Origin: a virus
DNA: 51,412 nt
Strand: one strand, 5' to 3'
IMG/VR virus record: IMGVR_UViG_3300044617_000217
Coordinates: 1 to 51,412 of that record
Position 1 is the first letter of the stretch. Each line of letters starts with the position of its first letter. Made by a program: the position numbers and the translations under genes. This document shows positions 1 to 51,412 of this stretch, piece after piece. Under the pieces are notes generated by a model. The model saw only the letters and a program-made list of their open reading frames with translations, was not told where the DNA came from and ran no database searches.

Positions 1-96
1 TTCAGATGTAGGCTCGTCTGTTGGTTCAGATGTAGGCTCGTCTGTTGGTTCAGATGTAGGCTCGTCTGTTGGTTCAGATGTAGGCTCGTCTGTTGG
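1..96 (-). repeat. Tandem 24-bp repeat encoding PTDEPTSE
   Basis: Four perfect 24-bp units (1-24, 25-48, 49-72, 73-96) lie in the reading frame of the PA14 protein and read P-T-D-E-P-T-S-E on the minus strand. The array continues past the left edge, so the copy number is unknown. DNA identity as well as protein identity points to recent slippage or expansion. It probably forms an extended acidic Pro/Thr stalk. Confidence 0.95.
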
Positions 97-1416
97 TTCT
101 GGGCTTGGTTCTGGTGTTGGCTGATTTGCTGCAGCGTTTGCTGCTGCTTGTGCAATTGCGGCGTTTAATTCTCTTTCAGACTGTTCAAAATAATAAGTCC
201 ATGCGTCTTCAATAGCAGAATTTAAATCAATTATAGATTGATCATATGTGTTTATTCTATTATTTTTTAATTCTAAAGCAGATGTTAGGTTTTGTTGTGC
301 AATTGTTAGGTTTTGGCTTGCTGTTGTAAGGTTTGATGTGAGATTTTGTAAGGCTTGAACTTCTTGATTATAAACATTTAGTTTGTCATTATATACTGCT
401 AATTTATTATTATAGTTTGTTTGTGCTATAGCCTGTCCTGCAACAGCATCATTGTAAGCATTTATCTGTGCTTGAGTTGGTCCTGATCCAGAAGAAAATG
501 TATTAAGATTACAGCTAAAATTTTGTCCCCAGACTCTTGGATTTCCAGCATAATCACATCCTGCTCCAGTCCATCCACCAGGTATAGCCCAGCCAAGATG
601 ATAGGAACCTGGTCCTCCACCGTTATACCACCATATTTCTACATCTAAAGTTTTGTCTTCACTAACATCATATACGGGAGAGTAATCGCTCCAAGTTGTC
701 CCTTGCTCTACCCAGTTATCAACAGCAAGTTGCCCGTCAACATACATTCTAAAACCATCATCCGTATATCCTGCAAAGTAGGTTTGTGTAAACCATGAAG
801 GGACTGTTATCTGTCCAGTAAATTTAACTATAAGGTTTTCATATCTATTTCCGCAGACTGGAAGACTCATATAGCTTGAGTTCCAGGTGCCAGAACAAAG
901 AACAGATCCTGGGGTAGCAACATTACCCTGCCTAACAAGAGTATAAACAGTGTATGCCAAACCTGTTCCTCCAGCACTCTGCATACTTGATTGAGTAGTT
1001 TGAACATTAATATTGGCTATGCTTAGTGCATCTTGAGCATCATTCTTTTCTTCAAGAGCACTGTCTTTGTGCTCAAGTGCTATGGCTACTGTTGCTGTTT
1101 GACCATCTACATTTGATTGGGCAAGGTTCTTTGCTTCTAAGGCTGTAGCTTCTGCTTCTACTGCATCTTCGTGGGCATCATAGGAATCATCTTTAAGTTC
1201 CTTCGCATTTGTGGCATATGTAAATTTATTTTCTGCTATATCTATAAGATCTATAAAATCATCTTGATAAACTAAATTAGATACGTTGCTATTAAGCTCT
1301 TCTATTTCTTGAGCGGCAAGACTGAGTGGGTCATCTCCGTGAGCAGGAGTTAGGAATACCCATCCAAACATTAAAATGGTGGCTAATGATAATCTCCATG
1401 CTCTTGTCCCAGTCAA
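1..1416 (-). CDS. Secreted PA14-domain adhesin-like protein, C-terminus cut by window edge
   Basis: Open from a TTG start at 1416 to the left edge (472 codons, no stop). The start has an AGGAG ribosome binding site 7 nt upstream. Residues 1-26 look like a signal peptide: basic start, hydrophobic core, then TPAHGD. An Ala/Glu-rich helical segment follows. Next is a PA14-like beta domain, about residues 150-310, with the typical DDGFRMYVDGQLAVDNW region and a WW-rich GPGSYHLGW strand; PA14 domains usually bind carbohydrate. A second helical stretch rich in Asn/Gln follows, then PTPEPSPEP and four exact PTDEPTSE repeats that continue off the window. A signal peptide is unusual for a phage protein. 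It could be a secreted or surface protein of the infected cell, or a virion decoration or receptor-binding protein. It is the last gene visible on this strand and has its own promoter. Confidence 0.8.
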   Translation of the reverse strand, partial: MTGTRAWRLSLATILMFGWVFLTPAHGDDPLSLAAQEIEELNSNVSNLVYQDDFIDLIDIAENKFTYATNAKELKDDSYDAHEDAVEAEATALEAKNLAQSNVDGQTATVAIALEHKDSALEEKNDAQDALSIANINVQTTQSSMQSAGGTGLAYTVYTLVRQGNVATPGSVLCSGTWNSSYMSLPVCGNRYENLIVKFTGQITVPSWFTQTYFAGYTDDGFRMYVDGQLAVDNWVEQGTTWSDYSPVYDVSEDKTLDVEIWWYNGGGPGSYHLGWAIPGGWTGAGCDYAGNPRVWGQNFSCNLNTFSSGSGPTQAQINAYNDAVAGQAIAQTNYNNKLAVYNDKLNVYNQEVQALQNLTSNLTTASQNLTIAQQNLTSALELKNNRINTYDQSIIDLNSAIEDAWTYYFEQSERELNAAIAQAAANAAANQPTPEPSPEPTDEPTSEPTDEPTSEPTDEPTSEPTDEPTSE

Positions 1417-1427
1417 CTATAACTCCT

Positions 1428-1459
1428 AAACAAACTGTTTGTTTATTTAGTTAATTATA
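1428..1459 (-). promoter_or_regulatory. Candidate promoter with palindrome for the PA14 gene
   Basis: On the minus strand a perfect TATAAT lies at 1459-1454. A perfect inverted repeat with 8-nt arms around one central base (AAACAAAC-A-GTTTGTTT) lies at 1428-1444, just after the expected transcription start. I see no good -35 box. The palindrome could be an operator or a weak 5' hairpin. Confidence 0.5.
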
Positions 1460-1467
1460 GCATTAAA

Positions 1468-1656
1468 TCATTTAGGATTATCTGTCTTGTAAAAACCAGT
1501 TCCTTTAAATTGTATGCCAAACGGTGTGAAATGTCTTACTGCATTTGAATCACATTCAGGACATGTCTGCATACTTTCTGGATCCATGATAGATCTTTCT
1601 ACTTCAAATACTTTATGTTCATTGTTATTAGAACATTTGTATTCATATATTGGCAT
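1468..1656 (-). CDS. FmdB-family zinc-ribbon protein
   Basis: 62 aa. The start MPIYEYKC and the ending FKGTGFYKTDNPK are the hallmarks of the FmdB / CxxC_CxxC_SSSS family, small putative regulatory zinc ribbons. The second knuckle is intact (CPEC, residues 32-35). The first knuckle lacks its second Cys: after C8 comes SNNNEH, so the site would need His or would be degenerate. The ATG overlaps the stop of the upstream SNase gene by one base (TAATG), so the two are probably translationally coupled. The role in the phage is unknown; a regulatory DNA- or RNA-binding role is inferred from the family. Confidence 0.85.
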   Translation of the reverse strand: MPIYEYKCSNNNEHKVFEVERSIMDPESMQTCPECDSNAVRHFTPFGIQFKGTGFYKTDNPK

Positions 1657-2063
1657 TACTTACCGCTCTTTTTCCTCGCTTTTGCTAAGGCATCAAAATC
1701 TTTGACCTTAGTTTCTCCCATATATCCCCACGCATGTCCATCATTAATCATTTTATGATTGATAGAAATATCAGATCCATCTAAAAATACCCAACCTAAA
1801 ATTCTTCCATACTTTTCTGATGAATCCATTTTTTCTGTTTTAATAACAACAGTCTTTGCTGAATCAATTGCATTTTTTAAATATGCTTTAGCTTCAAGTC
1901 CTAATGCTTTTTCAATCTTATCTGTTGTGCGACTTTCTGGTGTATCAATTCCAGCTAATCTTACTCTTGAAGTAAATGAGATATCAAATCCAAGATCTAT
2001 GTCAACATCGATTGTATCTCCGTCCACAACCTTAGTTACTTTCTTTACATAATACTCAAACAT
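1656..2063 (-). CDS. Thermonuclease-like SNase-domain nuclease
   Basis: 135 aa, a single staphylococcal-nuclease OB-fold domain with no signal peptide. Visible family features are DGDT at residues 14-17 and VRLAGIDTPE at 34-43. The catalytic Arg-Glu-Arg set appears at R35, E43 and R87 (KYGR), the same spacing as the classical enzyme. It should cleave DNA or RNA with Ca2+ inside the cell, for example in host DNA degradation or nucleotide scavenging; that role is inferred. AGGAG lies upstream of the ATG. Its own -10 element overlaps the end of hsp20, and the gene is coupled to the downstream FmdB gene. Confidence 0.88.
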   Translation of the reverse strand: MFEYYVKKVTKVVDGDTIDVDIDLGFDISFTSRVRLAGIDTPESRTTDKIEKALGLEAKAYLKNAIDSAKTVVIKTEKMDSSEKYGRILGWVFLDGSDISINHKMINDGHAWGYMGETKVKDFDALAKARKKSGK

Positions 2064-2108
2064 TTTATCTCCTTAAAATAGAGCAGTTTTAGCACATGCT
2101 CAGGTGCA

Positions 2109-2139
2109 CCTATGGTAGCGTCCATAGGATTACATTATA
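2109..2139 (-). promoter_or_regulatory. Candidate promoter and 5' hairpin for the SNase gene
   Basis: TATAAT on the minus strand at 2139-2134 abuts the hsp20 stop codon. A perfect 7-bp stem (CCTATGG, 6-nt loop, CCATAGG) at 2109-2128 begins about where transcription should start. No T-tract follows, so it is not a typical terminator. It is more likely a 5'-end hairpin of the SNase mRNA or an operator. Confidence 0.5.
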
Positions 2140-2610
2140 CTATTCTTTCTTTTTCTTACGCAGTGACGGGGCAAATACCTTTTCTTCTGGAGTAAAAGAA
2201 TCCATAATTTCAAACTTTTTAGGCTTTGCCTCTTCTGGCACTTCCCTAATTACAAGGACTCTTAATACTCCATTTTCCATAGTTACTCCTGCTACGATCA
2301 TATACTCAGATAATGAAAATGTTCTGGCGAATGACCTTGCTCCAATTCCTTTGTGAATATACTTGTTTTCATCTTCTTCCGAAGACCCCTTTATTGTTAA
2401 GACATTCTTTTCTTGTTCAACAGAAATATCTTCTTTCTTAAAACCAGCCAAAGCTAGTTCAATCATATATGTATCTTCACTAACTTCAACCAAATTATAT
2501 GGCGGATAGTTTGTAGAATTGTGCATTACTTTTTCGAGATCCTTAAACTGGCGGTCCCAGCCAATAAAAAATGGATCTTTAAAAAGATCCAGTGTGAATG
2601 TGTTTACCAT
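2140..2610 (-). CDS. Hsp20/alpha-crystallin small heat-shock protein
   Basis: 156 aa. A short N-terminal arm is followed by an alpha-crystallin domain (about residues 37-130) with EVSEDTYMIELALAGFKKED, an NVLTIKG strand and MENGVLRVLV. This is the IbpA-like pattern seen in cyanophages and other environmental phages. The tail is Lys-rich (SLRKKKKE) and I see no clear C-terminal IxI/V motif. It is an ATP-independent holdase that probably protects phage or host proteins during infection. It has an AGGAGG-type ribosome binding site and a good sigma-70-like promoter of its own. The upstream palindrome is not the CIRCE or HAIR heat-shock operator. Confidence 0.9.
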   Translation of the reverse strand: MVNTFTLDLFKDPFFIGWDRQFKDLEKVMHNSTNYPPYNLVEVSEDTYMIELALAGFKKEDISVEQEKNVLTIKGSSEEDENKYIHKGIGARSFARTFSLSEYMIVAGVTMENGVLRVLVIREVPEEAKPKKFEIMDSFTPEEKVFAPSLRKKKKE

Positions 2611-2643
2611 TTTATTCCTCCTTCAAGCGAATAAGTTAATTTG

Positions 2644-2698
2644 TAGGCCCCTATCGGCGGCCTATATATATTATATCAAATTGTTTATTGTTGTTCAA
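2644..2698 (-). promoter_or_regulatory. hsp20 promoter with 5' inverted repeat
   Basis: Minus strand: TTGAAC at 2698-2693, 17-nt spacer, TGA-TATAAT (extended -10) at 2675-2670. An inverted repeat, TAGGCC / GGCCTA with 9 nt between (2644-2664), starts where the transcript should start. This is one of the best matches to a vegetative promoter in the window. Confidence 0.7.
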
Positions 2699-2710
2699 AC
2701 GTTCCGCCTG

Positions 2711-2783
2711 CGCCTTCGGCAGGAGTCGAACCTGCGGCCAAGACCTTAGAAGAGTCCTGCTCTGTCCTCTGAGCTACGAAGGC
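2711..2783 (-). tRNA. tRNA-Arg (anticodon TCT)
   Basis: Full cloverleaf on the minus strand. The acceptor stem is GCCTTCG / CGAAGGC, the D-arm GCTC/GAGC, the anticodon stem GGACT/GGTCT (two G-U pairs) with loop CTTCTAA, and the T-arm GCAGG-TTCGACT-CCTGC. The anticodon TCT reads AGA/AGG, Arg codons favoured in A+T-rich genes. CCA is not encoded. The 5' base directly follows the stop codon of the 105-aa gene, so it is probably cut from a joint transcript. Confidence 0.93.
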
Positions 2784-3101
2784 TTAATCGTTTGGTATAT
2801 CCTGATCCATATCAAAGTCAATTAAACCTAGTTGCCTTGCTTCTTCATATCCTTCTGGACTTAAAGATATAATTGCTTCTAAGTTTTCATCATATTCTAC
2901 AGCAATTAAACCTTTTTCAAACAAAGCTATCAATCCATTATCTACATATTCTCTATGAGATGCCCATAGCTCTGGAGCTTGAGTCTCCGCCTTGTCTGTA
3001 ATTCTATAAATTAATTCACCATATTCATCCATGCCAACTAGCTCAACTACTCCAGAAGCTATATATTCCTCTAACTTATCTTGATACTCTTCGTCTTCCA
3101 T
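2784..3101 (-). CDS. Hypothetical acidic protein between two tRNA genes
   Basis: 105 aa, strongly acidic, no membrane segment and no Cys. I do not recognise the family. A repeated pattern, about residues 10-37 and 51-83 (xxGxVELV..DEYGELIYRI / DNGLIALFEKGLIAVEYDE), suggests a winged-helix-like or duplicated helix-strand fold; this is a guess. GGAGG precedes the ATG. The stop is immediately followed by tRNA-Arg, and tRNA-Met lies upstream. A TATAAT sits at 3125-3120, but I see no -35 box. Confidence 0.75.
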   Translation of the reverse strand: MEDEEYQDKLEEYIASGVVELVGMDEYGELIYRITDKAETQAPELWASHREYVDNGLIALFEKGLIAVEYDENLEAIISLSPEGYEEARQLGLIDFDMDQDIPND

Positions 3102-3132
3102 TTGGCCTCCATAAAGATAATTATACTATTAT

Positions 3133-3209
3133 TGGTGCAACAGGTAGGACTTGAACCTACGACTACCGAATTATGAGTTCGGGGCTCTAACCAACTAAGC
3201 TACTGTTGC
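3133..3209 (-). tRNA. tRNA with anticodon CAT (Met, possibly Ile2)
   Basis: 77-nt cloverleaf on the minus strand with encoded CCA. Acceptor stem GCAACAG/CTGTTGC, D-arm GCTT/GAGC, anticodon stem CCGAA/TTCGG with loop CTCATAA, T-arm GTAGG-TTCAAGT-CCTAC. The anticodon stem lacks the three G-C pairs of initiators, so it is either elongator Met or lysidine-modified Ile2. Sequence alone does not settle which. Confidence 0.93.
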
Positions 3210-3216
3210 CAGTAGT

Positions 3217-3468
3217 CTATTGTAAACTTCCGTCCTCGTTTTTGTCAATAGTAGATTCAACAATTTGCTGGACATAATCAGAAAAATGTTTTCTAATATT
3301 TCCATGAGGCCTAGAACCAAGTGATGACCATATTCTTTTATACTCTATAACATTAGAAAATGTTGTAGGGCAAAGCGGTGTGCCATTATATTCTTTTAAT
3401 ACTGTTGGTAAAGGCACATGCTTGCCACAACACTTACAGTCTTTTGCTCTTATCTGATATTCGCTCAT
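3217..3468 (-). CDS. Small Cys-containing protein next to terminase
   Basis: 83 aa. The N-terminal CKCCGKH (residues 11-17) plus a later C33 looks like a partial zinc-binding knuckle, followed by a basic helical region (SRPHGNIRKHFSDYV) and an acidic end. It starts 4 nt inside the end of terL (ATGA overlap), so it is coupled to terminase translation. No function is recognised. A zinc-binding helper of packaging or an HNH-related fragment are both possible and unproven; I see no complete HNH motif. Confidence 0.7.
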   Translation of the reverse strand: MSEYQIRAKDCKCCGKHVPLPTVLKEYNGTPLCPTTFSNVIEYKRIWSSLGSRPHGNIRKHFSDYVQQIVESTIDKNEDGSLQ

Positions 3469-5276
3469 ATTACCATCATTCTGTCTATAGCCTCTTTTAA
3501 TTCGCCTGGCATTTTAGGCGGTCTAATTACATTCTGTCTATGCTCTACTTCTCCGTCAGCATCTGTATTAAAATCATTATCATATGACATTGAATCGTAT
3601 GTATGTATTTTAATCTCGCTATTACTATTTGGTCTAGTGTGACTAATTGCATTATATATTGCTCCACAAGTTGCGTCAGCTAAGTCTTTTGAACCTTTTC
3701 TTGGGTGATCAACTCTATCACGCATAATTTTTAGCTGCAACAATTCATCTATAAGCAAGGAAATGTGCGGTCCGCTTAATCTTTCTTCTAATACAACCAT
3801 GGCCATGTCATCATAATGTTTTTTAGCCACCGATAAAATTTCAGTATTAATATTATATTGTTTTAATTGCTGCATCATATCGTGAGAATTCCAGCGGTCA
3901 AATGTGCATAATCTGATATTAAACCCACGAGTTTTTAGTGACAATATATAATCTTTTACTTCAGTAAAATCAACAGACTTATCTGGAGTTGGTGTCCAAT
4001 ACCTTACAGCATCAACGCTGACAACTGGTGCTGGTTGAGAATACTCATTAGTTATTTTAACATTTACCCAATGATCTACGTGTGCCATTGTAACTGCACA
4101 ATGGTCATGCTTCTGCGCCAAGTCTACGTGTATAAAATAAGTTTTATCTTCTTCTGGCTTAAACCATTCTTCTAAGCGACCAAATTTATCTACAGCAAAT
4201 GCTGTTTTATTAAAAGCTTTTTCTATTTTTTCTCTAGACTTAAAAAATGCATCAATCATTTCTGCAGGCATGCAAGCAAATCTACCTAGGGCATCCATAC
4301 TGTTTTTATAAAATGCAGTTTTAAAATCGTCAATGCTTCTGGTAGGGTTGACCTCCCATGTAGGTCTCTTTAGCGCATACACTTTTGGTATAGAATAAGA
4401 CTTTATATGATCCTCTTCCCACTCTATTTCAAACTCATTGCCTTCTGTTCCGTCTGGAAGGTCCTCATCCATTTTAAACTTATGAGTTCTAACCACTGTT
4501 TCTTTTTCTGATATAACAGAGTCATAAAACTTTTGAATTGGATCGTTTTTAAATCTAGGAAAAGAAAGAAGAATTACCTTACCGAAGTCTGGGAAGCGTG
4601 AATCTACAGATGCACGATACATTTCATATATGGCATCAGCTGTCTTTGCCTGATCATGACCAGTTGTATTGTCTATAGCAAAGCCAGAAATTTCATCAAG
4701 TATTACAACAATTACGTTATAACCTTCCCACGCTTCACGCTCTGAGTGACCTGAGTGAACTGTTACAGATTTATCAAATTTCATTTCTGAAGCTTTATCT
4801 GTATACTTGCCAGCAAACCAAGGAGATCTTTCAATTCTAGTTTTAAATCCTTTAAAGAAAACGTTGTTGGCTTGTTGTGCGTTTATAGCAATATTAAGAA
4901 TATCAATTGCATCCCCAGGCGGCTTACCATAATAAGTTGCTGGATCCTTTAAACATAATAATAAATATACAATATATGAAACAGCAATTGTTGAAGAGTA
5001 GTCTTTTCCAGAACCCTTTCCTAATTGTGCAATAACTTCGGTTGCTGTTTGCTTAAACATTCTTGCACCCTCTTCGTCTCCGAAAAGTTTTTTGAGGGTA
5101 GACTCTTTATAAATTTGTGATGATTTTTCTATAAGGGTATATTGTAACTCTGAAAGCGGTGGTAGTCCAAGATATGCTGGGCTTGTTACAAATGTGCGAA
5201 GATCAACTGGGCGCTCATCAAATTCTTCGCCGTCCAGCATGTCGATAATATCATTGAAATCAAAGTCCACTTGCAT
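3465..5276 (-). CDS. terL: Terminase large subunit
   Basis: 603 aa DNA-packaging motor and headful or end-cutting nuclease. The ATPase part has a Walker A GKGSGKD at residues 86-92 and a Walker B VIVVILDE ending in D194-E195. The C-terminal RNase H-like nuclease shows its acidic residues at D385 (IHVDLAQ), D460 (CTFDRWNSH) and D531/D534 (KDLADATCG). It starts 17 nt inside the terS gene and is followed by an overlapping small gene. The terminase pair lies next to replication and nucleotide genes, about 43 kb from the portal gene on this linear piece. In a circularly permuted genome the two ends could be closer. Confidence 0.95.
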   Translation of the reverse strand: MQVDFDFNDIIDMLDGEEFDERPVDLRTFVTSPAYLGLPPLSELQYTLIEKSSQIYKESTLKKLFGDEEGARMFKQTATEVIAQLGKGSGKDYSSTIAVSYIVYLLLCLKDPATYYGKPPGDAIDILNIAINAQQANNVFFKGFKTRIERSPWFAGKYTDKASEMKFDKSVTVHSGHSEREAWEGYNVIVVILDEISGFAIDNTTGHDQAKTADAIYEMYRASVDSRFPDFGKVILLSFPRFKNDPIQKFYDSVISEKETVVRTHKFKMDEDLPDGTEGNEFEIEWEEDHIKSYSIPKVYALKRPTWEVNPTRSIDDFKTAFYKNSMDALGRFACMPAEMIDAFFKSREKIEKAFNKTAFAVDKFGRLEEWFKPEEDKTYFIHVDLAQKHDHCAVTMAHVDHWVNVKITNEYSQPAPVVSVDAVRYWTPTPDKSVDFTEVKDYILSLKTRGFNIRLCTFDRWNSHDMMQQLKQYNINTEILSVAKKHYDDMAMVVLEERLSGPHISLLIDELLQLKIMRDRVDHPRKGSKDLADATCGAIYNAISHTRPNSNSEIKIHTYDSMSYDNDFNTDADGEVEHRQNVIRPPKMPGELKEAIDRMMVI

Positions 5277-5793
5277 CCTCTACTACGACTGATTCAATTA
5301 TGCCAGTGATTTGTGACAATCTTCTAGCAACATCCATTTTACATTTAGGGCATGAGGCCGTTACTTCTTTTAAAATTCCAACCAATATCTCTTGCTTACG
5401 TTCTGTTTCTGCAAGTTGCCCAGCCAATTCTGCATTGTCTAATAAACCAACTTCTTGCAACATTCCAATTCTTTTGCCTTCAATGTCTGCAATTAATTTT
5501 AATGCGGTTGCCTTAACGTTTAGTTGACCAGCTTGATCTGCGTCTTCTACGGTCTTCCAGGCCTCCTTAATAAGCATTGCATAGTGTTGGTCTGCACCAG
5601 AGATTGCTTCTTTTGCACGGTCTCTAGCACCAACATCATTGTGGACAACATTCTTCCACTCATCTATTAGCTCTACAACTTCTGCTCTTTTAAATCCAGT
5701 GATTGTTGCAATTGTAGTAGGATTATTACCCTTAAGTAATTCCTCTACAACTTTATTCATACGATCATAGTGATCAGCTAATTCAATTTCCAT
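5260..5793 (-). CDS. terS: Terminase small subunit (probable)
   Basis: 177 aa. The N-terminal half (about residues 12-48) resembles a helix-turn-helix (TTIATITGFKRAEVVELIDEW). A long helical region suited to oligomerisation follows, then a C-terminal CPKCKMD knuckle (about residues 148-154). Its position directly upstream of and overlapping terL, with the HTH plus oligomerisation layout, supports a DNA-recognition subunit. Only one CxxC is visible, so zinc binding would need a second chain or other ligands. The start ATG has no Shine-Dalgarno but sits 8 nt below a -10 box. Confidence 0.75.
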   Translation of the reverse strand: MEIELADHYDRMNKVVEELLKGNNPTTIATITGFKRAEVVELIDEWKNVVHNDVGARDRAKEAISGADQHYAMLIKEAWKTVEDADQAGQLNVKATALKLIADIEGKRIGMLQEVGLLDNAELAGQLAETERKQEILVGILKEVTASCPKCKMDVARRLSQITGIIESVVVEDASGL

Positions 5794-5801
5794 ATGAATA
5801 C

Positions 5802-5830
5802 ATTATACTTCTAGTCGACTGAAATAGCAA
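5802..5830 (-). promoter_or_regulatory. Promoter of terS, probably leaderless
   Basis: Minus strand: TTGCTA at 5830-5825, 17-nt spacer, TATAAT at 5807-5802, then 8 nt to the ATG at 5793. The expected +1 falls on or next to the start codon, and no ribosome binding site is visible. Confidence 0.6.
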
Positions 5831-6158
5831 GTTTCTTGGCAATTTTAAGTAAGATTAAATAACCAATCATATCGTCAATGTCATTGTCTCCTGCAAAGCC
5901 TGATCCGTTTTTAATTCTATTTATCTTATCATCAATACGGATCTTAATTTGCTCTTGATTATCCGCCTGAGAAAATATACGAATAGGGCTTAAAGCTGAA
6001 TCTCCATATGAAATGTTTTTCTTAATTAACATCTCTGCAATTTCAAGACACTCTACAATTATTCTATGACCAGATGGTGCATCTGTTGACATTAATTGTA
6101 AGTCTGTTACCCATGCTTGATAACCATTATCTTTATTTGGATATGATACAAATCCCAT
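5811..6158 (-). CDS. Nmad1/DUF1599-like nucleotide-modification-associated protein
   Basis: 115 aa. The core KNISYGDSALSPIRIF, followed by IRIDDKINRI and the ending DIDDMIGYLILLKIAK, matches the DUF1599 / nucleotide modification associated domain 1 pattern. These are small all-alpha proteins related to MazG-type NTP-binding folds and often found beside base-modification enzymes in phages. The start overlaps the stop of the nucleotidyltransferase gene (TAATG), and a glycosyltransferase lies just upstream. That context suggests work on nucleotides or modified bases; this is inference. Confidence 0.75.
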   Translation of the reverse strand: MGFVSYPNKDNGYQAWVTDLQLMSTDAPSGHRIIVECLEIAEMLIKKNISYGDSALSPIRIFSQADNQEQIKIRIDDKINRIKNGSGFAGDNDIDDMIGYLILLKIAKKLAISVD

Positions 6159-6817
6159 TATTCCATCTCCTTATATAGTTGTTTAAGACCCTTTAGTGTT
6201 CCTATGTCCATATACTTCCCGCCTGGCTTTACAGCCCTTATATCTAGACTCATATCAATCCATTCTTGTATTTGTTTTCCTGGATGCTCTAATTCTGGAT
6301 CTATGTATCTTATCAAATTTTTACGGAATAGCATAGTGCCCCACATATATGCATAATCGCAATTATTTGTTTTATCCATAGAAGAAATAACCTTATTCTC
6401 AGATAACAATACTTGACCAACTCTACCCTTTAATTCTTCACTACATTCCCATACTCCTAAAACAAGGTCTCCAGAAACCCTATTCATTTCTTTATAAATA
6501 TTATTTTGTGTTCCATGAATATATGTGTCTGGCATTCCAACTAAAACAGTATCGTTGTAATCTCCTACCATAAACTTTACAGCATCTGACATAGTTGATG
6601 GCTCACGAACTATTAATTTAATATTCATATCCATATTTTGAATAATTGGAACCCATTCAGCTCTTGTAGAAACCCTAACCTCGTCACAAACTTCTAGCAT
6701 TTGCTCTACATGCCACTGAAGAAGAGATCGTTCATCAGAGATTGGCAAGCAAAATTTAGGTATTCCACCTACTCTTGAGGCTTTTCCAGATGCTGGTAAA
6801 ATTCCTATTGTTGACAT
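6158..6817 (-). CDS. Sugar-1-phosphate nucleotidyltransferase-like protein
   Basis: 219 aa from the ATG at 6817, chosen because it overlaps the preceding stop (TAATG) and has GGAG 6 nt upstream; an in-frame ATG 12 nt earlier is possible. The N-terminal IGILPASGKASRVGGIPK is the nucleotide-binding loop of the GT-A-like nucleotidyltransferases (GxxxR...K), and VGMPDTYIHG carries the metal-binding Asp. Enzymes of this family make NDP-sugars from NTP and sugar phosphate. It is shorter than full RmlA (about 290 aa), so substrate and even activity are uncertain. It lies between GT32 and Nmad1 genes in one operon. Confidence 0.8.
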   Translation of the reverse strand: MSTIGILPASGKASRVGGIPKFCLPISDERSLLQWHVEQMLEVCDEVRVSTRAEWVPIIQNMDMNIKLIVREPSTMSDAVKFMVGDYNDTVLVGMPDTYIHGTQNNIYKEMNRVSGDLVLGVWECSEELKGRVGQVLLSENKVISSMDKTNNCDYAYMWGTMLFRKNLIRYIDPELEHPGKQIQEWIDMSLDIRAVKPGGKYMDIGTLKGLKQLYKEME

Positions 6818-7575
6818 TACTTCTCCCATTCATGTGGGTTGAATCCATTGGGATACGACTCATTAACCATTGGATCCTTTTTCCATGCAATCCAACCAGC
6901 CTCTCTGTCATCACCCCAATAAAGATGAACCACATCGTAATCAAGCAAGCGCCTTGCTTCTTGTCCGTTTAAAATCTTTACATTATTATTTTTTAGCCAA
7001 TCCATTTCCATAAGCTCTGGTGCCCAGTCATTTAAATGCTTTTGATAAGGCTCAACACCAAGTTCCTTATAAATTGCATCTGTAAACATTTGAACATCAG
7101 TATAATAATGAACCATATGATTATGTTTAACAATACCGTCTGAACATCTTTCAACACATAAATCTATTGCTGCTTTCATTATTGGGCTCCCAGACTTTGC
7201 AGCAATTACCTGTGTGGCAAGCCATGGCGTGTCTCTTTCAATGTCTAGCAAAACATCGTTGTCGTCACTCAACCAGTTTGAAATTGGTGCCTTGCAATGC
7301 GTATCCATATCTGCATATACTCCACCATTAATATATAGGATTGCAAATCTCCACAGTCCAGCCTTCATAACTCCTAGAGGCAGATTTATATATGTATTGT
7401 ATACTTCTTCTGGAAAGTTTTCTTTAAAAAAAGCCTCTCTGTCTGGCCCACTCATGTATCCATGTTGCCAGTCAGGATTTTGATGCTTCCATGTTCCTAT
7501 GCTTTCTTTTGCATATTGCGGAAGATCATCATATGATGTTTCGTATGTCTGCCATATAATTTTTTCAATGCTCAT
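6817..7575 (-). CDS. GT32-like glycosyltransferase with DXD motif
   Basis: 252 aa. It begins IEKIIWQTYET, typical of the Gly_transf_sug / OCH1-like family. The core LWRFAILYINGGVYADMDT carries the DXD (DMD) metal site at about residues 89-91, and WRFAILYINGG is diagnostic. It transfers a sugar from an NDP-donor in a metal-dependent reaction. No signal peptide or membrane segment, so it is cytosolic. The neighbouring nucleotidyltransferase could supply the donor. The acceptor could be DNA, virion protein or host surface glycan; the sequence does not say. Its start overlaps the stop of the small HTH gene (ATGA). Confidence 0.88.
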   Translation of the reverse strand: MSIEKIIWQTYETSYDDLPQYAKESIGTWKHQNPDWQHGYMSGPDREAFFKENFPEEVYNTYINLPLGVMKAGLWRFAILYINGGVYADMDTHCKAPISNWLSDDNDVLLDIERDTPWLATQVIAAKSGSPIMKAAIDLCVERCSDGIVKHNHMVHYYTDVQMFTDAIYKELGVEPYQKHLNDWAPELMEMDWLKNNNVKILNGQEARRLLDYDVVHLYWGDDREAGWIAWKKDPMVNESYPNGFNPHEWEK

Positions 7576-7718
7576 CTTTTTTTAATCAATCCAAACTGCT
7601 CTAAGTATCTCTGTATAGTCATAGCAGATACGCCACATTCATTTCCTATTTCTGTAACCGTTTTCTTTTGAACTACATATCTTCTATATAGCCAGTCTTT
7701 GCTTTGATATAATTTCAT
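7572..7718 (-). CDS. Small helix-turn-helix protein (48 aa)
   Basis: 48 aa starting MKLYQSKDWLYRRYVVQKK and ending QFGLIKKR. Residues 19-40 (KTVTEIGNECGVSAMTIQRYL) form a clear recognition-helix pattern like the HTH used in resolvases and homing-enzyme DNA-binding tails. Both ends overlap neighbours by ATGA (start with the RuvC stop, stop with the GT32 start), which strongly supports it as a real gene. It is probably a stand-alone DNA-binding protein; the target is unknown. Confidence 0.8.
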   Translation of the reverse strand: MKLYQSKDWLYRRYVVQKKTVTEIGNECGVSAMTIQRYLEQFGLIKKR

Positions 7719-8281
7719 CGTTCTGTTAATACCTTGTTAGCATAATGTGCAATACCAAAGCTATCTGCCACGTCAAAATCCACCACATTTAGATTATACT
7801 TTCTATTAAAGTAATCAGCAGTTCTCTGCTTTCTCATATTACGCAATTGATTTTTATACCAGGAATCTGCGTAGCCTGGGTTCTTTACCCTTATTGCCGC
7901 CTTTTCATCTTTTGTTGGATTTTTGTTTCCAATATATGCCTGCCAAGAGGAAGGAGAAATAGTGATAACCTTAGCTCCAGTAGACATAAGCTCAGCAATA
8001 ACAACGCCATATACATAAGACAATTTTATCACAGCATCTGGTGATCTGACAAGCACTGCTCCTTCTACAACAATATAATCAGACTTTAATTCATCTAACA
8101 TAGCATGCATTTTAATCTTAGCATCGTGTATTTTTTCATATATGTCTGAACCAACAAGATCTACCTTGCCCCATTTTAATGGCTGGTCATTTTCCATAAG
8201 GCAAAAGGCTATGGAGTTTGTAGATGCATCTATGCCTAAAACACGTCCAGCCCTAGTCTTTACCAATTCACCCAATTTCAT
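7715..8281 (-). CDS. RuvC-like Holliday junction resolvase
   Basis: 188 aa RNase H-fold protein. GIDAST places D18 on the first strand, YIVVEG gives E73, and VVDFDVADSFGIA gives D170 and D173. Together these are the acidic residues of RuvC-type resolvases. It probably resolves branched DNA before packaging, which suits its place just upstream of the terminase block and downstream of RecA and nucleases. The first 14 nt overlap the zinc-finger gene upstream. Confidence 0.87.
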   Translation of the reverse strand: MKLGELVKTRAGRVLGIDASTNSIAFCLMENDQPLKWGKVDLVGSDIYEKIHDAKIKMHAMLDELKSDYIVVEGAVLVRSPDAVIKLSYVYGVVIAELMSTGAKVITISPSSWQAYIGNKNPTKDEKAAIRVKNPGYADSWYKNQLRNMRKQRTADYFNRKYNLNVVDFDVADSFGIAHYANKVLTER

Positions 8282-8543
8282 TTATAATATCCATCAGATT
8301 ATTTTTATTTTTAATATTTTTATTTTTTTCACACATGGAGCAAAGGTTGCCAGCGTTATATCTGCTTAACTTATTTCCACATTTACATGCTCTATATGCA
8401 CCATTACGAATAGCTTTCTTTTCATAATACTTTTCCATAATCCTGCGATTTGTGGCAATTCGGCAGCATTCATCTGAGCAATACTTTTGATTATGTGTTT
8501 TAGGCTCAAAATCTATTGAGCATTCTTTATTTGCACAAATCAT
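8268..8543 (-). CDS. Zinc-finger protein
   Basis: 91 aa. Residues 3-26 (CANKEC ... YCSDEC) have a C-x4-C ... C-x3-C arrangement like treble-clef or MYM-type fingers. A second CKCG ... CSMC cluster lies near residues 53-71. The rest is basic and Asn/Lys-rich. It is probably a nucleic-acid-binding accessory of the recombination operon. The ATG overlaps the stop of the Cas4-like gene (ATGA). Exact function unknown. Confidence 0.75.
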   Translation of the reverse strand: MICANKECSIDFEPKTHNQKYCSDECCRIATNRRIMEKYYEKKAIRNGAYRACKCGNKLSRYNAGNLCSMCEKNKNIKNKNNLMDIINEIG

Positions 8544-9331
8544 ATTTTTGGAACCTCAAACAAATCAATTTCAACTGTTCCAATTGGGGTGGTCTTTGCG
8601 TAGCATTCTTTTTTAATTGGACAATATGTGCATGGCATCTTAGACTTAGTTGCACCTTCTGGGCGCATTGGTAGATCGCCATCTTTAAAGTTATCCCACA
8701 CTTGCTGCATCCAAAGAAATGTATCTTCTATTATTTGTTTATTCTTTTCATTCATTGAAATTGGAATAACGAGCAGCTCCTGTGTATTCTTATTCTCATA
8801 CAGGAAGAATCCTTCTTTAGCATTCTTTAATTTCATATATGTAAGCAATTGAAGCATGTGGTTTGCAGATGATTTCATTTCAGACTGACGTGTATCCCAT
8901 ACCTCTTGCTTTGCCGTCTTAATTTCACCAATTACAGTTTCGCCATCATATTCCATAATTAAGTCTATGAAGCCACGAATAGGTGGATACTCATTTATAA
9001 TCTCTTCTTCTTCTGCTCTAAATTCTGGCATGGTTGCAATAAGCTTTTGAAGTCTCTCATGTGCCTGAGTTCCATTTGCCATGTTAGCAATTGCAACTGC
9101 ATCATTGTCATCAATAAACATTGCGCCGCTAAAAGCCATATACCAATATCTAGGACACCTTCCGTGCCCATAGCCAAGTGAGCTGGGACTAAATGATTTC
9201 TTAGTCATCTCTCCGTCTGCTCTTTTTGTATTTCGATATGACTCATCAAGCAATGCCGCAAATCGTTCTGGATCAAAAAACTTTCCAGTATGTTTTTTAA
9301 ACTTAAGATTCTTTACTATATCTCTAGCCAT
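8540..9331 (-). CDS. Cas4/RecB-like PD-(D/E)XK nuclease with Fe-S cluster
   Basis: 263 aa. Nuclease core: H91, D123 (GFIDLIMEY), E136-x-K138 (GEIK) and Q161 (QLLTYM), in the order H-D-ExK-QxxxY. Four cysteines typical of the Cas4/AddB 4Fe-4S cluster are C59 (GRCPRYW) and C234, C237, C243 (CTYCPIKKEC). It should be an exonuclease that makes single-strand ends for RecA-type recombination or degrades DNA. No CRISPR genes are nearby, so an adaptation role has no support. The start overlaps the preceding stop by one base. Confidence 0.9.
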   Translation of the reverse strand: MARDIVKNLKFKKHTGKFFDPERFAALLDESYRNTKRADGEMTKKSFSPSSLGYGHGRCPRYWYMAFSGAMFIDDNDAVAIANMANGTQAHERLQKLIATMPEFRAEEEEIINEYPPIRGFIDLIMEYDGETVIGEIKTAKQEVWDTRQSEMKSSANHMLQLLTYMKLKNAKEGFFLYENKNTQELLVIPISMNEKNKQIIEDTFLWMQQVWDNFKDGDLPMRPEGATKSKMPCTYCPIKKECYAKTTPIGTVEIDLFEVPKI

Positions 9332-9669
9332 TATGAGTTATACCTAACGACATACTTGAGTGCATCTACAAGTTTATCTATAGACTCCTTAGCCGAATAG
9401 TAAATATTCTTTTTATTATTATTTGCTGTTCCCGCTTTATCCTTAGCAATTGTTGAATATACCGCTGCAAGCATAGCAAACTTAGTAGACATTGCTTGTA
9501 ATTCAATAATAAGTTGTGGCGCTTTTGCAGAAGGAACATCTGGATTCATTAACATCTTTACTACAATAGCCAGAGTTCTATCTAGATGCTCATCTTTCAT
9601 GAACTCGTGAAGATCATTGAACTCTGTAATATCGCTAATTAACTCTAGTGTATTCTTATCTTGTGTCAT
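9331..9669 (-). CDS. Hypothetical helical protein
   Basis: 112 aa from the ATG at 9669, which overlaps the XapX stop (ATGA) and follows AAAGGA. An in-frame ATG at 9705 would overlap XapX by 40 nt and has no ribosome binding site. Mainly helical, with no Cys and no membrane segment, ending in a Lys-rich helix. No family is recognised. By position it may assist the nucleases or RecA. Confidence 0.75.
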   Translation of the reverse strand: MTQDKNTLELISDITEFNDLHEFMKDEHLDRTLAIVVKMLMNPDVPSAKAPQLIIELQAMSTKFAMLAAVYSTIAKDKAGTANNNKKNIYYSAKESIDKLVDALKYVVRYNS

Positions 9670-9827
9670 GACATAATCCTTTGAACTAATCCGTATCCCA
9701 TCCATAAACCAAATATTCCCATGAGCCCAGCAAACACAGGAGGCGCTGGAACTGGCAACTTGAATAAACTAAAAATTGCGCCTACCCCCATACCAGTAAG
9801 TGTGGTTAACAATACTTCTTTAATCAT
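9666..9827 (-). CDS. XapX-domain small membrane protein (53 aa)
   Basis: 53 aa with two hydrophobic segments (about residues 5-22 and 32-47) around FKLPVPAPPVFAGLMG, the XapX family signature (KxPxPAPPxxAG). It sits in the inner membrane as a helical hairpin. It overlaps the upstream gene by 8 nt and the downstream gene by ATGA, and AGGAG lies just upstream. XapX proteins have no known biochemical role. Finding one in a phage recombination operon is odd; a role in membrane attachment or lysis timing is speculation. Confidence 0.85.
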   Translation of the reverse strand: MIKEVLLTTLTGMGVGAIFSLFKLPVPAPPVFAGLMGIFGLWMGYGLVQRIMS

Positions 9828-10125
9828 GATTCTCCTCATAAAATTGGATCAGTTCTTCTAATACTGCCCACTCAATAATTCCAAGTCGGACCTTGGAATC
9901 TTCACCTATAATAATCTTTAATGCTGGGTGCATATCCCTACTTACTTTAAATGTGTCTGTGCAAATTTTTGACCACACATCTTTATTTAATGTAAAAGAT
10001 CTGCCAGCTTCTTTATAATCTACTAAGAACTGTTTCCATTTAGCATCACCTTTTTGATATTCGCCACGCCCTGAATTCTTTTGAGCTTTGGCACCATCTC
10101 TTTTTACTTCTGAACGCTCAGACAT
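9820..10125 (-). CDS. Putative small PD-(D/E)XK endonuclease
   Basis: 101 aa. GRGEYQKGDAKW followed about a dozen residues later by FLVDYKEAGRSF gives a D ... D-x-K pattern as in small Hjc/RecU-like nucleases, and KIIIGEDSKVRLGIIEW looks like the next strand pair. Short for a full nuclease, and there is a RuvC-like resolvase nearby, so it may act on other branched DNA or be a cofactor. It overlaps the upstream stop by one base. Family assignment is moderate. Confidence 0.55.
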   Translation of the reverse strand: MSERSEVKRDGAKAQKNSGRGEYQKGDAKWKQFLVDYKEAGRSFTLNKDVWSKICTDTFKVSRDMHPALKIIIGEDSKVRLGIIEWAVLEELIQFYEENHD

Positions 10126-10316
10126 TATCCAACCTTAAATGTTGTTTCGTGACCCTTGGAGCATCTCCAAGACATTACTAACTCTATTGGGTCCCAGAAA
10201 GCACCAGAAACATCTTCATCACATTTTATACATGCACGAATGCCGCTAAGTTGTTCTAACTCATATGGCTTAGAGTTTTCTTGTTTGTCATTTAAAAACT
10301 CATTAAGATTTGGCAC
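10125..10316 (-). CDS. Small zinc-ribbon protein
   Basis: 63 aa. C29-x2-C32 (ACIKC) and, further on, C52 with H56 (WRCSKGHETTF) form a plausible C2-CH zinc ribbon. The first 14 nt overlap the end of recA, so it is coupled to it. Probably a DNA- or protein-binding accessory; function unknown. Confidence 0.7.
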   Translation of the reverse strand: MPNLNEFLNDKQENSKPYELEQLSGIRACIKCDEDVSGAFWDPIELVMSWRCSKGHETTFKVG

Positions 10317-11307
10317 TTATATCACCTATAAGTTTTCCAACTACTTCTGGATTATCACGTAGATACTGAACAGCCTTGGCACGCCCTTGGAATCTTTCAC
10401 CATTAACTGTATACCATGCTCCGCCCTTTTCTACAATACCGCACATCTCTGCAACATCAAGTGCTTCTCCGACTCTATCTACACCAAGAGCTTCCCCTTG
10501 GTAGTAAAAGTCATACTGTCCTGATAGATTTGGGGGGCCGAGTTTGTTGTAATCAATAATCCAGTTAACTGGCCTTCCGACTTTCTGTTCGATAATCTTG
10601 TCGCCAACTTTAATGCCAGCCTTAATAGCATTAGCCTCAGCTTCAGACGACCAGAGCTTAATGACTGTGGAAGAAAAGAACTTGACTGCCATGCCACCTG
10701 TTGGGATGTGACTAGCGTGCATAGATCCAAATTGATTTCGTTGTTGTGAGATGAGAACAAGTAGTGTGTTTTTGTTTGCATAGTTTAACATCTTGACTGC
10801 GTGGGTCATATCCTTTGCTTCTGCGCCGATTTGCTTAGTGTCTTGCAAATCCTTCATTTCATTTCCATCTTTTTCAAAGTAAATAGCTGGCAACAGTGCT
10901 GAGATAGAGTCAACAACAATTAAGTCAACTCCAGCATCCATAAGTTTAGTTGCCACATCTACCATATCATTAACAGTTTTTGCTGGTGAGTAAATAAGGG
11001 AAGATGAATCTACTCCTAATTGCTCAGCCCACCTTGGATCGTAGGACGCTTCTGCATCAATCCATGCACACGTCTTACCTTCTTGTTGAGCTAAAGCAAT
11101 CATTTGTAAGCAAAAAGAAGACTTTCCAGCTGACTTATTTCCCCAAACTAAAACCTGTCTGCCATAGCCAAGTCCGCCTTTGAGCGCCATGTTTAATCCA
11201 ATACTTGGAGTAACCTGCTTTTCTATTTGAACATCTACAGCAGATTGAACTCTTGCTCTAGTTTTTGGATCTAACTTTGCTAATATATCATCTAATACGA
11301 TTGTCAT
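10303..11307 (-). CDS. recA: RecA/UvsX-type recombinase
   Basis: 334 aa, near normal RecA length. Walker A GNKSAGKS lies at residues 56-63, and DLIVVDSISALLPA is the Walker B strand. LVLISQQRNQFG and the following glycine-rich region match the L2 region. It forms filaments on single-stranded DNA for strand exchange in phage recombination and repair. It works with the SSB, the Cas4-like nuclease and the resolvases in the same operon. Confidence 0.95.
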   Translation of the reverse strand: MTIVLDDILAKLDPKTRARVQSAVDVQIEKQVTPSIGLNMALKGGLGYGRQVLVWGNKSAGKSSFCLQMIALAQQEGKTCAWIDAEASYDPRWAEQLGVDSSSLIYSPAKTVNDMVDVATKLMDAGVDLIVVDSISALLPAIYFEKDGNEMKDLQDTKQIGAEAKDMTHAVKMLNYANKNTLLVLISQQRNQFGSMHASHIPTGGMAVKFFSSTVIKLWSSEAEANAIKAGIKVGDKIIEQKVGRPVNWIIDYNKLGPPNLSGQYDFYYQGEALGVDRVGEALDVAEMCGIVEKGGAWYTVNGERFQGRAKAVQYLRDNPEVVGKLIGDISAKS

Positions 11308-11340
11308 TATTGCTCTTTCTTCTCTCTGCTTAGTATATCA

Positions 11341-11688
11341 TTAAAATAAATTGCCGTGAAGTCTTGGACGTTCTTTATTTATATCCATCTTCTTTTGTAG
11401 AATTTCATCTAGGCTATGCAAAACCTTTTCTTCATTACGCATAGCGGCATATATATCTAGTAAACGAATAATGACATCTGCCATTTCTTCTACTACTTTT
11501 TCTGAACCGTGGCTCTTTCTAATTGCTTCAAGGACTTCTGTTACCTCTGAATGAACAAGGGCTAATTTATTTCCAACTTTGTCATTAGTATAGTCGCCGT
11601 CCCAAAATCCTTTTTCTTTTGCAGTCTCATGCAAAATTGCAGCAAGTGCATCCAAGCCATAATCAGTTGGCATCTGTTGTATTTCCAA
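11341..11688 (-). CDS. MazG-like nucleotide pyrophosphohydrolase
   Basis: 115 aa all-alpha protein. LALVHSEVTEVLEAIRK gives the E-x2-E metal site of helix 2, and VEEMADVIIRLLDIYA gives the second E/D cluster, the EExxD pattern of MazG. It hydrolyses NTPs or dNTPs to monophosphates. Phage versions may clear unwanted nucleotides or lower (p)ppGpp. The start is TTG at 11688 with AGGAG 8 nt upstream; it overlaps the upstream gene by 26 nt. Confidence 0.88.
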   Translation of the reverse strand: MEIQQMPTDYGLDALAAILHETAKEKGFWDGDYTNDKVGNKLALVHSEVTEVLEAIRKSHGSEKVVEEMADVIIRLLDIYAAMRNEEKVLHSLDEILQKKMDINKERPRLHGNLF

Positions 11689-11872
11689 TTTCTTCTCCTA
11701 ATTTAAATATAAATGACTTTGTTTCATCGTCATAGGTTATTTCTAGCTGTTTATCTTTTCCTGTTTCATTCATAAAAACTTCTGTGGGCACAGATATCTC
11801 TTTATGATGAGCAAGTATAGATCCCAGAACTTTTGATAAATCAATTTCAACAATTGCTTCTTCTTGTGTCAT
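11663..11872 (-). CDS. Hypothetical small protein
   Basis: 69 aa, acidic, probably a beta-rich fold (KQLEITYDDETKSFIFKL). No Cys, no membrane segment, no recognised family. It overlaps the dnaE stop by 4 nt (ATGA) and the MazG gene by 26 nt, so it is part of the replication operon. Confidence 0.7.
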   Translation of the reverse strand: MTQEEAIVEIDLSKVLGSILAHHKEISVPTEVFMNETGKDKQLEITYDDETKSFIFKLGEEIGNTTDAN

Positions 11873-14800
11873 TTTACTTCCTTAACCATTAATGTTCCGT
11901 CATCTAATTTAGACAAGACGGGCTTGCATATCATTCCTTCTCGCATTTTACCTAGAGCCATTTTGTATAACGTTGAAAATACAATTGCTCTAGTAAGGTT
12001 CTTATCTTTATCTGCCATAACTATGTGAGCCATAGTCTTTCCAGCCTTTGTTGTATAGTTGGTAAAGTTAATTACCTTATACTGTTCTTCTTCCATATCA
12101 TACTCTTTTGCATATAGATACTGAACAAACAGGTCTTCACTGTCTGGTTTGATATCAGAAAGCTTTACATACTTTGCAATTCTATTATCTCCCACCAATA
12201 TAAAATACATTTGGTTAGGTTCAATTTGAGTTTGTTCATTATGGAATAAACCAATCGTTCCAGTTTCATCTACCAGCTCTACTCTTGCCCACCCACTACC
12301 ACGCTTGATACTTTTAACCATACCAAACATTACGAATGATCCAAGATCATCAAATTCTTCAATTGGTCTAGCCTGAGCTTTAATTCTTGGTGGAACACCC
12401 TCTAAATTAAATGAAGGTATGCCCAAGTATTCATAATAGTTTTCTTTTTCATTTCCAGACCTTGGGTTATCATCAAATGCCGCAGCACCAATTGTATTTA
12501 ATGCTGATATTGCACGACTATTAATTCCGCTTCCCTTTTTAGAAGCCTTATCCACAAAGTCTTTATAGGTTGCAAAAGGCCTTTGATCTATAATCTTATT
12601 GGCTATACTATCCGAAATAAACTTTACTTCTGCCAATCCAAATCTAATTGAATCCTTTTGCAGTGAGAAATATAATGCAGACTCATTGATATGCGGAAGT
12701 AAAACCTTTAGTCCAAGGCGCTTTGCTTCAATTAAATATTCTGTTCTCGCATCTTTGTCATTTTCGTTTTTAAGAATCGAAAACATGAATTCAAGAGGGT
12801 AATACCTTTTAAGCCAAGCAGTGTAATAAGATAGAAGGGAGTAAGCAATAGCATGAGAACGATTAAAGGAATACCCAGCGTGAGCCTCAAACATATGCCA
12901 GAGCGTTTCGGCTTGTTTCTTAGAAATGTGTTTTGAAGCGCCAGCAATAAACTGATCCTTGAATTGGTCGAACTCTTTTGCATCTTTCTTCTTTCCAATA
13001 ATCTTGCGAACCTTATCAGCCTCTGACCAAGACATTCCTCCTAAGTGGACGCAAGCCTGCATGACCTGCTCCTGATATATAATAACACCGTATGTATTTT
13101 CAGTAAAAGGCTTCATGATTGGATGAATAAATTCAACAGCCTCACGACCATGCTTACGATTAATATATGATGCACCAACCGTATTCATTGCTCCTGGACG
13201 AACAAGAGCATTTGATGCAGCTAAATCTTCAAAGTTATTTACGCCCATCTTCATAAGCAGATTTGTGTATGGCGTAGCTTCTGCCTGGAATACACCCTTT
13301 GTATATCCTTCACTCAATGTTTTAAAAACATCAGAATCATCTAGATTAATCTTTGAAAGATCTATATCTTTACCATGTCTTTCTTTTATAGAAGAAAGAG
13401 TGTCAGATATAACAGACAATGTTTTAAGACCCAATGCATCAAGCTTAATGAGACCAATGTCTGCTACGGTGTCCATATCGTATGCCACTACTGGAATTCT
13501 TCCAGACACTTTATCCTGTGCATCTTCACGAGATTCAACTGGCGCAAACTTTCTGATGTCATCTTTTGCAACAACCACGCCAGCGGCGTGAACACCAACT
13601 GAACGAATTCTGCCACGAAGTCTTTCGGCAAGCCAAACCACTTCTGGATACTTTAATCTAAATTCTTTTGTATTTGGAGAATCCATAAAATCTTCAAACG
13701 TGTCTACGGATTTTAGTGCACGGTTTACATCTGACAATGGCACCATAAATACACGAGCAGCATCACGAACTACACCCTTATCCTTAAAATAAGTAAATGT
13801 AGAGATAGATGCAACATGCTTAAACTTCTTCTTTAAATAATCTTTAACCTCTTTGCGACGACGATCTTCAAAGTCTGTATCAATATCTGGAAAGTCGTTG
13901 CGCTCTGGATTAATAAAGCGGAAGAATAGTAGGTCATATTTAATTGGGTCTACATCTGTAATTCCCAATGCATAGCAAACTAGGGATCCAGCAGCAGAGC
14001 CACGGCCTGGTCCAACTCTTATGCCACTATCTTTTGCCCAGTTAATCATATCTGCAATTACAAGGAAGTAAGATGCAAAATTCTTTGAAGCAATTACTGC
14101 AAGCTCTTCCTCTACACGAGCCACATAGACCTCATCTGAAGCCCTCTGAAGCCTCTCTAAGCCATTATAGGACAACTCTCTAAGCTTCTCATCGGCATCA
14201 GTCTTTGGGACAGGCAACAAGTCTAGGCCCTGATGAAAGTCATATTCAGATACCTTATCTGCAATTTCCATGGTATTTTCATATATATCTGTTCTATTAA
14301 TCCCAGCATTTCCAAAGTCTGCCTCTATTTCAGAGCGACTTTGAATAAATAGATTATAGTCTTGAAATGAAATTCTACGGTCTGGATAAAGATAATTAAA
14401 TCTATCATTCATATCCTTGATATTGCGAGACATTTCAAAATCTGCCTCTTTGTCTGCCTTTGGAGATGTTGATAGAATTAACATTGCTTCTTCTAATACT
14501 CTATCTTCTTCCTTAGCAAAGTGAGCATCTCCAGTTGCCACCGCCTTAATCTTTAGTTCATCTGCTAGGCTTAGTAGACCTTCATTTATTTCTTTAGGGT
14601 TGTGAGATTGAACCTCAATATAAAAATCATCACCGAAAGTCTTTTTAAAATCCTTGAGAATAAGTTTAGCTTCAGAGAACTCATTCTTTTCGATGCACTT
14701 AGAAATAAGCCCATTAAGGCATCCAGACAATACAATAATACCCTCAGCATATTCCTTTAGCACCTCCCTATCAATTCTTGGCTTATGATAAAAGCCTTCG

Positions 14801-15138
14801 TTCCAGGCAATCTCCTGCAGAGTATTTATATTCTCTACCCCCTTTTTATTCTTAGCCAGAAGAATAATGTGATTGTAGGCCTGAATTGATTTGTCTGTTT
14901 TTGATGAGCGATCAAATCTATCTGTTGGAGATATGTATGCCTCTACTCCAAGGATGGGTTTGATTCCTATTTCTTTACACGCTATTTGAAAATCACGATG
15001 TGAGGAAAGTGTTCCATGATCTGTTATTGCTAGTGCTGTTTGCCCAGCATCTTTTGCTGCCTGCGCTAGTTCGGCAGGAGAATTAAGCCCATCCATGAGG
15101 GAATAATAACTATGCACATGTAAATGTGTGAATGACAA
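11869..15138 (-). CDS. dnaE: DNA polymerase III alpha subunit (DnaE type)
   Basis: 1089 aa, somewhat shorter than E. coli DnaE (1160). The N-terminal PHP domain keeps its metal ligands (HLHVHSYYSLMDG, ITDHGTL). The polymerase core has DFPDIDTDFEDRR with catalytic D418 and D420, and GPGRGSAAGSLVCYALGI. Helix-hairpin-helix and OB-like parts follow (GSGWARVELVDETGTIGLF). It is the replicative polymerase; the intact PHP site may proofread or bind zinc. The start is TTG with GGAG upstream. Phage-borne C-family polymerases occur in several actinophage groups. I see no clamp or clamp-loader gene here. Confidence 0.96.
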   Translation of the reverse strand: MSFTHLHVHSYYSLMDGLNSPAELAQAAKDAGQTALAITDHGTLSSHRDFQIACKEIGIKPILGVEAYISPTDRFDRSSKTDKSIQAYNHIILLAKNKKGVENINTLQEIAWNEGFYHKPRIDREVLKEYAEGIIVLSGCLNGLISKCIEKNEFSEAKLILKDFKKTFGDDFYIEVQSHNPKEINEGLLSLADELKIKAVATGDAHFAKEEDRVLEEAMLILSTSPKADKEADFEMSRNIKDMNDRFNYLYPDRRISFQDYNLFIQSRSEIEADFGNAGINRTDIYENTMEIADKVSEYDFHQGLDLLPVPKTDADEKLRELSYNGLERLQRASDEVYVARVEEELAVIASKNFASYFLVIADMINWAKDSGIRVGPGRGSAAGSLVCYALGITDVDPIKYDLLFFRFINPERNDFPDIDTDFEDRRRKEVKDYLKKKFKHVASISTFTYFKDKGVVRDAARVFMVPLSDVNRALKSVDTFEDFMDSPNTKEFRLKYPEVVWLAERLRGRIRSVGVHAAGVVVAKDDIRKFAPVESREDAQDKVSGRIPVVAYDMDTVADIGLIKLDALGLKTLSVISDTLSSIKERHGKDIDLSKINLDDSDVFKTLSEGYTKGVFQAEATPYTNLLMKMGVNNFEDLAASNALVRPGAMNTVGASYINRKHGREAVEFIHPIMKPFTENTYGVIIYQEQVMQACVHLGGMSWSEADKVRKIIGKKKDAKEFDQFKDQFIAGASKHISKKQAETLWHMFEAHAGYSFNRSHAIAYSLLSYYTAWLKRYYPLEFMFSILKNENDKDARTEYLIEAKRLGLKVLLPHINESALYFSLQKDSIRFGLAEVKFISDSIANKIIDQRPFATYKDFVDKASKKGSGINSRAISALNTIGAAAFDDNPRSGNEKENYYEYLGIPSFNLEGVPPRIKAQARPIEEFDDLGSFVMFGMVKSIKRGSGWARVELVDETGTIGLFHNEQTQIEPNQMYFILVGDNRIAKYVKLSDIKPDSEDLFVQYLYAKEYDMEEEQYKVINFTNYTTKAGKTMAHIVMADKDKNLTRAIVFSTLYKMALGKMREGMICKPVLSKLDDGTLMVKEVK

Positions 15139-15164
15139 CTTAATTCTCCGCCTTTAACTAACTA

Positions 15165-15836
15165 CTACCAGCTTACATCAGACGATGTAGATGAATTTGT
15201 TTCTTCGTTTCCGCCCTGACCAGAGAAGAATGACTCTTGCTCAGTATAAGGCATGTCACGAACTGCAACCTTTTCTAGTTCATATAATTCTAAACTAGAC
15301 GAATCAAATGCTGTCTCGTCTTTCTGTAGTGGAATAATTGTATAGCTTGTATCTGTCTTTGTTCCAGAACGCTTAATACGCCACATCAAATTTGAGATGC
15401 TTCCCATTTCACCAGCATATTCAATAACAGTTGGTGTAATAGCCTTGCCACTTGCACCCTGAGAAAGAATTGCTACATATGGTTCTTCCTTGCCATCATC
15501 TACCAAAACATTTACATATAGGCGTGCACGAGCTTTCCATCCAGCCTTATAATCCTTACGATGCTGTTCGCATCCAAAACACTTGCCCTGATCATCCATA
15601 GAACACAATGCCTTGCGGCGGTAATCCTTTGGATTAGTGTGCTCATTGGCAATAAAACCTAAACCATTCTTTGCACTATAGTGTGGAGAGTCTGGATCAA
15701 GCTCCTGCAAGAATCTAATCTTGATGCTTTCTCCATCTTCAAGCTTTACCCAACGTGCTTTTGTTCCATCTCCTTCTGAATATGAAGGCTTATCAATTGC
15801 TTTATTTAGTTCCTTTAGTCCTTTTGCTAGACCCAT
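15165..15836 (-). CDS. gp32-like single-stranded DNA-binding protein
   Basis: 223 aa. A central CSMDDQGKCFGCEQHRKD gives a C-x7-C-x2-C-x2-H zinc site as in T4 gp32-like proteins, followed by beta strands (ARLYVNVLVDDG) of the OB fold. The C-terminal tail is Ser/Thr/acidic (SSTSSDVSW), the usual site for partner binding. It coats single-stranded DNA during replication and recombination. It has its own promoter and stands at the head of the dnaE-recA block. Confidence 0.85.
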   Translation of the reverse strand: MGLAKGLKELNKAIDKPSYSEGDGTKARWVKLEDGESIKIRFLQELDPDSPHYSAKNGLGFIANEHTNPKDYRRKALCSMDDQGKCFGCEQHRKDYKAGWKARARLYVNVLVDDGKEEPYVAILSQGASGKAITPTVIEYAGEMGSISNLMWRIKRSGTKTDTSYTIIPLQKDETAFDSSSLELYELEKVAVRDMPYTEQESFFSGQGGNEETNSSTSSDVSW

Positions 15837-15858
15837 TTTGTTTCTCCTTAGTATATTT

Positions 15859-15890
15859 GACGGTATATATCCGTCTGTTATTTTATTATA
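15859..15890 (-). promoter_or_regulatory. SSB promoter with 5' palindrome
   Basis: Minus strand: extended -10 TGA-TATAAT with TATAAT at 15890-15885. An inverted repeat GACGG-(7 nt)-CCGTC at 15859-15875 starts a few bases after the expected +1, and AAGGAG precedes the ATG. It may be an operator (T4 gp32 represses its own mRNA) or a stabilising 5' hairpin. No clear -35 box. Confidence 0.6.
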
Positions 15891-16889
15891 TCACAAAGAC
15901 CAAGATCTGTATTCCATATCGGATACAGCATTTTTAATACAAGCTTTAATCTCTTCATCAGTCATATCGCCAGCATCTTTTGCATCATGTGGATATATCT
16001 TACCATATTCATACGAAGCCCACAAGATGTCTTTATTCTTTAATTTATTAGCTATACTGTAACCCAGCTGCCTTCCAGCCTCATCATTATCTGTCATAAT
16101 TGTTATATGGTTAAAGTATCTATTTAATATTGCATGTTGATCTGGAGAAAGAAATCCTCCAAGCGTGGCTACAACATTTGGAAAGCCAGCCTGATGAATT
16201 TTAATGGCATCAAAGCTTGACTCAACTATAATTACATGATCACCAATTCTTTTAGCCCTATGAATATTAAACATTGTTTTGCTCTTAGGAAGATTAGTGC
16301 TGTTCTTAAATGATTTGCCCTGAATAGATCTGCCAACAATTCCTATTGCTAATCCATCTGGACTGTGAACTGGAACTGTAACCATTCCCATATTCTTTGA
16401 GTAACCCAATTCAAAATCAATAATTGATTGTCCATCAATTCCTCTAGATTTAAAATATTCTTTTCCTTCTAATTCTGAAATAATATCTGTGTGAAGCTTA
16501 GCCAATGTTTCTTTTGAGAACTCTTCAAATACTGGCCTCTCTTCAAACATATCGGCAAGGACTTCATCAAAATTGTTTAGTGACTCTGTTTCTTTTGCAG
16601 CAATATATCTTAATGCCTCATAGTCATTCTTATTTAGAACACGCTTAATTAAATCTAATAGTGTTCCAGCCTCACCACATGCTGGATTAAAACAAATAAA
16701 CTTACCGTATTCTTTACTTACGCTAAATGAAGACGTGTGTCTATTAGAATGAAATGGGCAATAGCACAAATAGTCATTGCCTGTTTCACCAGTTACCTCA
16801 AGCCCAATACCTTTTATTACCGCTTTGATGTGGCTTGGGGCGTAGCTCGTGGAATCAATTTTCCCTGAGATGCTCCCTCGTATTGCCAT
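15891..16889 (-). CDS. DnaG-type primase
   Basis: 332 aa from the ATG at 16889 (GAGGAAG just upstream); an upstream in-frame ATG at 16940 lacks a site. The CHC2 zinc finger C44-x2-H47 ... C66-x4-C71 recognises template. The TOPRIM core shows E223 (IIVESSFDAIK) and D267/D269 (IMTDNDEAGRQ). It lacks the long C-terminal helicase-binding domain of bacterial DnaG. It makes RNA primers and lies one small gene away from the helicase. Confidence 0.93.
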   Translation of the reverse strand: MAIRGSISGKIDSTSYAPSHIKAVIKGIGLEVTGETGNDYLCYCPFHSNRHTSSFSVSKEYGKFICFNPACGEAGTLLDLIKRVLNKNDYEALRYIAAKETESLNNFDEVLADMFEERPVFEEFSKETLAKLHTDIISELEGKEYFKSRGIDGQSIIDFELGYSKNMGMVTVPVHSPDGLAIGIVGRSIQGKSFKNSTNLPKSKTMFNIHRAKRIGDHVIIVESSFDAIKIHQAGFPNVVATLGGFLSPDQHAILNRYFNHITIMTDNDEAGRQLGYSIANKLKNKDILWASYEYGKIYPHDAKDAGDMTDEEIKACIKNAVSDMEYRSWSL

Positions 16890-17131
16890 GACTTCCTCTT
16901 CCCAATGTAAAAACCATAAATGGACATTCTGAATCTCCATTCATCCTGTGTAGGATTATACTCTGTTGTCCAAATTGGGTCAAGGTCTAGTGCTCTAATG
17001 TAACCACGATCACGCATTTGAACATCCAATACTCTTTCATTTATTTCCTTGACAGACAGCGCTATAGAATCATCTAAGAACTGTCCATCTATAGCAAAGT
17101 GTTTAATCTTTCTGTGGAGGATTGTAGTCAT
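16817..17131 (-). CDS. Hypothetical protein between helicase and primase
   Basis: 104 aa from the ATG at 17131, picked because AAGGAG lies 6 nt upstream. It overlaps the helicase end by 29 nt and the primase start by 73 nt in other frames, a long overlap for this genome. Beta-rich and basic with many aromatics (EWRFRMSIYGFYIGKRKSW), ending in a basic tail. No family recognised. It may bridge helicase and primase; that idea rests only on position. Confidence 0.65.
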   Translation of the reverse strand: MTTILHRKIKHFAIDGQFLDDSIALSVKEINERVLDVQMRDRGYIRALDLDPIWTTEYNPTQDEWRFRMSIYGFYIGKRKSWQYEGASQGKLIPRATPQATSKR

Positions 17132-18341
17132 ACAACTCCTTAATAATTCCACGATTGATTTCCCAATCAAGGTAGAAGGCAAAGTCACTACCGTGACGAT
17201 TCTTTCTTGACACAACCTCAATAAGATTTGTATCTGGGTATCTATGAATAGCGATAGCCATGTCAGCATCATACTCAATAGCCTTAGACCACGCCACTTG
17301 AGAAAGTGTTGGAGGACCTTCTTGATCCGAAACATCATCCATGGTTGCAGCAGTAATATCAATTACTGGAATATTGTTTGTCATGGCAAGCATTTTGAAC
17401 TCACGAGAAATATTCATATTACGTTCTGTAGCACCATTACTACGCTTATTGTCTGTAAAAAGCTGGTGGTAATCAAGGATAACTAGGTCTGGCTTATGCT
17501 GATCAATTTTTGCCTGAACAGTATTAGCATTCACATCTCCCATTCCTTCATTAGATACAAGAATGAAACCATTCTTATCTGCAAACTTGTTCTTACCCCA
17601 TGAATTAAAGCTGTCTACGTTTACATCACCCTTAGCAAAGTCTGATGCCCTAAACAATCCAGAACCCATCATGGTATAAATACGGTTACGCATATCTTCT
17701 GGAGACATTTCTAGTGAAATGATCATTGGCTTAAAACCTTGTTCCCAAGCCTTACAAGCAAGATAGGATGTGAACCATGTCTTACCACGCCCTGGCCATC
17801 CAATAGCAACAATAAGGTGGCCTGGTGCCATACCAGTTGGATATGCTTTATCAATTGCATCGAAGCCAGTTAAGATTCCTGGAGCACCACCCATTATTGC
17901 TGATCGCTCTTTTACTGATTGAAAATGTTTTTGTGCAAGTTCATAGTCTGTAACATCAACGTCACGAACATTATTTGTAAACTTAGACAGCGCCGCTAAT
18001 TTACTTTGCATATCTGCTATAACTCTAGATGCTGCATCTTCTTTTAAAGAGGAACCAGATTGAATAATAATTGTTTTTAATTTAGAGGTTAGGTATTCAT
18101 TCTTTAGCTTATCTAAGTAATACCCAGTCTCTGCTGTAGCATTTGAATCTGGGTCAAAGTCCTTAAATTTGTCCTGAAGAATTCCAACTTCTGGAACAGC
18201 CCGAAACTTTGCATAATAGGACTTAAGCCCATCCCATACATCTTTATGGGAAACAAAAAGCTCATCAACATTGTCTGCAAGCAAGACACTTATATCTTTA
18301 TTCTTACAGACTGCTGAAATTAATGTTGCTTCTGTATTCAC
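17103..18341 (-). CDS. dnaB: DnaB-type replicative helicase
   Basis: 412 aa. Starts with GTG behind a GGAGGG site. An N-terminal helical domain (residues 1-120) is followed by a RecA-like motor. Walker A GWPGRGKT is at residues 181-188, catalytic E211 in ISLEMS, and Walker B VILDYHQL at D290. The C-terminal NRHGSDFAFYLDW carries the Arg-finger-type region. It is a hexameric 5'-3' helicase unwinding the fork for DnaE and primase. Confidence 0.94.
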   Translation of the reverse strand: MNTEATLISAVCKNKDISVLLADNVDELFVSHKDVWDGLKSYYAKFRAVPEVGILQDKFKDFDPDSNATAETGYYLDKLKNEYLTSKLKTIIIQSGSSLKEDAASRVIADMQSKLAALSKFTNNVRDVDVTDYELAQKHFQSVKERSAIMGGAPGILTGFDAIDKAYPTGMAPGHLIVAIGWPGRGKTWFTSYLACKAWEQGFKPMIISLEMSPEDMRNRIYTMMGSGLFRASDFAKGDVNVDSFNSWGKNKFADKNGFILVSNEGMGDVNANTVQAKIDQHKPDLVILDYHQLFTDNKRSNGATERNMNISREFKMLAMTNNIPVIDITAATMDDVSDQEGPPTLSQVAWSKAIEYDADMAIAIHRYPDTNLIEVVSRKNRHGSDFAFYLDWEINRGIIKELYDYNPPQKD

Positions 18342-18655
18342 TCTTCGCCCTCCACCAACTTCTTAGTAGCCTCTCGCAATTTACGACGACTTTCTTTATC
18401 CGCCTCAGAACCCTTCATAAATGAATCCATTCTATCAAAATTATTATAGAAGAAATTTAAAGGGTGACCTGACTTACCAGTTTTAAAATAGTAAAGCAGC
18501 AACTCTTTTGCACGATCATATCCTACACTATCAATGACATCTTGCATAGCCCACTTCTCTCTAAATTTATTTATAGTTGGGACCTTGCCATATCTTTCTT
18601 TATATAGGTTTTGATATTGAGTCAAAAGAATATAAGGCTCTTTACTATTTGCCAC
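18338..18655 (-). CDS. Putative helicase loader or fork accessory protein
   Basis: 105 aa, all helical and basic, GTG start (overlapping the upstream stop). Contains YKERYGKVPTINKFREKWAM and a following YDRAKELLLYYFKTGKSGHP, suggesting helix bundles. It overlaps the start of the DnaB gene by 4 nt, a usual place for loaders in phages. No ATPase motif, so it would be a non-AAA loader. Function is inferred from position only. Confidence 0.6.
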   Translation of the reverse strand: MANSKEPYILLTQYQNLYKERYGKVPTINKFREKWAMQDVIDSVGYDRAKELLLYYFKTGKSGHPLNFFYNNFDRMDSFMKGSEADKESRRKLREATKKLVEGEE

Positions 18656-18848
18656 CCTTTAGTTCCTCTTCCACTTCACGAGTTTTTTCAATTAGCTTTT
18701 CTTCAACAAACTTATAGACACGTTCAGTTGCTGAGTCAACATTTTCTCCAACACGAACATCGTCTTCCACGCCTATTCCAATTTTGATACTTTCATAATT
18801 GCCTAGGTTTCGTGTAAACGATAGATCTATTTTTACCTTAGTTGTCAT
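18645..18848 (-). CDS. Hypothetical small protein
   Basis: 67 aa from the ATG at 18848, which overlaps the upstream stop (TAATGA). A beta-rich N-terminal half (KVKIDLSFTRNL ... IKIGIGVED) is followed by an acidic amphipathic helix. No family recognised. Part of the replication operon. Confidence 0.7.
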   Translation of the reverse strand: MTTKVKIDLSFTRNLGNYESIKIGIGVEDDVRVGENVDSATERVYKFVEEKLIEKTREVEEELKGGK

Positions 18849-19330
18849 TATTCCGCCTTCCATACAGGAACAAACTTTCCTTCTTCTGTCTTAGTATACA
18901 ATATTAAATTGTGTTTGAGAATAGCCTGAACCTCAGCCTTTGTTGGCAAGTTCTTGCTATACCCTGTGTCTGCAATAAACTCATGTAGATCTAATATATC
19001 TTTTTCACTCAGCATGAACTTATTCCATGTGCTGTCTGGATTTCCAATTGGGTATACCTTTTGTGGCTCTTTTATTTTGCCAGCTAAAATATAATTTTCT
19101 ATGGTAACTTTATGCTTTCCCAATATTTCCCCAACTTGTTTAATTGTATAGGCGTTAACCATATACTTTTCAACCTGAGAATAAGAATACATCACCCTTT
19201 TCTTGTCTGGATAACACCAAGCAATCAATTCATCTTTAGCACGATGAGATTTAATTACCTTATGGATCTTATCGTTTAAGAAGAAATAGACAATTGTTTT
19301 TCGAACTCTTTGTCTCTTTTTTCCAGCCAT
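18848..19330 (-). CDS. MerR/excisionase-like DNA-binding protein
   Basis: 160 aa, basic start (KKRQRVRK). Residues 62-84 (TIKQVGEILGKHKVTIENYI) form a MerR-type helix-turn-helix. This is followed by a wing with KIKEPQKVYPIGN and a helix LSEKDILDLHEF, typical of excisionase-type DNA binders. It may mark an origin or regulate the operon. The gene overlaps its upstream neighbour by about 55 nt. Confidence 0.7.
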   Translation of the reverse strand: MAGKKRQRVRKTIVYFFLNDKIHKVIKSHRAKDELIAWCYPDKKRVMYSYSQVEKYMVNAYTIKQVGEILGKHKVTIENYILAGKIKEPQKVYPIGNPDSTWNKFMLSEKDILDLHEFIADTGYSKNLPTKAEVQAILKHNLILYTKTEEGKFVPVWKAE

Positions 19331-19461
19331 TTTCCTAATGCACTCGTTTCTTTATTAATCATCCAGCGTTTTCCGCACATAATGCAGAAAAGCTCAACGT
19401 GTAGTTTTTGAGAAAATACTCTATCTACAAATACTCTTCCATTACATTTTTGACACCACAT
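19276..19461 (-). CDS. Small zinc-ribbon protein
   Basis: 61 aa. Two CxxC knuckles, CQKC (residues 3-6) and CIMC (about 26-29), make a complete four-Cys zinc ribbon, followed by a basic helix. The start overlaps the stop of the phosphoesterase gene (TAATG). Possibly a transcription-factor-like or adaptor protein; function unknown. Confidence 0.75.
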   Translation of the reverse strand: MWCQKCNGRVFVDRVFSQKLHVELFCIMCGKRWMINKETSALGKWLEKRDKEFEKQLSISS

Positions 19462-20270
19462 TATGCACTAAACTTCTTTCCATCAACATAGCAAGTATAG
19501 TCCTTTGAGATTTCAATAATTTGAATATGTGGCTTTTCGCCATTCTCAATATGGGCTACGGCAAATGCCTTCTGCCAATTATGATTATTAGTATATTTCA
19601 TTCCATCGCTATTTTCATCACACATGTGTCCAATTTCATAGCCACGTAATGTTTCTCCTTCTCCGCCGTTGCGAAGCTGGAATGTTTGATAAAATGTTCC
19701 TGCTCTGTGTGAATGCCCACGAATAATAGAAACTCCAAAGTTTTCTACATCTTTGCGAACTGACTCACCAGCATTTTGTGAAATTGCATTTCCATGATGA
19801 ACATGTATGTCACCAAAGCGGTGCTTGGGTGCATCGTTATAATAAATATATTCGTAACCTAGCGAGTCAAGGCTCCACAATGCTTCTGGAGTTACTTCGC
19901 TAATATAATCTGGAAGCTTCTTATCCATGTATTCAAAAATACGGATATCATGGTTTCCAAGGGCTGAGAATAACTGTGCGTTTGGCATCATCTCTCTTGT
20001 CTTGGCGTAGAAATCTCTTGCGCCCTTTGCTTCGTGCCTCATCATTGGAACAATTAAATCTCTACTATCGTCTTTATGCAATTGCATAAATTCTGCAGAA
20101 CGGCCTTCTGTATATCTACTATAACATGCCTGGTCGTCTGTATCTCCAAGATAATCAATTACGTCTGGCTTAAACCATTTCATGACCTGAAACCATAGTG
20201 CAATTGCACGATCATCTTGATATGGGAATTGCTGATCAGATGATAGCATCCATTTTAAATCGTTGCTCAT
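19461..20270 (-). CDS. Calcineurin-like metallophosphoesterase
   Basis: 269 aa. The five metal motifs appear in order: D12-x-Q14 (SSDQQFP), G42-D43-xx-D46, G105-N-H-D108, H159 (HHGN) and G185-H-S-H188. The usual D-x-H of motif I reads D-x-Q, a substitution common in phage members of this family. It is a two-metal phosphatase or nuclease; the substrate is unknown. It is the first gene of the replication block, after the terminator of the structural block. Confidence 0.87.
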   Translation of the reverse strand: MSNDLKWMLSSDQQFPYQDDRAIALWFQVMKWFKPDVIDYLGDTDDQACYSRYTEGRSAEFMQLHKDDSRDLIVPMMRHEAKGARDFYAKTREMMPNAQLFSALGNHDIRIFEYMDKKLPDYISEVTPEALWSLDSLGYEYIYYNDAPKHRFGDIHVHHGNAISQNAGESVRKDVENFGVSIIRGHSHRAGTFYQTFQLRNGGEGETLRGYEIGHMCDENSDGMKYTNNHNWQKAFAVAHIENGEKPHIQIIEISKDYTCYVDGKKFSA

Positions 20271-20289
20271 TATTTACCTTAATACGAAA

Positions 20290-20311
20290 AAAGTCACGAA
20301 AGCGTGACTTT
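20290..20311 (-). terminator. Intrinsic terminator of the structural operon
   Basis: A perfect 9-bp stem AAAGTCACG / CGTGACTTT with a 4-nt loop, and three further T on the minus strand (six T in a row in total). It lies between the last virion gene and the phosphoesterase gene. The stem in itself is only moderately GC-rich. Confidence 0.65.
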
Positions 20312-20313
20312 GA

Positions 20314-20353
20314 TGTTACACCCTAAGTGTAACATATTATATTGTGCTGTCAA
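20314..20353 (-). promoter_or_regulatory. Promoter/operator region before the replication operon
   Basis: Minus strand: a perfect TTGACA at 20353-20348, TATAAT at 20341-20336 and an inverted repeat TGTTACAC-(5 nt)-GTGTAACA at 20314-20334. TTGACA and TATAAT are too close (6 nt) to belong to one promoter. TTGACA with a 16-nt spacer reaches TACACT inside the repeat. Either way the repeat overlaps the promoter and looks like an operator. Confidence 0.55.
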
Positions 20354-20773
20354 CTATGTTAAATCTACTTGCTTGTTAATCATTGCAATGTAGTTTACTG
20401 TAACTGTTTTTCCTGCTGCTGCTTTGCCACCATATACATAAATGGTTGCACCATTACTTCCAGTAACTGTAACACCTACTGTGTATGTTAAATTAGATGG
20501 ATTAGAACCAAGTGATGCTACTACTGTTGGATTGGACTGAAATGTATTACCAAATGATACTGTCTTGCTTCCGCTTCCGTTTGCGTCTAAAGTAACTGTA
20601 TCTGTATTTGGATATCCTACTGAAACAAATGACTGAGACTGTGCATTCTGTGTAGCGTTTACTAAAATTGCTGACTGAGAATATGCTGTTACTGTGTTGT
20701 CATATAACTTATTAAGCTCACCAATATCAAGCGGTGCGCCCTGTTGGAAAATTGGTTTTTGTAAACTAGCCAT
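20354..20773 (-). CDS. Virion protein with H-type-lectin-like domain
   Basis: 139 aa. After an N-terminal attachment segment (residues 1-50), the part with VSFGNTFQSNPTVVASLG and ending VNYIAMINKQVDL resembles the H-type lectin beta-sandwich often found at phage tail tips. It probably binds sugars. It is the last gene of the structural operon. Its start overlaps the upstream stop by one base. Confidence 0.65.
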   Translation of the reverse strand: MASLQKPIFQQGAPLDIGELNKLYDNTVTAYSQSAILVNATQNAQSQSFVSVGYPNTDTVTLDANGSGSKTVSFGNTFQSNPTVVASLGSNPSNLTYTVGVTVTGSNGATIYVYGGKAAAGKTVTVNYIAMINKQVDLT

Positions 20774-21165
20774 TATAAGTTTTCTCCTAAGTCATGCATA
20801 TTTATTTCAAGTTCACTTACTTCAATAACAGTAGATCTATCTAAACCATATCTGTCAAAAGAGTCTGGGTCAACTATATGCCGCCTTTTGTTTTGTGATA
20901 CTAAATACATTTTACCATCTGATATATTCTTGATCAATGTGCCATCTCTGAACCCTAACTTGCCTGCAAGCTTCATGGGAGATAGTGCTTTTTCTGTTGC
21001 ATTTACTGTAGTAAACATCCAAGAATGGGCGGCACGGTCAGATATAAGCCTAAACCTTTTACTATCTTTAATCCAGTATATTCCACCTTCTGTTTTTACT
21101 GCTATGCCAGATGGAAAAATAGTTGGATCAATTACTATCTTGTTCTGCTTCTTCTTCTTTAACAT
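20773..21165 (-). CDS. Virion-associated protein with two YxI/YLV-R repeats
   Basis: 130 aa from ATG 21165; an alternative start at 21195 would lengthen it by ten residues. Two similar units occur: GGIYWIKDSKRFRLISD (about residues 23-39) and GKMYLVSQNKRRHIVDPD (about 92-109). Both fit a known 'x-YxI-x-xKRxI' beta repeat found in secreted and virion proteins. It lies among tail fibre genes and is probably part of the host-binding apparatus. Confidence 0.65.
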   Translation of the reverse strand: MLKKKKQNKIVIDPTIFPSGIAVKTEGGIYWIKDSKRFRLISDRAAHSWMFTTVNATEKALSPMKLAGKLGFRDGTLIKNISDGKMYLVSQNKRRHIVDPDSFDRYGLDRSTVIEVSELEINMHDLGENL

Positions 21166-21274
21166 TCTTATTAAGCATTTCTGTAATTTCTGCACGTAAA
21201 ATTGCCTTATCTAATTCTAGTTCGGCAATGCGCTGTTGCAAGGCTGTTATAACTAGTTCTGCTTTTTGTGACAT
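21128..21274 (-). CDS. Small coiled-coil protein (48 aa)
   Basis: 48 aa starting MSQKAELVITALQQRIAEL with a continuous heptad pattern and an acidic end (KEEEAEQDSN). It overlaps the downstream gene by 38 nt. The only purine-rich stretch before the ATG is AGAGAT. The layout resembles short coiled-coil proteins next to fibre genes and may assist fibre trimerisation. Function is inferred from position. Confidence 0.6.
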   Translation of the reverse strand: MSQKAELVITALQQRIAELELDKAILRAEITEMLNKNVKEEEAEQDSN

Positions 21275-21306
21275 TTTATCTCTTTTCTATTGTTGTAATA
21301 ATACCA

Positions 21307-23868
21307 TTACGCTTCCAGTGCGTCAAGTCTTGCTTTGACTTCTTTTAGTGCTAATATCAGCATCGAGGAAAGCTTATCATACGATATACCCATAATTTCT
21401 CCATCATTGTTGTAATGCAATACTGTTTCAAATCCACCAAGGTTTTCAAGGTCTTCGGCTATTAAGCCCAACTCGGTTCTATTTGGGTCTCCATATTCTT
21501 CTTTATATGTAAAAAATACTGGATTCATAGAAGTAACTTTATTTAAATACCCATTGCTTTCTATATAATTAATATTTTCCTTATGTCTTTGCGTAGAAGT
21601 GTTTACCTTTAAAAATCCAGCATTTCCTCCAGATTGAACTTGATGTATTGCTAAGCCAGACCCAGTTCCTAAATTATTTGCATAAACCGTATCTCCAATA
21701 TCTAACTTCCTAAAATATGATGTTCCAACTGCACTTGCATCTATTCCAGCCCCAAATGTTGCTCCTCCGCTAAATGTAGAAACATTGGCTGTCACTTGAA
21801 TATATGCAAGTCCTGCGCCTAAAGAATATAATGTAATAGATGGTTGAGAGTATCCCGAAATATATGGAGAATCTATTCTTAATGCTCCAGCAGAAGAATA
21901 TGTTGTTCCATATATTCCTCCAGGATTCATAGAAGAGCTAGGATAAATATCTATTTGATTTGCTGTTTCATTTATAACAATTCTTTGACCAGATGTTGCT
22001 GTTTTAAATACTCCACCAGTAATTGTTGGTGAGGATATAGATGCATTTGCAACAATTGCATCTGCTGTTAATGTTCCTGTAATTTGAGCGGCAGGAAGGG
22101 TAACAGAAGAACCCATCGTAATTGCACTTCCATTAAAAGATATACCAGCAGATCCACCAAATCTAAATGTTCCATCATTATTCCAATAGTCTGAGCTTGT
22201 TGAATTTGTTATTGTTCCACTAAATGTTGCTCCAGTTGCTGTTAATATTCCGCCATCGCTTACGCTAAATTTACCAGAAGCTGCAGTTCCACCATTTGAG
22301 CTATGATAAATATAGTGTCCTCCAGTAGATGGGGATGGATTTAATATTAATGCATTACCATTTGAAGTTCCAAATCTGGCTTTCCCAGTGCTATCCAATC
22401 TAAATGTGGAATTACCACTTGTAGATCCATTTTGAATTGCATCTGATGCAATTATAACTCCACCTATAGTTCCACCAGATGCAGTTATTGTTCCACTAAA
22501 TGATCCCGTTGCGGCAGACAGAGTTCCAGTAAATGTTCCGCCTGCTGCAGAAAGATTTCCGCTAAATGTGCCATCACCAACAATTGTAAGCCCTCCGCCT
22601 AATGGTGCAGACAATACTGGTGTGCCAGATGAATTATAAATATAAAGACCTGCAGATACCGAACCAACTGCTGAGCTTGATATTTCTATTCTTCCGCCTG
22701 TTGATCCACTTCCTGCACGTATGTATGAAGTTGAATTAATATTTCCAGCTTCTAAATTATTAACAGATATTGTTCCAGCCGCTAACTTGCTTACATCAAT
22801 AGTTCCAGCCAATATTTTAGTTGCAGTTATGGCATTTGTTGCAATCTTATCTGCAATAATTGCACCCGTTGTTATTTTATCAGCAGTAATAGCATTAGCA
22901 ATAATTTTTGGAGATGTTATTGCGTCATCTGCAATTTTAGTTGTTGTTATTGCACCTGTTAAAATTTTAGCAGCTGAAACTGCATCATTAACTAGCTTTT
23001 CATTTGTAATAATTAAATCATCTAAATCTGTCCCTATTGCAGATCTTGCACCAGAAGATTGGCTTGTAACGTTTGCACTAATTGCTGACTCTATTCCATT
23101 TTTATTTACAGAACTTGCATGAATATAAACTGGAACGTTGTATCTAACATAAGTTCCATCTACTGGAACTACAATTTTGTTTGAAATTTTGTTAGCGGTC
23201 ATTTGACCTACTTTTATATATGTTCCTCCAGTAGCAGAACTTGATGTTCCAGCATAAATATTTATAGCTTCAAATCCAGTCCATGCTGATCCATATGTTC
23301 CAGCCCAGGCAACCTCTATTCCGCCCAGAATTCTACTTGATGAAAATCCAGTGGGAGCTACTGGGGTTTGAATTTCTTCAGTTACTTCTGTTACCGTAAC
23401 CGTTCTTGCTGTGCTAAAAAATGAACTTTCTCCATTTAAACTATAAACTTTTAACTGAACTATATATACGCCAGCAACACAGGTAAATGTTTGTGTTCCA
23501 GATGATTTAAATGATCCAGCTGCTTTAGTTCCATCTCCAAATGTGGTTCCAGAAATATGAACATCTACTCTATCAAAATTAGCAATTGGTGATCCACCTG
23601 CATCGTTGCCGCTCCAGGCTACTTTTATAAATCCAGCGCCACCAACAACATCTGTAGTTTGCAATTGTGGTTCATTTGGAACCGTTGCTCCAACTGTTGT
23701 AAAATATTTTACTGCAGACCAATTATCATTAAGTCTTTTATCTGAATATATATATTGAAACTCAAGTGGGTATTGTGTTGCTAAATCAAGATCTGTAATT
23801 GTAACATGAAAATAACCACCTAGGTCTCCAGATGTTTCATCATTTAACTTAAGATCTTCTAGCGCCAT
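21307..23868 (-). CDS. Tail fibre with Fn3 domains and S74 intramolecular chaperone
   Basis: 853 aa. Residues 1-180 hold fibronectin-III-like domains (VPNEPQLQT ... GGFIKVAW type strands). About 290-380 is a stack of short repeats of the form x-ITADKITTGAI, i.e. a triple beta-helix shaft. A Gly/Ser-rich shaft follows. The C-terminus is a Peptidase_S74 chaperone: STQRHKENI places S758 and K763 five apart, the Ser-Lys dyad that cuts the chaperone off after trimer folding, and GLIAEDLENLG is the usual next motif. It is probably the receptor-binding fibre. Confidence 0.9.
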   Translation of the reverse strand: MALEDLKLNDETSGDLGGYFHVTITDLDLATQYPLEFQYIYSDKRLNDNWSAVKYFTTVGATVPNEPQLQTTDVVGGAGFIKVAWSGNDAGGSPIANFDRVDVHISGTTFGDGTKAAGSFKSSGTQTFTCVAGVYIVQLKVYSLNGESSFFSTARTVTVTEVTEEIQTPVAPTGFSSSRILGGIEVAWAGTYGSAWTGFEAINIYAGTSSSATGGTYIKVGQMTANKISNKIVVPVDGTYVRYNVPVYIHASSVNKNGIESAISANVTSQSSGARSAIGTDLDDLIITNEKLVNDAVSAAKILTGAITTTKIADDAITSPKIIANAITADKITTGAIIADKIATNAITATKILAGTIDVSKLAAGTISVNNLEAGNINSTSYIRAGSGSTGGRIEISSSAVGSVSAGLYIYNSSGTPVLSAPLGGGLTIVGDGTFSGNLSAAGGTFTGTLSAATGSFSGTITASGGTIGGVIIASDAIQNGSTSGNSTFRLDSTGKARFGTSNGNALILNPSPSTGGHYIYHSSNGGTAASGKFSVSDGGILTATGATFSGTITNSTSSDYWNNDGTFRFGGSAGISFNGSAITMGSSVTLPAAQITGTLTADAIVANASISSPTITGGVFKTATSGQRIVINETANQIDIYPSSSMNPGGIYGTTYSSAGALRIDSPYISGYSQPSITLYSLGAGLAYIQVTANVSTFSGGATFGAGIDASAVGTSYFRKLDIGDTVYANNLGTGSGLAIHQVQSGGNAGFLKVNTSTQRHKENINYIESNGYLNKVTSMNPVFFTYKEEYGDPNRTELGLIAEDLENLGGFETVLHYNNDGEIMGISYDKLSSMLILALKEVKARLDALEA

Positions 23869-23869
23869 T

Positions 23870-25012
23870 CTAGAAACCTATCTCCATTCTATATTCAACG
23901 TCTACTTTTCTTCCCGCCTGCTTTGTAAGGCTTGTGTCAAAAAGGGTTCTGCTGATTAATCCAAAATAGGGGTCAAAGGAATCTTCATCATTTATTCTAA
24001 GTCCATCAAAATTGACAGTTGTTGATAAAGATGTTTTTGGAGTAATTACAATTCCAATTTTATTAATCTTTGTTTTGTCTGGAGTTCCAGAGCCACCAGA
24101 ATATACTGTTGACATTAATATATCATTACTAATTTTATATCCAGTTCCAGATGTGTCTGTAATTGTTGCTTCATAGTAATCTGAATCAGAACTATAAAAT
24201 CTTATTTTAATACTTTGAAGGTCGGCATTGTTCTTATGATATGCCAACTTGATTGAATCATATACGCTATATCCAGAAAAATCTGTTGCAGGTATTGTAT
24301 AAAAATATTCTCTTGCAGATGTGCTTGCAGATGAAAGTGTTACAGTAGTTGATCCAATCTTAGCGCCAGTTGTTGACTCAACTCCAGTTGATCCATCTGC
24401 CGCAAACCAATCTAGAGGGTCTGTAAAGTCTGCTAAAAACTTACTGTCAAAATTGTTTGTGGAAATTCTATTTGATGGATAAAGCCCAATTTCGCTAATA
24501 ACACCAGATACATCTTGTGGCAGAGTAGTCTTATATACCACAACATAAGTTGTTATATTAGATGTTGTCTGTATGTCTGTGCTTCCAAATAAGACTGGAA
24601 GTCTATAGAATTCAAACTCTAGTCTTGAGTCTATATCTGATATTAACTTACCGCCAGAAGTATATGAGCCTGTTGCTGAATTTGTAACAGTAAATGTTGT
24701 TGTGGTTGGGACTGTTGCAACAGCAACATTTTTTAAATTGTATCCTGCAATATTAGATCCGTATACGCTAACTCTATCGCCAGCCTCTAGACCATGATCT
24801 GATGAGGTTGTATATGTAATGGCAGAGCCGCTACCAGATATTGAGCTTAATGTTTTGCCAGAACCAATGCCTACGGCAATATCTCTTGAATTGCCTACAA
24901 CGTTTCCAGCAAGGAAGTTAGTTGTAAATCTCTTGCCAAACTTTGTAATAATATTTGATGAGCGTGCAATCTCTTTGCCATCTTCATATACGATATACGT
25001 TCCTTTAATCAT
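23870..25012 (-). CDS. Minor tail protein with jelly-roll-like domain
   Basis: 380 aa. Residues about 60-118 form a module with SDHGLEAGDRVSVYG and TTTTFTVTNSATG that also occurs in the upstream 747-aa tail protein. The rest is beta-rich (IKLAYHKNNADLQSIKIRFY) and looks like a carbohydrate-binding jelly roll. It is encoded in the tail-tip region and probably forms part of the baseplate or adhesion device. The start overlaps the upstream stop by 8 nt. Confidence 0.7.
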   Translation of the reverse strand: MIKGTYIVYEDGKEIARSSNIITKFGKRFTTNFLAGNVVGNSRDIAVGIGSGKTLSSISGSGSAITYTTSSDHGLEAGDRVSVYGSNIAGYNLKNVAVATVPTTTTFTVTNSATGSYTSGGKLISDIDSRLEFEFYRLPVLFGSTDIQTTSNITTYVVVYKTTLPQDVSGVISEIGLYPSNRISTNNFDSKFLADFTDPLDWFAADGSTGVESTTGAKIGSTTVTLSSASTSAREYFYTIPATDFSGYSVYDSIKLAYHKNNADLQSIKIRFYSSDSDYYEATITDTSGTGYKISNDILMSTVYSGGSGTPDKTKINKIGIVITPKTSLSTTVNFDGLRINDEDSFDPYFGLISRTLFDTSLTKQAGRKVDVEYRMEIGF

Positions 25013-25415
25013 TTGCTACTACCTTTTCTGCTGGGTTATATATTCTAGCGTCTATACCAACAACCTCGTCTTTTTTATTTGATCTATTAATTACTTTAAT
25101 AACTAATCTTCCACGCTCCTGCTTTTTTGCCGCATCCCAATATTTTTCATTTTTAACAATTTGAATATCTGAAATGTCTGGAACGTCTGGTCTTTCAGTA
25201 GGTGTAACAATTTCTTTACCTTTTCCTACTGGAGAAACAATAACGTTTGCGCTTCCAGCAGGGAATATATTTGTGGCAACAGAAAGTATTTTAGATGATC
25301 CAGGATTTATTGTTAGGACAGTATTTGGATTTAAAAATAAGGCATCTACTCCACCGCTGGCAACTAGTTTTGCCTTTTGTGAAATTTCATCATCATTAAT
25401 TTTTATAAGTGCCAT
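25005..25415 (-). CDS. Small virion protein
   Basis: 136 aa, beta-rich, no Cys. Contains NPNTVLTINPGSSKILSVA and DARIYNPAEKVV. No family recognised. Located between tail-tip genes. Its ATG has no ribosome binding site and sits 6 nt from a TATAAT box, so translation is probably leaderless. Confidence 0.65.
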   Translation of the reverse strand: MALIKINDDEISQKAKLVASGGVDALFLNPNTVLTINPGSSKILSVATNIFPAGSANVIVSPVGKGKEIVTPTERPDVPDISDIQIVKNEKYWDAAKKQERGRLVIKVINRSNKKDEVVGIDARIYNPAEKVVAND

Positions 25416-25421
25416 TTTTTT

Positions 25422-25427
25422 ATTATA
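25422..25427 (-). promoter_or_regulatory. Candidate leaderless -10 box
   Basis: TATAAT on the minus strand followed by 6 nt and then the ATG of the 136-aa gene. The expected start of transcription is the A of the start codon. No convincing -35 box. Confidence 0.5.
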
Positions 25428-25439
25428 CCATTTGGTTGA

Positions 25440-27134
25440 CTATAAAGTTCTACAAATGATATCTGTCTCCAATCCATCATTAAATCTTTGATTAACTGAT
25501 GTAACTATTAGCCTTTGTGTTCCATCAAATCCCTGATAAGAATAACTAATGTTAATAATATCATTGACCTCAATTAATGGATTGCCAAAAGTAGTTATTA
25601 AAACAACTTGTCCTCTATTGATTACTCTATCCTTAATCCATAAAGCCAATGACTCAACGTCTCCTGCGTTTTGCAACCATTGTGTTTTAATAGAAACAGG
25701 CTCTTTTGTTTTATAGTCGCCATCATCTCCAGTTGTATACTCAATAGCTCCAGACTTTGACAATGTATTTCCATATATTCCAAAGGTGACTACGTCGTTT
25801 GCAAGTGGGACTACTGATGAAGAGTTATTTAATACATAAGCCTCACCCTTAAACGGTGAAGAAGATGAGGAAATAATAGATGCATTTTTTAATAGTCCAG
25901 TTGACCATCTTAATGGAAATGCTGGGGCTTGATTATATTTTCCATCTACCTTTCTAATTTCTCTAGCAACAGTTCCAAACTCATCAAGAGACTCTTTTAT
26001 AATTGCATCTTCCTGTGACTTATCAAAATAGGCTAGGTCTCCGTAAGATGTGCTCAGATAATCATTTTCAAATTGCCCCTGATAAAAATTTAAAACGTTT
26101 TGAGAATTTAAATAATTCTTTTCTTCAATTGTTTTGCCATAAACATAATCATAATTAACTGTTCCAGCTGTGCAAACAAGTGCTACTCTATTTGTTACTG
26201 GTAGAATTACATTTGCTTTTTCATTAATATATGAGGTTTTATCTGTTGCTGTTAACTTAAATCCATTTATATATACTGTTATATCTACAGTAAAATGATA
26301 AACCTTTACCTTTATATCTATCTTATATTCTGTTCCGCCTAATATTTTATCTAATGTTGAATCGTCACTTTGTTGGCTATCAGCTAAAACTTTTCTTTCA
26401 GTCCCACGAACCTTTACGATTCTTACGCTTTTAGCCCCTAAAGATATTGCTGAAGGAATAGTATTTATTAACAAATAATATCCATCATTACCTTTTTCGT
26501 CTGTAAAAAATCCTATGCCGCCACCCTGACTTGGAGACTCAAACTTACTATCTAAAAATAAACTTGTTCCAAAGCTGCTGTAGTATCTAGTAGTGTAGTA
26601 GTCATATTCTTTTGCTTGATTTCTAGCACCAGGTATTGGAAGCGTAGTTTTGGTTGATGGGATATCAATTGCAGAAAATTCTCTTGAGGCAACTGCTATT
26701 CTTTTTGAGTCTTTAGGCAAACTTAATGTTAGGTATCCGCTTTTTTCATTTTGAGTTACAACTGTTGGCTTTGATGGAGTTCCTAATATTCCATTTCCAG
26801 CATATGAAGTTAGCAATGTTTGACTATATACAGTATATCTTCCACCTGCTGTTGTTCCAAAGAAAGGAACTATTTCTATATTATATGTTCCTCCAGAAAC
26901 TAATCCAGTTATATTAAATTCACTTGTTGTTGGATCTGGTGTCATTGTTGTAGTTACATTTGTTGTAGTATTAGTATAAGAAACCCTATACTTTGTTGGA
27001 ACTGGATCCATATTTGAAGTATCTATTGAAACAGAAAAGGAAGTTCCTCCAAGTGATTTAATTGTGGGTGGAGTCAATATTGATTCTTCTTCTATAAATC
27101 CGCCGCCGTCATGTTGTAATACGTGATATCTCAT
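25440..27134 (-). CDS. Tail-tip protein with Fn3-like domain
   Basis: 564 aa from the ATG at 27134, which overlaps the upstream stop (ATGA); the longer frame start at 27164 overlaps more and is less likely. An Fn3-like domain at about residues 20-110 (PTKYRVSYTNTTTNVTTTM) precedes a beta-sandwich with LamG-like features (DEKGNDGYYLLINT ... IDIKVKVYHFTVDITVYING). The C-terminus (VEVNDI type strands, RLIVTSVNQRF) fits the end of a phage tail hub protein. Probably a baseplate or tip component. Confidence 0.7.
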   Translation of the reverse strand: MRYHVLQHDGGGFIEEESILTPPTIKSLGGTSFSVSIDTSNMDPVPTKYRVSYTNTTTNVTTTMTPDPTTSEFNITGLVSGGTYNIEIVPFFGTTAGGRYTVYSQTLLTSYAGNGILGTPSKPTVVTQNEKSGYLTLSLPKDSKRIAVASREFSAIDIPSTKTTLPIPGARNQAKEYDYYTTRYYSSFGTSLFLDSKFESPSQGGGIGFFTDEKGNDGYYLLINTIPSAISLGAKSVRIVKVRGTERKVLADSQQSDDSTLDKILGGTEYKIDIKVKVYHFTVDITVYINGFKLTATDKTSYINEKANVILPVTNRVALVCTAGTVNYDYVYGKTIEEKNYLNSQNVLNFYQGQFENDYLSTSYGDLAYFDKSQEDAIIKESLDEFGTVAREIRKVDGKYNQAPAFPLRWSTGLLKNASIISSSSSPFKGEAYVLNNSSSVVPLANDVVTFGIYGNTLSKSGAIEYTTGDDGDYKTKEPVSIKTQWLQNAGDVESLALWIKDRVINRGQVVLITTFGNPLIEVNDIINISYSYQGFDGTQRLIVTSVNQRFNDGLETDIICRTL

Positions 27135-29374
27135 TTGTCCCAAGCCACCGCATAAGCGCTCCATACACCCGTAGACAACGAAGTTGTTGATGGTGTGTGT
27201 GCGGAAACCTTAGTTCCAAGCGCTCCTCTCTTTTTAACTCTATACTTTGAAAGTGGTTTAAACGTAGCAGTAAAAGAATTTGTTATGCTTTCATAATCAA
27301 TTGTTCCCCTTGCTTTATTTTTAATCTTTGCAAGGTCAAGGTCGTTAGCGATCCACTCTTCTTCTATATTATTAGTTATGCTTGATTCGTATTGATACCT
27401 AATTGCATCATATTCAATAATTTCTGAATCTATTAAAAAGTATCCATTGAATCCAAACGGTGACTGTAGATTTGAATAGGAATTTAATTGATTTACTTTC
27501 ATTTCTAACGTATCTCCTGTCCATGGAGAAGATTCTGTCATTGTATTTATTACAGCTCCAGCAGTTAAATAATAAACTGGAGATGTCCATAGGTATTGAG
27601 AACCACCGATTAACTCAGATGTAACTGGCACATTCCAAATAATTTTAACCTGATTAGCTGCAGCAATTTCTTTTTTATTGAAAGACATTATGTTGGCTAA
27701 CTTTGATCCTGTCTTGTCATAATAAAATTCCCAATCTACAGATCGTGTTGAATCATAAATATAATCTCTGCTATAGAATTGCAATACTCCGTTAGAATCA
27801 ACTATAGCATTCATCTGGCTATCTTGACATAGTTCCTGTATGCATTCCCAAACTGTTGCGGTTCCATCTGACCACCAATATTTAACTTGTGGTATAGATC
27901 TATCATTAATTTTTCCAGATTCTGTTTTATAATTAAAGTTATAACTAGAAAAGCCAACCGAGTCAAGGATAGCACGTATTACTGAGACCATGGGATACTC
28001 TTCGTAAACTCTTTCTGGAGCAACTGTTTCCATTAAATACTTTGCGGCATCCAAACATGTTACAGATGTATCTCCATAATCTTCTACTGAGAAGCTATCT
28101 ATAAAATATACTCCCTGATAAACCTTGTCATATGATCCAGTAACTGTAGTTGCTGCACTATGATAAACTTTAAAGTATGGCCTTACCTCTGCATTTTTTT
28201 TCATATATATTAAACTAGGATCAAATACGTCTGAAACATTATACTCAACAATTTGTTGACTTGCTTGAGATCCAGACGAATCAACATACTTTGCTAAATT
28301 TAAAATTAAGCTATTTGAAGTAACCTTACCAATAGGCAAGATATCTTCTGATGTAGATGATGATTCTTTTTGAATATTCATATCAACAATATCTGATGAT
28401 ATATCTTTAACCCAGCGTGCTGATATTTCAATTAATCCTATTACTCTTCCGCCTCCAGAACCAGTTGGTCCAGAGTTTCCTCCTGGATTTACTGCAGTCA
28501 CACGAATTGATTTAATTGCTATAGGATCTGAATAAGTTTTAGGCTCTGCAATAGTTGTTTGCCATGACGGTGTAGTGCCATGATAATGAAGAACTACTTG
28601 ATCTGATGGTGTATTTACAGTTGTTGTCGTTGTTGTTCCATCAGACTTTGTAACTGTTATAGCACAAGAGGTTGGCAGGGCATGATATTTTTCAAACTTA
28701 ACTACAATTTTATTTGCTAATGCTGTCTTGGTTGCAACAGATAGGGTTGCAGTCCCAGATGCTGAAATTACTCTGCTTCCTGTTGCAGTGTTATTTACAG
28801 CAAATGTGTTAGTCGTTGGAACAGCCGCAATTGTTGCTCCAGATAAATTAAAAGCACTTGTTGATAATCCAGTGATAGATAATGTTTGTCCACTTGTAAA
28901 TCCATGATTTTGTTGAGTAGTGTAAAATACTTGAGTTCCAGTAGAATATGCTTCAGTTACAACAGCAGTAGATTGAACATACTTTAATGTAACATCCATA
29001 TTTTTATTTTCTGCTGTTACCCAATACTTATAAAAATTAGTTAGGCCAGCATAATAAACTCTTGGCTTTGTTGTAGGATAATCTGTTTTTCTAATTGAAT
29101 CAAACGGGAAAGCAATGTGCTCATTGTCTAAAAACAAATAATATTTAATTCCAGAATCTGTTGGTCTAAATGGTTTAATAATAGAGTCAAGGGGAAATAG
29201 CTTCTTATATGCGTTCTTTCCTTCAACCTTAGTGTATAAGTCATCATATGATGCGCTTGTATTTACAACAGAGATGTTATCAATCATATTATTCATGTTG
29301 TATTCTATGGTTGCACCTAGTCCTACATTTACAACTGAATTATTATAAAATACATTTTCCAAGTCAGTAGGCAT
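27131..29374 (-). CDS. Large minor tail / tail-tip hub protein
   Basis: 747 aa. Contains a duplicated-elsewhere module (QQNHGFTSGQTLSITG ... TNTFAVNNTATG, about residues 155-215) and beta-rich baseplate strands. A C-terminal half has WSDGTATVWECIQELCQDSQ and DSNGVLQFYSRDY, which resemble the gp27-like hub of siphophage tail tips. It follows the distal tail gene, the normal hub place. No peptidase motif is seen. Confidence 0.75.
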   Translation of the reverse strand: MPTDLENVFYNNSVVNVGLGATIEYNMNNMIDNISVVNTSASYDDLYTKVEGKNAYKKLFPLDSIIKPFRPTDSGIKYYLFLDNEHIAFPFDSIRKTDYPTTKPRVYYAGLTNFYKYWVTAENKNMDVTLKYVQSTAVVTEAYSTGTQVFYTTQQNHGFTSGQTLSITGLSTSAFNLSGATIAAVPTTNTFAVNNTATGSRVISASGTATLSVATKTALANKIVVKFEKYHALPTSCAITVTKSDGTTTTTTVNTPSDQVVLHYHGTTPSWQTTIAEPKTYSDPIAIKSIRVTAVNPGGNSGPTGSGGGRVIGLIEISARWVKDISSDIVDMNIQKESSSTSEDILPIGKVTSNSLILNLAKYVDSSGSQASQQIVEYNVSDVFDPSLIYMKKNAEVRPYFKVYHSAATTVTGSYDKVYQGVYFIDSFSVEDYGDTSVTCLDAAKYLMETVAPERVYEEYPMVSVIRAILDSVGFSSYNFNYKTESGKINDRSIPQVKYWWSDGTATVWECIQELCQDSQMNAIVDSNGVLQFYSRDYIYDSTRSVDWEFYYDKTGSKLANIMSFNKKEIAAANQVKIIWNVPVTSELIGGSQYLWTSPVYYLTAGAVINTMTESSPWTGDTLEMKVNQLNSYSNLQSPFGFNGYFLIDSEIIEYDAIRYQYESSITNNIEEEWIANDLDLAKIKNKARGTIDYESITNSFTATFKPLSKYRVKKRGALGTKVSAHTPSTTSLSTGVWSAYAVAWDK

Positions 29375-29377
29375 TTA

Positions 29378-29833
29378 TTACACCTCTTCCATGGATATGG
29401 ATAGATTCCAGAACTCCTGAGCTGTATCCGAAGTCTTTTGCTTTACATTTCTCTTAATTACTTCTAAGTTAAATGATGAAAATACTACTTCAACTGTTTC
29501 TGTTGATGTGCCAGTTTTAATTAATAAATCAAATGTTTTTTGTCCTGACAGTGCGCCAGTTCCCTTATTTGCTGTTCCAGAATAAAATGCTTTTAGGTCT
29601 AATGCGCCATATCCGCCATCTACTGTAAATGTAGAATATGATGGAAGCATTACCCATGAAACAGAAAATGATCTTTTATCTGCAATGTAATACTTACGCA
29701 GGGATCCGTTTGACATTCTTTGTTGCTTTTCAATTCTATTTGTTGAAATAGAAACAGGCTGACGGTTATGTTCAGATAGAGTTATATTTGAATTTAACTT
29801 TAGTATAGACCCTACTGGTAAATATAGTGGCAT
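29378..29833 (-). CDS. Distal tail protein-like
   Basis: 151 aa, beta-rich, with SFSVSWVMLPSYSTF and a C-terminal FWNLSISMEEV. Its place directly downstream of the tape measure gene, and a strand pattern like distal tail (Dit) proteins, support a ring at the tail end that joins the hub. The stop of the tape measure gene shares a base with its start region. Assignment by position and length. Confidence 0.65.
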   Translation of the reverse strand: MPLYLPVGSILKLNSNITLSEHNRQPVSISTNRIEKQQRMSNGSLRKYYIADKRSFSVSWVMLPSYSTFTVDGGYGALDLKAFYSGTANKGTGALSGQKTFDLLIKTGTSTETVEVVFSSFNLEVIKRNVKQKTSDTAQEFWNLSISMEEV

Positions 29834-32800
29834 TATGTTCTACCTCTCCCGCCTGATTTAGCAGCCTCAAGCATATTCTTTGTGTCAAGCATTTGAACAA
29901 CCATTGAAGCAATTTCTCTTTCGCTTTGTCCTGGGGCGGCATTTACAACTAATCCACCAACATCATACTTATGAACTGCTCCACCATTATTATATCTCAT
30001 TGGCATTGGATTTACAATAGATGTAGATGTGCTTGGAATATTATATTTAGGTCCAACCATTCCACCATTTGCAAATCCCAGCCCAACTTCTTTTAACACA
30101 GTTCCCTCTGGCTTATTAAGTGCAATCCACTTTGCCATGTCCATTGAAATATCGCCAGTTTGACCAGCATTAATTCTTGGCATTATAGATCCAGTCATTC
30201 CAGCCTTATTCATAAGAGGACCTAGATTTTCTCCAGCCCCCATGAATCCTCTTTCACCTAATAGTTTCCATAGACCATAGTTTTGATTTTTTAAATCTTT
30301 TGAGAAGTCTAAGTATTTTCCAAAAGGGATCTTCGTTATTTTATTTAATGATCCATAACTTTCTCCCCATTGTCCAGGAACATTATATCCGCCAGCGTAT
30401 AAGTCTGCTTCCGCCTTGCTACTTGTTCCATAGAATCCCATTCCATAATAAGGATCACGAGCATAATCTCCAGATAGATCTGTTACTCCTTTAAATGGTC
30501 CATCAGAGTTTTGTCCTAGGTCGGCAGACCCATGGAACATCCCCTTCTTAACCATTTTCTTAGCTTTGAAATAATTCATGTATTGATTAAGTAAATTAAT
30601 TGGTTTATATGCCAGATCTTTGCTCTTTGATAAAATTCCAGCAAGCTTGCCTATTAGGCCCCCGCCTGCATATTTACGAACTGGTCCGCCCATCGCATAA
30701 TCTGATGTGTCTCCATAGTTAGTTTTTTTATACCAATCTGCGTCTGCAGAAATTTTAGGAATATCTTCATCCCATCCTACTATTTTTTTAGAAGACAATC
30801 TACTCTCAATTGCTGTTTTAACATTTTCTATATATTGCTTATACAGCTTTATTGGCATTGAATCTGCTGAGTAACCAGATGCGCTTAACATTTCTATTAA
30901 ATCGCTATCTTTTACACCAGACAATGTTGACTGTGCTCTCTGAAGACCCTCTAAATATGCATCTCTTTCAGATTCTGGTAAGTATGAAAGCCCTTGATAG
31001 TATCTATTTTTTAGTCTATCAATAGATTTTTGTTGATCTCCAAATATATCTAATGAATGCTTGGAGTCTCCAATTCTGCCAAAATCAATAGCGCCAGCTT
31101 TTTTACCTATTGGATTTATAATTAAATTTCCACCATGTGCATCTGAGTATCCCAGTGCATCTAATATTGCATTTCTATAAGACCTTTCAGAAGTCATTCC
31201 AAGAGCAGCAAATGTTCTTGTGGGCAATGCGCTGACATTTTCTAATGGCTTAAATACGCTACTAAACATTGGATCTTTTGATAGCTTTTCAAGTATAGTC
31301 TTTTCTGTAAGAGAACCCTTAGATATCTCATCTACTGATTTGCTAAATATTCCAAGGTTGTGTGGGAAAGAATAAGGTGTTTTGTATGGCTTTATTACTG
31401 GAGCAACCAGGCCAGCCTTTCCTGCAAAAATAGAACCAAATATTTCTCGCCTTACTTCATCTGGAGTTATTTCGTTTAAAGACTTAAGATATCCAGTATC
31501 GCCAGACTTTATATGCTCTACAAGCTGCGTAATATTTAATGACGCTGGAACATTGCTTTGTAGTGTTTTAAATTCTGTATAGTCAAGTAATTCTGGAAAC
31601 TTTATTACATCATTTATATCTTTTGTTGCTTTACCCATTTTAATTTTAATGGGAGATGAAGCAGCTGCAGATGCTGCTTTACTTATTCCACCTATTTTAC
31701 TTCCTAAACCCGCTCCCATAAAATTGAGTGGCAGCATTGCTGCAGATAGTGAATCGCCTTTTCTGCCTTGTCCAGCAATTTTTCTTAGTAGTGCTGCTGT
31801 TCCAAATGTTTCTGCACCTGGCATTCCGCTAAGGCTAGATACATATCTTTGGAACCAATTTTGTTTTTTAGCTGGGTTAGAAGAACCAAATGATGACATT
31901 CCCATTGCATGTGGAGCAGAGCTTACCATTCCACCAAGCTTCATTTTTACTGCTCTCAAAACATACTCATCTAAATCTTGAGTAATTATATTACCTTTTC
32001 CAGGAACAGAACGCATCGCATGAACGCCTACCTGATTTTCATACCTTGAGGCTTGTGTAGAACCTTTAATTATTTTCTCTAGGATAAATCTTGTATTTGC
32101 GCCAATTAATCCTTCGTGAGATAGTCCTTGTGCTTCTCCCAGTGCACTAACATCTGCTATTCCTTTAACATCGGGGCCGAATATAATTCTTGCAATAGCA
32201 TTAGTTTTACCGCCGCTTGTTCCTCCAAAAGCACCAATCGCTGCGGCTGCTGTTCGATCATTGGTAATAGATCTTACAGTGTTAGCAACAAAGGATTCAC
32301 CTATACCAAGATTAGATATAGCCTCCATGTCTAGGTCGCTAAGGCCACGATATGAAACAGTCCCCTCTGGAATAGTAAATCTTGATACTAGTTTTTCTAT
32401 AGGACCTTTCATTGAATCTAGATGTCCCGTTAGAGGCTTTTCTAAATAATCTCTTAGAGCCTTAACCTCCATAGGAGTGATATTATATTTTTCTGCTTTT
32501 GTTATTTTAATTAATTCATCTTCAAAATAATATCTATCTTTTAAATACTTCCAGTATGGGCTATCATTTGCACTGTGTTTTTTAAACAGTTCTCCCTCTG
32601 GTGAACCTGGGGTTTCGTGAAGAGCCTTGTATAGTGGACCTCGAATTTCTGGGCCTTGTGCCCCCTTAATCTTAAGTGCATATGTTTCATCATCTGCAGC
32701 CTTCATTAATTCAAAAAGTTTTGAATATTCTGGATTAGCATCCTCTACCTTTTTTAATTCATCTCTTCTGTATGCATTCCATTTTTTAGCTGAGTCAATT

Positions 32801-35800
32801 GCATCTTGAACTTCTTTAGTTCTAGGAACCAAACCAGTTCTACCTGCACCAACCAGTTTACCTGCTTTTCCAATTCCAAGTGGTGTTAGTGCTGCAGTTA
32901 GATAATCTAATTTTGTTCCTGTTCCAGAAAACACATTTGCAATTTCTTTTCCACCTAAGAAGTTGTATCCTAAACCTTTAAATGGATCTGTTTGCTTTAT
33001 TAATCCATGAACAAGTTTTGACCAAAGAGAAGGGTTTTTGGCTGGGGCTGGAGAACCCATTGATGACATTCCCATTGCGTGTGGGGCGGAACTTACCATT
33101 CCACCATTTGCAAACATTAGTGGCCCTAAGCCATAAGCACCATTACCAATTCCACCCATAGAGGCTCCAGAGCCTGCGAAACGCATAGGGTCTCTATCTA
33201 CACCCATTCCTGGACCATTAAATGGTTTACGTGGCTGTTCTTGCATTTGATGCCAGTAATCTGACATCTGAGGAATTTTTCCGCTAAACTTAAGTCCTGG
33301 AATTTCTGTTCCGCCCCATATGTCCATGCCTGGACTGCGTGGGCCAATAAACCTAGAAAGCTCTCCCCAATATTGTCCAAAAGGATCTCCTATAGGTCTT
33401 CCAGATCTTGAGTAAGGAACACCTGGTTTCTTTTGTCTAGGAGAAGTAAGCGAACCAGCCATTCCGCCTTCTGCAAATCCTGGTATCTTTACTTGAGTTC
33501 CACTAAATATTCTTGATCCGCCCATATACTTATCTAAAGATGAAAGTTTTGGATTTGCAGAAAGTAATTTAGCAACTGTTGTTTTTGCAGCTCTTGCAAT
33601 TGCTGACAATGTATCTCCAGGCTTAACAACATAATCTGTGCCCTTTTCTACAATAGGCGTTCCTTCTGGAGATGATTTCTTTGAAGAAACTCCTTGACTA
33701 CGCATTGCCATATCATGCGGAGCATTAAGCCAGACTGCTCCATTAGATCCAGCGCCAGCTTTAATAGATACATGTATATGTGAATTATGTGGATTTGAAC
33801 CTCTATATGGTCTAGATCCATCACGTCTATCAATTGTTGGGTTCCAAATTCTTCCGCCAAAGATTAAATACTTTGTGCGAGAATCTCCTCTAAGTGTTTG
33901 GAATAACTTAGAACCATATACACCATTTTTTGGATCATTTGTTATATCAACAGCATGTCCAGTATTATGATCAGATCTTGGGTTCTGCATTATATGTGCT
34001 AATGATGGAAGCATTCCATCTGAAGCACGATTTCTATTTGGATATAATGCTGAAACTGATGCTAATAAAGATGTAGCAGCTGGTGTTGCTTTGCCTGCTA
34101 CTCCACCTGTATATAATCTTTCTGCATTAAGTGCGTCAAATGTTTCTGTTCCATATCTTTGAACAGCTGACGCACGAATTACATATTCACCATTTGAAAG
34201 GTATGCTGGAATTGAATCAGATGTTCCAGTTCCTGGGCCTCTTACATTTCCGCCTGGCTCAAAATGCTTTATGTGTCCGCCATCTGCCTTTTGAATATAC
34301 CAGAACTTTCTATCTTCTGAACCAGTTCCATAGAATCCAGTTCCAGTAGATTCTTTATTGTATTGCTTACCTTGGTAATTAAATACCCCAGATTTTGCTT
34401 TTAATGCTGCCGCATTTAATCCAGCATCTGGAGTTCCCTGAACAGATGTTCCTGGCAAAAGAATCACTGGATTTACAGCTTCTGTTTTACCACCAGACAT
34501 TGCTTGTCTTAATTCATTTAGGTTTTTAACATTTACACGTAAGTTTTGTCCTTCCTTTACGCTGTTAAATGCTGCAGTAAATGACTCTGTTCCTCTTTTT
34601 AAAATACCGTATTCATATATATTATTTAGATCGCTAGGTCCTGGGGAACCCTTCATATTGCTACCATACTCTGTTAACTGTAATCCAAGTGAGCCTGCTA
34701 ATTTATTTAAACCTAAGTTCTTTAATGATGTCTGTATTCCACGCAATACGCCTGCTTCTGAAGCATCAATAACCCCATCTGCTGTTGCGGATATAGTAAA
34801 TGTAATAAGTCCAGACAATGTCTCTCTTAGCTTATTAACATTGTCCATTGTCTTTGAAGCCGCCTCATTTGCAGAAGCAATTTGTCCGTCTAATCCCTTT
34901 AGCTGATCCTCAAGCGTCTTTATTCTTTTTTCTTCTGGAGCAATTCTAGAATCAGCGTTTGCATCGATTGCTCTCTTTGCTAATTCAATTTGTTGCTCTT
35001 GAACAAGGCTTTGTATATCTAGCTGGGCTTGTGCCGCTGTTGTAAAGTCTCCAGATGCTATTGCGTTCTGATATTCAATTTGTGCTTTTTGAATAGCAAT
35101 TAGCTTATCTGAATCTGAAAGCTCTTCGTCTAAAGCATTTTTTCTTTCTTCTGCTTCTTTTTTAATTGCATCAATATTTTCTTTACGCTTATCAATTTCT
35201 GCTTGAATCTGTTCTTTTGTTGCAGTTGCTAATTTTTTAGCAGTTGCTGCAGATGCTTTAGAAGCAGCGTCTTTTTTAGCAATTAAGTTTACAAGCTCTT
35301 TAAATGGCCCAGTGCTTGAGCCTAAGATTCCAGCTTGTTGTGTTGCAACCAAAGCAAGTGCCTCTGCTAATTCAGAGTTCATAGCAACTAAGTCTTCACG
35401 AATACCTAATGCATAAAGCTTTAACTTAGCGTATGCACCTTCCATAGTATCTGTTGCATTTAATATCTTTTCAAGTTCTTTATTCTGTGAAATAAATGCT
35501 CTTAGTGTAGCTTCGCCAATTTCTTTATTTCCAGATGCTGAAGCTGCAATTCTATTGTATGCTTCTTCATATGCCTGAGCTTCAGTAATAATTTCACCTT
35601 GTGCATTTTTAGTTCCCACCAAGGAAGTCTCTAGTGCCTGTGCAGATATGTTAGCAGTCTCAAATGCTGCATATATTTGATCTGTGTTGCCAGCAACTAG
35701 CAACTCGTTAAATGTTTCAAGTGATCTATTTGTTGCAGTTGACTTATCTGTTATTGCTTGGAATCCAGCATTTGCAACTGTAGATAATGCCATATTAGCA

Positions 35801-38800
35801 TCATTTGATGCAGCAATTAATGCATATATCTTCTTTGTTGCATTTTCTGAGCTCATTCCGCCTGCAATAAATTGTGCCTTTAACTGTTCTGCCTTTACAA
35901 GAACTTCGTCTGGCTGAGCCTTATTAAATACATCGACTAGTTCTGGCAGATCTTTTTTAACCTTTTGAATTTCTTTTTTAATATCTTCAGCTTTAAACAT
36001 AAGCTGTCCAATATTAACCTTTTTGTCTGCAGATCCAGCAATAGTCATTGAGTCATTGAAAGCCTTTAGCTCACTTCTTGCTTCCTTTAATTGATCTGCT
36101 AAAGACTTAAATTGGAAATTATCGCCAATCTTTTTTGCAGTATCTGCAGTTTGACCAAATGCAAGATTAATGATTCTTCTATGATCCATTATCTTGTCAT
36201 TTATTAATTTTATTGAACCTGCTACTGCTGCAATTGCTCCTACAATTTTTACTGGTCCTGGCAATTTAGTAAATAATTGCCAAGATCTGGTTAATAGGGA
36301 AACTCTCTTTGTAGCACCATCTGCAGAGAACATAAACTTATTTAATAAAGCAGTTCCTAAAATATCTCCAGCTAGTCCGCCAGCCATTCCACCCATCATG
36401 TTTCCGCCAGTTAATTTCTGTCCAATAGAGAATCCAGCGTATCCAGGTATCATTGATAGGAGACTCATACCCATTTGTCTCTTCATGTTTAATCCAGTTG
36501 GCTGCTCACCATATGCACTCTTGCCAGATTTAATATCTCCACCTAAAGCGTAGTTAGGAACAATAGAACCATTTACCTTTGGAACAAATAGCTCTGGACC
36601 CTTTTCTCCAACTATATAAGACTTGTTAGAGTTAACTGGTCCGCCCATTGCTCTAGCACCATCAACAACAGTTTCTACTTGAAGTTTTCCATTTTCAAAA
36701 CCAATAATTCTAAACTTGCCTCCGAAGATTGCTTCTTGTTCTGGCCAGTTTGCTCTGGCTTGTCCATAAGGAGCTGGGAACCTAACATCTGGGAACATGT
36801 CTCCAGCTGGAATAACATTTCTATTATTAACATTTGCTTCTATTAAAACTGATTTTTGTCCTGGTGCTGCAAAGCCTGGGGCAAAGTAACTAGCGACAGC
36901 GCTACTCTTGCTCCAAGAGGATCTACGCATAATAAATTCTTTTCCAACTAAACCAGATATGTCTCCAGTTGCTTGAGCTAATTCAATTGCGTCTGAAATT
37001 TCTTTAGGAAGCGGATTGGATTTCTTTCCAGTGCCTCTTCCTAATATAATTCCTCTATATAATTTACCTCTATACTTTTTAGACAATGATCTTAATGCCT
37101 CGTAAGATCCTCTTCCTTCCATAGGCTCATAGTTTCCAGACATATACTGTCTTAGAATATATTTGCCACGGTCTTCAAGTGATCCTATTGGGAATTGCTG
37201 CATTACAGCATTTCTTGCAAATCTATCATCCTTGTAAACAATCTCTCTTTGCCAATCAAGTTCATCTTGCATATTTTTAGGAACCATGGTTCTACCAATT
37301 TGAAGTGGTCCATGAAGTGGATCTTGATTTCCTAATGTATATTGATATCCTGGTTGTCTGAACTGCATTTGTGGCTTCCACTTTGCAGTTAATTTATTTA
37401 TTACAGCTGTTGGTAAAGACTTAACTCCATAGTTCTTTCTCTTTGAATCTATAATACCGCCGCCCATGTTATATGCAAGTAAGTTTTCTTCCCAGTCTTT
37501 GTTTGCGGCGTGATATATCTTAGAGCCGTCAGCGCCCTTTAATGGTCCTATTGGAATAACTTCTCCATTTGGACCGAACACCTGTAAATCAATTAATTCA
37601 TTTGTGCTTGCGCCACGGCCCTTTACCATTTCATTAAAATAATGCTTATTTGTTGCAGAAGTCTTAACCTTCCACTGATTCCATATCCCTCTTAATGCTG
37701 GAATATTATCAAAGTATTCTTCTAATACTGAAGAAGAAATATCGTGATATGGATTATTTACATCAGTTAATCCAACACCCTCTCTCTTCATTCTAGTTAC
37801 TCTTCTTATATATTCAGAGCTAATCTTCTTTTCTATTTCATCAACAACTTTTCTATCCAAAATGTTTTCTGGAATTGATCTAAGCAATTGAGAAGTAGAT
37901 CCAACTACTCTTCCTCCGCCAAATCTTAATAGGCCTCTTAGATATCCAGTAACATCTTTTCCTTTTAAGCCCTTTTCACCGCTCAATATTTTATTGTATT
38001 TATTAAATGAATCTTCATCTGAAAAAAGCCCAGTTGCTGGCTTTGCAATTTTGCCAGGAATTCTAGTTCCATCTTTTGTAATAATATGTCCATACTTATC
38101 ATATTTTGCACCTTTAGGAAGTGGTGTTCCAGTTAATTCATCAATTACTTTTGCAGAAGCTCTAACTGTTCCAGCCTTTAATAAAATTTCTTCCTGGTAA
38201 TTAAGAATTGCATCCTTACCTTTACCAGTAGTAATCATCTTTGCTAAGCTGCTTGCAAATCTTCCATAATTCTTTTTCATTGGAAGAATGTTTCCGCCAA
38301 GTGCGTATCCGTTATTTGCTGCAGCAACTGCTGCATATAATTCTGGATTCTTTCTAATTCCTGGACCGAAGATTGTTTCCTTTGGAGTAAGCATTGCGTC
38401 TATTGTTGGTCCGCCAGCATTGTATGTCTGTGGTGCTGCTGCAACAAGAGGTGCGTTTCTAGGGTCTAATGAAGCCTGCTGATTTAATACAAATCCGCCT
38501 ACAGGTATTCTTCCCATTCTGTCATCATAATTAATTGATGAAGGGCCAGAAACAATTGTATTTCCTGCTCCATACTTTTCAATATCTCCACCAATATTGT
38601 ATCTCTTTGGCATTGTTGTTTCTATGGAATAAGGAGCACCATATGTTTTTACGCCAAGAACTCTGGCTATATTATTTATTAATGTTCTGGTTCTTCCTGG
38701 CTTCATCAATTCTTTCATATTTGATTTGCCGCTAACTGGATTTACAACTGGCTGATCTAATAAAGGAACTCTTGTTACATCTATTGTTCTTCCCATTCCA

Positions 38801-41319
38801 GCTGCTGTAGTTGATGCAGTTTGTGCCATCATAGCTTCAATTTGTGCATTTAATGCAATAATTTTTGCTCGTGCCTGATCAACTGTTATCTTGCCTTGCT
38901 GTAATTCTGCAACAATTAATTTAGATTCAGTTGCAGCTAAGCTTGTTAACCTAGTCATTTCTGGAAGCATTGCCTGATATGAATCTGACAATGAGCTTGT
39001 AACTAAGCCAGTAGTTTTTACTTCTTTCTTTAGAAGAGCAATTTCTGATTCAGATTGCATGGCAAGTGCTGCTGACATTGCATGCCACTTTGCTGCTTCT
39101 TGTGAAACTACACCAGTTGAAACTCCCTTAATAGAAGTTAGTCCAGGAATCTTTGGAAGATCTTCCTCCATATAGATTTGAGGATTTGCACCAATCTTTT
39201 GATTTACTATAGGTGCTCCTGGGACTACACCAAATAATGTCTGGCCTTCTCTTCTTTCTGTAGACATTTGAGATACTGGTTCCATGTGTGAAAATGAACG
39301 AGTATCTTTATCGCTAAGATATGGAGATTCTGTATTTACCTGTCTTGCGCTTCCGCCTGCAACAACTACGGATCCAGCAACAGTTGATATTGTTGGGTTT
39401 GTAGAAACTGCTGCACTGCTTGCTCTTGTTTCTAATTTTGCATAAGAAGCGGCTAAGCCATCTAATGCTTGCTTAAGAATTGCTGCTGCTCTTGCATCAC
39501 TATAGAATGTTTCTTCTATTAATCCGCCAGCTTTATTTGCAGCTAAAATTTCTGGAGTTAATAACTTCCATCCTTCTGCGCCTTTAAACAAGGCCTTGAA
39601 GTGATAAACTCCCTTGATAATATATCCGAAGAAGTTTCCTAGCACACCAGCAAGCATGATAAGTGGTCCAGCTGTTGCTGTAAGCATTCCCATAAATGCA
39701 AGTGCCTGCTTAATTGGTTGTGGCAACTTGTCTACAAATTTAATTACTGAATCTACAACATTAATCAATGTTGTATTAATCTTTAAGAATTGATCTCCAA
39801 TTCCAGCAAGGTCCGCCTTTAGGCCTTCTACTGCTCTCTTATACTTACCAGAAGCAGACTCTGTTACCTGTGCTAATTCTCGTCCAGCAATATTTGCAAG
39901 ATCTTCTGATGAGGCCTTCATTAAGTCTAAAACTTGAAGAGTCTGGCTACCTTGCTTACCAAGGTTTTCAAATAAAGCATTCATTCTTGAAAATTGGAAT
40001 TTTCCAAATAACTGCTCAATAGCCTGTTGCTTCTGTAATGGATCTAGTGTGTCTAAGGCTTTTTGTAAATCTAAAAGAGTGTTAGTTAAGTTACCAGCGT
40101 TTGATGTAACTATATTTTTAAGATCTATTCCAAATCCAGCAAATAGTCCTGTAGCTACCTTAGTTGGATTAATGAGTGATGCTAATCCTGACTTTAATGC
40201 ATTAGCGCCTTCAGATGCATTAATTCCACCTTCACGCATAGCAGTTAGATAAAGGGCTAAGTCTTCAACATCTCCGCCAAGACCCTTTACTACTGGTCCA
40301 GCTTTTGGAATTGCTTCCACTAAGTCATTAAGTGTTGTAGATGTTTGGTTTTCAACTGCATTCAGGAAGTTAATAGATTGAGTTAACTCTTCTGTGTTTT
40401 GCTTAAACGCACTTTGAATGGCAAGTGTCGCCTTCATCGCATCAGCTCTATCTACCTCACCAAGAACTGCAAGGCGAGTTGTTTCTTGTATTGAACCTAA
40501 TAACTCATTACCTTGTTTTCCAGTTGCTGCAATATCTGCTGCTAAACCTAAAGTATCTTTAAAACTTGCACCGTATGACTTAGCTAATATTGTAGCTGTT
40601 TCTTGAACATCTTTTCTAACTTTTGCAAGCTCTGCTGCAGATGTTGCAGACAATCCACCATATACCTTAGTTAAGCGAATTAATTGCTCATCTGCTGTTT
40701 TAAATGCATCTGCTGCAGCTTTACCAAATGCTGCCATTGGAACAGTTAATCCAACAGTTAGCTGTCTACCAGCCCACTGAGTATTCTTACCCCAGTTAAT
40801 TAATTGTCCAGCACCTTCTTGAACAACTTTATTAAGAATCTGCATCTCCTGTTTTAGGATAGCAGTCTTATTTTTAGTTATATCTAAGCCTCTTGGTATT
40901 TGAACATTGTATTGCATTAAGCCTTCGGCATTTCTACCTAAAGGCTGAAGTATGGAGTTTTGTAATCTTACCTGCTGCTGAGCTAATTCTCTTACTAAGC
41001 CGCCAGAAGTTTTAACATGGTCTCCATATACTCTAAAGAATTGTCCAAGTTTTACCTGGCCTCTATCTAGTTGAGATCCAAATTTATCTACATCTGATGT
41101 CAGGCTTACGAAATGTGTTGAAAATTGCCCAGTGCTTCTTAACGTTTCTGCAAACGTTCTGTTCATTACAGCAGCTTGTGTGGCTAAAGATTTATTGGAG
41201 GCGTTTAAGCGCTCCTGAAGTAATGCTAATGCAGAAGAAACCTTATTCAGATCTACAATAAGGCTTGTCATGTCGCTAGTAGCGACAATGTTGGTTTGTA
41301 TTAGATTCTCTTCAGCCAT
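29833..41319 (-). CDS. Giant tape measure protein with embedded enzyme domains
   Basis: 3828 aa, several times normal tape measures. Residues 1-600 are a TP901-type start: helices, then TTSTLNDLVEAIPKAGP-like and GINASEGANALKSG motifs and a hydrophobic segment. Known tape-measure motifs recur (VGEKGPELFVPKVNG near 1560, GTSDSIPAYLSNGEYVI near 2360). Between them lie: an ADP-ribosyltransferase-like domain (1390-1545; R1422, S1468/S1470, E1527-x-E1529); coiled coil (2050-2200); M15-like peptidase (2412-2534); LysM (about 2560-2613); a second ART-like domain (2940-3124); a kinase-like catalytic loop (3297-3516); and a third ART-like domain (3585-3740). It sets tail length, is ejected ahead of the DNA, and here may also bring enzymes into the cell; delivery is inferred. 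Confidence 0.93.
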   Translation of the reverse strand: MAEENLIQTNIVATSDMTSLIVDLNKVSSALALLQERLNASNKSLATQAAVMNRTFAETLRSTGQFSTHFVSLTSDVDKFGSQLDRGQVKLGQFFRVYGDHVKTSGGLVRELAQQQVRLQNSILQPLGRNAEGLMQYNVQIPRGLDITKNKTAILKQEMQILNKVVQEGAGQLINWGKNTQWAGRQLTVGLTVPMAAFGKAAADAFKTADEQLIRLTKVYGGLSATSAAELAKVRKDVQETATILAKSYGASFKDTLGLAADIAATGKQGNELLGSIQETTRLAVLGEVDRADAMKATLAIQSAFKQNTEELTQSINFLNAVENQTSTTLNDLVEAIPKAGPVVKGLGGDVEDLALYLTAMREGGINASEGANALKSGLASLINPTKVATGLFAGFGIDLKNIVTSNAGNLTNTLLDLQKALDTLDPLQKQQAIEQLFGKFQFSRMNALFENLGKQGSQTLQVLDLMKASSEDLANIAGRELAQVTESASGKYKRAVEGLKADLAGIGDQFLKINTTLINVVDSVIKFVDKLPQPIKQALAFMGMLTATAGPLIMLAGVLGNFFGYIIKGVYHFKALFKGAEGWKLLTPEILAANKAGGLIEETFYSDARAAAILKQALDGLAASYAKLETRASSAAVSTNPTISTVAGSVVVAGGSARQVNTESPYLSDKDTRSFSHMEPVSQMSTERREGQTLFGVVPGAPIVNQKIGANPQIYMEEDLPKIPGLTSIKGVSTGVVSQEAAKWHAMSAALAMQSESEIALLKKEVKTTGLVTSSLSDSYQAMLPEMTRLTSLAATESKLIVAELQQGKITVDQARAKIIALNAQIEAMMAQTASTTAAGMGRTIDVTRVPLLDQPVVNPVSGKSNMKELMKPGRTRTLINNIARVLGVKTYGAPYSIETTMPKRYNIGGDIEKYGAGNTIVSGPSSINYDDRMGRIPVGGFVLNQQASLDPRNAPLVAAAPQTYNAGGPTIDAMLTPKETIFGPGIRKNPELYAAVAAANNGYALGGNILPMKKNYGRFASSLAKMITTGKGKDAILNYQEEILLKAGTVRASAKVIDELTGTPLPKGAKYDKYGHIITKDGTRIPGKIAKPATGLFSDEDSFNKYNKILSGEKGLKGKDVTGYLRGLLRFGGGRVVGSTSQLLRSIPENILDRKVVDEIEKKISSEYIRRVTRMKREGVGLTDVNNPYHDISSSVLEEYFDNIPALRGIWNQWKVKTSATNKHYFNEMVKGRGASTNELIDLQVFGPNGEVIPIGPLKGADGSKIYHAANKDWEENLLAYNMGGGIIDSKRKNYGVKSLPTAVINKLTAKWKPQMQFRQPGYQYTLGNQDPLHGPLQIGRTMVPKNMQDELDWQREIVYKDDRFARNAVMQQFPIGSLEDRGKYILRQYMSGNYEPMEGRGSYEALRSLSKKYRGKLYRGIILGRGTGKKSNPLPKEISDAIELAQATGDISGLVGKEFIMRRSSWSKSSAVASYFAPGFAAPGQKSVLIEANVNNRNVIPAGDMFPDVRFPAPYGQARANWPEQEAIFGGKFRIIGFENGKLQVETVVDGARAMGGPVNSNKSYIVGEKGPELFVPKVNGSIVPNYALGGDIKSGKSAYGEQPTGLNMKRQMGMSLLSMIPGYAGFSIGQKLTGGNMMGGMAGGLAGDILGTALLNKFMFSADGATKRVSLLTRSWQLFTKLPGPVKIVGAIAAVAGSIKLINDKIMDHRRIINLAFGQTADTAKKIGDNFQFKSLADQLKEARSELKAFNDSMTIAGSADKKVNIGQLMFKAEDIKKEIQKVKKDLPELVDVFNKAQPDEVLVKAEQLKAQFIAGGMSSENATKKIYALIAASNDANMALSTVANAGFQAITDKSTATNRSLETFNELLVAGNTDQIYAAFETANISAQALETSLVGTKNAQGEIITEAQAYEEAYNRIAASASGNKEIGEATLRAFISQNKELEKILNATDTMEGAYAKLKLYALGIREDLVAMNSELAEALALVATQQAGILGSSTGPFKELVNLIAKKDAASKASAATAKKLATATKEQIQAEIDKRKENIDAIKKEAEERKNALDEELSDSDKLIAIQKAQIEYQNAIASGDFTTAAQAQLDIQSLVQEQQIELAKRAIDANADSRIAPEEKRIKTLEDQLKGLDGQIASANEAASKTMDNVNKLRETLSGLITFTISATADGVIDASEAGVLRGIQTSLKNLGLNKLAGSLGLQLTEYGSNMKGSPGPSDLNNIYEYGILKRGTESFTAAFNSVKEGQNLRVNVKNLNELRQAMSGGKTEAVNPVILLPGTSVQGTPDAGLNAAALKAKSGVFNYQGKQYNKESTGTGFYGTGSEDRKFWYIQKADGGHIKHFEPGGNVRGPGTGTSDSIPAYLSNGEYVIRASAVQRYGTETFDALNAERLYTGGVAGKATPAATSLLASVSALYPNRNRASDGMLPSLAHIMQNPRSDHNTGHAVDITNDPKNGVYGSKLFQTLRGDSRTKYLIFGGRIWNPTIDRRDGSRPYRGSNPHNSHIHVSIKAGAGSNGAVWLNAPHDMAMRSQGVSSKKSSPEGTPIVEKGTDYVVKPGDTLSAIARAAKTTVAKLLSANPKLSSLDKYMGGSRIFSGTQVKIPGFAEGGMAGSLTSPRQKKPGVPYSRSGRPIGDPFGQYWGELSRFIGPRSPGMDIWGGTEIPGLKFSGKIPQMSDYWHQMQEQPRKPFNGPGMGVDRDPMRFAGSGASMGGIGNGAYGLGPLMFANGGMVSSAPHAMGMSSMGSPAPAKNPSLWSKLVHGLIKQTDPFKGLGYNFLGGKEIANVFSGTGTKLDYLTAALTPLGIGKAGKLVGAGRTGLVPRTKEVQDAIDSAKKWNAYRRDELKKVEDANPEYSKLFELMKAADDETYALKIKGAQGPEIRGPLYKALHETPGSPEGELFKKHSANDSPYWKYLKDRYYFEDELIKITKAEKYNITPMEVKALRDYLEKPLTGHLDSMKGPIEKLVSRFTIPEGTVSYRGLSDLDMEAISNLGIGESFVANTVRSITNDRTAAAAIGAFGGTSGGKTNAIARIIFGPDVKGIADVSALGEAQGLSHEGLIGANTRFILEKIIKGSTQASRYENQVGVHAMRSVPGKGNIITQDLDEYVLRAVKMKLGGMVSSAPHAMGMSSFGSSNPAKKQNWFQRYVSSLSGMPGAETFGTAALLRKIAGQGRKGDSLSAAMLPLNFMGAGLGSKIGGISKAASAAASSPIKIKMGKATKDINDVIKFPELLDYTEFKTLQSNVPASLNITQLVEHIKSGDTGYLKSLNEITPDEVRREIFGSIFAGKAGLVAPVIKPYKTPYSFPHNLGIFSKSVDEISKGSLTEKTILEKLSKDPMFSSVFKPLENVSALPTRTFAALGMTSERSYRNAILDALGYSDAHGGNLIINPIGKKAGAIDFGRIGDSKHSLDIFGDQQKSIDRLKNRYYQGLSYLPESERDAYLEGLQRAQSTLSGVKDSDLIEMLSASGYSADSMPIKLYKQYIENVKTAIESRLSSKKIVGWDEDIPKISADADWYKKTNYGDTSDYAMGGPVRKYAGGGLIGKLAGILSKSKDLAYKPINLLNQYMNYFKAKKMVKKGMFHGSADLGQNSDGPFKGVTDLSGDYARDPYYGMGFYGTSSKAEADLYAGGYNVPGQWGESYGSLNKITKIPFGKYLDFSKDLKNQNYGLWKLLGERGFMGAGENLGPLMNKAGMTGSIMPRINAGQTGDISMDMAKWIALNKPEGTVLKEVGLGFANGGMVGPKYNIPSTSTSIVNPMPMRYNNGGAVHKYDVGGLVVNAAPGQSEREIASMVVQMLDTKNMLEAAKSGGRGRT
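30100..30567 (-). other. ADP-ribosyltransferase-like domain 3 in tape measure
   Basis: Residues about 3585-3740. KGMFHGSAD gives H3596 and GMGFYGTSSKAEADLYA gives Y3630. H-G ... G-F-Y-x-T ... A-x-x-Y-A is the PARP/H-Y-E-type nicotinamide-pocket pattern. The third catalytic residue is not evident. Confidence 0.4.
30770..31430 (-). other. Kinase-like catalytic segment in tape measure
   Basis: Residues about 3297-3516. GYSDAHGGNLIINP gives D3393 and N3398 (D plus five), and AGAIDFGRIG gives D3412 (DFG). This order and spacing matches kinase or phosphotransferase catalytic loops of the ABC1/RIO/APH type ('ADxHxGN'). No clear N-lobe lysine was identified. Confidence 0.5.
31891..31936 (-). repeat. 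Linker repeat copy B
   Basis: 46 bp that differs from 33061-33106 at 4 positions. Encodes GGMVSSAPHAMGMSS, followed by a Pro/Ala/Lys spacer, right after ART-like domain 2 and before the kinase-like segment. Confidence 0.9.
31945..32500 (-). other. ADP-ribosyltransferase-like domain 2 in tape measure
   Basis: Residues about 2940-3124. TVSYRGLSD gives R2991, NTVRSITNDRTAAAA gives S3017, and LSHEGLIGANTRFILEK gives E3069 with the following 'G.N.RF' strand. The first Glu of an ExE pair is replaced by Ser, so substrate or activity may differ. Confidence 0.5.
33061..33106 (-). repeat. Linker repeat copy A
   Basis: Encodes the same GGMVSSAPHAMGMSS linker after LysM and before ART-like domain 2. 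Together the two copies frame one enzyme module and could serve as recombination points. Confidence 0.9.
33480..34085 (-). other. M15-like peptidase and LysM inside tape measure
   Basis: Residues about 2412-2534: SDHNTGHAVDIT gives H2451-x6-D2458 and SHIHVSIK gives H2514/H2516, the zinc set of the M15 / VanY-like D-Ala-D-Ala carboxypeptidase fold. DYVVKPGDTLSAIARAAK at about 2562-2580 is a LysM start. Together they would open and hold peptidoglycan during DNA entry. Confidence 0.8.
36685..37152 (-). other. ADP-ribosyltransferase-like domain 1 in tape measure
   Basis: Residues about 1390-1545. KLYRGIILGRG carries R1422, RRSSWSKSSAVASYF carries the S-W-S of the STS motif (S1468, S1470), and WPEQEAIFGGKFRIIG carries E1527-x-E1529. 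The order R, S-x-S, E-x-E with its spacing matches R-S-E-class mono-ADP-ribosyltransferases of the VIP2/ExoS type, including the final 'ExE...G..F.V' strand. Confidence 0.7.
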
Positions 41320-41330
41320 GTAACTATATG

Positions 41331-41989
41331 TTACTCCTTAGCGTATCCTAATCCAGCTCCGATACCGAATCCAGCTTCTGCTGCAAATTGGCCCTGAAGA
41401 GATACTACATCGTCTCCAGAAGCCTCTATGCCCAAAGCCTTTCTCCTTACATCGTCGAAAGACGGACCATCTTCTTCACTGCTGTCATTTAAATCTACAC
41501 CTTGAAGCATTGCTAAAAATTTTCTTTTCTCTTCTTCAGTTTTTTGCATAGACTTAAAAGTTTGTATTAACTCTGGCATTGAAAGACTATCTTCTAGTTC
41601 TTCGTAATTTTTCCAATTACCTAAAAGAAAGACTTCCCCTAGCAAAGCGGCTAGATCTAGTTCTGACCAGCCAGAACCGCTGCCGCTAGAAGGTTTGGGT
41701 CGTCCATCTTAATTCCACCACAAACTTCAAGAATGCGGTTAATAGTTGGAACGTCCAATGCGTCTTCTAGTGCATCACGATCTTTTACCAAATCTGGTAG
41801 CTGCTTTTCTAGTGCAACAGCACAGGCATCAATTAGAATTGTTAATGTTTCGTCTTCTGTTTTTGCGTCTTGTGTCTGACCAATTGCAGCCATAAACTTT
41901 CTCAAGTCTTTGATGGTTAGGGGCTTTAGGGTCACCTTTGCGCCATTTTGTAATTCAATTTGTTCTACGTCGTAGATTGTTGTAGCCAA
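41331..41989 (-). CDS. Tail assembly chaperone GT (programmed -1 frameshift product)
   Basis: Predicted 219-aa fusion: 99 residues of G, then a -1 shift into a frame that continues with PSSGSGSGWSELDLAALL and LGEVFLLGNWKNYEELED to the stop at 41331. The downstream frame has only a weak TTG at 41645 and no ribosome binding site, so it is best read by frameshift. G/GT proteins hold the tape measure and guide tail-tube polymerisation. The gene lies directly before the tape measure gene, as in lambda-like phages. Confidence 0.85.
41657..41989 (-). CDS. Tail assembly chaperone G
   Basis: 110 aa. Starts with TTG at 41989 after a strong AGGAGG site. Beta-rich start (VEQIELQNGAKVTLKPLTI) then helices (DLRKFMAAIG), the usual shape of small tail chaperones. 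It stops with TAG at 41657 unless ribosomes slip. It has its own promoter after the terminator of the major tail gene. Confidence 0.85.
   Translation of the reverse strand: MATTIYDVEQIELQNGAKVTLKPLTIKDLRKFMAAIGQTQDAKTEDETLTILIDACAVALEKQLPDLVKDRDALEDALDVPTINRILEVCGGIKMDDPNLLAAAVLAGQN
41693..41699 (-). promoter_or_regulatory. Slippery heptamer CCCAAAC for -1 frameshift
   Basis: On the minus strand the G frame reads GAC-CCA-AAC, so the heptamer C-CCA-AAC fits X-XXY-YYZ in the correct phase. It lies 11 codons before the G stop codon. After slippage the next codon is CCT and the frame stays open to 41331. Confidence 0.88.
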
Positions 41990-42017
41990 TTTAATCCTCC
42001 TAGGATCTAGTCTAAAT

Positions 42018-42046
42018 CATTATAACAAAAGACTTTTACTAATACA
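42018..42046 (-). promoter_or_regulatory. Promoter before tail chaperone G
   Basis: TTGTAT at 42046-42041, 17-nt spacer, TATAAT at 42023-42018 on the minus strand. It lies right after the terminator at 42055-42070 and about 29 nt before the TTG start. Confidence 0.6.
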
Positions 42047-42054
42047 AGCAGAAA

Positions 42055-42070
42055 ACCCCCATTTCTGGGG
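42055..42070 (-). terminator. Intrinsic terminator after the major tail gene
   Basis: Minus strand CCCCC-AGAAAT-GGGGG followed by TTTTCT. A 5-bp G-C stem with a 6-nt loop and a T-run, just downstream of the major tail stop codon. Confidence 0.8.
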
Positions 42071-42098
42071 GCCTTCTTTAATAATAATTAATTAATTA

Positions 42099-42815
42099 TT
42101 ATGCTAGAACACGGTCAATAATCTTGCCGTATTCTGATCCTGCGTAATTTGCGTCTGGAAGCAGACGGAAAGTTACTGGGAATGTTGTTGGTGTGTTACG
42201 TGCTAGTGAGAACTGTGACTGTTGAACTGACAAAACACGACGTGCATAATATACACGCTCTGTTGTTGCGTTAACTTCTGTAGTATCTCCCTTTGCTAGA
42301 GTTGGTGCTTGACCAACTGCAAATAATTGACGCTCTGTTGGCTGAACACCAAGTGCTCCTGCCTCAAGACCTAGTGTTAGATCTCTATCATCTGCGCCAG
42401 TTGCACCCTTAGTAGGATATGCATCTGTTGATGCAGCGTTATTCTTTCTAAGAGTTGATGCTCCCTGACCGAATACCAAAAGAACGTTTGCGAGTGTTCC
42501 TTCAGACATTTCAGTTGCAATCATAACCTCCATAGCAGACTTGAACAGCTTAGCTGTATCAAGAAGCTGATCTACTGTTACTGAATCGTATGTTGGGTTA
42601 TAAGTGATCTGAAGACCATTATTAGTAAAACCTACGTTGCGAACCTTATCTGAAGCTGCTAGTGTTGTAGCTGCTGATGTTCTTGCTGCAAATGTAACTC
42701 CACCTGTTGGGATATCCAAAAGATTTTCTACATAAGTTGGATCTGTTGAATCCTTGACTGATACATATAGTGGTGATGCACCAACAAGGATATTCTTTGC
42801 ATTATTAAATGCCAT
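42099..42815 (-). CDS. Major tail protein
   Basis: 238 aa, no Cys, Thr/Ala-rich. The ordered start (NAKNILVGASPLYVSV), the DKVRNVGFTNNGLQITYNP strand pair and a C-terminal PVTFRLLPDANYAGSEYGKI are what siphophage tail-tube proteins of this group show. It forms the tail tube around the tape measure. It has a strong AGGAGG site and is followed by a terminator, as suits a highly expressed gene. The gap upstream (42816-42920) shows no convincing promoter. Confidence 0.88.
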   Translation of the reverse strand: MAFNNAKNILVGASPLYVSVKDSTDPTYVENLLDIPTGGVTFAARTSAATTLAASDKVRNVGFTNNGLQITYNPTYDSVTVDQLLDTAKLFKSAMEVMIATEMSEGTLANVLLVFGQGASTLRKNNAASTDAYPTKGATGADDRDLTLGLEAGALGVQPTERQLFAVGQAPTLAKGDTTEVNATTERVYYARRVLSVQQSQFSLARNTPTTFPVTFRLLPDANYAGSEYGKIIDRVLA

Positions 42816-42920
42816 TGTTATACCTCCTGTTTTTAAAATAATATTAAGTTGTAAAAATTTTGGCTGGCTAGGCCCTTTCCTCTATATCCAATTTTAGGCT
42901 ATAAAGAGTAATAAGGCAAA

Positions 42921-43433
42921 TTAAATAAACCTGCCATTTGTGGATATGTCTCTGGCATATTTGACCTCAAGGATTACGTCTGCCGCTAAAAAGCCTTGGA
43001 CTTCTTCTGAGGGGGATATGGGAGACATGTCTGAAACATATATTGAGAAGAATTTAAACTTTGTGGATATGTTTGCCCATCTGTTTACATCTTGGGCAGA
43101 CTCATCCATTCTTCTAAATAGGTCTATCATTAAATTTCTGATCTCATTTAAATCAGAAAAATCTGTTGCATATAGGGTAAATAAAACTTGCTCTGTGCAT
43201 ACCTGCCACATGGTGTCATAGGATATTCCTATCTTGTCGTAGATTATATGCTTCTTCCCGCTCAAAAATTGATTCATTTCTGGTGATTGCTGAACTGGAA
43301 TAATAGGAATAATTGCATCTCCTATATTTTCGCTGTAGTAATCATCTGGGTTAAATATCTCAGCATCAACTAATTGATCCCATAGATACTTTCTTAACTC
43401 TATTACTGAATCTAATTTATAATTAACTGTCAT
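42921..43433 (-). CDS. Tail terminator-like protein
   Basis: 170 aa, mixed alpha/beta (VIELRKYLWDQLVDAEIF; CTEQVLFTLYATDFSD; ILEVKYARDIST). Located between the head-tail genes and the major tail gene, where the tail terminator (tail completion protein) is normally encoded. It overlaps the upstream gene by 4 nt. Assigned by position, length and strand pattern. Confidence 0.65.
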   Translation of the reverse strand: MTVNYKLDSVIELRKYLWDQLVDAEIFNPDDYYSENIGDAIIPIIPVQQSPEMNQFLSGKKHIIYDKIGISYDTMWQVCTEQVLFTLYATDFSDLNEIRNLMIDLFRRMDESAQDVNRWANISTKFKFFSIYVSDMSPISPSEEVQGFLAADVILEVKYARDISTNGRFI

Positions 43434-44218
43434 ATCAGTGCACCTCCAAATGCTGTTGCTGCCGCCATGTCTGCTTCAGATCTAACTGTATTAGGAGAAA
43501 ATGAATATTTAACCTTCTTAATACTTGTTGGAATTCTTAATGCTTTAGCAGATGCAGAATTAAATATCTTTTGAAACCCTGACTTTTTAATTGATTCATT
43601 TACTAAATTACCACTAAAGAATTGTGAATATGCGAGGGAGAATTGATTTCTTGCCTTGGCCCCTCCTGGGCTTCTAACGGTCACTGAAGCGCCTTTAGGC
43701 ATAAAGACTGTAATACCATTCATTTCAAATACTAGCCTCTCAGAATAGCGTGGAGCAATTTTAAGAGGCATTCCAGCTTCCATCACAGAAGCCTTGTTAG
43801 CAAATACGTGTTTTCTTTTTCCTTCTGCGGATGGGACAAATGATTTAGATTGATTTAATGTATATTTAATTTTGAAAGAAATTCCTTCTCCATCAATCAT
43901 AACTAAATCAAACAGTCTGTAATCTGATTGTCCTGCTCTATTCCATTCATAGACATGGTGCAGGGATTTTGGATTCATTCTTGCCTTTGCGTCAATATAG
44001 TTTCCAAAGTCCTGCATTATTTGACGGTATATTGTTTTTTGAAATGTTTCTTTAAATTGTTTATTTGATGTAAGCTTAGCAATTACATTTGCTTGGTAGT
44101 ATAGAGCTGCAGATATTTGGGCTACATTTGAGTCTTTAAGAGTAGAGTTTTTTGGACCACCGAACATTAATCTTTCTAGTCCGCTGGCTGCTCTTAATAA
44201 CGCTACGTTAGACTCCAA
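43430..44218 (-). CDS. HK97-gp10-like head-tail/minor tail protein
   Basis: 262 aa, longer than usual gp10 (about 120-150). Basic and helical at the start, with a metal-free beta region (GEGISFKIKYTLNQ, SERLVFEMNGITVFMP) and an Ala-rich C-terminus. Position between the head stopper and tail terminator suggests a neck or tail-attachment component. Overlaps the upstream gene by 11 nt. Confidence 0.6.
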   Translation of the reverse strand: MESNVALLRAASGLERLMFGGPKNSTLKDSNVAQISAALYYQANVIAKLTSNKQFKETFQKTIYRQIMQDFGNYIDAKARMNPKSLHHVYEWNRAGQSDYRLFDLVMIDGEGISFKIKYTLNQSKSFVPSAEGKRKHVFANKASVMEAGMPLKIAPRYSERLVFEMNGITVFMPKGASVTVRSPGGAKARNQFSLAYSQFFSGNLVNESIKKSGFQKIFNSASAKALRIPTSIKKVKYSFSPNTVRSEADMAAATAFGGALI

Positions 44219-44633
44219 TTACCTGGTTCTCCGATCTTTTTGCTGTAGAGTTGTATGCTATGACATTTCCAAAGGGGTCAGTTATTGGGGTAACTCCTAT
44301 AACCTCAAATACTGTTGGGGTCTCAGTTGGATAGTTTAATTCGGTCCAAATATACCCGCCATTTTTATTTCTAATATTTGTAATCTTGTGTCTAATATTA
44401 ATCTTTTCAATTGTCCTAATTTGTATTAATTGCTCATTTGTATACTTATTAGAAAACTGCTGTTTATCTGCTGCACGAGTAGATATGGAATTTGTTATAA
44501 TTCCTTTTGCATAGCAATCAATAGTTTGAATGTAGTTAAAATATTTATTTATTGAGCCAGTATCTACGTCCTGAACATCCTGCTGAATAAACAGATCCAA
44601 CTTCATCGGAAGGACTGATGAAATAATATCCAT
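44208..44633 (-). CDS. Head-closure/stopper-like protein
   Basis: 141 aa beta-barrel-like protein (MKLDLFIQQDVQDVDT; RTIEKINIRHKITNIRNKNG; VFEVIGVTPITDPFG). That pattern and the position after the adaptor gene fit the head-closure (stopper) family. It follows the adaptor by only 1 nt. Confidence 0.65.
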   Translation of the reverse strand: MDIISSVLPMKLDLFIQQDVQDVDTGSINKYFNYIQTIDCYAKGIITNSISTRAADKQQFSNKYTNEQLIQIRTIEKINIRHKITNIRNKNGGYIWTELNYPTETPTVFEVIGVTPITDPFGNVIAYNSTAKRSENQVIGV

Positions 44634-44634
44634 T

Positions 44635-45621
44635 CTAGAAGACTACCATTCCATTTACAACATATGGTGCCAAAAGCTGGTCGGCATAAAGGTTTCCAGT
44701 TCCAAGATGGGCTTCTGGCATATATTCAAACTTCCAGTCAAAGGCGCTGATGTTCTTTACATACTTGTTTCTCCAAGATGTGTCCTTGTCAAAAAATTGT
44801 TGAATTAAAACTATGCACGCTTCTTCTACGTTATCTGGAACAGAAGGCCAGCCAAATCTTCCAGATATTGTGTATCTGGATTCTTTTTTAAATGCTCCAA
44901 CGTATCCGTATTCATTAATAGACGGAGGCACCAAACCGTTTGCAGAATAAACAACATTGTCAATTAATGATTGTCTATTTATTCTTATTCCAAAACTAGA
45001 CTCGGAAACAACTGGTGTATATATCCAGTTATTTACTTCTTCTATATTGTCAACTAAAAGAACGTCATTCTCATACAGTTTATGTATTTCATGAATTCTA
45101 AAAGGAATCGGAAGAATATCTGAGCCATGCCCGTATACAATCTGTGTATCATCATATAAGAAGAATGACTGTTCTGTATATGACTCAATTAACTTACGAG
45201 CATATTTTTCTGCCATTTGAAGCTCATGATAAGTTTTATAATTTGGATCAGAAGCGTCTGTTCCTATATTTAAATCCTCAAGGACATCTGCTATATTTAC
45301 ATATGGTGTTACTACATCTACATAGGTAACATGTGATCCAGAAGAACTAGAAACTGAATATGACCAGGAAACCTTAAACTTTCTATTTCTGCGGCATAAT
45401 GAAATTGGCAAAATAATCTGATAGGTTCCAGCATCTGTTTCTAATTTTGTTGCAGTTATTGTTGCTTGGACTGTAGATGGATTAACAGCTGGATCTATTG
45501 TTGAGTCTTCTGTAATATCATACACGGTTGCAGTTACGCTTCCGTCGGCATCGACAATTTGTCCTCCCCAAAATATCTTTGTCTTAATTGGTGAAGTTTG
45601 ATCAATATATATCTCTGCCAT
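44635..45621 (-). CDS. Head-tail adaptor with N-terminal Ig/BppU-like domain
   Basis: 328 aa. Residues 1-105 look like a beta-sandwich extension (IKTKIFWGGQIVDADGSVTATV). From about 125 onwards there is an HK97 gp6-like adaptor core (HELQMAEKYARKLIESYTEQ; PSVPDNVEEACIVLIQQFF). The extension is unusual for an adaptor, typically about 100-200 aa, and may decorate the neck. It follows the SAP-like gene. Confidence 0.7.
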   Translation of the reverse strand: MAEIYIDQTSPIKTKIFWGGQIVDADGSVTATVYDITEDSTIDPAVNPSTVQATITATKLETDAGTYQIILPISLCRRNRKFKVSWSYSVSSSSGSHVTYVDVVTPYVNIADVLEDLNIGTDASDPNYKTYHELQMAEKYARKLIESYTEQSFFLYDDTQIVYGHGSDILPIPFRIHEIHKLYENDVLLVDNIEEVNNWIYTPVVSESSFGIRINRQSLIDNVVYSANGLVPPSINEYGYVGAFKKESRYTISGRFGWPSVPDNVEEACIVLIQQFFDKDTSWRNKYVKNISAFDWKFEYMPEAHLGTGNLYADQLLAPYVVNGMVVF

Positions 45622-45631
45622 ATGTTAGGCT

Positions 45632-46027
45632 TTAGTGATAGAAGTCTTGTGCTTCCTTTGGCGTAGCCAATCTAAAACCTTCCTCCTTATCAAAAATTGC
45701 TTGTGCATCTTCTTCCTTCATTGCAACAAATGGGTGTTCCTTTGTAAAGGTGTGTCCCAAAATGTCATAACGGAAATTAGCTCTTGTCATTCTAACCAAT
45801 ACCGTATCTTTGTCCTGAAGCTTATTCGGGTCAAATTTAGGAAGAACTTCCATTTCTTCTTTGCTATCATCAATACTTTTAATTGTTTTTTCATACACTG
45901 CCCATGTTACGCCTTCTTCAGCTAGTGCTGCAATTAAGCTAGGCTTTCCTTTTACGGAATCTGTGTCTACGCCAAAATCTTCTGCAATTTTTTTTAGTTC
46001 TGAAACCTTAAGTGTTTCAAATGACAT
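45632..46027 (-). CDS. SAP-like protein next to capsid gene
   Basis: 131 aa. The first 40 residues (FETLKVSELKKIAEDFGVDT ... LIAALAEEG) match the SAP / Rho-N-like helix-extended-loop-helix fold used for nucleic-acid binding. A beta-rich C-terminal half follows (VLVRMTRANFRYDILGHTF). Similar proteins sit by the capsid gene in many actinophages; head protein or DNA-end binding are possible. It has its own -10 box and AGGAG site. Confidence 0.72.
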   Translation of the reverse strand: MSFETLKVSELKKIAEDFGVDTDSVKGKPSLIAALAEEGVTWAVYEKTIKSIDDSKEEMEVLPKFDPNKLQDKDTVLVRMTRANFRYDILGHTFTKEHPFVAMKEEDAQAIFDKEEGFRLATPKEAQDFYH

Positions 46028-46053
46028 AATTTGCTCCTTTTTCTCGGTATTTA

Positions 46054-46082
46054 ATTATAGCATTAGTAAATTAAAATGAAAA
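46054..46082 (-). promoter_or_regulatory. Promoter before the SAP-like gene
   Basis: TTTTCA at 46082-46077, 17-nt spacer and TATAAT at 46059-46054 (minus strand), directly after the capsid terminator. Confidence 0.5.
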
Positions 46083-46106
46083 GCCCCCCAAGATTAATTG
46101 GGGGGC
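46083..46106 (-). terminator. Strong intrinsic terminator after the capsid gene
   Basis: Minus strand GCCCCCCAA-TTAATC-TTGGGGGGC: a 9-bp stem with seven G-C pairs, then TTTTCATTTT. It lies 28 nt below the major capsid stop and probably limits read-through so that capsid mRNA is most abundant. Confidence 0.9.
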
Positions 46107-46134
46107 AATTCTTGCAGTTCGCTTATAAATTAAA

Positions 46135-47184
46135 TTATGAAGCTACCTTAACGTTCTTTACGACTACCCAAGCATCTGCTTGTTCAATCTGGACACCAAC
46201 ACGAGTATACATTGTATATTCGATTGCGTCCTTCTTTGGCCAGAAGAAACGGTATACAGTTACATCACGCTTAACACCAATAACTACGTTATTTGGGAAT
46301 GTCAAGTGGATATCACCGTGTGAACCTGTTGCTCCTGAGTAATCACCAGTCTGTGTCTCTGGAAGTAGCGGAACTTCAACAATTGGAATACCAAATGCGT
46401 AAGGTGCTACGTAACCTGCTGGACCAGATAGTGGCTGGACATCTCCACGGATGATGCTTGAAGCAATATCCTGTGGGATTGTCTGGTTTGTTCCAATGCT
46501 GTTTGCATATAGGAAGTCCTGAATCAAGTTTGAACCTGCTAGGAAGCGTAGATCTGTTCTGCGCTGCTTATACTTACGTGGAAGTGCCTTAAGTGCTGAG
46601 TTGAACACAGCACGAGATACTGCAGCTCCACCTGCATCTACAACTCGTCCGTTTGTCTTTGACTTCTTAACAACACCGTCAAATGCCTTGTATAGTGCAT
46701 CTGATGATAGTGAGGTATTTCCATTGAGGATTACATCTTCAATGTCGTTACCTGCTTGTGTTGCCATCATGCGTGCAATGTGATCTTCTAGATCTGGACC
46801 TTCAATGTTGTCTTCTAGAGACTCTGTTGAAAGTTCCCAATCCAAGCGAAGCTTCTTTGTTGTAAGAGAGATCTTTGAGAAAGTAACAGCTGCGTTTGCA
46901 CCTGTATCGTCTGCTTCGGTTGCAAGCTTCATAAGCTTCTCTCCGACTCCAATACGATCAATCTCTGTTGTGTCTGACTTCATACGGACTGTGCGTGCGA
47001 CTTTTCCAATTACGGTTGCATCGAACATATAATCTAAGAAGCGGGCAGACTGTTCTGGGTTTAGTAAACCACCGTCACCTTCAGATCCAACATGGATGCC
47101 AGTTGTTGCGGATGCAGAACCTGACATTGATGTTGTAATTGTGGTATCAGCGGCTACTGATTTTGCTAACAATTCGTTGCTCAT
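46135..47184 (-). CDS. Major capsid protein, HK97 fold
   Basis: 349 aa. LLNPEQSARFLDYMFDATVIGKVARTVRM at the start (N-arm and first strand) and LRLDWELSTESLEDNIEG in the E-loop/P-domain region match phage major capsid proteins of the HK97 fold. The C-terminal VIGVKRDVTVYRFFWPKKDA is the last strand set. Directly after the protease/scaffold gene and followed by a strong terminator. The preceding protease suggests an N-terminal delta domain would be supplied from the protease gene, since no scaffold part is visible in this gene. Confidence 0.93.
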   Translation of the reverse strand: MSNELLAKSVAADTTITTSMSGSASATTGIHVGSEGDGGLLNPEQSARFLDYMFDATVIGKVARTVRMKSDTTEIDRIGVGEKLMKLATEADDTGANAAVTFSKISLTTKKLRLDWELSTESLEDNIEGPDLEDHIARMMATQAGNDIEDVILNGNTSLSSDALYKAFDGVVKKSKTNGRVVDAGGAAVSRAVFNSALKALPRKYKQRRTDLRFLAGSNLIQDFLYANSIGTNQTIPQDIASSIIRGDVQPLSGPAGYVAPYAFGIPIVEVPLLPETQTGDYSGATGSHGDIHLTFPNNVVIGVKRDVTVYRFFWPKKDAIEYTMYTRVGVQIEQADAWVVVKNVKVAS

Positions 47185-47208
47185 TATATTTTCACCTACC
47201 TTTGTTTT

Positions 47209-48516
47209 CTATCGAATTAATTCTGATACGGAACCGAGGAAAGTGCCGTTCCATTTAGATTTTTTGATTGTAACTTCCTGCGACCCGCCAAGGTCAGAGG
47301 ACTTCTTAATTGCAGTATCTGATTCTACTGCGTCAACACGCTTTTCTACGCCATCAATTGTGTTCTTGATATTTTCTACAGCCTTTGAAAGTGCTGCATG
47401 TTGTTCTGCCAATTCTGTAATACGGGTATCAACGTTCTTGCTAAATGTTTCAACAGTCTCTTTGATTGCTGAAACTTGAATAGCATTTGACTCTGATGCC
47501 TTATTAAGAGTTTCTGAGAAAAAGCCTTTTAGATCGCCTAGCATCTTTGCAAAATCAGGTTCATCAACCATAACTTCTGATACGTCGGCTGCTTTTTCAA
47601 CAGTTTCGGCAGAAGCGTCTTCTGCTGGTGCTGCATCTTCTGCAGGAGCTGCTGTTTCTTCAACAACAGGTGTTTCTTCTACGACAGGAGTCTCTTCGAC
47701 TACTGTTGCTTCTGTGTTTTCTGACACTTCATTACCTCCTTCTGCGTTTGCCTGTTTTGCAATTATTTGTGTATCAGGCAACGACAATCTTGACTTCTTA
47801 AATGAATCAAGAATCTTATCTACTTCTTGCGCTTTGTTTACATCTGCGCTTTCTACCCAACCGATTAAAGTTGCTGGCTTTCCAGTAATTGGTGAATCAA
47901 ATGTCTTCTCTGTTGACATAAACACAGAATCACTATCTTCACAATAAAAAATATTTTCTGCTACAATTTCTGCAGCCATTCCCTTAAAAATTAATTGTCC
48001 ATTCATCTTCTGAATAGAAATAACATTACATAGTTCATTTGCTGGGGAATCAACAATTGAAAGTTCTACAAGGTCATACTCTTTAATAAATCTTACAGGC
48101 TTTCCTGTTGACTTATTAACTTCATTGTCTGAGTCTTTAATCTTCCCGCCGATTGAAAATCCCTGTAGAGTTCCGTCTAAACATTTCTCCCACGTATCTT
48201 GTGCGCCCTTTGATACATAAACATCTACATAAATTCCGTTATAGAATTCACCAGTCTTTGAATCATAATATGTTTCTGGCTTAAATGAAACTAGCTTGCC
48301 AACTGCAAGCGGAGTGTGCATCTCACGAATATTTCCACGAAAGCCTTCAAATGCTTTCATGCTTGCTTCTGAAGTAACAACGTCTCCAGTTTGATCAATA
48401 TTATCTAGGGTTGCAAAACCAGATACAGTTCTTTTTTCACGATTAACTTTTGTGAATGGGACTGAAAGCGAGATGTTTTCGCCATCGGCAGACCATAGAG
48501 ATTTTTCAATATTCAT
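47209..48516 (-). CDS. Prohead protease with scaffold-like C-terminus
   Basis: 435 aa from ATG 48516; a TTG at 48552 is an alternative. The protease part (1-190) has H67 (EMHTPLAVGK), S121 (GFSIGG) and E151 (VELSIVDSPAN) in the H-S-E order of the S78 prohead proteases. The C-terminal half (about 230-410) has acidic repeats of VVEETP and PAEDAA and long coiled coils (ITELAEQHAALSKAVENI), typical of a scaffold. One chain thus combines scaffold and maturation protease. Neighbours are portal and major capsid. Confidence 0.88.
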   Translation of the reverse strand: MNIEKSLWSADGENISLSVPFTKVNREKRTVSGFATLDNIDQTGDVVTSEASMKAFEGFRGNIREMHTPLAVGKLVSFKPETYYDSKTGEFYNGIYVDVYVSKGAQDTWEKCLDGTLQGFSIGGKIKDSDNEVNKSTGKPVRFIKEYDLVELSIVDSPANELCNVISIQKMNGQLIFKGMAAEIVAENIFYCEDSDSVFMSTEKTFDSPITGKPATLIGWVESADVNKAQEVDKILDSFKKSRLSLPDTQIIAKQANAEGGNEVSENTEATVVEETPVVEETPVVEETAAPAEDAAPAEDASAETVEKAADVSEVMVDEPDFAKMLGDLKGFFSETLNKASESNAIQVSAIKETVETFSKNVDTRITELAEQHAALSKAVENIKNTIDGVEKRVDAVESDTAIKKSSDLGGSQEVTIKKSKWNGTFLGSVSELIR

Positions 48517-48525
48517 ATGCTTAAT

Positions 48526-48531
48526 TTTATA
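48526..48531 (-). promoter_or_regulatory. Candidate leaderless -10 box for the protease gene
   Basis: TATAAA on the minus strand, 9 nt before the ATG at 48516, with TTGCCT 16 nt upstream. No ribosome binding site before this ATG. Confidence 0.4.
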
Positions 48532-48572
48532 CGTGTATATATCAAAAGGCAAATAACTAGTTGCCTAATAAT

Positions 48573-50156
48573 TTATTCAGTTACTCTTCCGTCCCCTTTT
48601 GGCTGACGGGCTTCCCCATCTGTATCTGGGGCATTAGCAGATCTCTCCTGAGTTCTTTGACGAGAATTCATTGCCTGAGCAGTTTGCTCTGCAGCCTGTT
48701 GTGGCTTTAATTCAACAACTTCGTCTCCGCCATCAATTGGAACCATACCCTTTCTAATTCTAACTTCATTAGGGGTAATTACTTGCATTCTTAAATATCT
48801 CTCATCAATCTTAGATTGAGTATCCTCATCTGTAAGAGTAAGCTGAGTAAATTTAATTTCTAGCGCATCGGTCATTTCACCGATTATTTTATTTAATTTC
48901 TTTTGAAGAATATCTTGGGCTGGTCCGCAAACCTGCTCTCTAAATGTTTTATCAGCATCACGGGCAGATGCAAGACTAACTCCTTCTGGAACGCCAATTT
49001 TATTAATTGGGACTCTATGAGCCAATAGGATTTCATCTCTATTCATTTTACGATATGTATTAAATGATGAGTCTTGGACTCCAGCCTCAATTGGATCCAT
49101 CTTAAATTCAACCTTTGAGTCTGGGCTATCTGCAGGAAGTGGAACATAAAGAGATCTATGGTTCTTGCCCTTTAATCCAACCTGGAAAAACTCAAGTAAT
49201 TTTCTTTCTGATTCTGGAGATAGTTTAGCACCCTTGACTGTAATTACATATCTTGGAACAGCCTTGTTCTCAAAATAATCAAGGTTATACTTTCCAGCAA
49301 ATTCATTTCCAGCCATAGCATTTTGTGCCGCAATAATATCTGGGATTCCATAATAGTTATTCATCGGAGTATACTTCTTGTAATGAATAATTTCGTTTGG
49401 ACGATCTTCTCCGCCTGAAATTGGATTAGGTGTTTCTTGATCTCCGAAGTTACGGAAGAATACAGCCTTTCCATAAAGTAATTGAATAAAGCCATCACGT
49501 AGTCTACGAATACGCATTGTTTTTGAGGGTATATGTCCAACGTATCCAATCTTTCCAGCTGACGTTCTACCAATTTCAAGGTAGCCGTTTCCTGTTGCCT
49601 CTACGTCTGTATAAAACTTAATAAGTGTTTCTTTAAATGTCTCTTCCTCATTGCAATCTTCTAACCAATCATGTAGGTCTTGACGCAATCTATTTAACTT
49701 TCTACGGGCTCTTTCTAGCTGAACCTCATTATCAATTCCATCCATTGCTTCAATTGTTTTTCTGGTTTCAACAAAGTCATAGCCTAGACCAACAATGTTA
49801 GAAACCTTAGCATTGATTGCTGCATAGTTATATGGGGAAATCTCATAAATGCGTGATAGATAATCTAAATTATATTCTGGCTGAACAAGGTCGAACATTG
49901 CATAGCCAGTAATCGCCTGCTGTAGAAGGTTCTGTTGAGTTCCAGTTCCATCAATACCAACAAATCTCTTTTGAAGATCTCTGCTTATTTTACGGCGGAT
50001 TGATGTTCCTAATCCACTTATCTTTAACAACTCTTCATTTTCAATATTAAAGGAATCGTTATCTTGTGTTATTGGGGCTGACTTAAAAAACAAATCTCCA
50101 GCATTCTTAAGAACAATACCTGAATCTATATTCTCTCTATCGTCTTCGTGTCTCAT
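48573..50156 (-). CDS. Portal protein
   Basis: 527 aa. The 12-mer ring through which DNA enters the capsid. Visible family features: QPEYNLDYLSRIYEISPYNY early; a middle section with YGIPDIIAAQNAMAGNEFAG and the conserved RYVITVKGAKL; a clip/wing pattern AHRVPINKIGVPEGVSLA; and a C-terminal helix region (LRMQVITPNEVRIRKGMVPI). Proline/Gln-rich disordered tail. Gene order portal-protease-capsid is standard. Confidence 0.92.
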   Translation of the reverse strand: MRHEDDRENIDSGIVLKNAGDLFFKSAPITQDNDSFNIENEELLKISGLGTSIRRKISRDLQKRFVGIDGTGTQQNLLQQAITGYAMFDLVQPEYNLDYLSRIYEISPYNYAAINAKVSNIVGLGYDFVETRKTIEAMDGIDNEVQLERARRKLNRLRQDLHDWLEDCNEEETFKETLIKFYTDVEATGNGYLEIGRTSAGKIGYVGHIPSKTMRIRRLRDGFIQLLYGKAVFFRNFGDQETPNPISGGEDRPNEIIHYKKYTPMNNYYGIPDIIAAQNAMAGNEFAGKYNLDYFENKAVPRYVITVKGAKLSPESERKLLEFFQVGLKGKNHRSLYVPLPADSPDSKVEFKMDPIEAGVQDSSFNTYRKMNRDEILLAHRVPINKIGVPEGVSLASARDADKTFREQVCGPAQDILQKKLNKIIGEMTDALEIKFTQLTLTDEDTQSKIDERYLRMQVITPNEVRIRKGMVPIDGGDEVVELKPQQAAEQTAQAMNSRQRTQERSANAPDTDGEARQPKGDGRVTE

Positions 50157-50494
50157 CGCATCCCCTTAAGCTTTTTAATTTCATCCTTATAGTTTCCAAT
50201 ATCTAAAGGATCTGGCACTAGGCCCCAGTCTAATCTTTGTTTCTGATATTCAAATTCTTCATCGTCTATTTTTCTACGGGCTGATAAAAACTTTGGTTGC
50301 CCCTCATGAATTCCATAAGATCTAACGGCATCTGCCAAGGCATTCATTCTTGAGCGGTTTCCCTTTTTGGATGTTACTGACAAGAAATTTCCGTCATCAT
50401 CGCCAATCCATCTTCCGTCTGGCATTTCCCACACATATATACCAAGGGTTGACTCTTCTTCAAGCATCTTTACATTAGTTCTATTGATATCCAT
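50153..50494 (-). CDS. Hypothetical protein upstream of portal
   Basis: 113 aa. The start codon lies 8 nt below a -10 box. A beta-rich N-terminal half (GIYVWEMPDGRWIGDDDGNFLSV) precedes a helical C-terminus with basic patches. Overlaps the portal start by 4 nt. No family is recognised; by position it may belong to capsid assembly. Confidence 0.68.
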   Translation of the reverse strand: MDINRTNVKMLEEESTLGIYVWEMPDGRWIGDDDGNFLSVTSKKGNRSRMNALADAVRSYGIHEGQPKFLSARRKIDDEEFEYQKQRLDWGLVPDPLDIGNYKDEIKKLKGMR

Positions 50495-50502
50495 AGATTC
50501 TT

Positions 50503-50531
50503 ATTTTACCATTCTTTTAAGTCAAAGTCTA
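50503..50531 (-). promoter_or_regulatory. Promoter of the portal operon, probably leaderless
   Basis: Minus strand: TAGACT at 50531-50526, 17-nt spacer, extended TGG-TAAAAT (-10) at 50508-50503, 8 nt to the ATG at 50494. No Shine-Dalgarno site. Confidence 0.6.
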
Positions 50532-50533
50532 GG

Positions 50534-50556
50534 TTTTGTCAGCGCCTGTGACAAAA
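50534..50556. promoter_or_regulatory. Palindrome upstream of the portal operon
   Basis: Perfect inverted repeat TTTTGTCA-(7 nt)-TGACAAAA, just after the stop codon of the LamG-like gene. It lacks a terminal T-run on the minus strand, so it is either an operator or a weak terminator. Confidence 0.45.
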
Positions 50557-51412
50557 TTAGCTATTTTGAACTAACAGCCAGACATTATCAAAGTATTCGG
50601 CTTCATCTTCTGCAATAGACATGGAGTAAGTTGAGTTGTCAGATATAGTTTTTACATCTCTATTCATCCATAGGCTATAGTGATTGAGGGCCTGGGTGGA
50701 ATTAAATGCATCTTGATATAAGGCAATATACTGATATAGGGCAGATACGCTTCCGCTTAGATTATGATTAAATTCTATTTCCCCGCTTATTGCCTGAGAA
50801 TACACAATTACCACATGGTGTAATTGATCATCTTTAAACACATTAGATATATTAGTTTCAGATGTCTTGTTTACGCTATTTACATATATTGCAGATATAT
50901 TGGTTTTGCTAATAGCCCCTAGATTATTCCAAGAGAAATTTGATGCCGCCCCGCCATTACTTGTAGAAGAAACCAGAGAACTTGTGGTTAGAGCAGAGGG
51001 GGTGTAGAAAAACTCTAGTGTTTTAACCAATGTCTCTGTATTTAAATAGAAGCTTGAATCTGTAACTGTTCTGACACCATTTCTATAGTCTCTTAATAGG
51101 ATGTCGCTCTTATTCATTCCAAATGATATGTTTGCGTCAGATACCCCAGTTACGCCATCCATAGTTGTAATATTTGCTGGGCCATTAGATGAGTATATTC
51201 TTTGATCATTATAGAATGAAATCATAAAATACTTTAGCTTAGGAAGATATCTAGATGCATCTGTTGTTGACAATGTTATCTTTATATATAATTTATTTGT
51301 TGTGCTAAATGAGCCAAGTTTATACTGAGGAATTGCCTGACCATTTACACACGAGACATATGTTATTCCGTCAATACTTGTTTCTACAGAAACTCCATTG
51401 TTGCCTTCCCAC
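50557..51412 (-). CDS. LamG-like virion protein, N-terminus cut by window edge
   Basis: Open from the right edge (frame continuous from 51412, 285 codons including the stop) to TAA at 50557. The visible part contains two beta-sandwich sections; DQLHHVVIVYSQ and HYSLWMNRDVKT are the LamG/concanavalin-A-like pattern for the central strands. It probably decorates the virion or binds sugar. A TTG at 51273 can start a shorter product but the frame remains open beyond, so the true start is outside the window. Confidence 0.75.
   Translation of the reverse strand, partial: WEGNNGVSVETSIDGITYVSCVNGQAIPQYKLGSFSTTNKLYIKITLSTTDASRYLPKLKYFMISFYNDQRIYSSNGPANITTMDGVTGVSDANISFGMNKSDILLRDYRNGVRTVTDSSFYLNTETLVKTLEFFYTPSALTTSSLVSSTSNGGAASNFSWNNLGAISKTNISAIYVNSVNKTSETNISNVFKDDQLHHVVIVYSQAISGEIEFNHNLSGSVSALYQYIALYQDAFNSTQALNHYSLWMNRDVKTISDNSTYSMSIAEDEAEYFDNVWLLVQNS

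Follow-up and report, generated by a model that had tools for sequence, protein, structure and literature searches.

The window analysed here, a 51,412-base virus sequence from an uncultured freshwater phage, carries a glycosyltransferase gene (P3) and a nucleotidyltransferase-like gene (P2) that closely related phages exchange as one unit. We consider these genes to be an exchangeable two-gene sugar cassette that targets a virion protein or the host surface rather than a DNA base, and put the probability of this reading at about 0.62. Glycosylation is likely, with a virion protein or surface glycan as a more probable target than DNA, and the Nmad1-like gene (P1) behind the cassette is a neighbouring core gene. 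Glycosyltransferases (GTs) of environmental phages are often suggested to serve DNA protection. Here, natural swaps between near-isogenic phages argue by comparison that the sugar genes can be separated from their surroundings as a cassette, and that the Nmad1 gene next to them should not be taken as a sign of base modification.

Gene order and protein families at the locus

The source record holds a fragment, about half of the phage genome as judged from relatives, and its nearest named kin at the DNA level are Stanwilliamsviridae Streptomyces phages, a group that includes Daubenski. Transcription of the locus runs along the minus strand in the order Cas4, a 91-aa gene, RuvC, HTH48, P3, P2, P1, T177 and terL, with the following features:

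7715..8281, minus strand: RuvC-like resolvase, conserved flank (phrog_159, 1.8e-22; 45% identity to the Daubenski gene)
7572..7718, minus strand: HTH48, 48-aa helix-turn-helix protein, upstream border of the slot (weak Sigma70_r4/HTH-like Pfam matches, phrog_9759)
6817..7575, minus strand: P3, GT32-family glycosyltransferase, 252 aa (PF04488, OCH1 profile match, DXD motif)
6158..6829, minus strand: P2, sugar-1-phosphate nucleotidyltransferase-like protein, 223 aa (Foldseek, conserved signature, always behind a GT)
6144..7571, minus strand: exchanged segment, the P3+P2 cassette (blastn against L212; another cassette in L211, L212, L163 and L164)
5811..6158, minus strand: P1, Nmad1/DUF1599-like, all-helical, 115 aa (hhalign, phrog_1485, conservation in the slot)
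5260..5793, minus strand: T177, directly upstream of terL, possible small terminase, conserved flank (phrog_9507, 1.4e-57; 50% identity to Daubenski)
3465..5276, minus strand: terL, terminase large subunit (phrog_2, 4.2e-16; 59% identity to the Daubenski terminase)

The initial annotation had placed three open reading frames joined by TAATG and ATGA overlaps on the minus strand at 5811-7575, and both the frames and the overlaps were confirmed by direct reading of the sequence. HTH48 ends and P3 begins within a shared ATGA, and P2 runs into P1 through TAATG. The longest P2 frame overlaps P3 by 13 bases; since Met5 of P2 is invariant across 19 homologues, P2 probably starts at window position 6817, which makes the P3/P2 junction TAATG as well. 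All three are real genes, because they are intact in dozens of distinct phages and have low median dN/dS values (P3 0.049, P2 0.098, P1 0.106). These values are close to those of the flanking RuvC and terL genes, indicating that the cassette is functional where present. Promoter and terminator scans of the locus gave nothing better than shuffled sequence, and local GC content showed no deviation that would indicate recent transfer. Two tRNA genes, tRNA-Arg(tct) at 2710-2783 and tRNA-Met at 3133-3209, lie downstream of terL.

P3, first annotated as GT32-like, is a GT32 enzyme by sequence, matching PF04488 at 3.8e-15 (56.8 bits against the curated Gly_transf_sug cut-off of 23). Its closest PDB profile match was the yeast OCH1 alpha-1,6-mannosyltransferase (9n3s, 1.2e-19), and the DXD motif (GGVYADMDT in P3) is kept in 65 of 66 unique homologues. 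P3 lacks a membrane segment, its maximum 19-residue hydropathy being 1.18. The GT32 catalytic region and DXD motif are thus shared with OCH1 and other GT32 enzymes, but OCH1 is a Golgi membrane enzyme, whereas P3 is a soluble phage protein.

The assignment of P2 to the enzymes that form NDP-sugars stands at the level of the fold predicted by a structure model. A Foldseek search with this model, which is of modest quality (pLDDT 62), revealed similarity with UDP-glucose pyrophosphorylase, RmlA and HddC (E about 1e-8). Sequence matches were weak, with a MobA-like match of 9e-5 under the cut-off and no Pfam nucleotidyltransferase match. A nucleotidyltransferase-like signature, LPASGKASR.GGIPKFCLP, is kept in all 63 unique homologues, and no membrane segment was found. 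P2 is thus modelled as an NDP-sugar pyrophosphorylase fold, with the corresponding enzyme activity predicted. A genome scan with P2 found a chromosomal homologue in Opitutaceae (55%) beside a GT2-like gene, which did not indicate the sugar. The same scan matched L209 (CAINGU010000031.1), labelled as a cyanobacterial metagenome-assembled genome; this contig has the slot of the phage lineage with GT2, nucleotidyltransferase, Nmad1 and FkbM genes, and is probably a mis-binned phage.

P1 had been annotated as an Nmad1-type protein, and this identification holds at a remote level. In hhalign against an alignment of eight proteins from the DUF1599 family, labelled "nucleotide modification associated domain" in the viral structure library, P1 reached a probability of 96.7 (E 3.4e-10), whereas another small, unrelated window protein used as a control scored 0.05; P1 is therefore a remote Nmad1 relative. 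It also matched phrog_1485 (1.9e-11), and the motif order KN..YG(D/N)S - R..DK..R - D..D...Y is kept in 109 of 109 unique homologues. The PF07659 (DUF1599) HMM had no match over its cut-off in the window or in 30 P1 homologues, none of these 30 had any relevant Pfam match for P1, and searches of NCBIfam and PDB sequences yielded nothing useful. The AlphaFold model of P1 is of low confidence and had no PDB structure match; its BFVD matches were weak (E about 1), with Nmad, DUF6378 and dATP/dGTP-diphosphohydrolase proteins among them. The all-helical make-up and acidic motifs of P1 also raised the possibility of a MazG-like identity; comparing it with the protein that occupies, in the window, the position of the MazG-like gene of Daubenski gave nothing.

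Exchange of the cassette in a variable slot

The mobile unit was delimited by comparison with four sister phages (L212, L211, L163 and L164) that hardly differ from the window except in the slot. A blastn search against L212 aligned window positions 7572-14673 at 97.0% and 1871-6143 at 92.6% identity, with nothing between. The similarity stops with the final base of the HTH48 stop codon (7572) and picks up again in P1, at its sixth codon (6143); between these points the sisters carry a GT25, a methyltransferase and a different GT32. The moving unit is P3+P2. Part of P1 is 80-92% similar in 60-base blocks, below the start of the adjacent T177, so some tracts of exchange extend into P1. The sister phages would allow a direct comparison of coat or surface decoration.

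To survey the slot more widely, we compared 145 distinct RuvC-to-T177 intervals gathered by P1, P2, P3 and RuvC searches; since P2 and P3 helped to select the sample, these counts should not be read as frequencies. HTH48 is present in 139 of these slots and P1 in 143, including 43 without a GT and nine without any cargo. P2 occurs in 75 slots and always directly behind a GT (GT32 in 60, GT2 in 15), so the P2-P3 coupling proposed initially holds. In the subset chosen by RuvC (69 distinct slots), P1 is found in 67 and P2 in 19, and seven are cargo-free, with HTH48 and P1 alone, as counted from the listed arrangements.

These data bear on whether the three genes constitute one functional operon, with P1 an enzyme of the same sugar pathway. 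The translational coupling of P2 to P1 by TAATG, with a gap of -1 in 43 of the P2-P1 junctions counted, speaks for such an operon. However, P1 persists in slots that lack a GT or any cargo, the cassette swap leaves it in place, and several of the Nmad1 relatives inspected in other phages adjoin terminase, polymerase or recombination genes. The exchange data already contradict a single operon, and we regard it as highly improbable. Because P1 is core with or without sugar genes and P3+P2 are exchangeable, the single three-gene system of the initial annotation was not borne out. P1 is a core gene of the phage lineage beside the terminase genes, independent of the cassette, and its role probably lies with nucleotides, DNA or packaging. 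In Paenibacillus phage API480, an Nmad1/DUF1599-type gene lies directly upstream of that for the terminase large subunit, so the link between Nmad1 and packaging genes may be general.

The alternative cargo of the slot includes GT25, GT2, FkbM and other methyltransferases, a cytidylyltransferase-like protein, IMP dehydrogenase (IMPDH), APS kinase, a weak sulfotransferase match, and aspartyl or 2OG-Fe(II) hydroxylases. A mannose-6-phosphate-isomerase cupin is accompanied by a GT in 11 of 11 slots. This cargo is a vocabulary of glycan and protein decoration, and cargo that is not glycan-specific (IMPDH, lone methyltransferases, Asp hydroxylase) is also present. Two relatives (L015 and L018) carry the phage-borne IMPDH gene (PF00478, 2.4e-88) between P2 and P1. 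In L247, L251 and L257, the slot holds an APS kinase-like gene (PF01583, 2.6e-15) along with genes for a conserved small protein and, in tandem, two uncharacterised proteins (N1), an arrangement that suggests a sulfate-activation version of the slot. A second variable site, downstream of terL, carries a carbamoyltransferase gene (G009, about 43-48 kb; G003, 102.8 kb), which in G009 is accompanied by genes for a short-chain dehydrogenase and uncharacterised proteins.

A tentative extension is that the slot is a dedicated site for swapping whole decoration chemistries, with the HTH and Nmad1 genes as recombination anchors. With similar reserve, the chemistries exchanged there may comprise GT32 with nucleotidyltransferase, GT25 with methyltransferase, GT2 with nucleotidyltransferase, sulfate activation and FkbM methylation. 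If true, this lineage of uncultured freshwater phages would possess a natural combinatorial system of glycan coats.

DNA, virion and host surface as possible targets

Soluble GTs act on DNA in T4 and other phages, and P1 is truly a remote Nmad1 relative. P3 might accordingly add an NDP-sugar made by P2 to a hydroxylated base, with Nmad1 in support, and so protect the DNA from restriction. To our knowledge, phage DNA glycosylation needs a hydroxylated base. We therefore examined 12 long relatives (86-115 kb, of uncertified completeness), which stand in for the other half of the window's genome. No ThyA/dCMP-hydroxymethylase-type domain, no Thy1 (ThyX-type) domain and no TET/JBP dioxygenase over the cut-off was found in them. 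Five of the 12 had Tet_JBP matches, each of them short and below the cut-off, which we took for other 2OG-Fe(II) oxygenases. Among the larger proteins of the near relative G009 and in the rest of the window, no DNA methyltransferase or other base-modifying Pfam family was seen. Since a hydroxylated base is needed and no maker of one was found, these results count against DNA as the target, although an unknown enzyme could exist. The 43 GT-free slots that retain P1, and the swapping of the GT cassette without it, argue in the same direction. The initial annotation had doubted a DNA target because the window lacks a thymidylate-synthase-like gene; that doubt was sound and extends, as judged from the 12 relatives, to the genome half beyond the fragment. 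Genome protection was named as one possible GT role by the authors who described the first Nanopelagicales phages (PMC10202952). For the present locus, DNA glycosylation is poorly supported, and we consider it unlikely.

The replacement of P3+P2 by other sugar- or surface-modifying genes makes decoration of the particle or host surface likelier than that of DNA. The surface sugar coat that had been offered as the other option is thus favoured by the type of slot cargo. What the comparisons show directly are the borders and swapping of the cassette, the P2-GT pairing and the fold families, while the enzyme activities, donor sugar and acceptor we infer. We picture P3+P2 as a sugar cassette seated in a cargo slot that is hypervariable within a large actinophage-like lineage and is bounded by the small HTH gene downstream of RuvC and by the core P1 and terminase genes. 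P2 would most likely turn a sugar-1-phosphate into an NDP-sugar, and the soluble P3 would move this activated sugar onto an acceptor inside the infected cell. The likeliest acceptor would be either a capsid or tail protein of the virion or a precursor of a host-surface glycan. By recombining within the conserved flanks, phages would swap the cassette as a unit and so alter the surface decoration, presumably to their advantage.

One branch of this explanation is that the cassette modifies a host-surface glycan, blocking superinfection or changing receptors, instead of decorating the virion. The GT32, GT25, GT2, FkbM methyltransferase and mannose-isomerase cupin families found as slot cargo are common in bacterial surface-polysaccharide clusters. 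Superinfection exclusion has been proposed for the GTs of freshwater actinophages (PMC10202952). Nevertheless, the common cassettes held no recognisable membrane protein, flippase or polymerase, and neither P2 nor P3 has a membrane segment. We give the host-surface branch a real, though clearly less than even, chance; between virion and host surface, the sequence evidence favours neither.

Comparison with known glycosylation systems

DNA glucosylation of the T4 type combines hydroxymethylcytosine with alpha- and beta-GTs. The present locus resembles it in having a phage-encoded soluble GT, but the 12 long relatives contain no gene for forming a hydroxymethylpyrimidine. Daubenski (Stanwilliamsviridae) shares the order RecA, Cas4, RuvC, T177, terminase at 44-59% protein identity, with Cas4 at 44%. 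In contrast to the window, its slot holds a DprA-like gene, thymidylate kinase and small genes, without a GT cassette, and the gene in the place of P1 is unrelated to P1 in a BLASTP comparison. The Nanopelagicales phages E7 and F5 are likewise freshwater actinophages with GTs, but they are 39-kb phages (PMC10202952), and they were absent from the tblastn matches of P1, P2 and P3 in phage records.

A parallel in make-up exists with mycobacteriophages. Virion protein glycosylation is described for Che8 and Corndog (Freeman et al. 2023, as cited in PMC12363180), and Che8 gp110 is reported in PMC12363180 to be necessary for capsid glycosylation. As in phage virion glycosylation, the slot inventory here combines phage GT genes with sugar-modifying partners. 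Che8 gp108 is a GT2 with a methyltransferase, gp109 an uncharacterised GT and gp110 a GT25. P3 has no detectable relation to gp109 or gp110 (probability 0.2 for the P3 profile against the GT25 gp110), and the GT25 slot cargo matches gp110 weakly (probability 16.5). The system described here differs in pairing a GT32 with a nucleotidyltransferase, beside RuvC and terminase. By sequence, its relation to Che8 is one not of close homology but of make-up: both are actinobacteriophage-type clusters of overlapping soluble GT genes, and the families of gp108 and gp110 also fill this slot.
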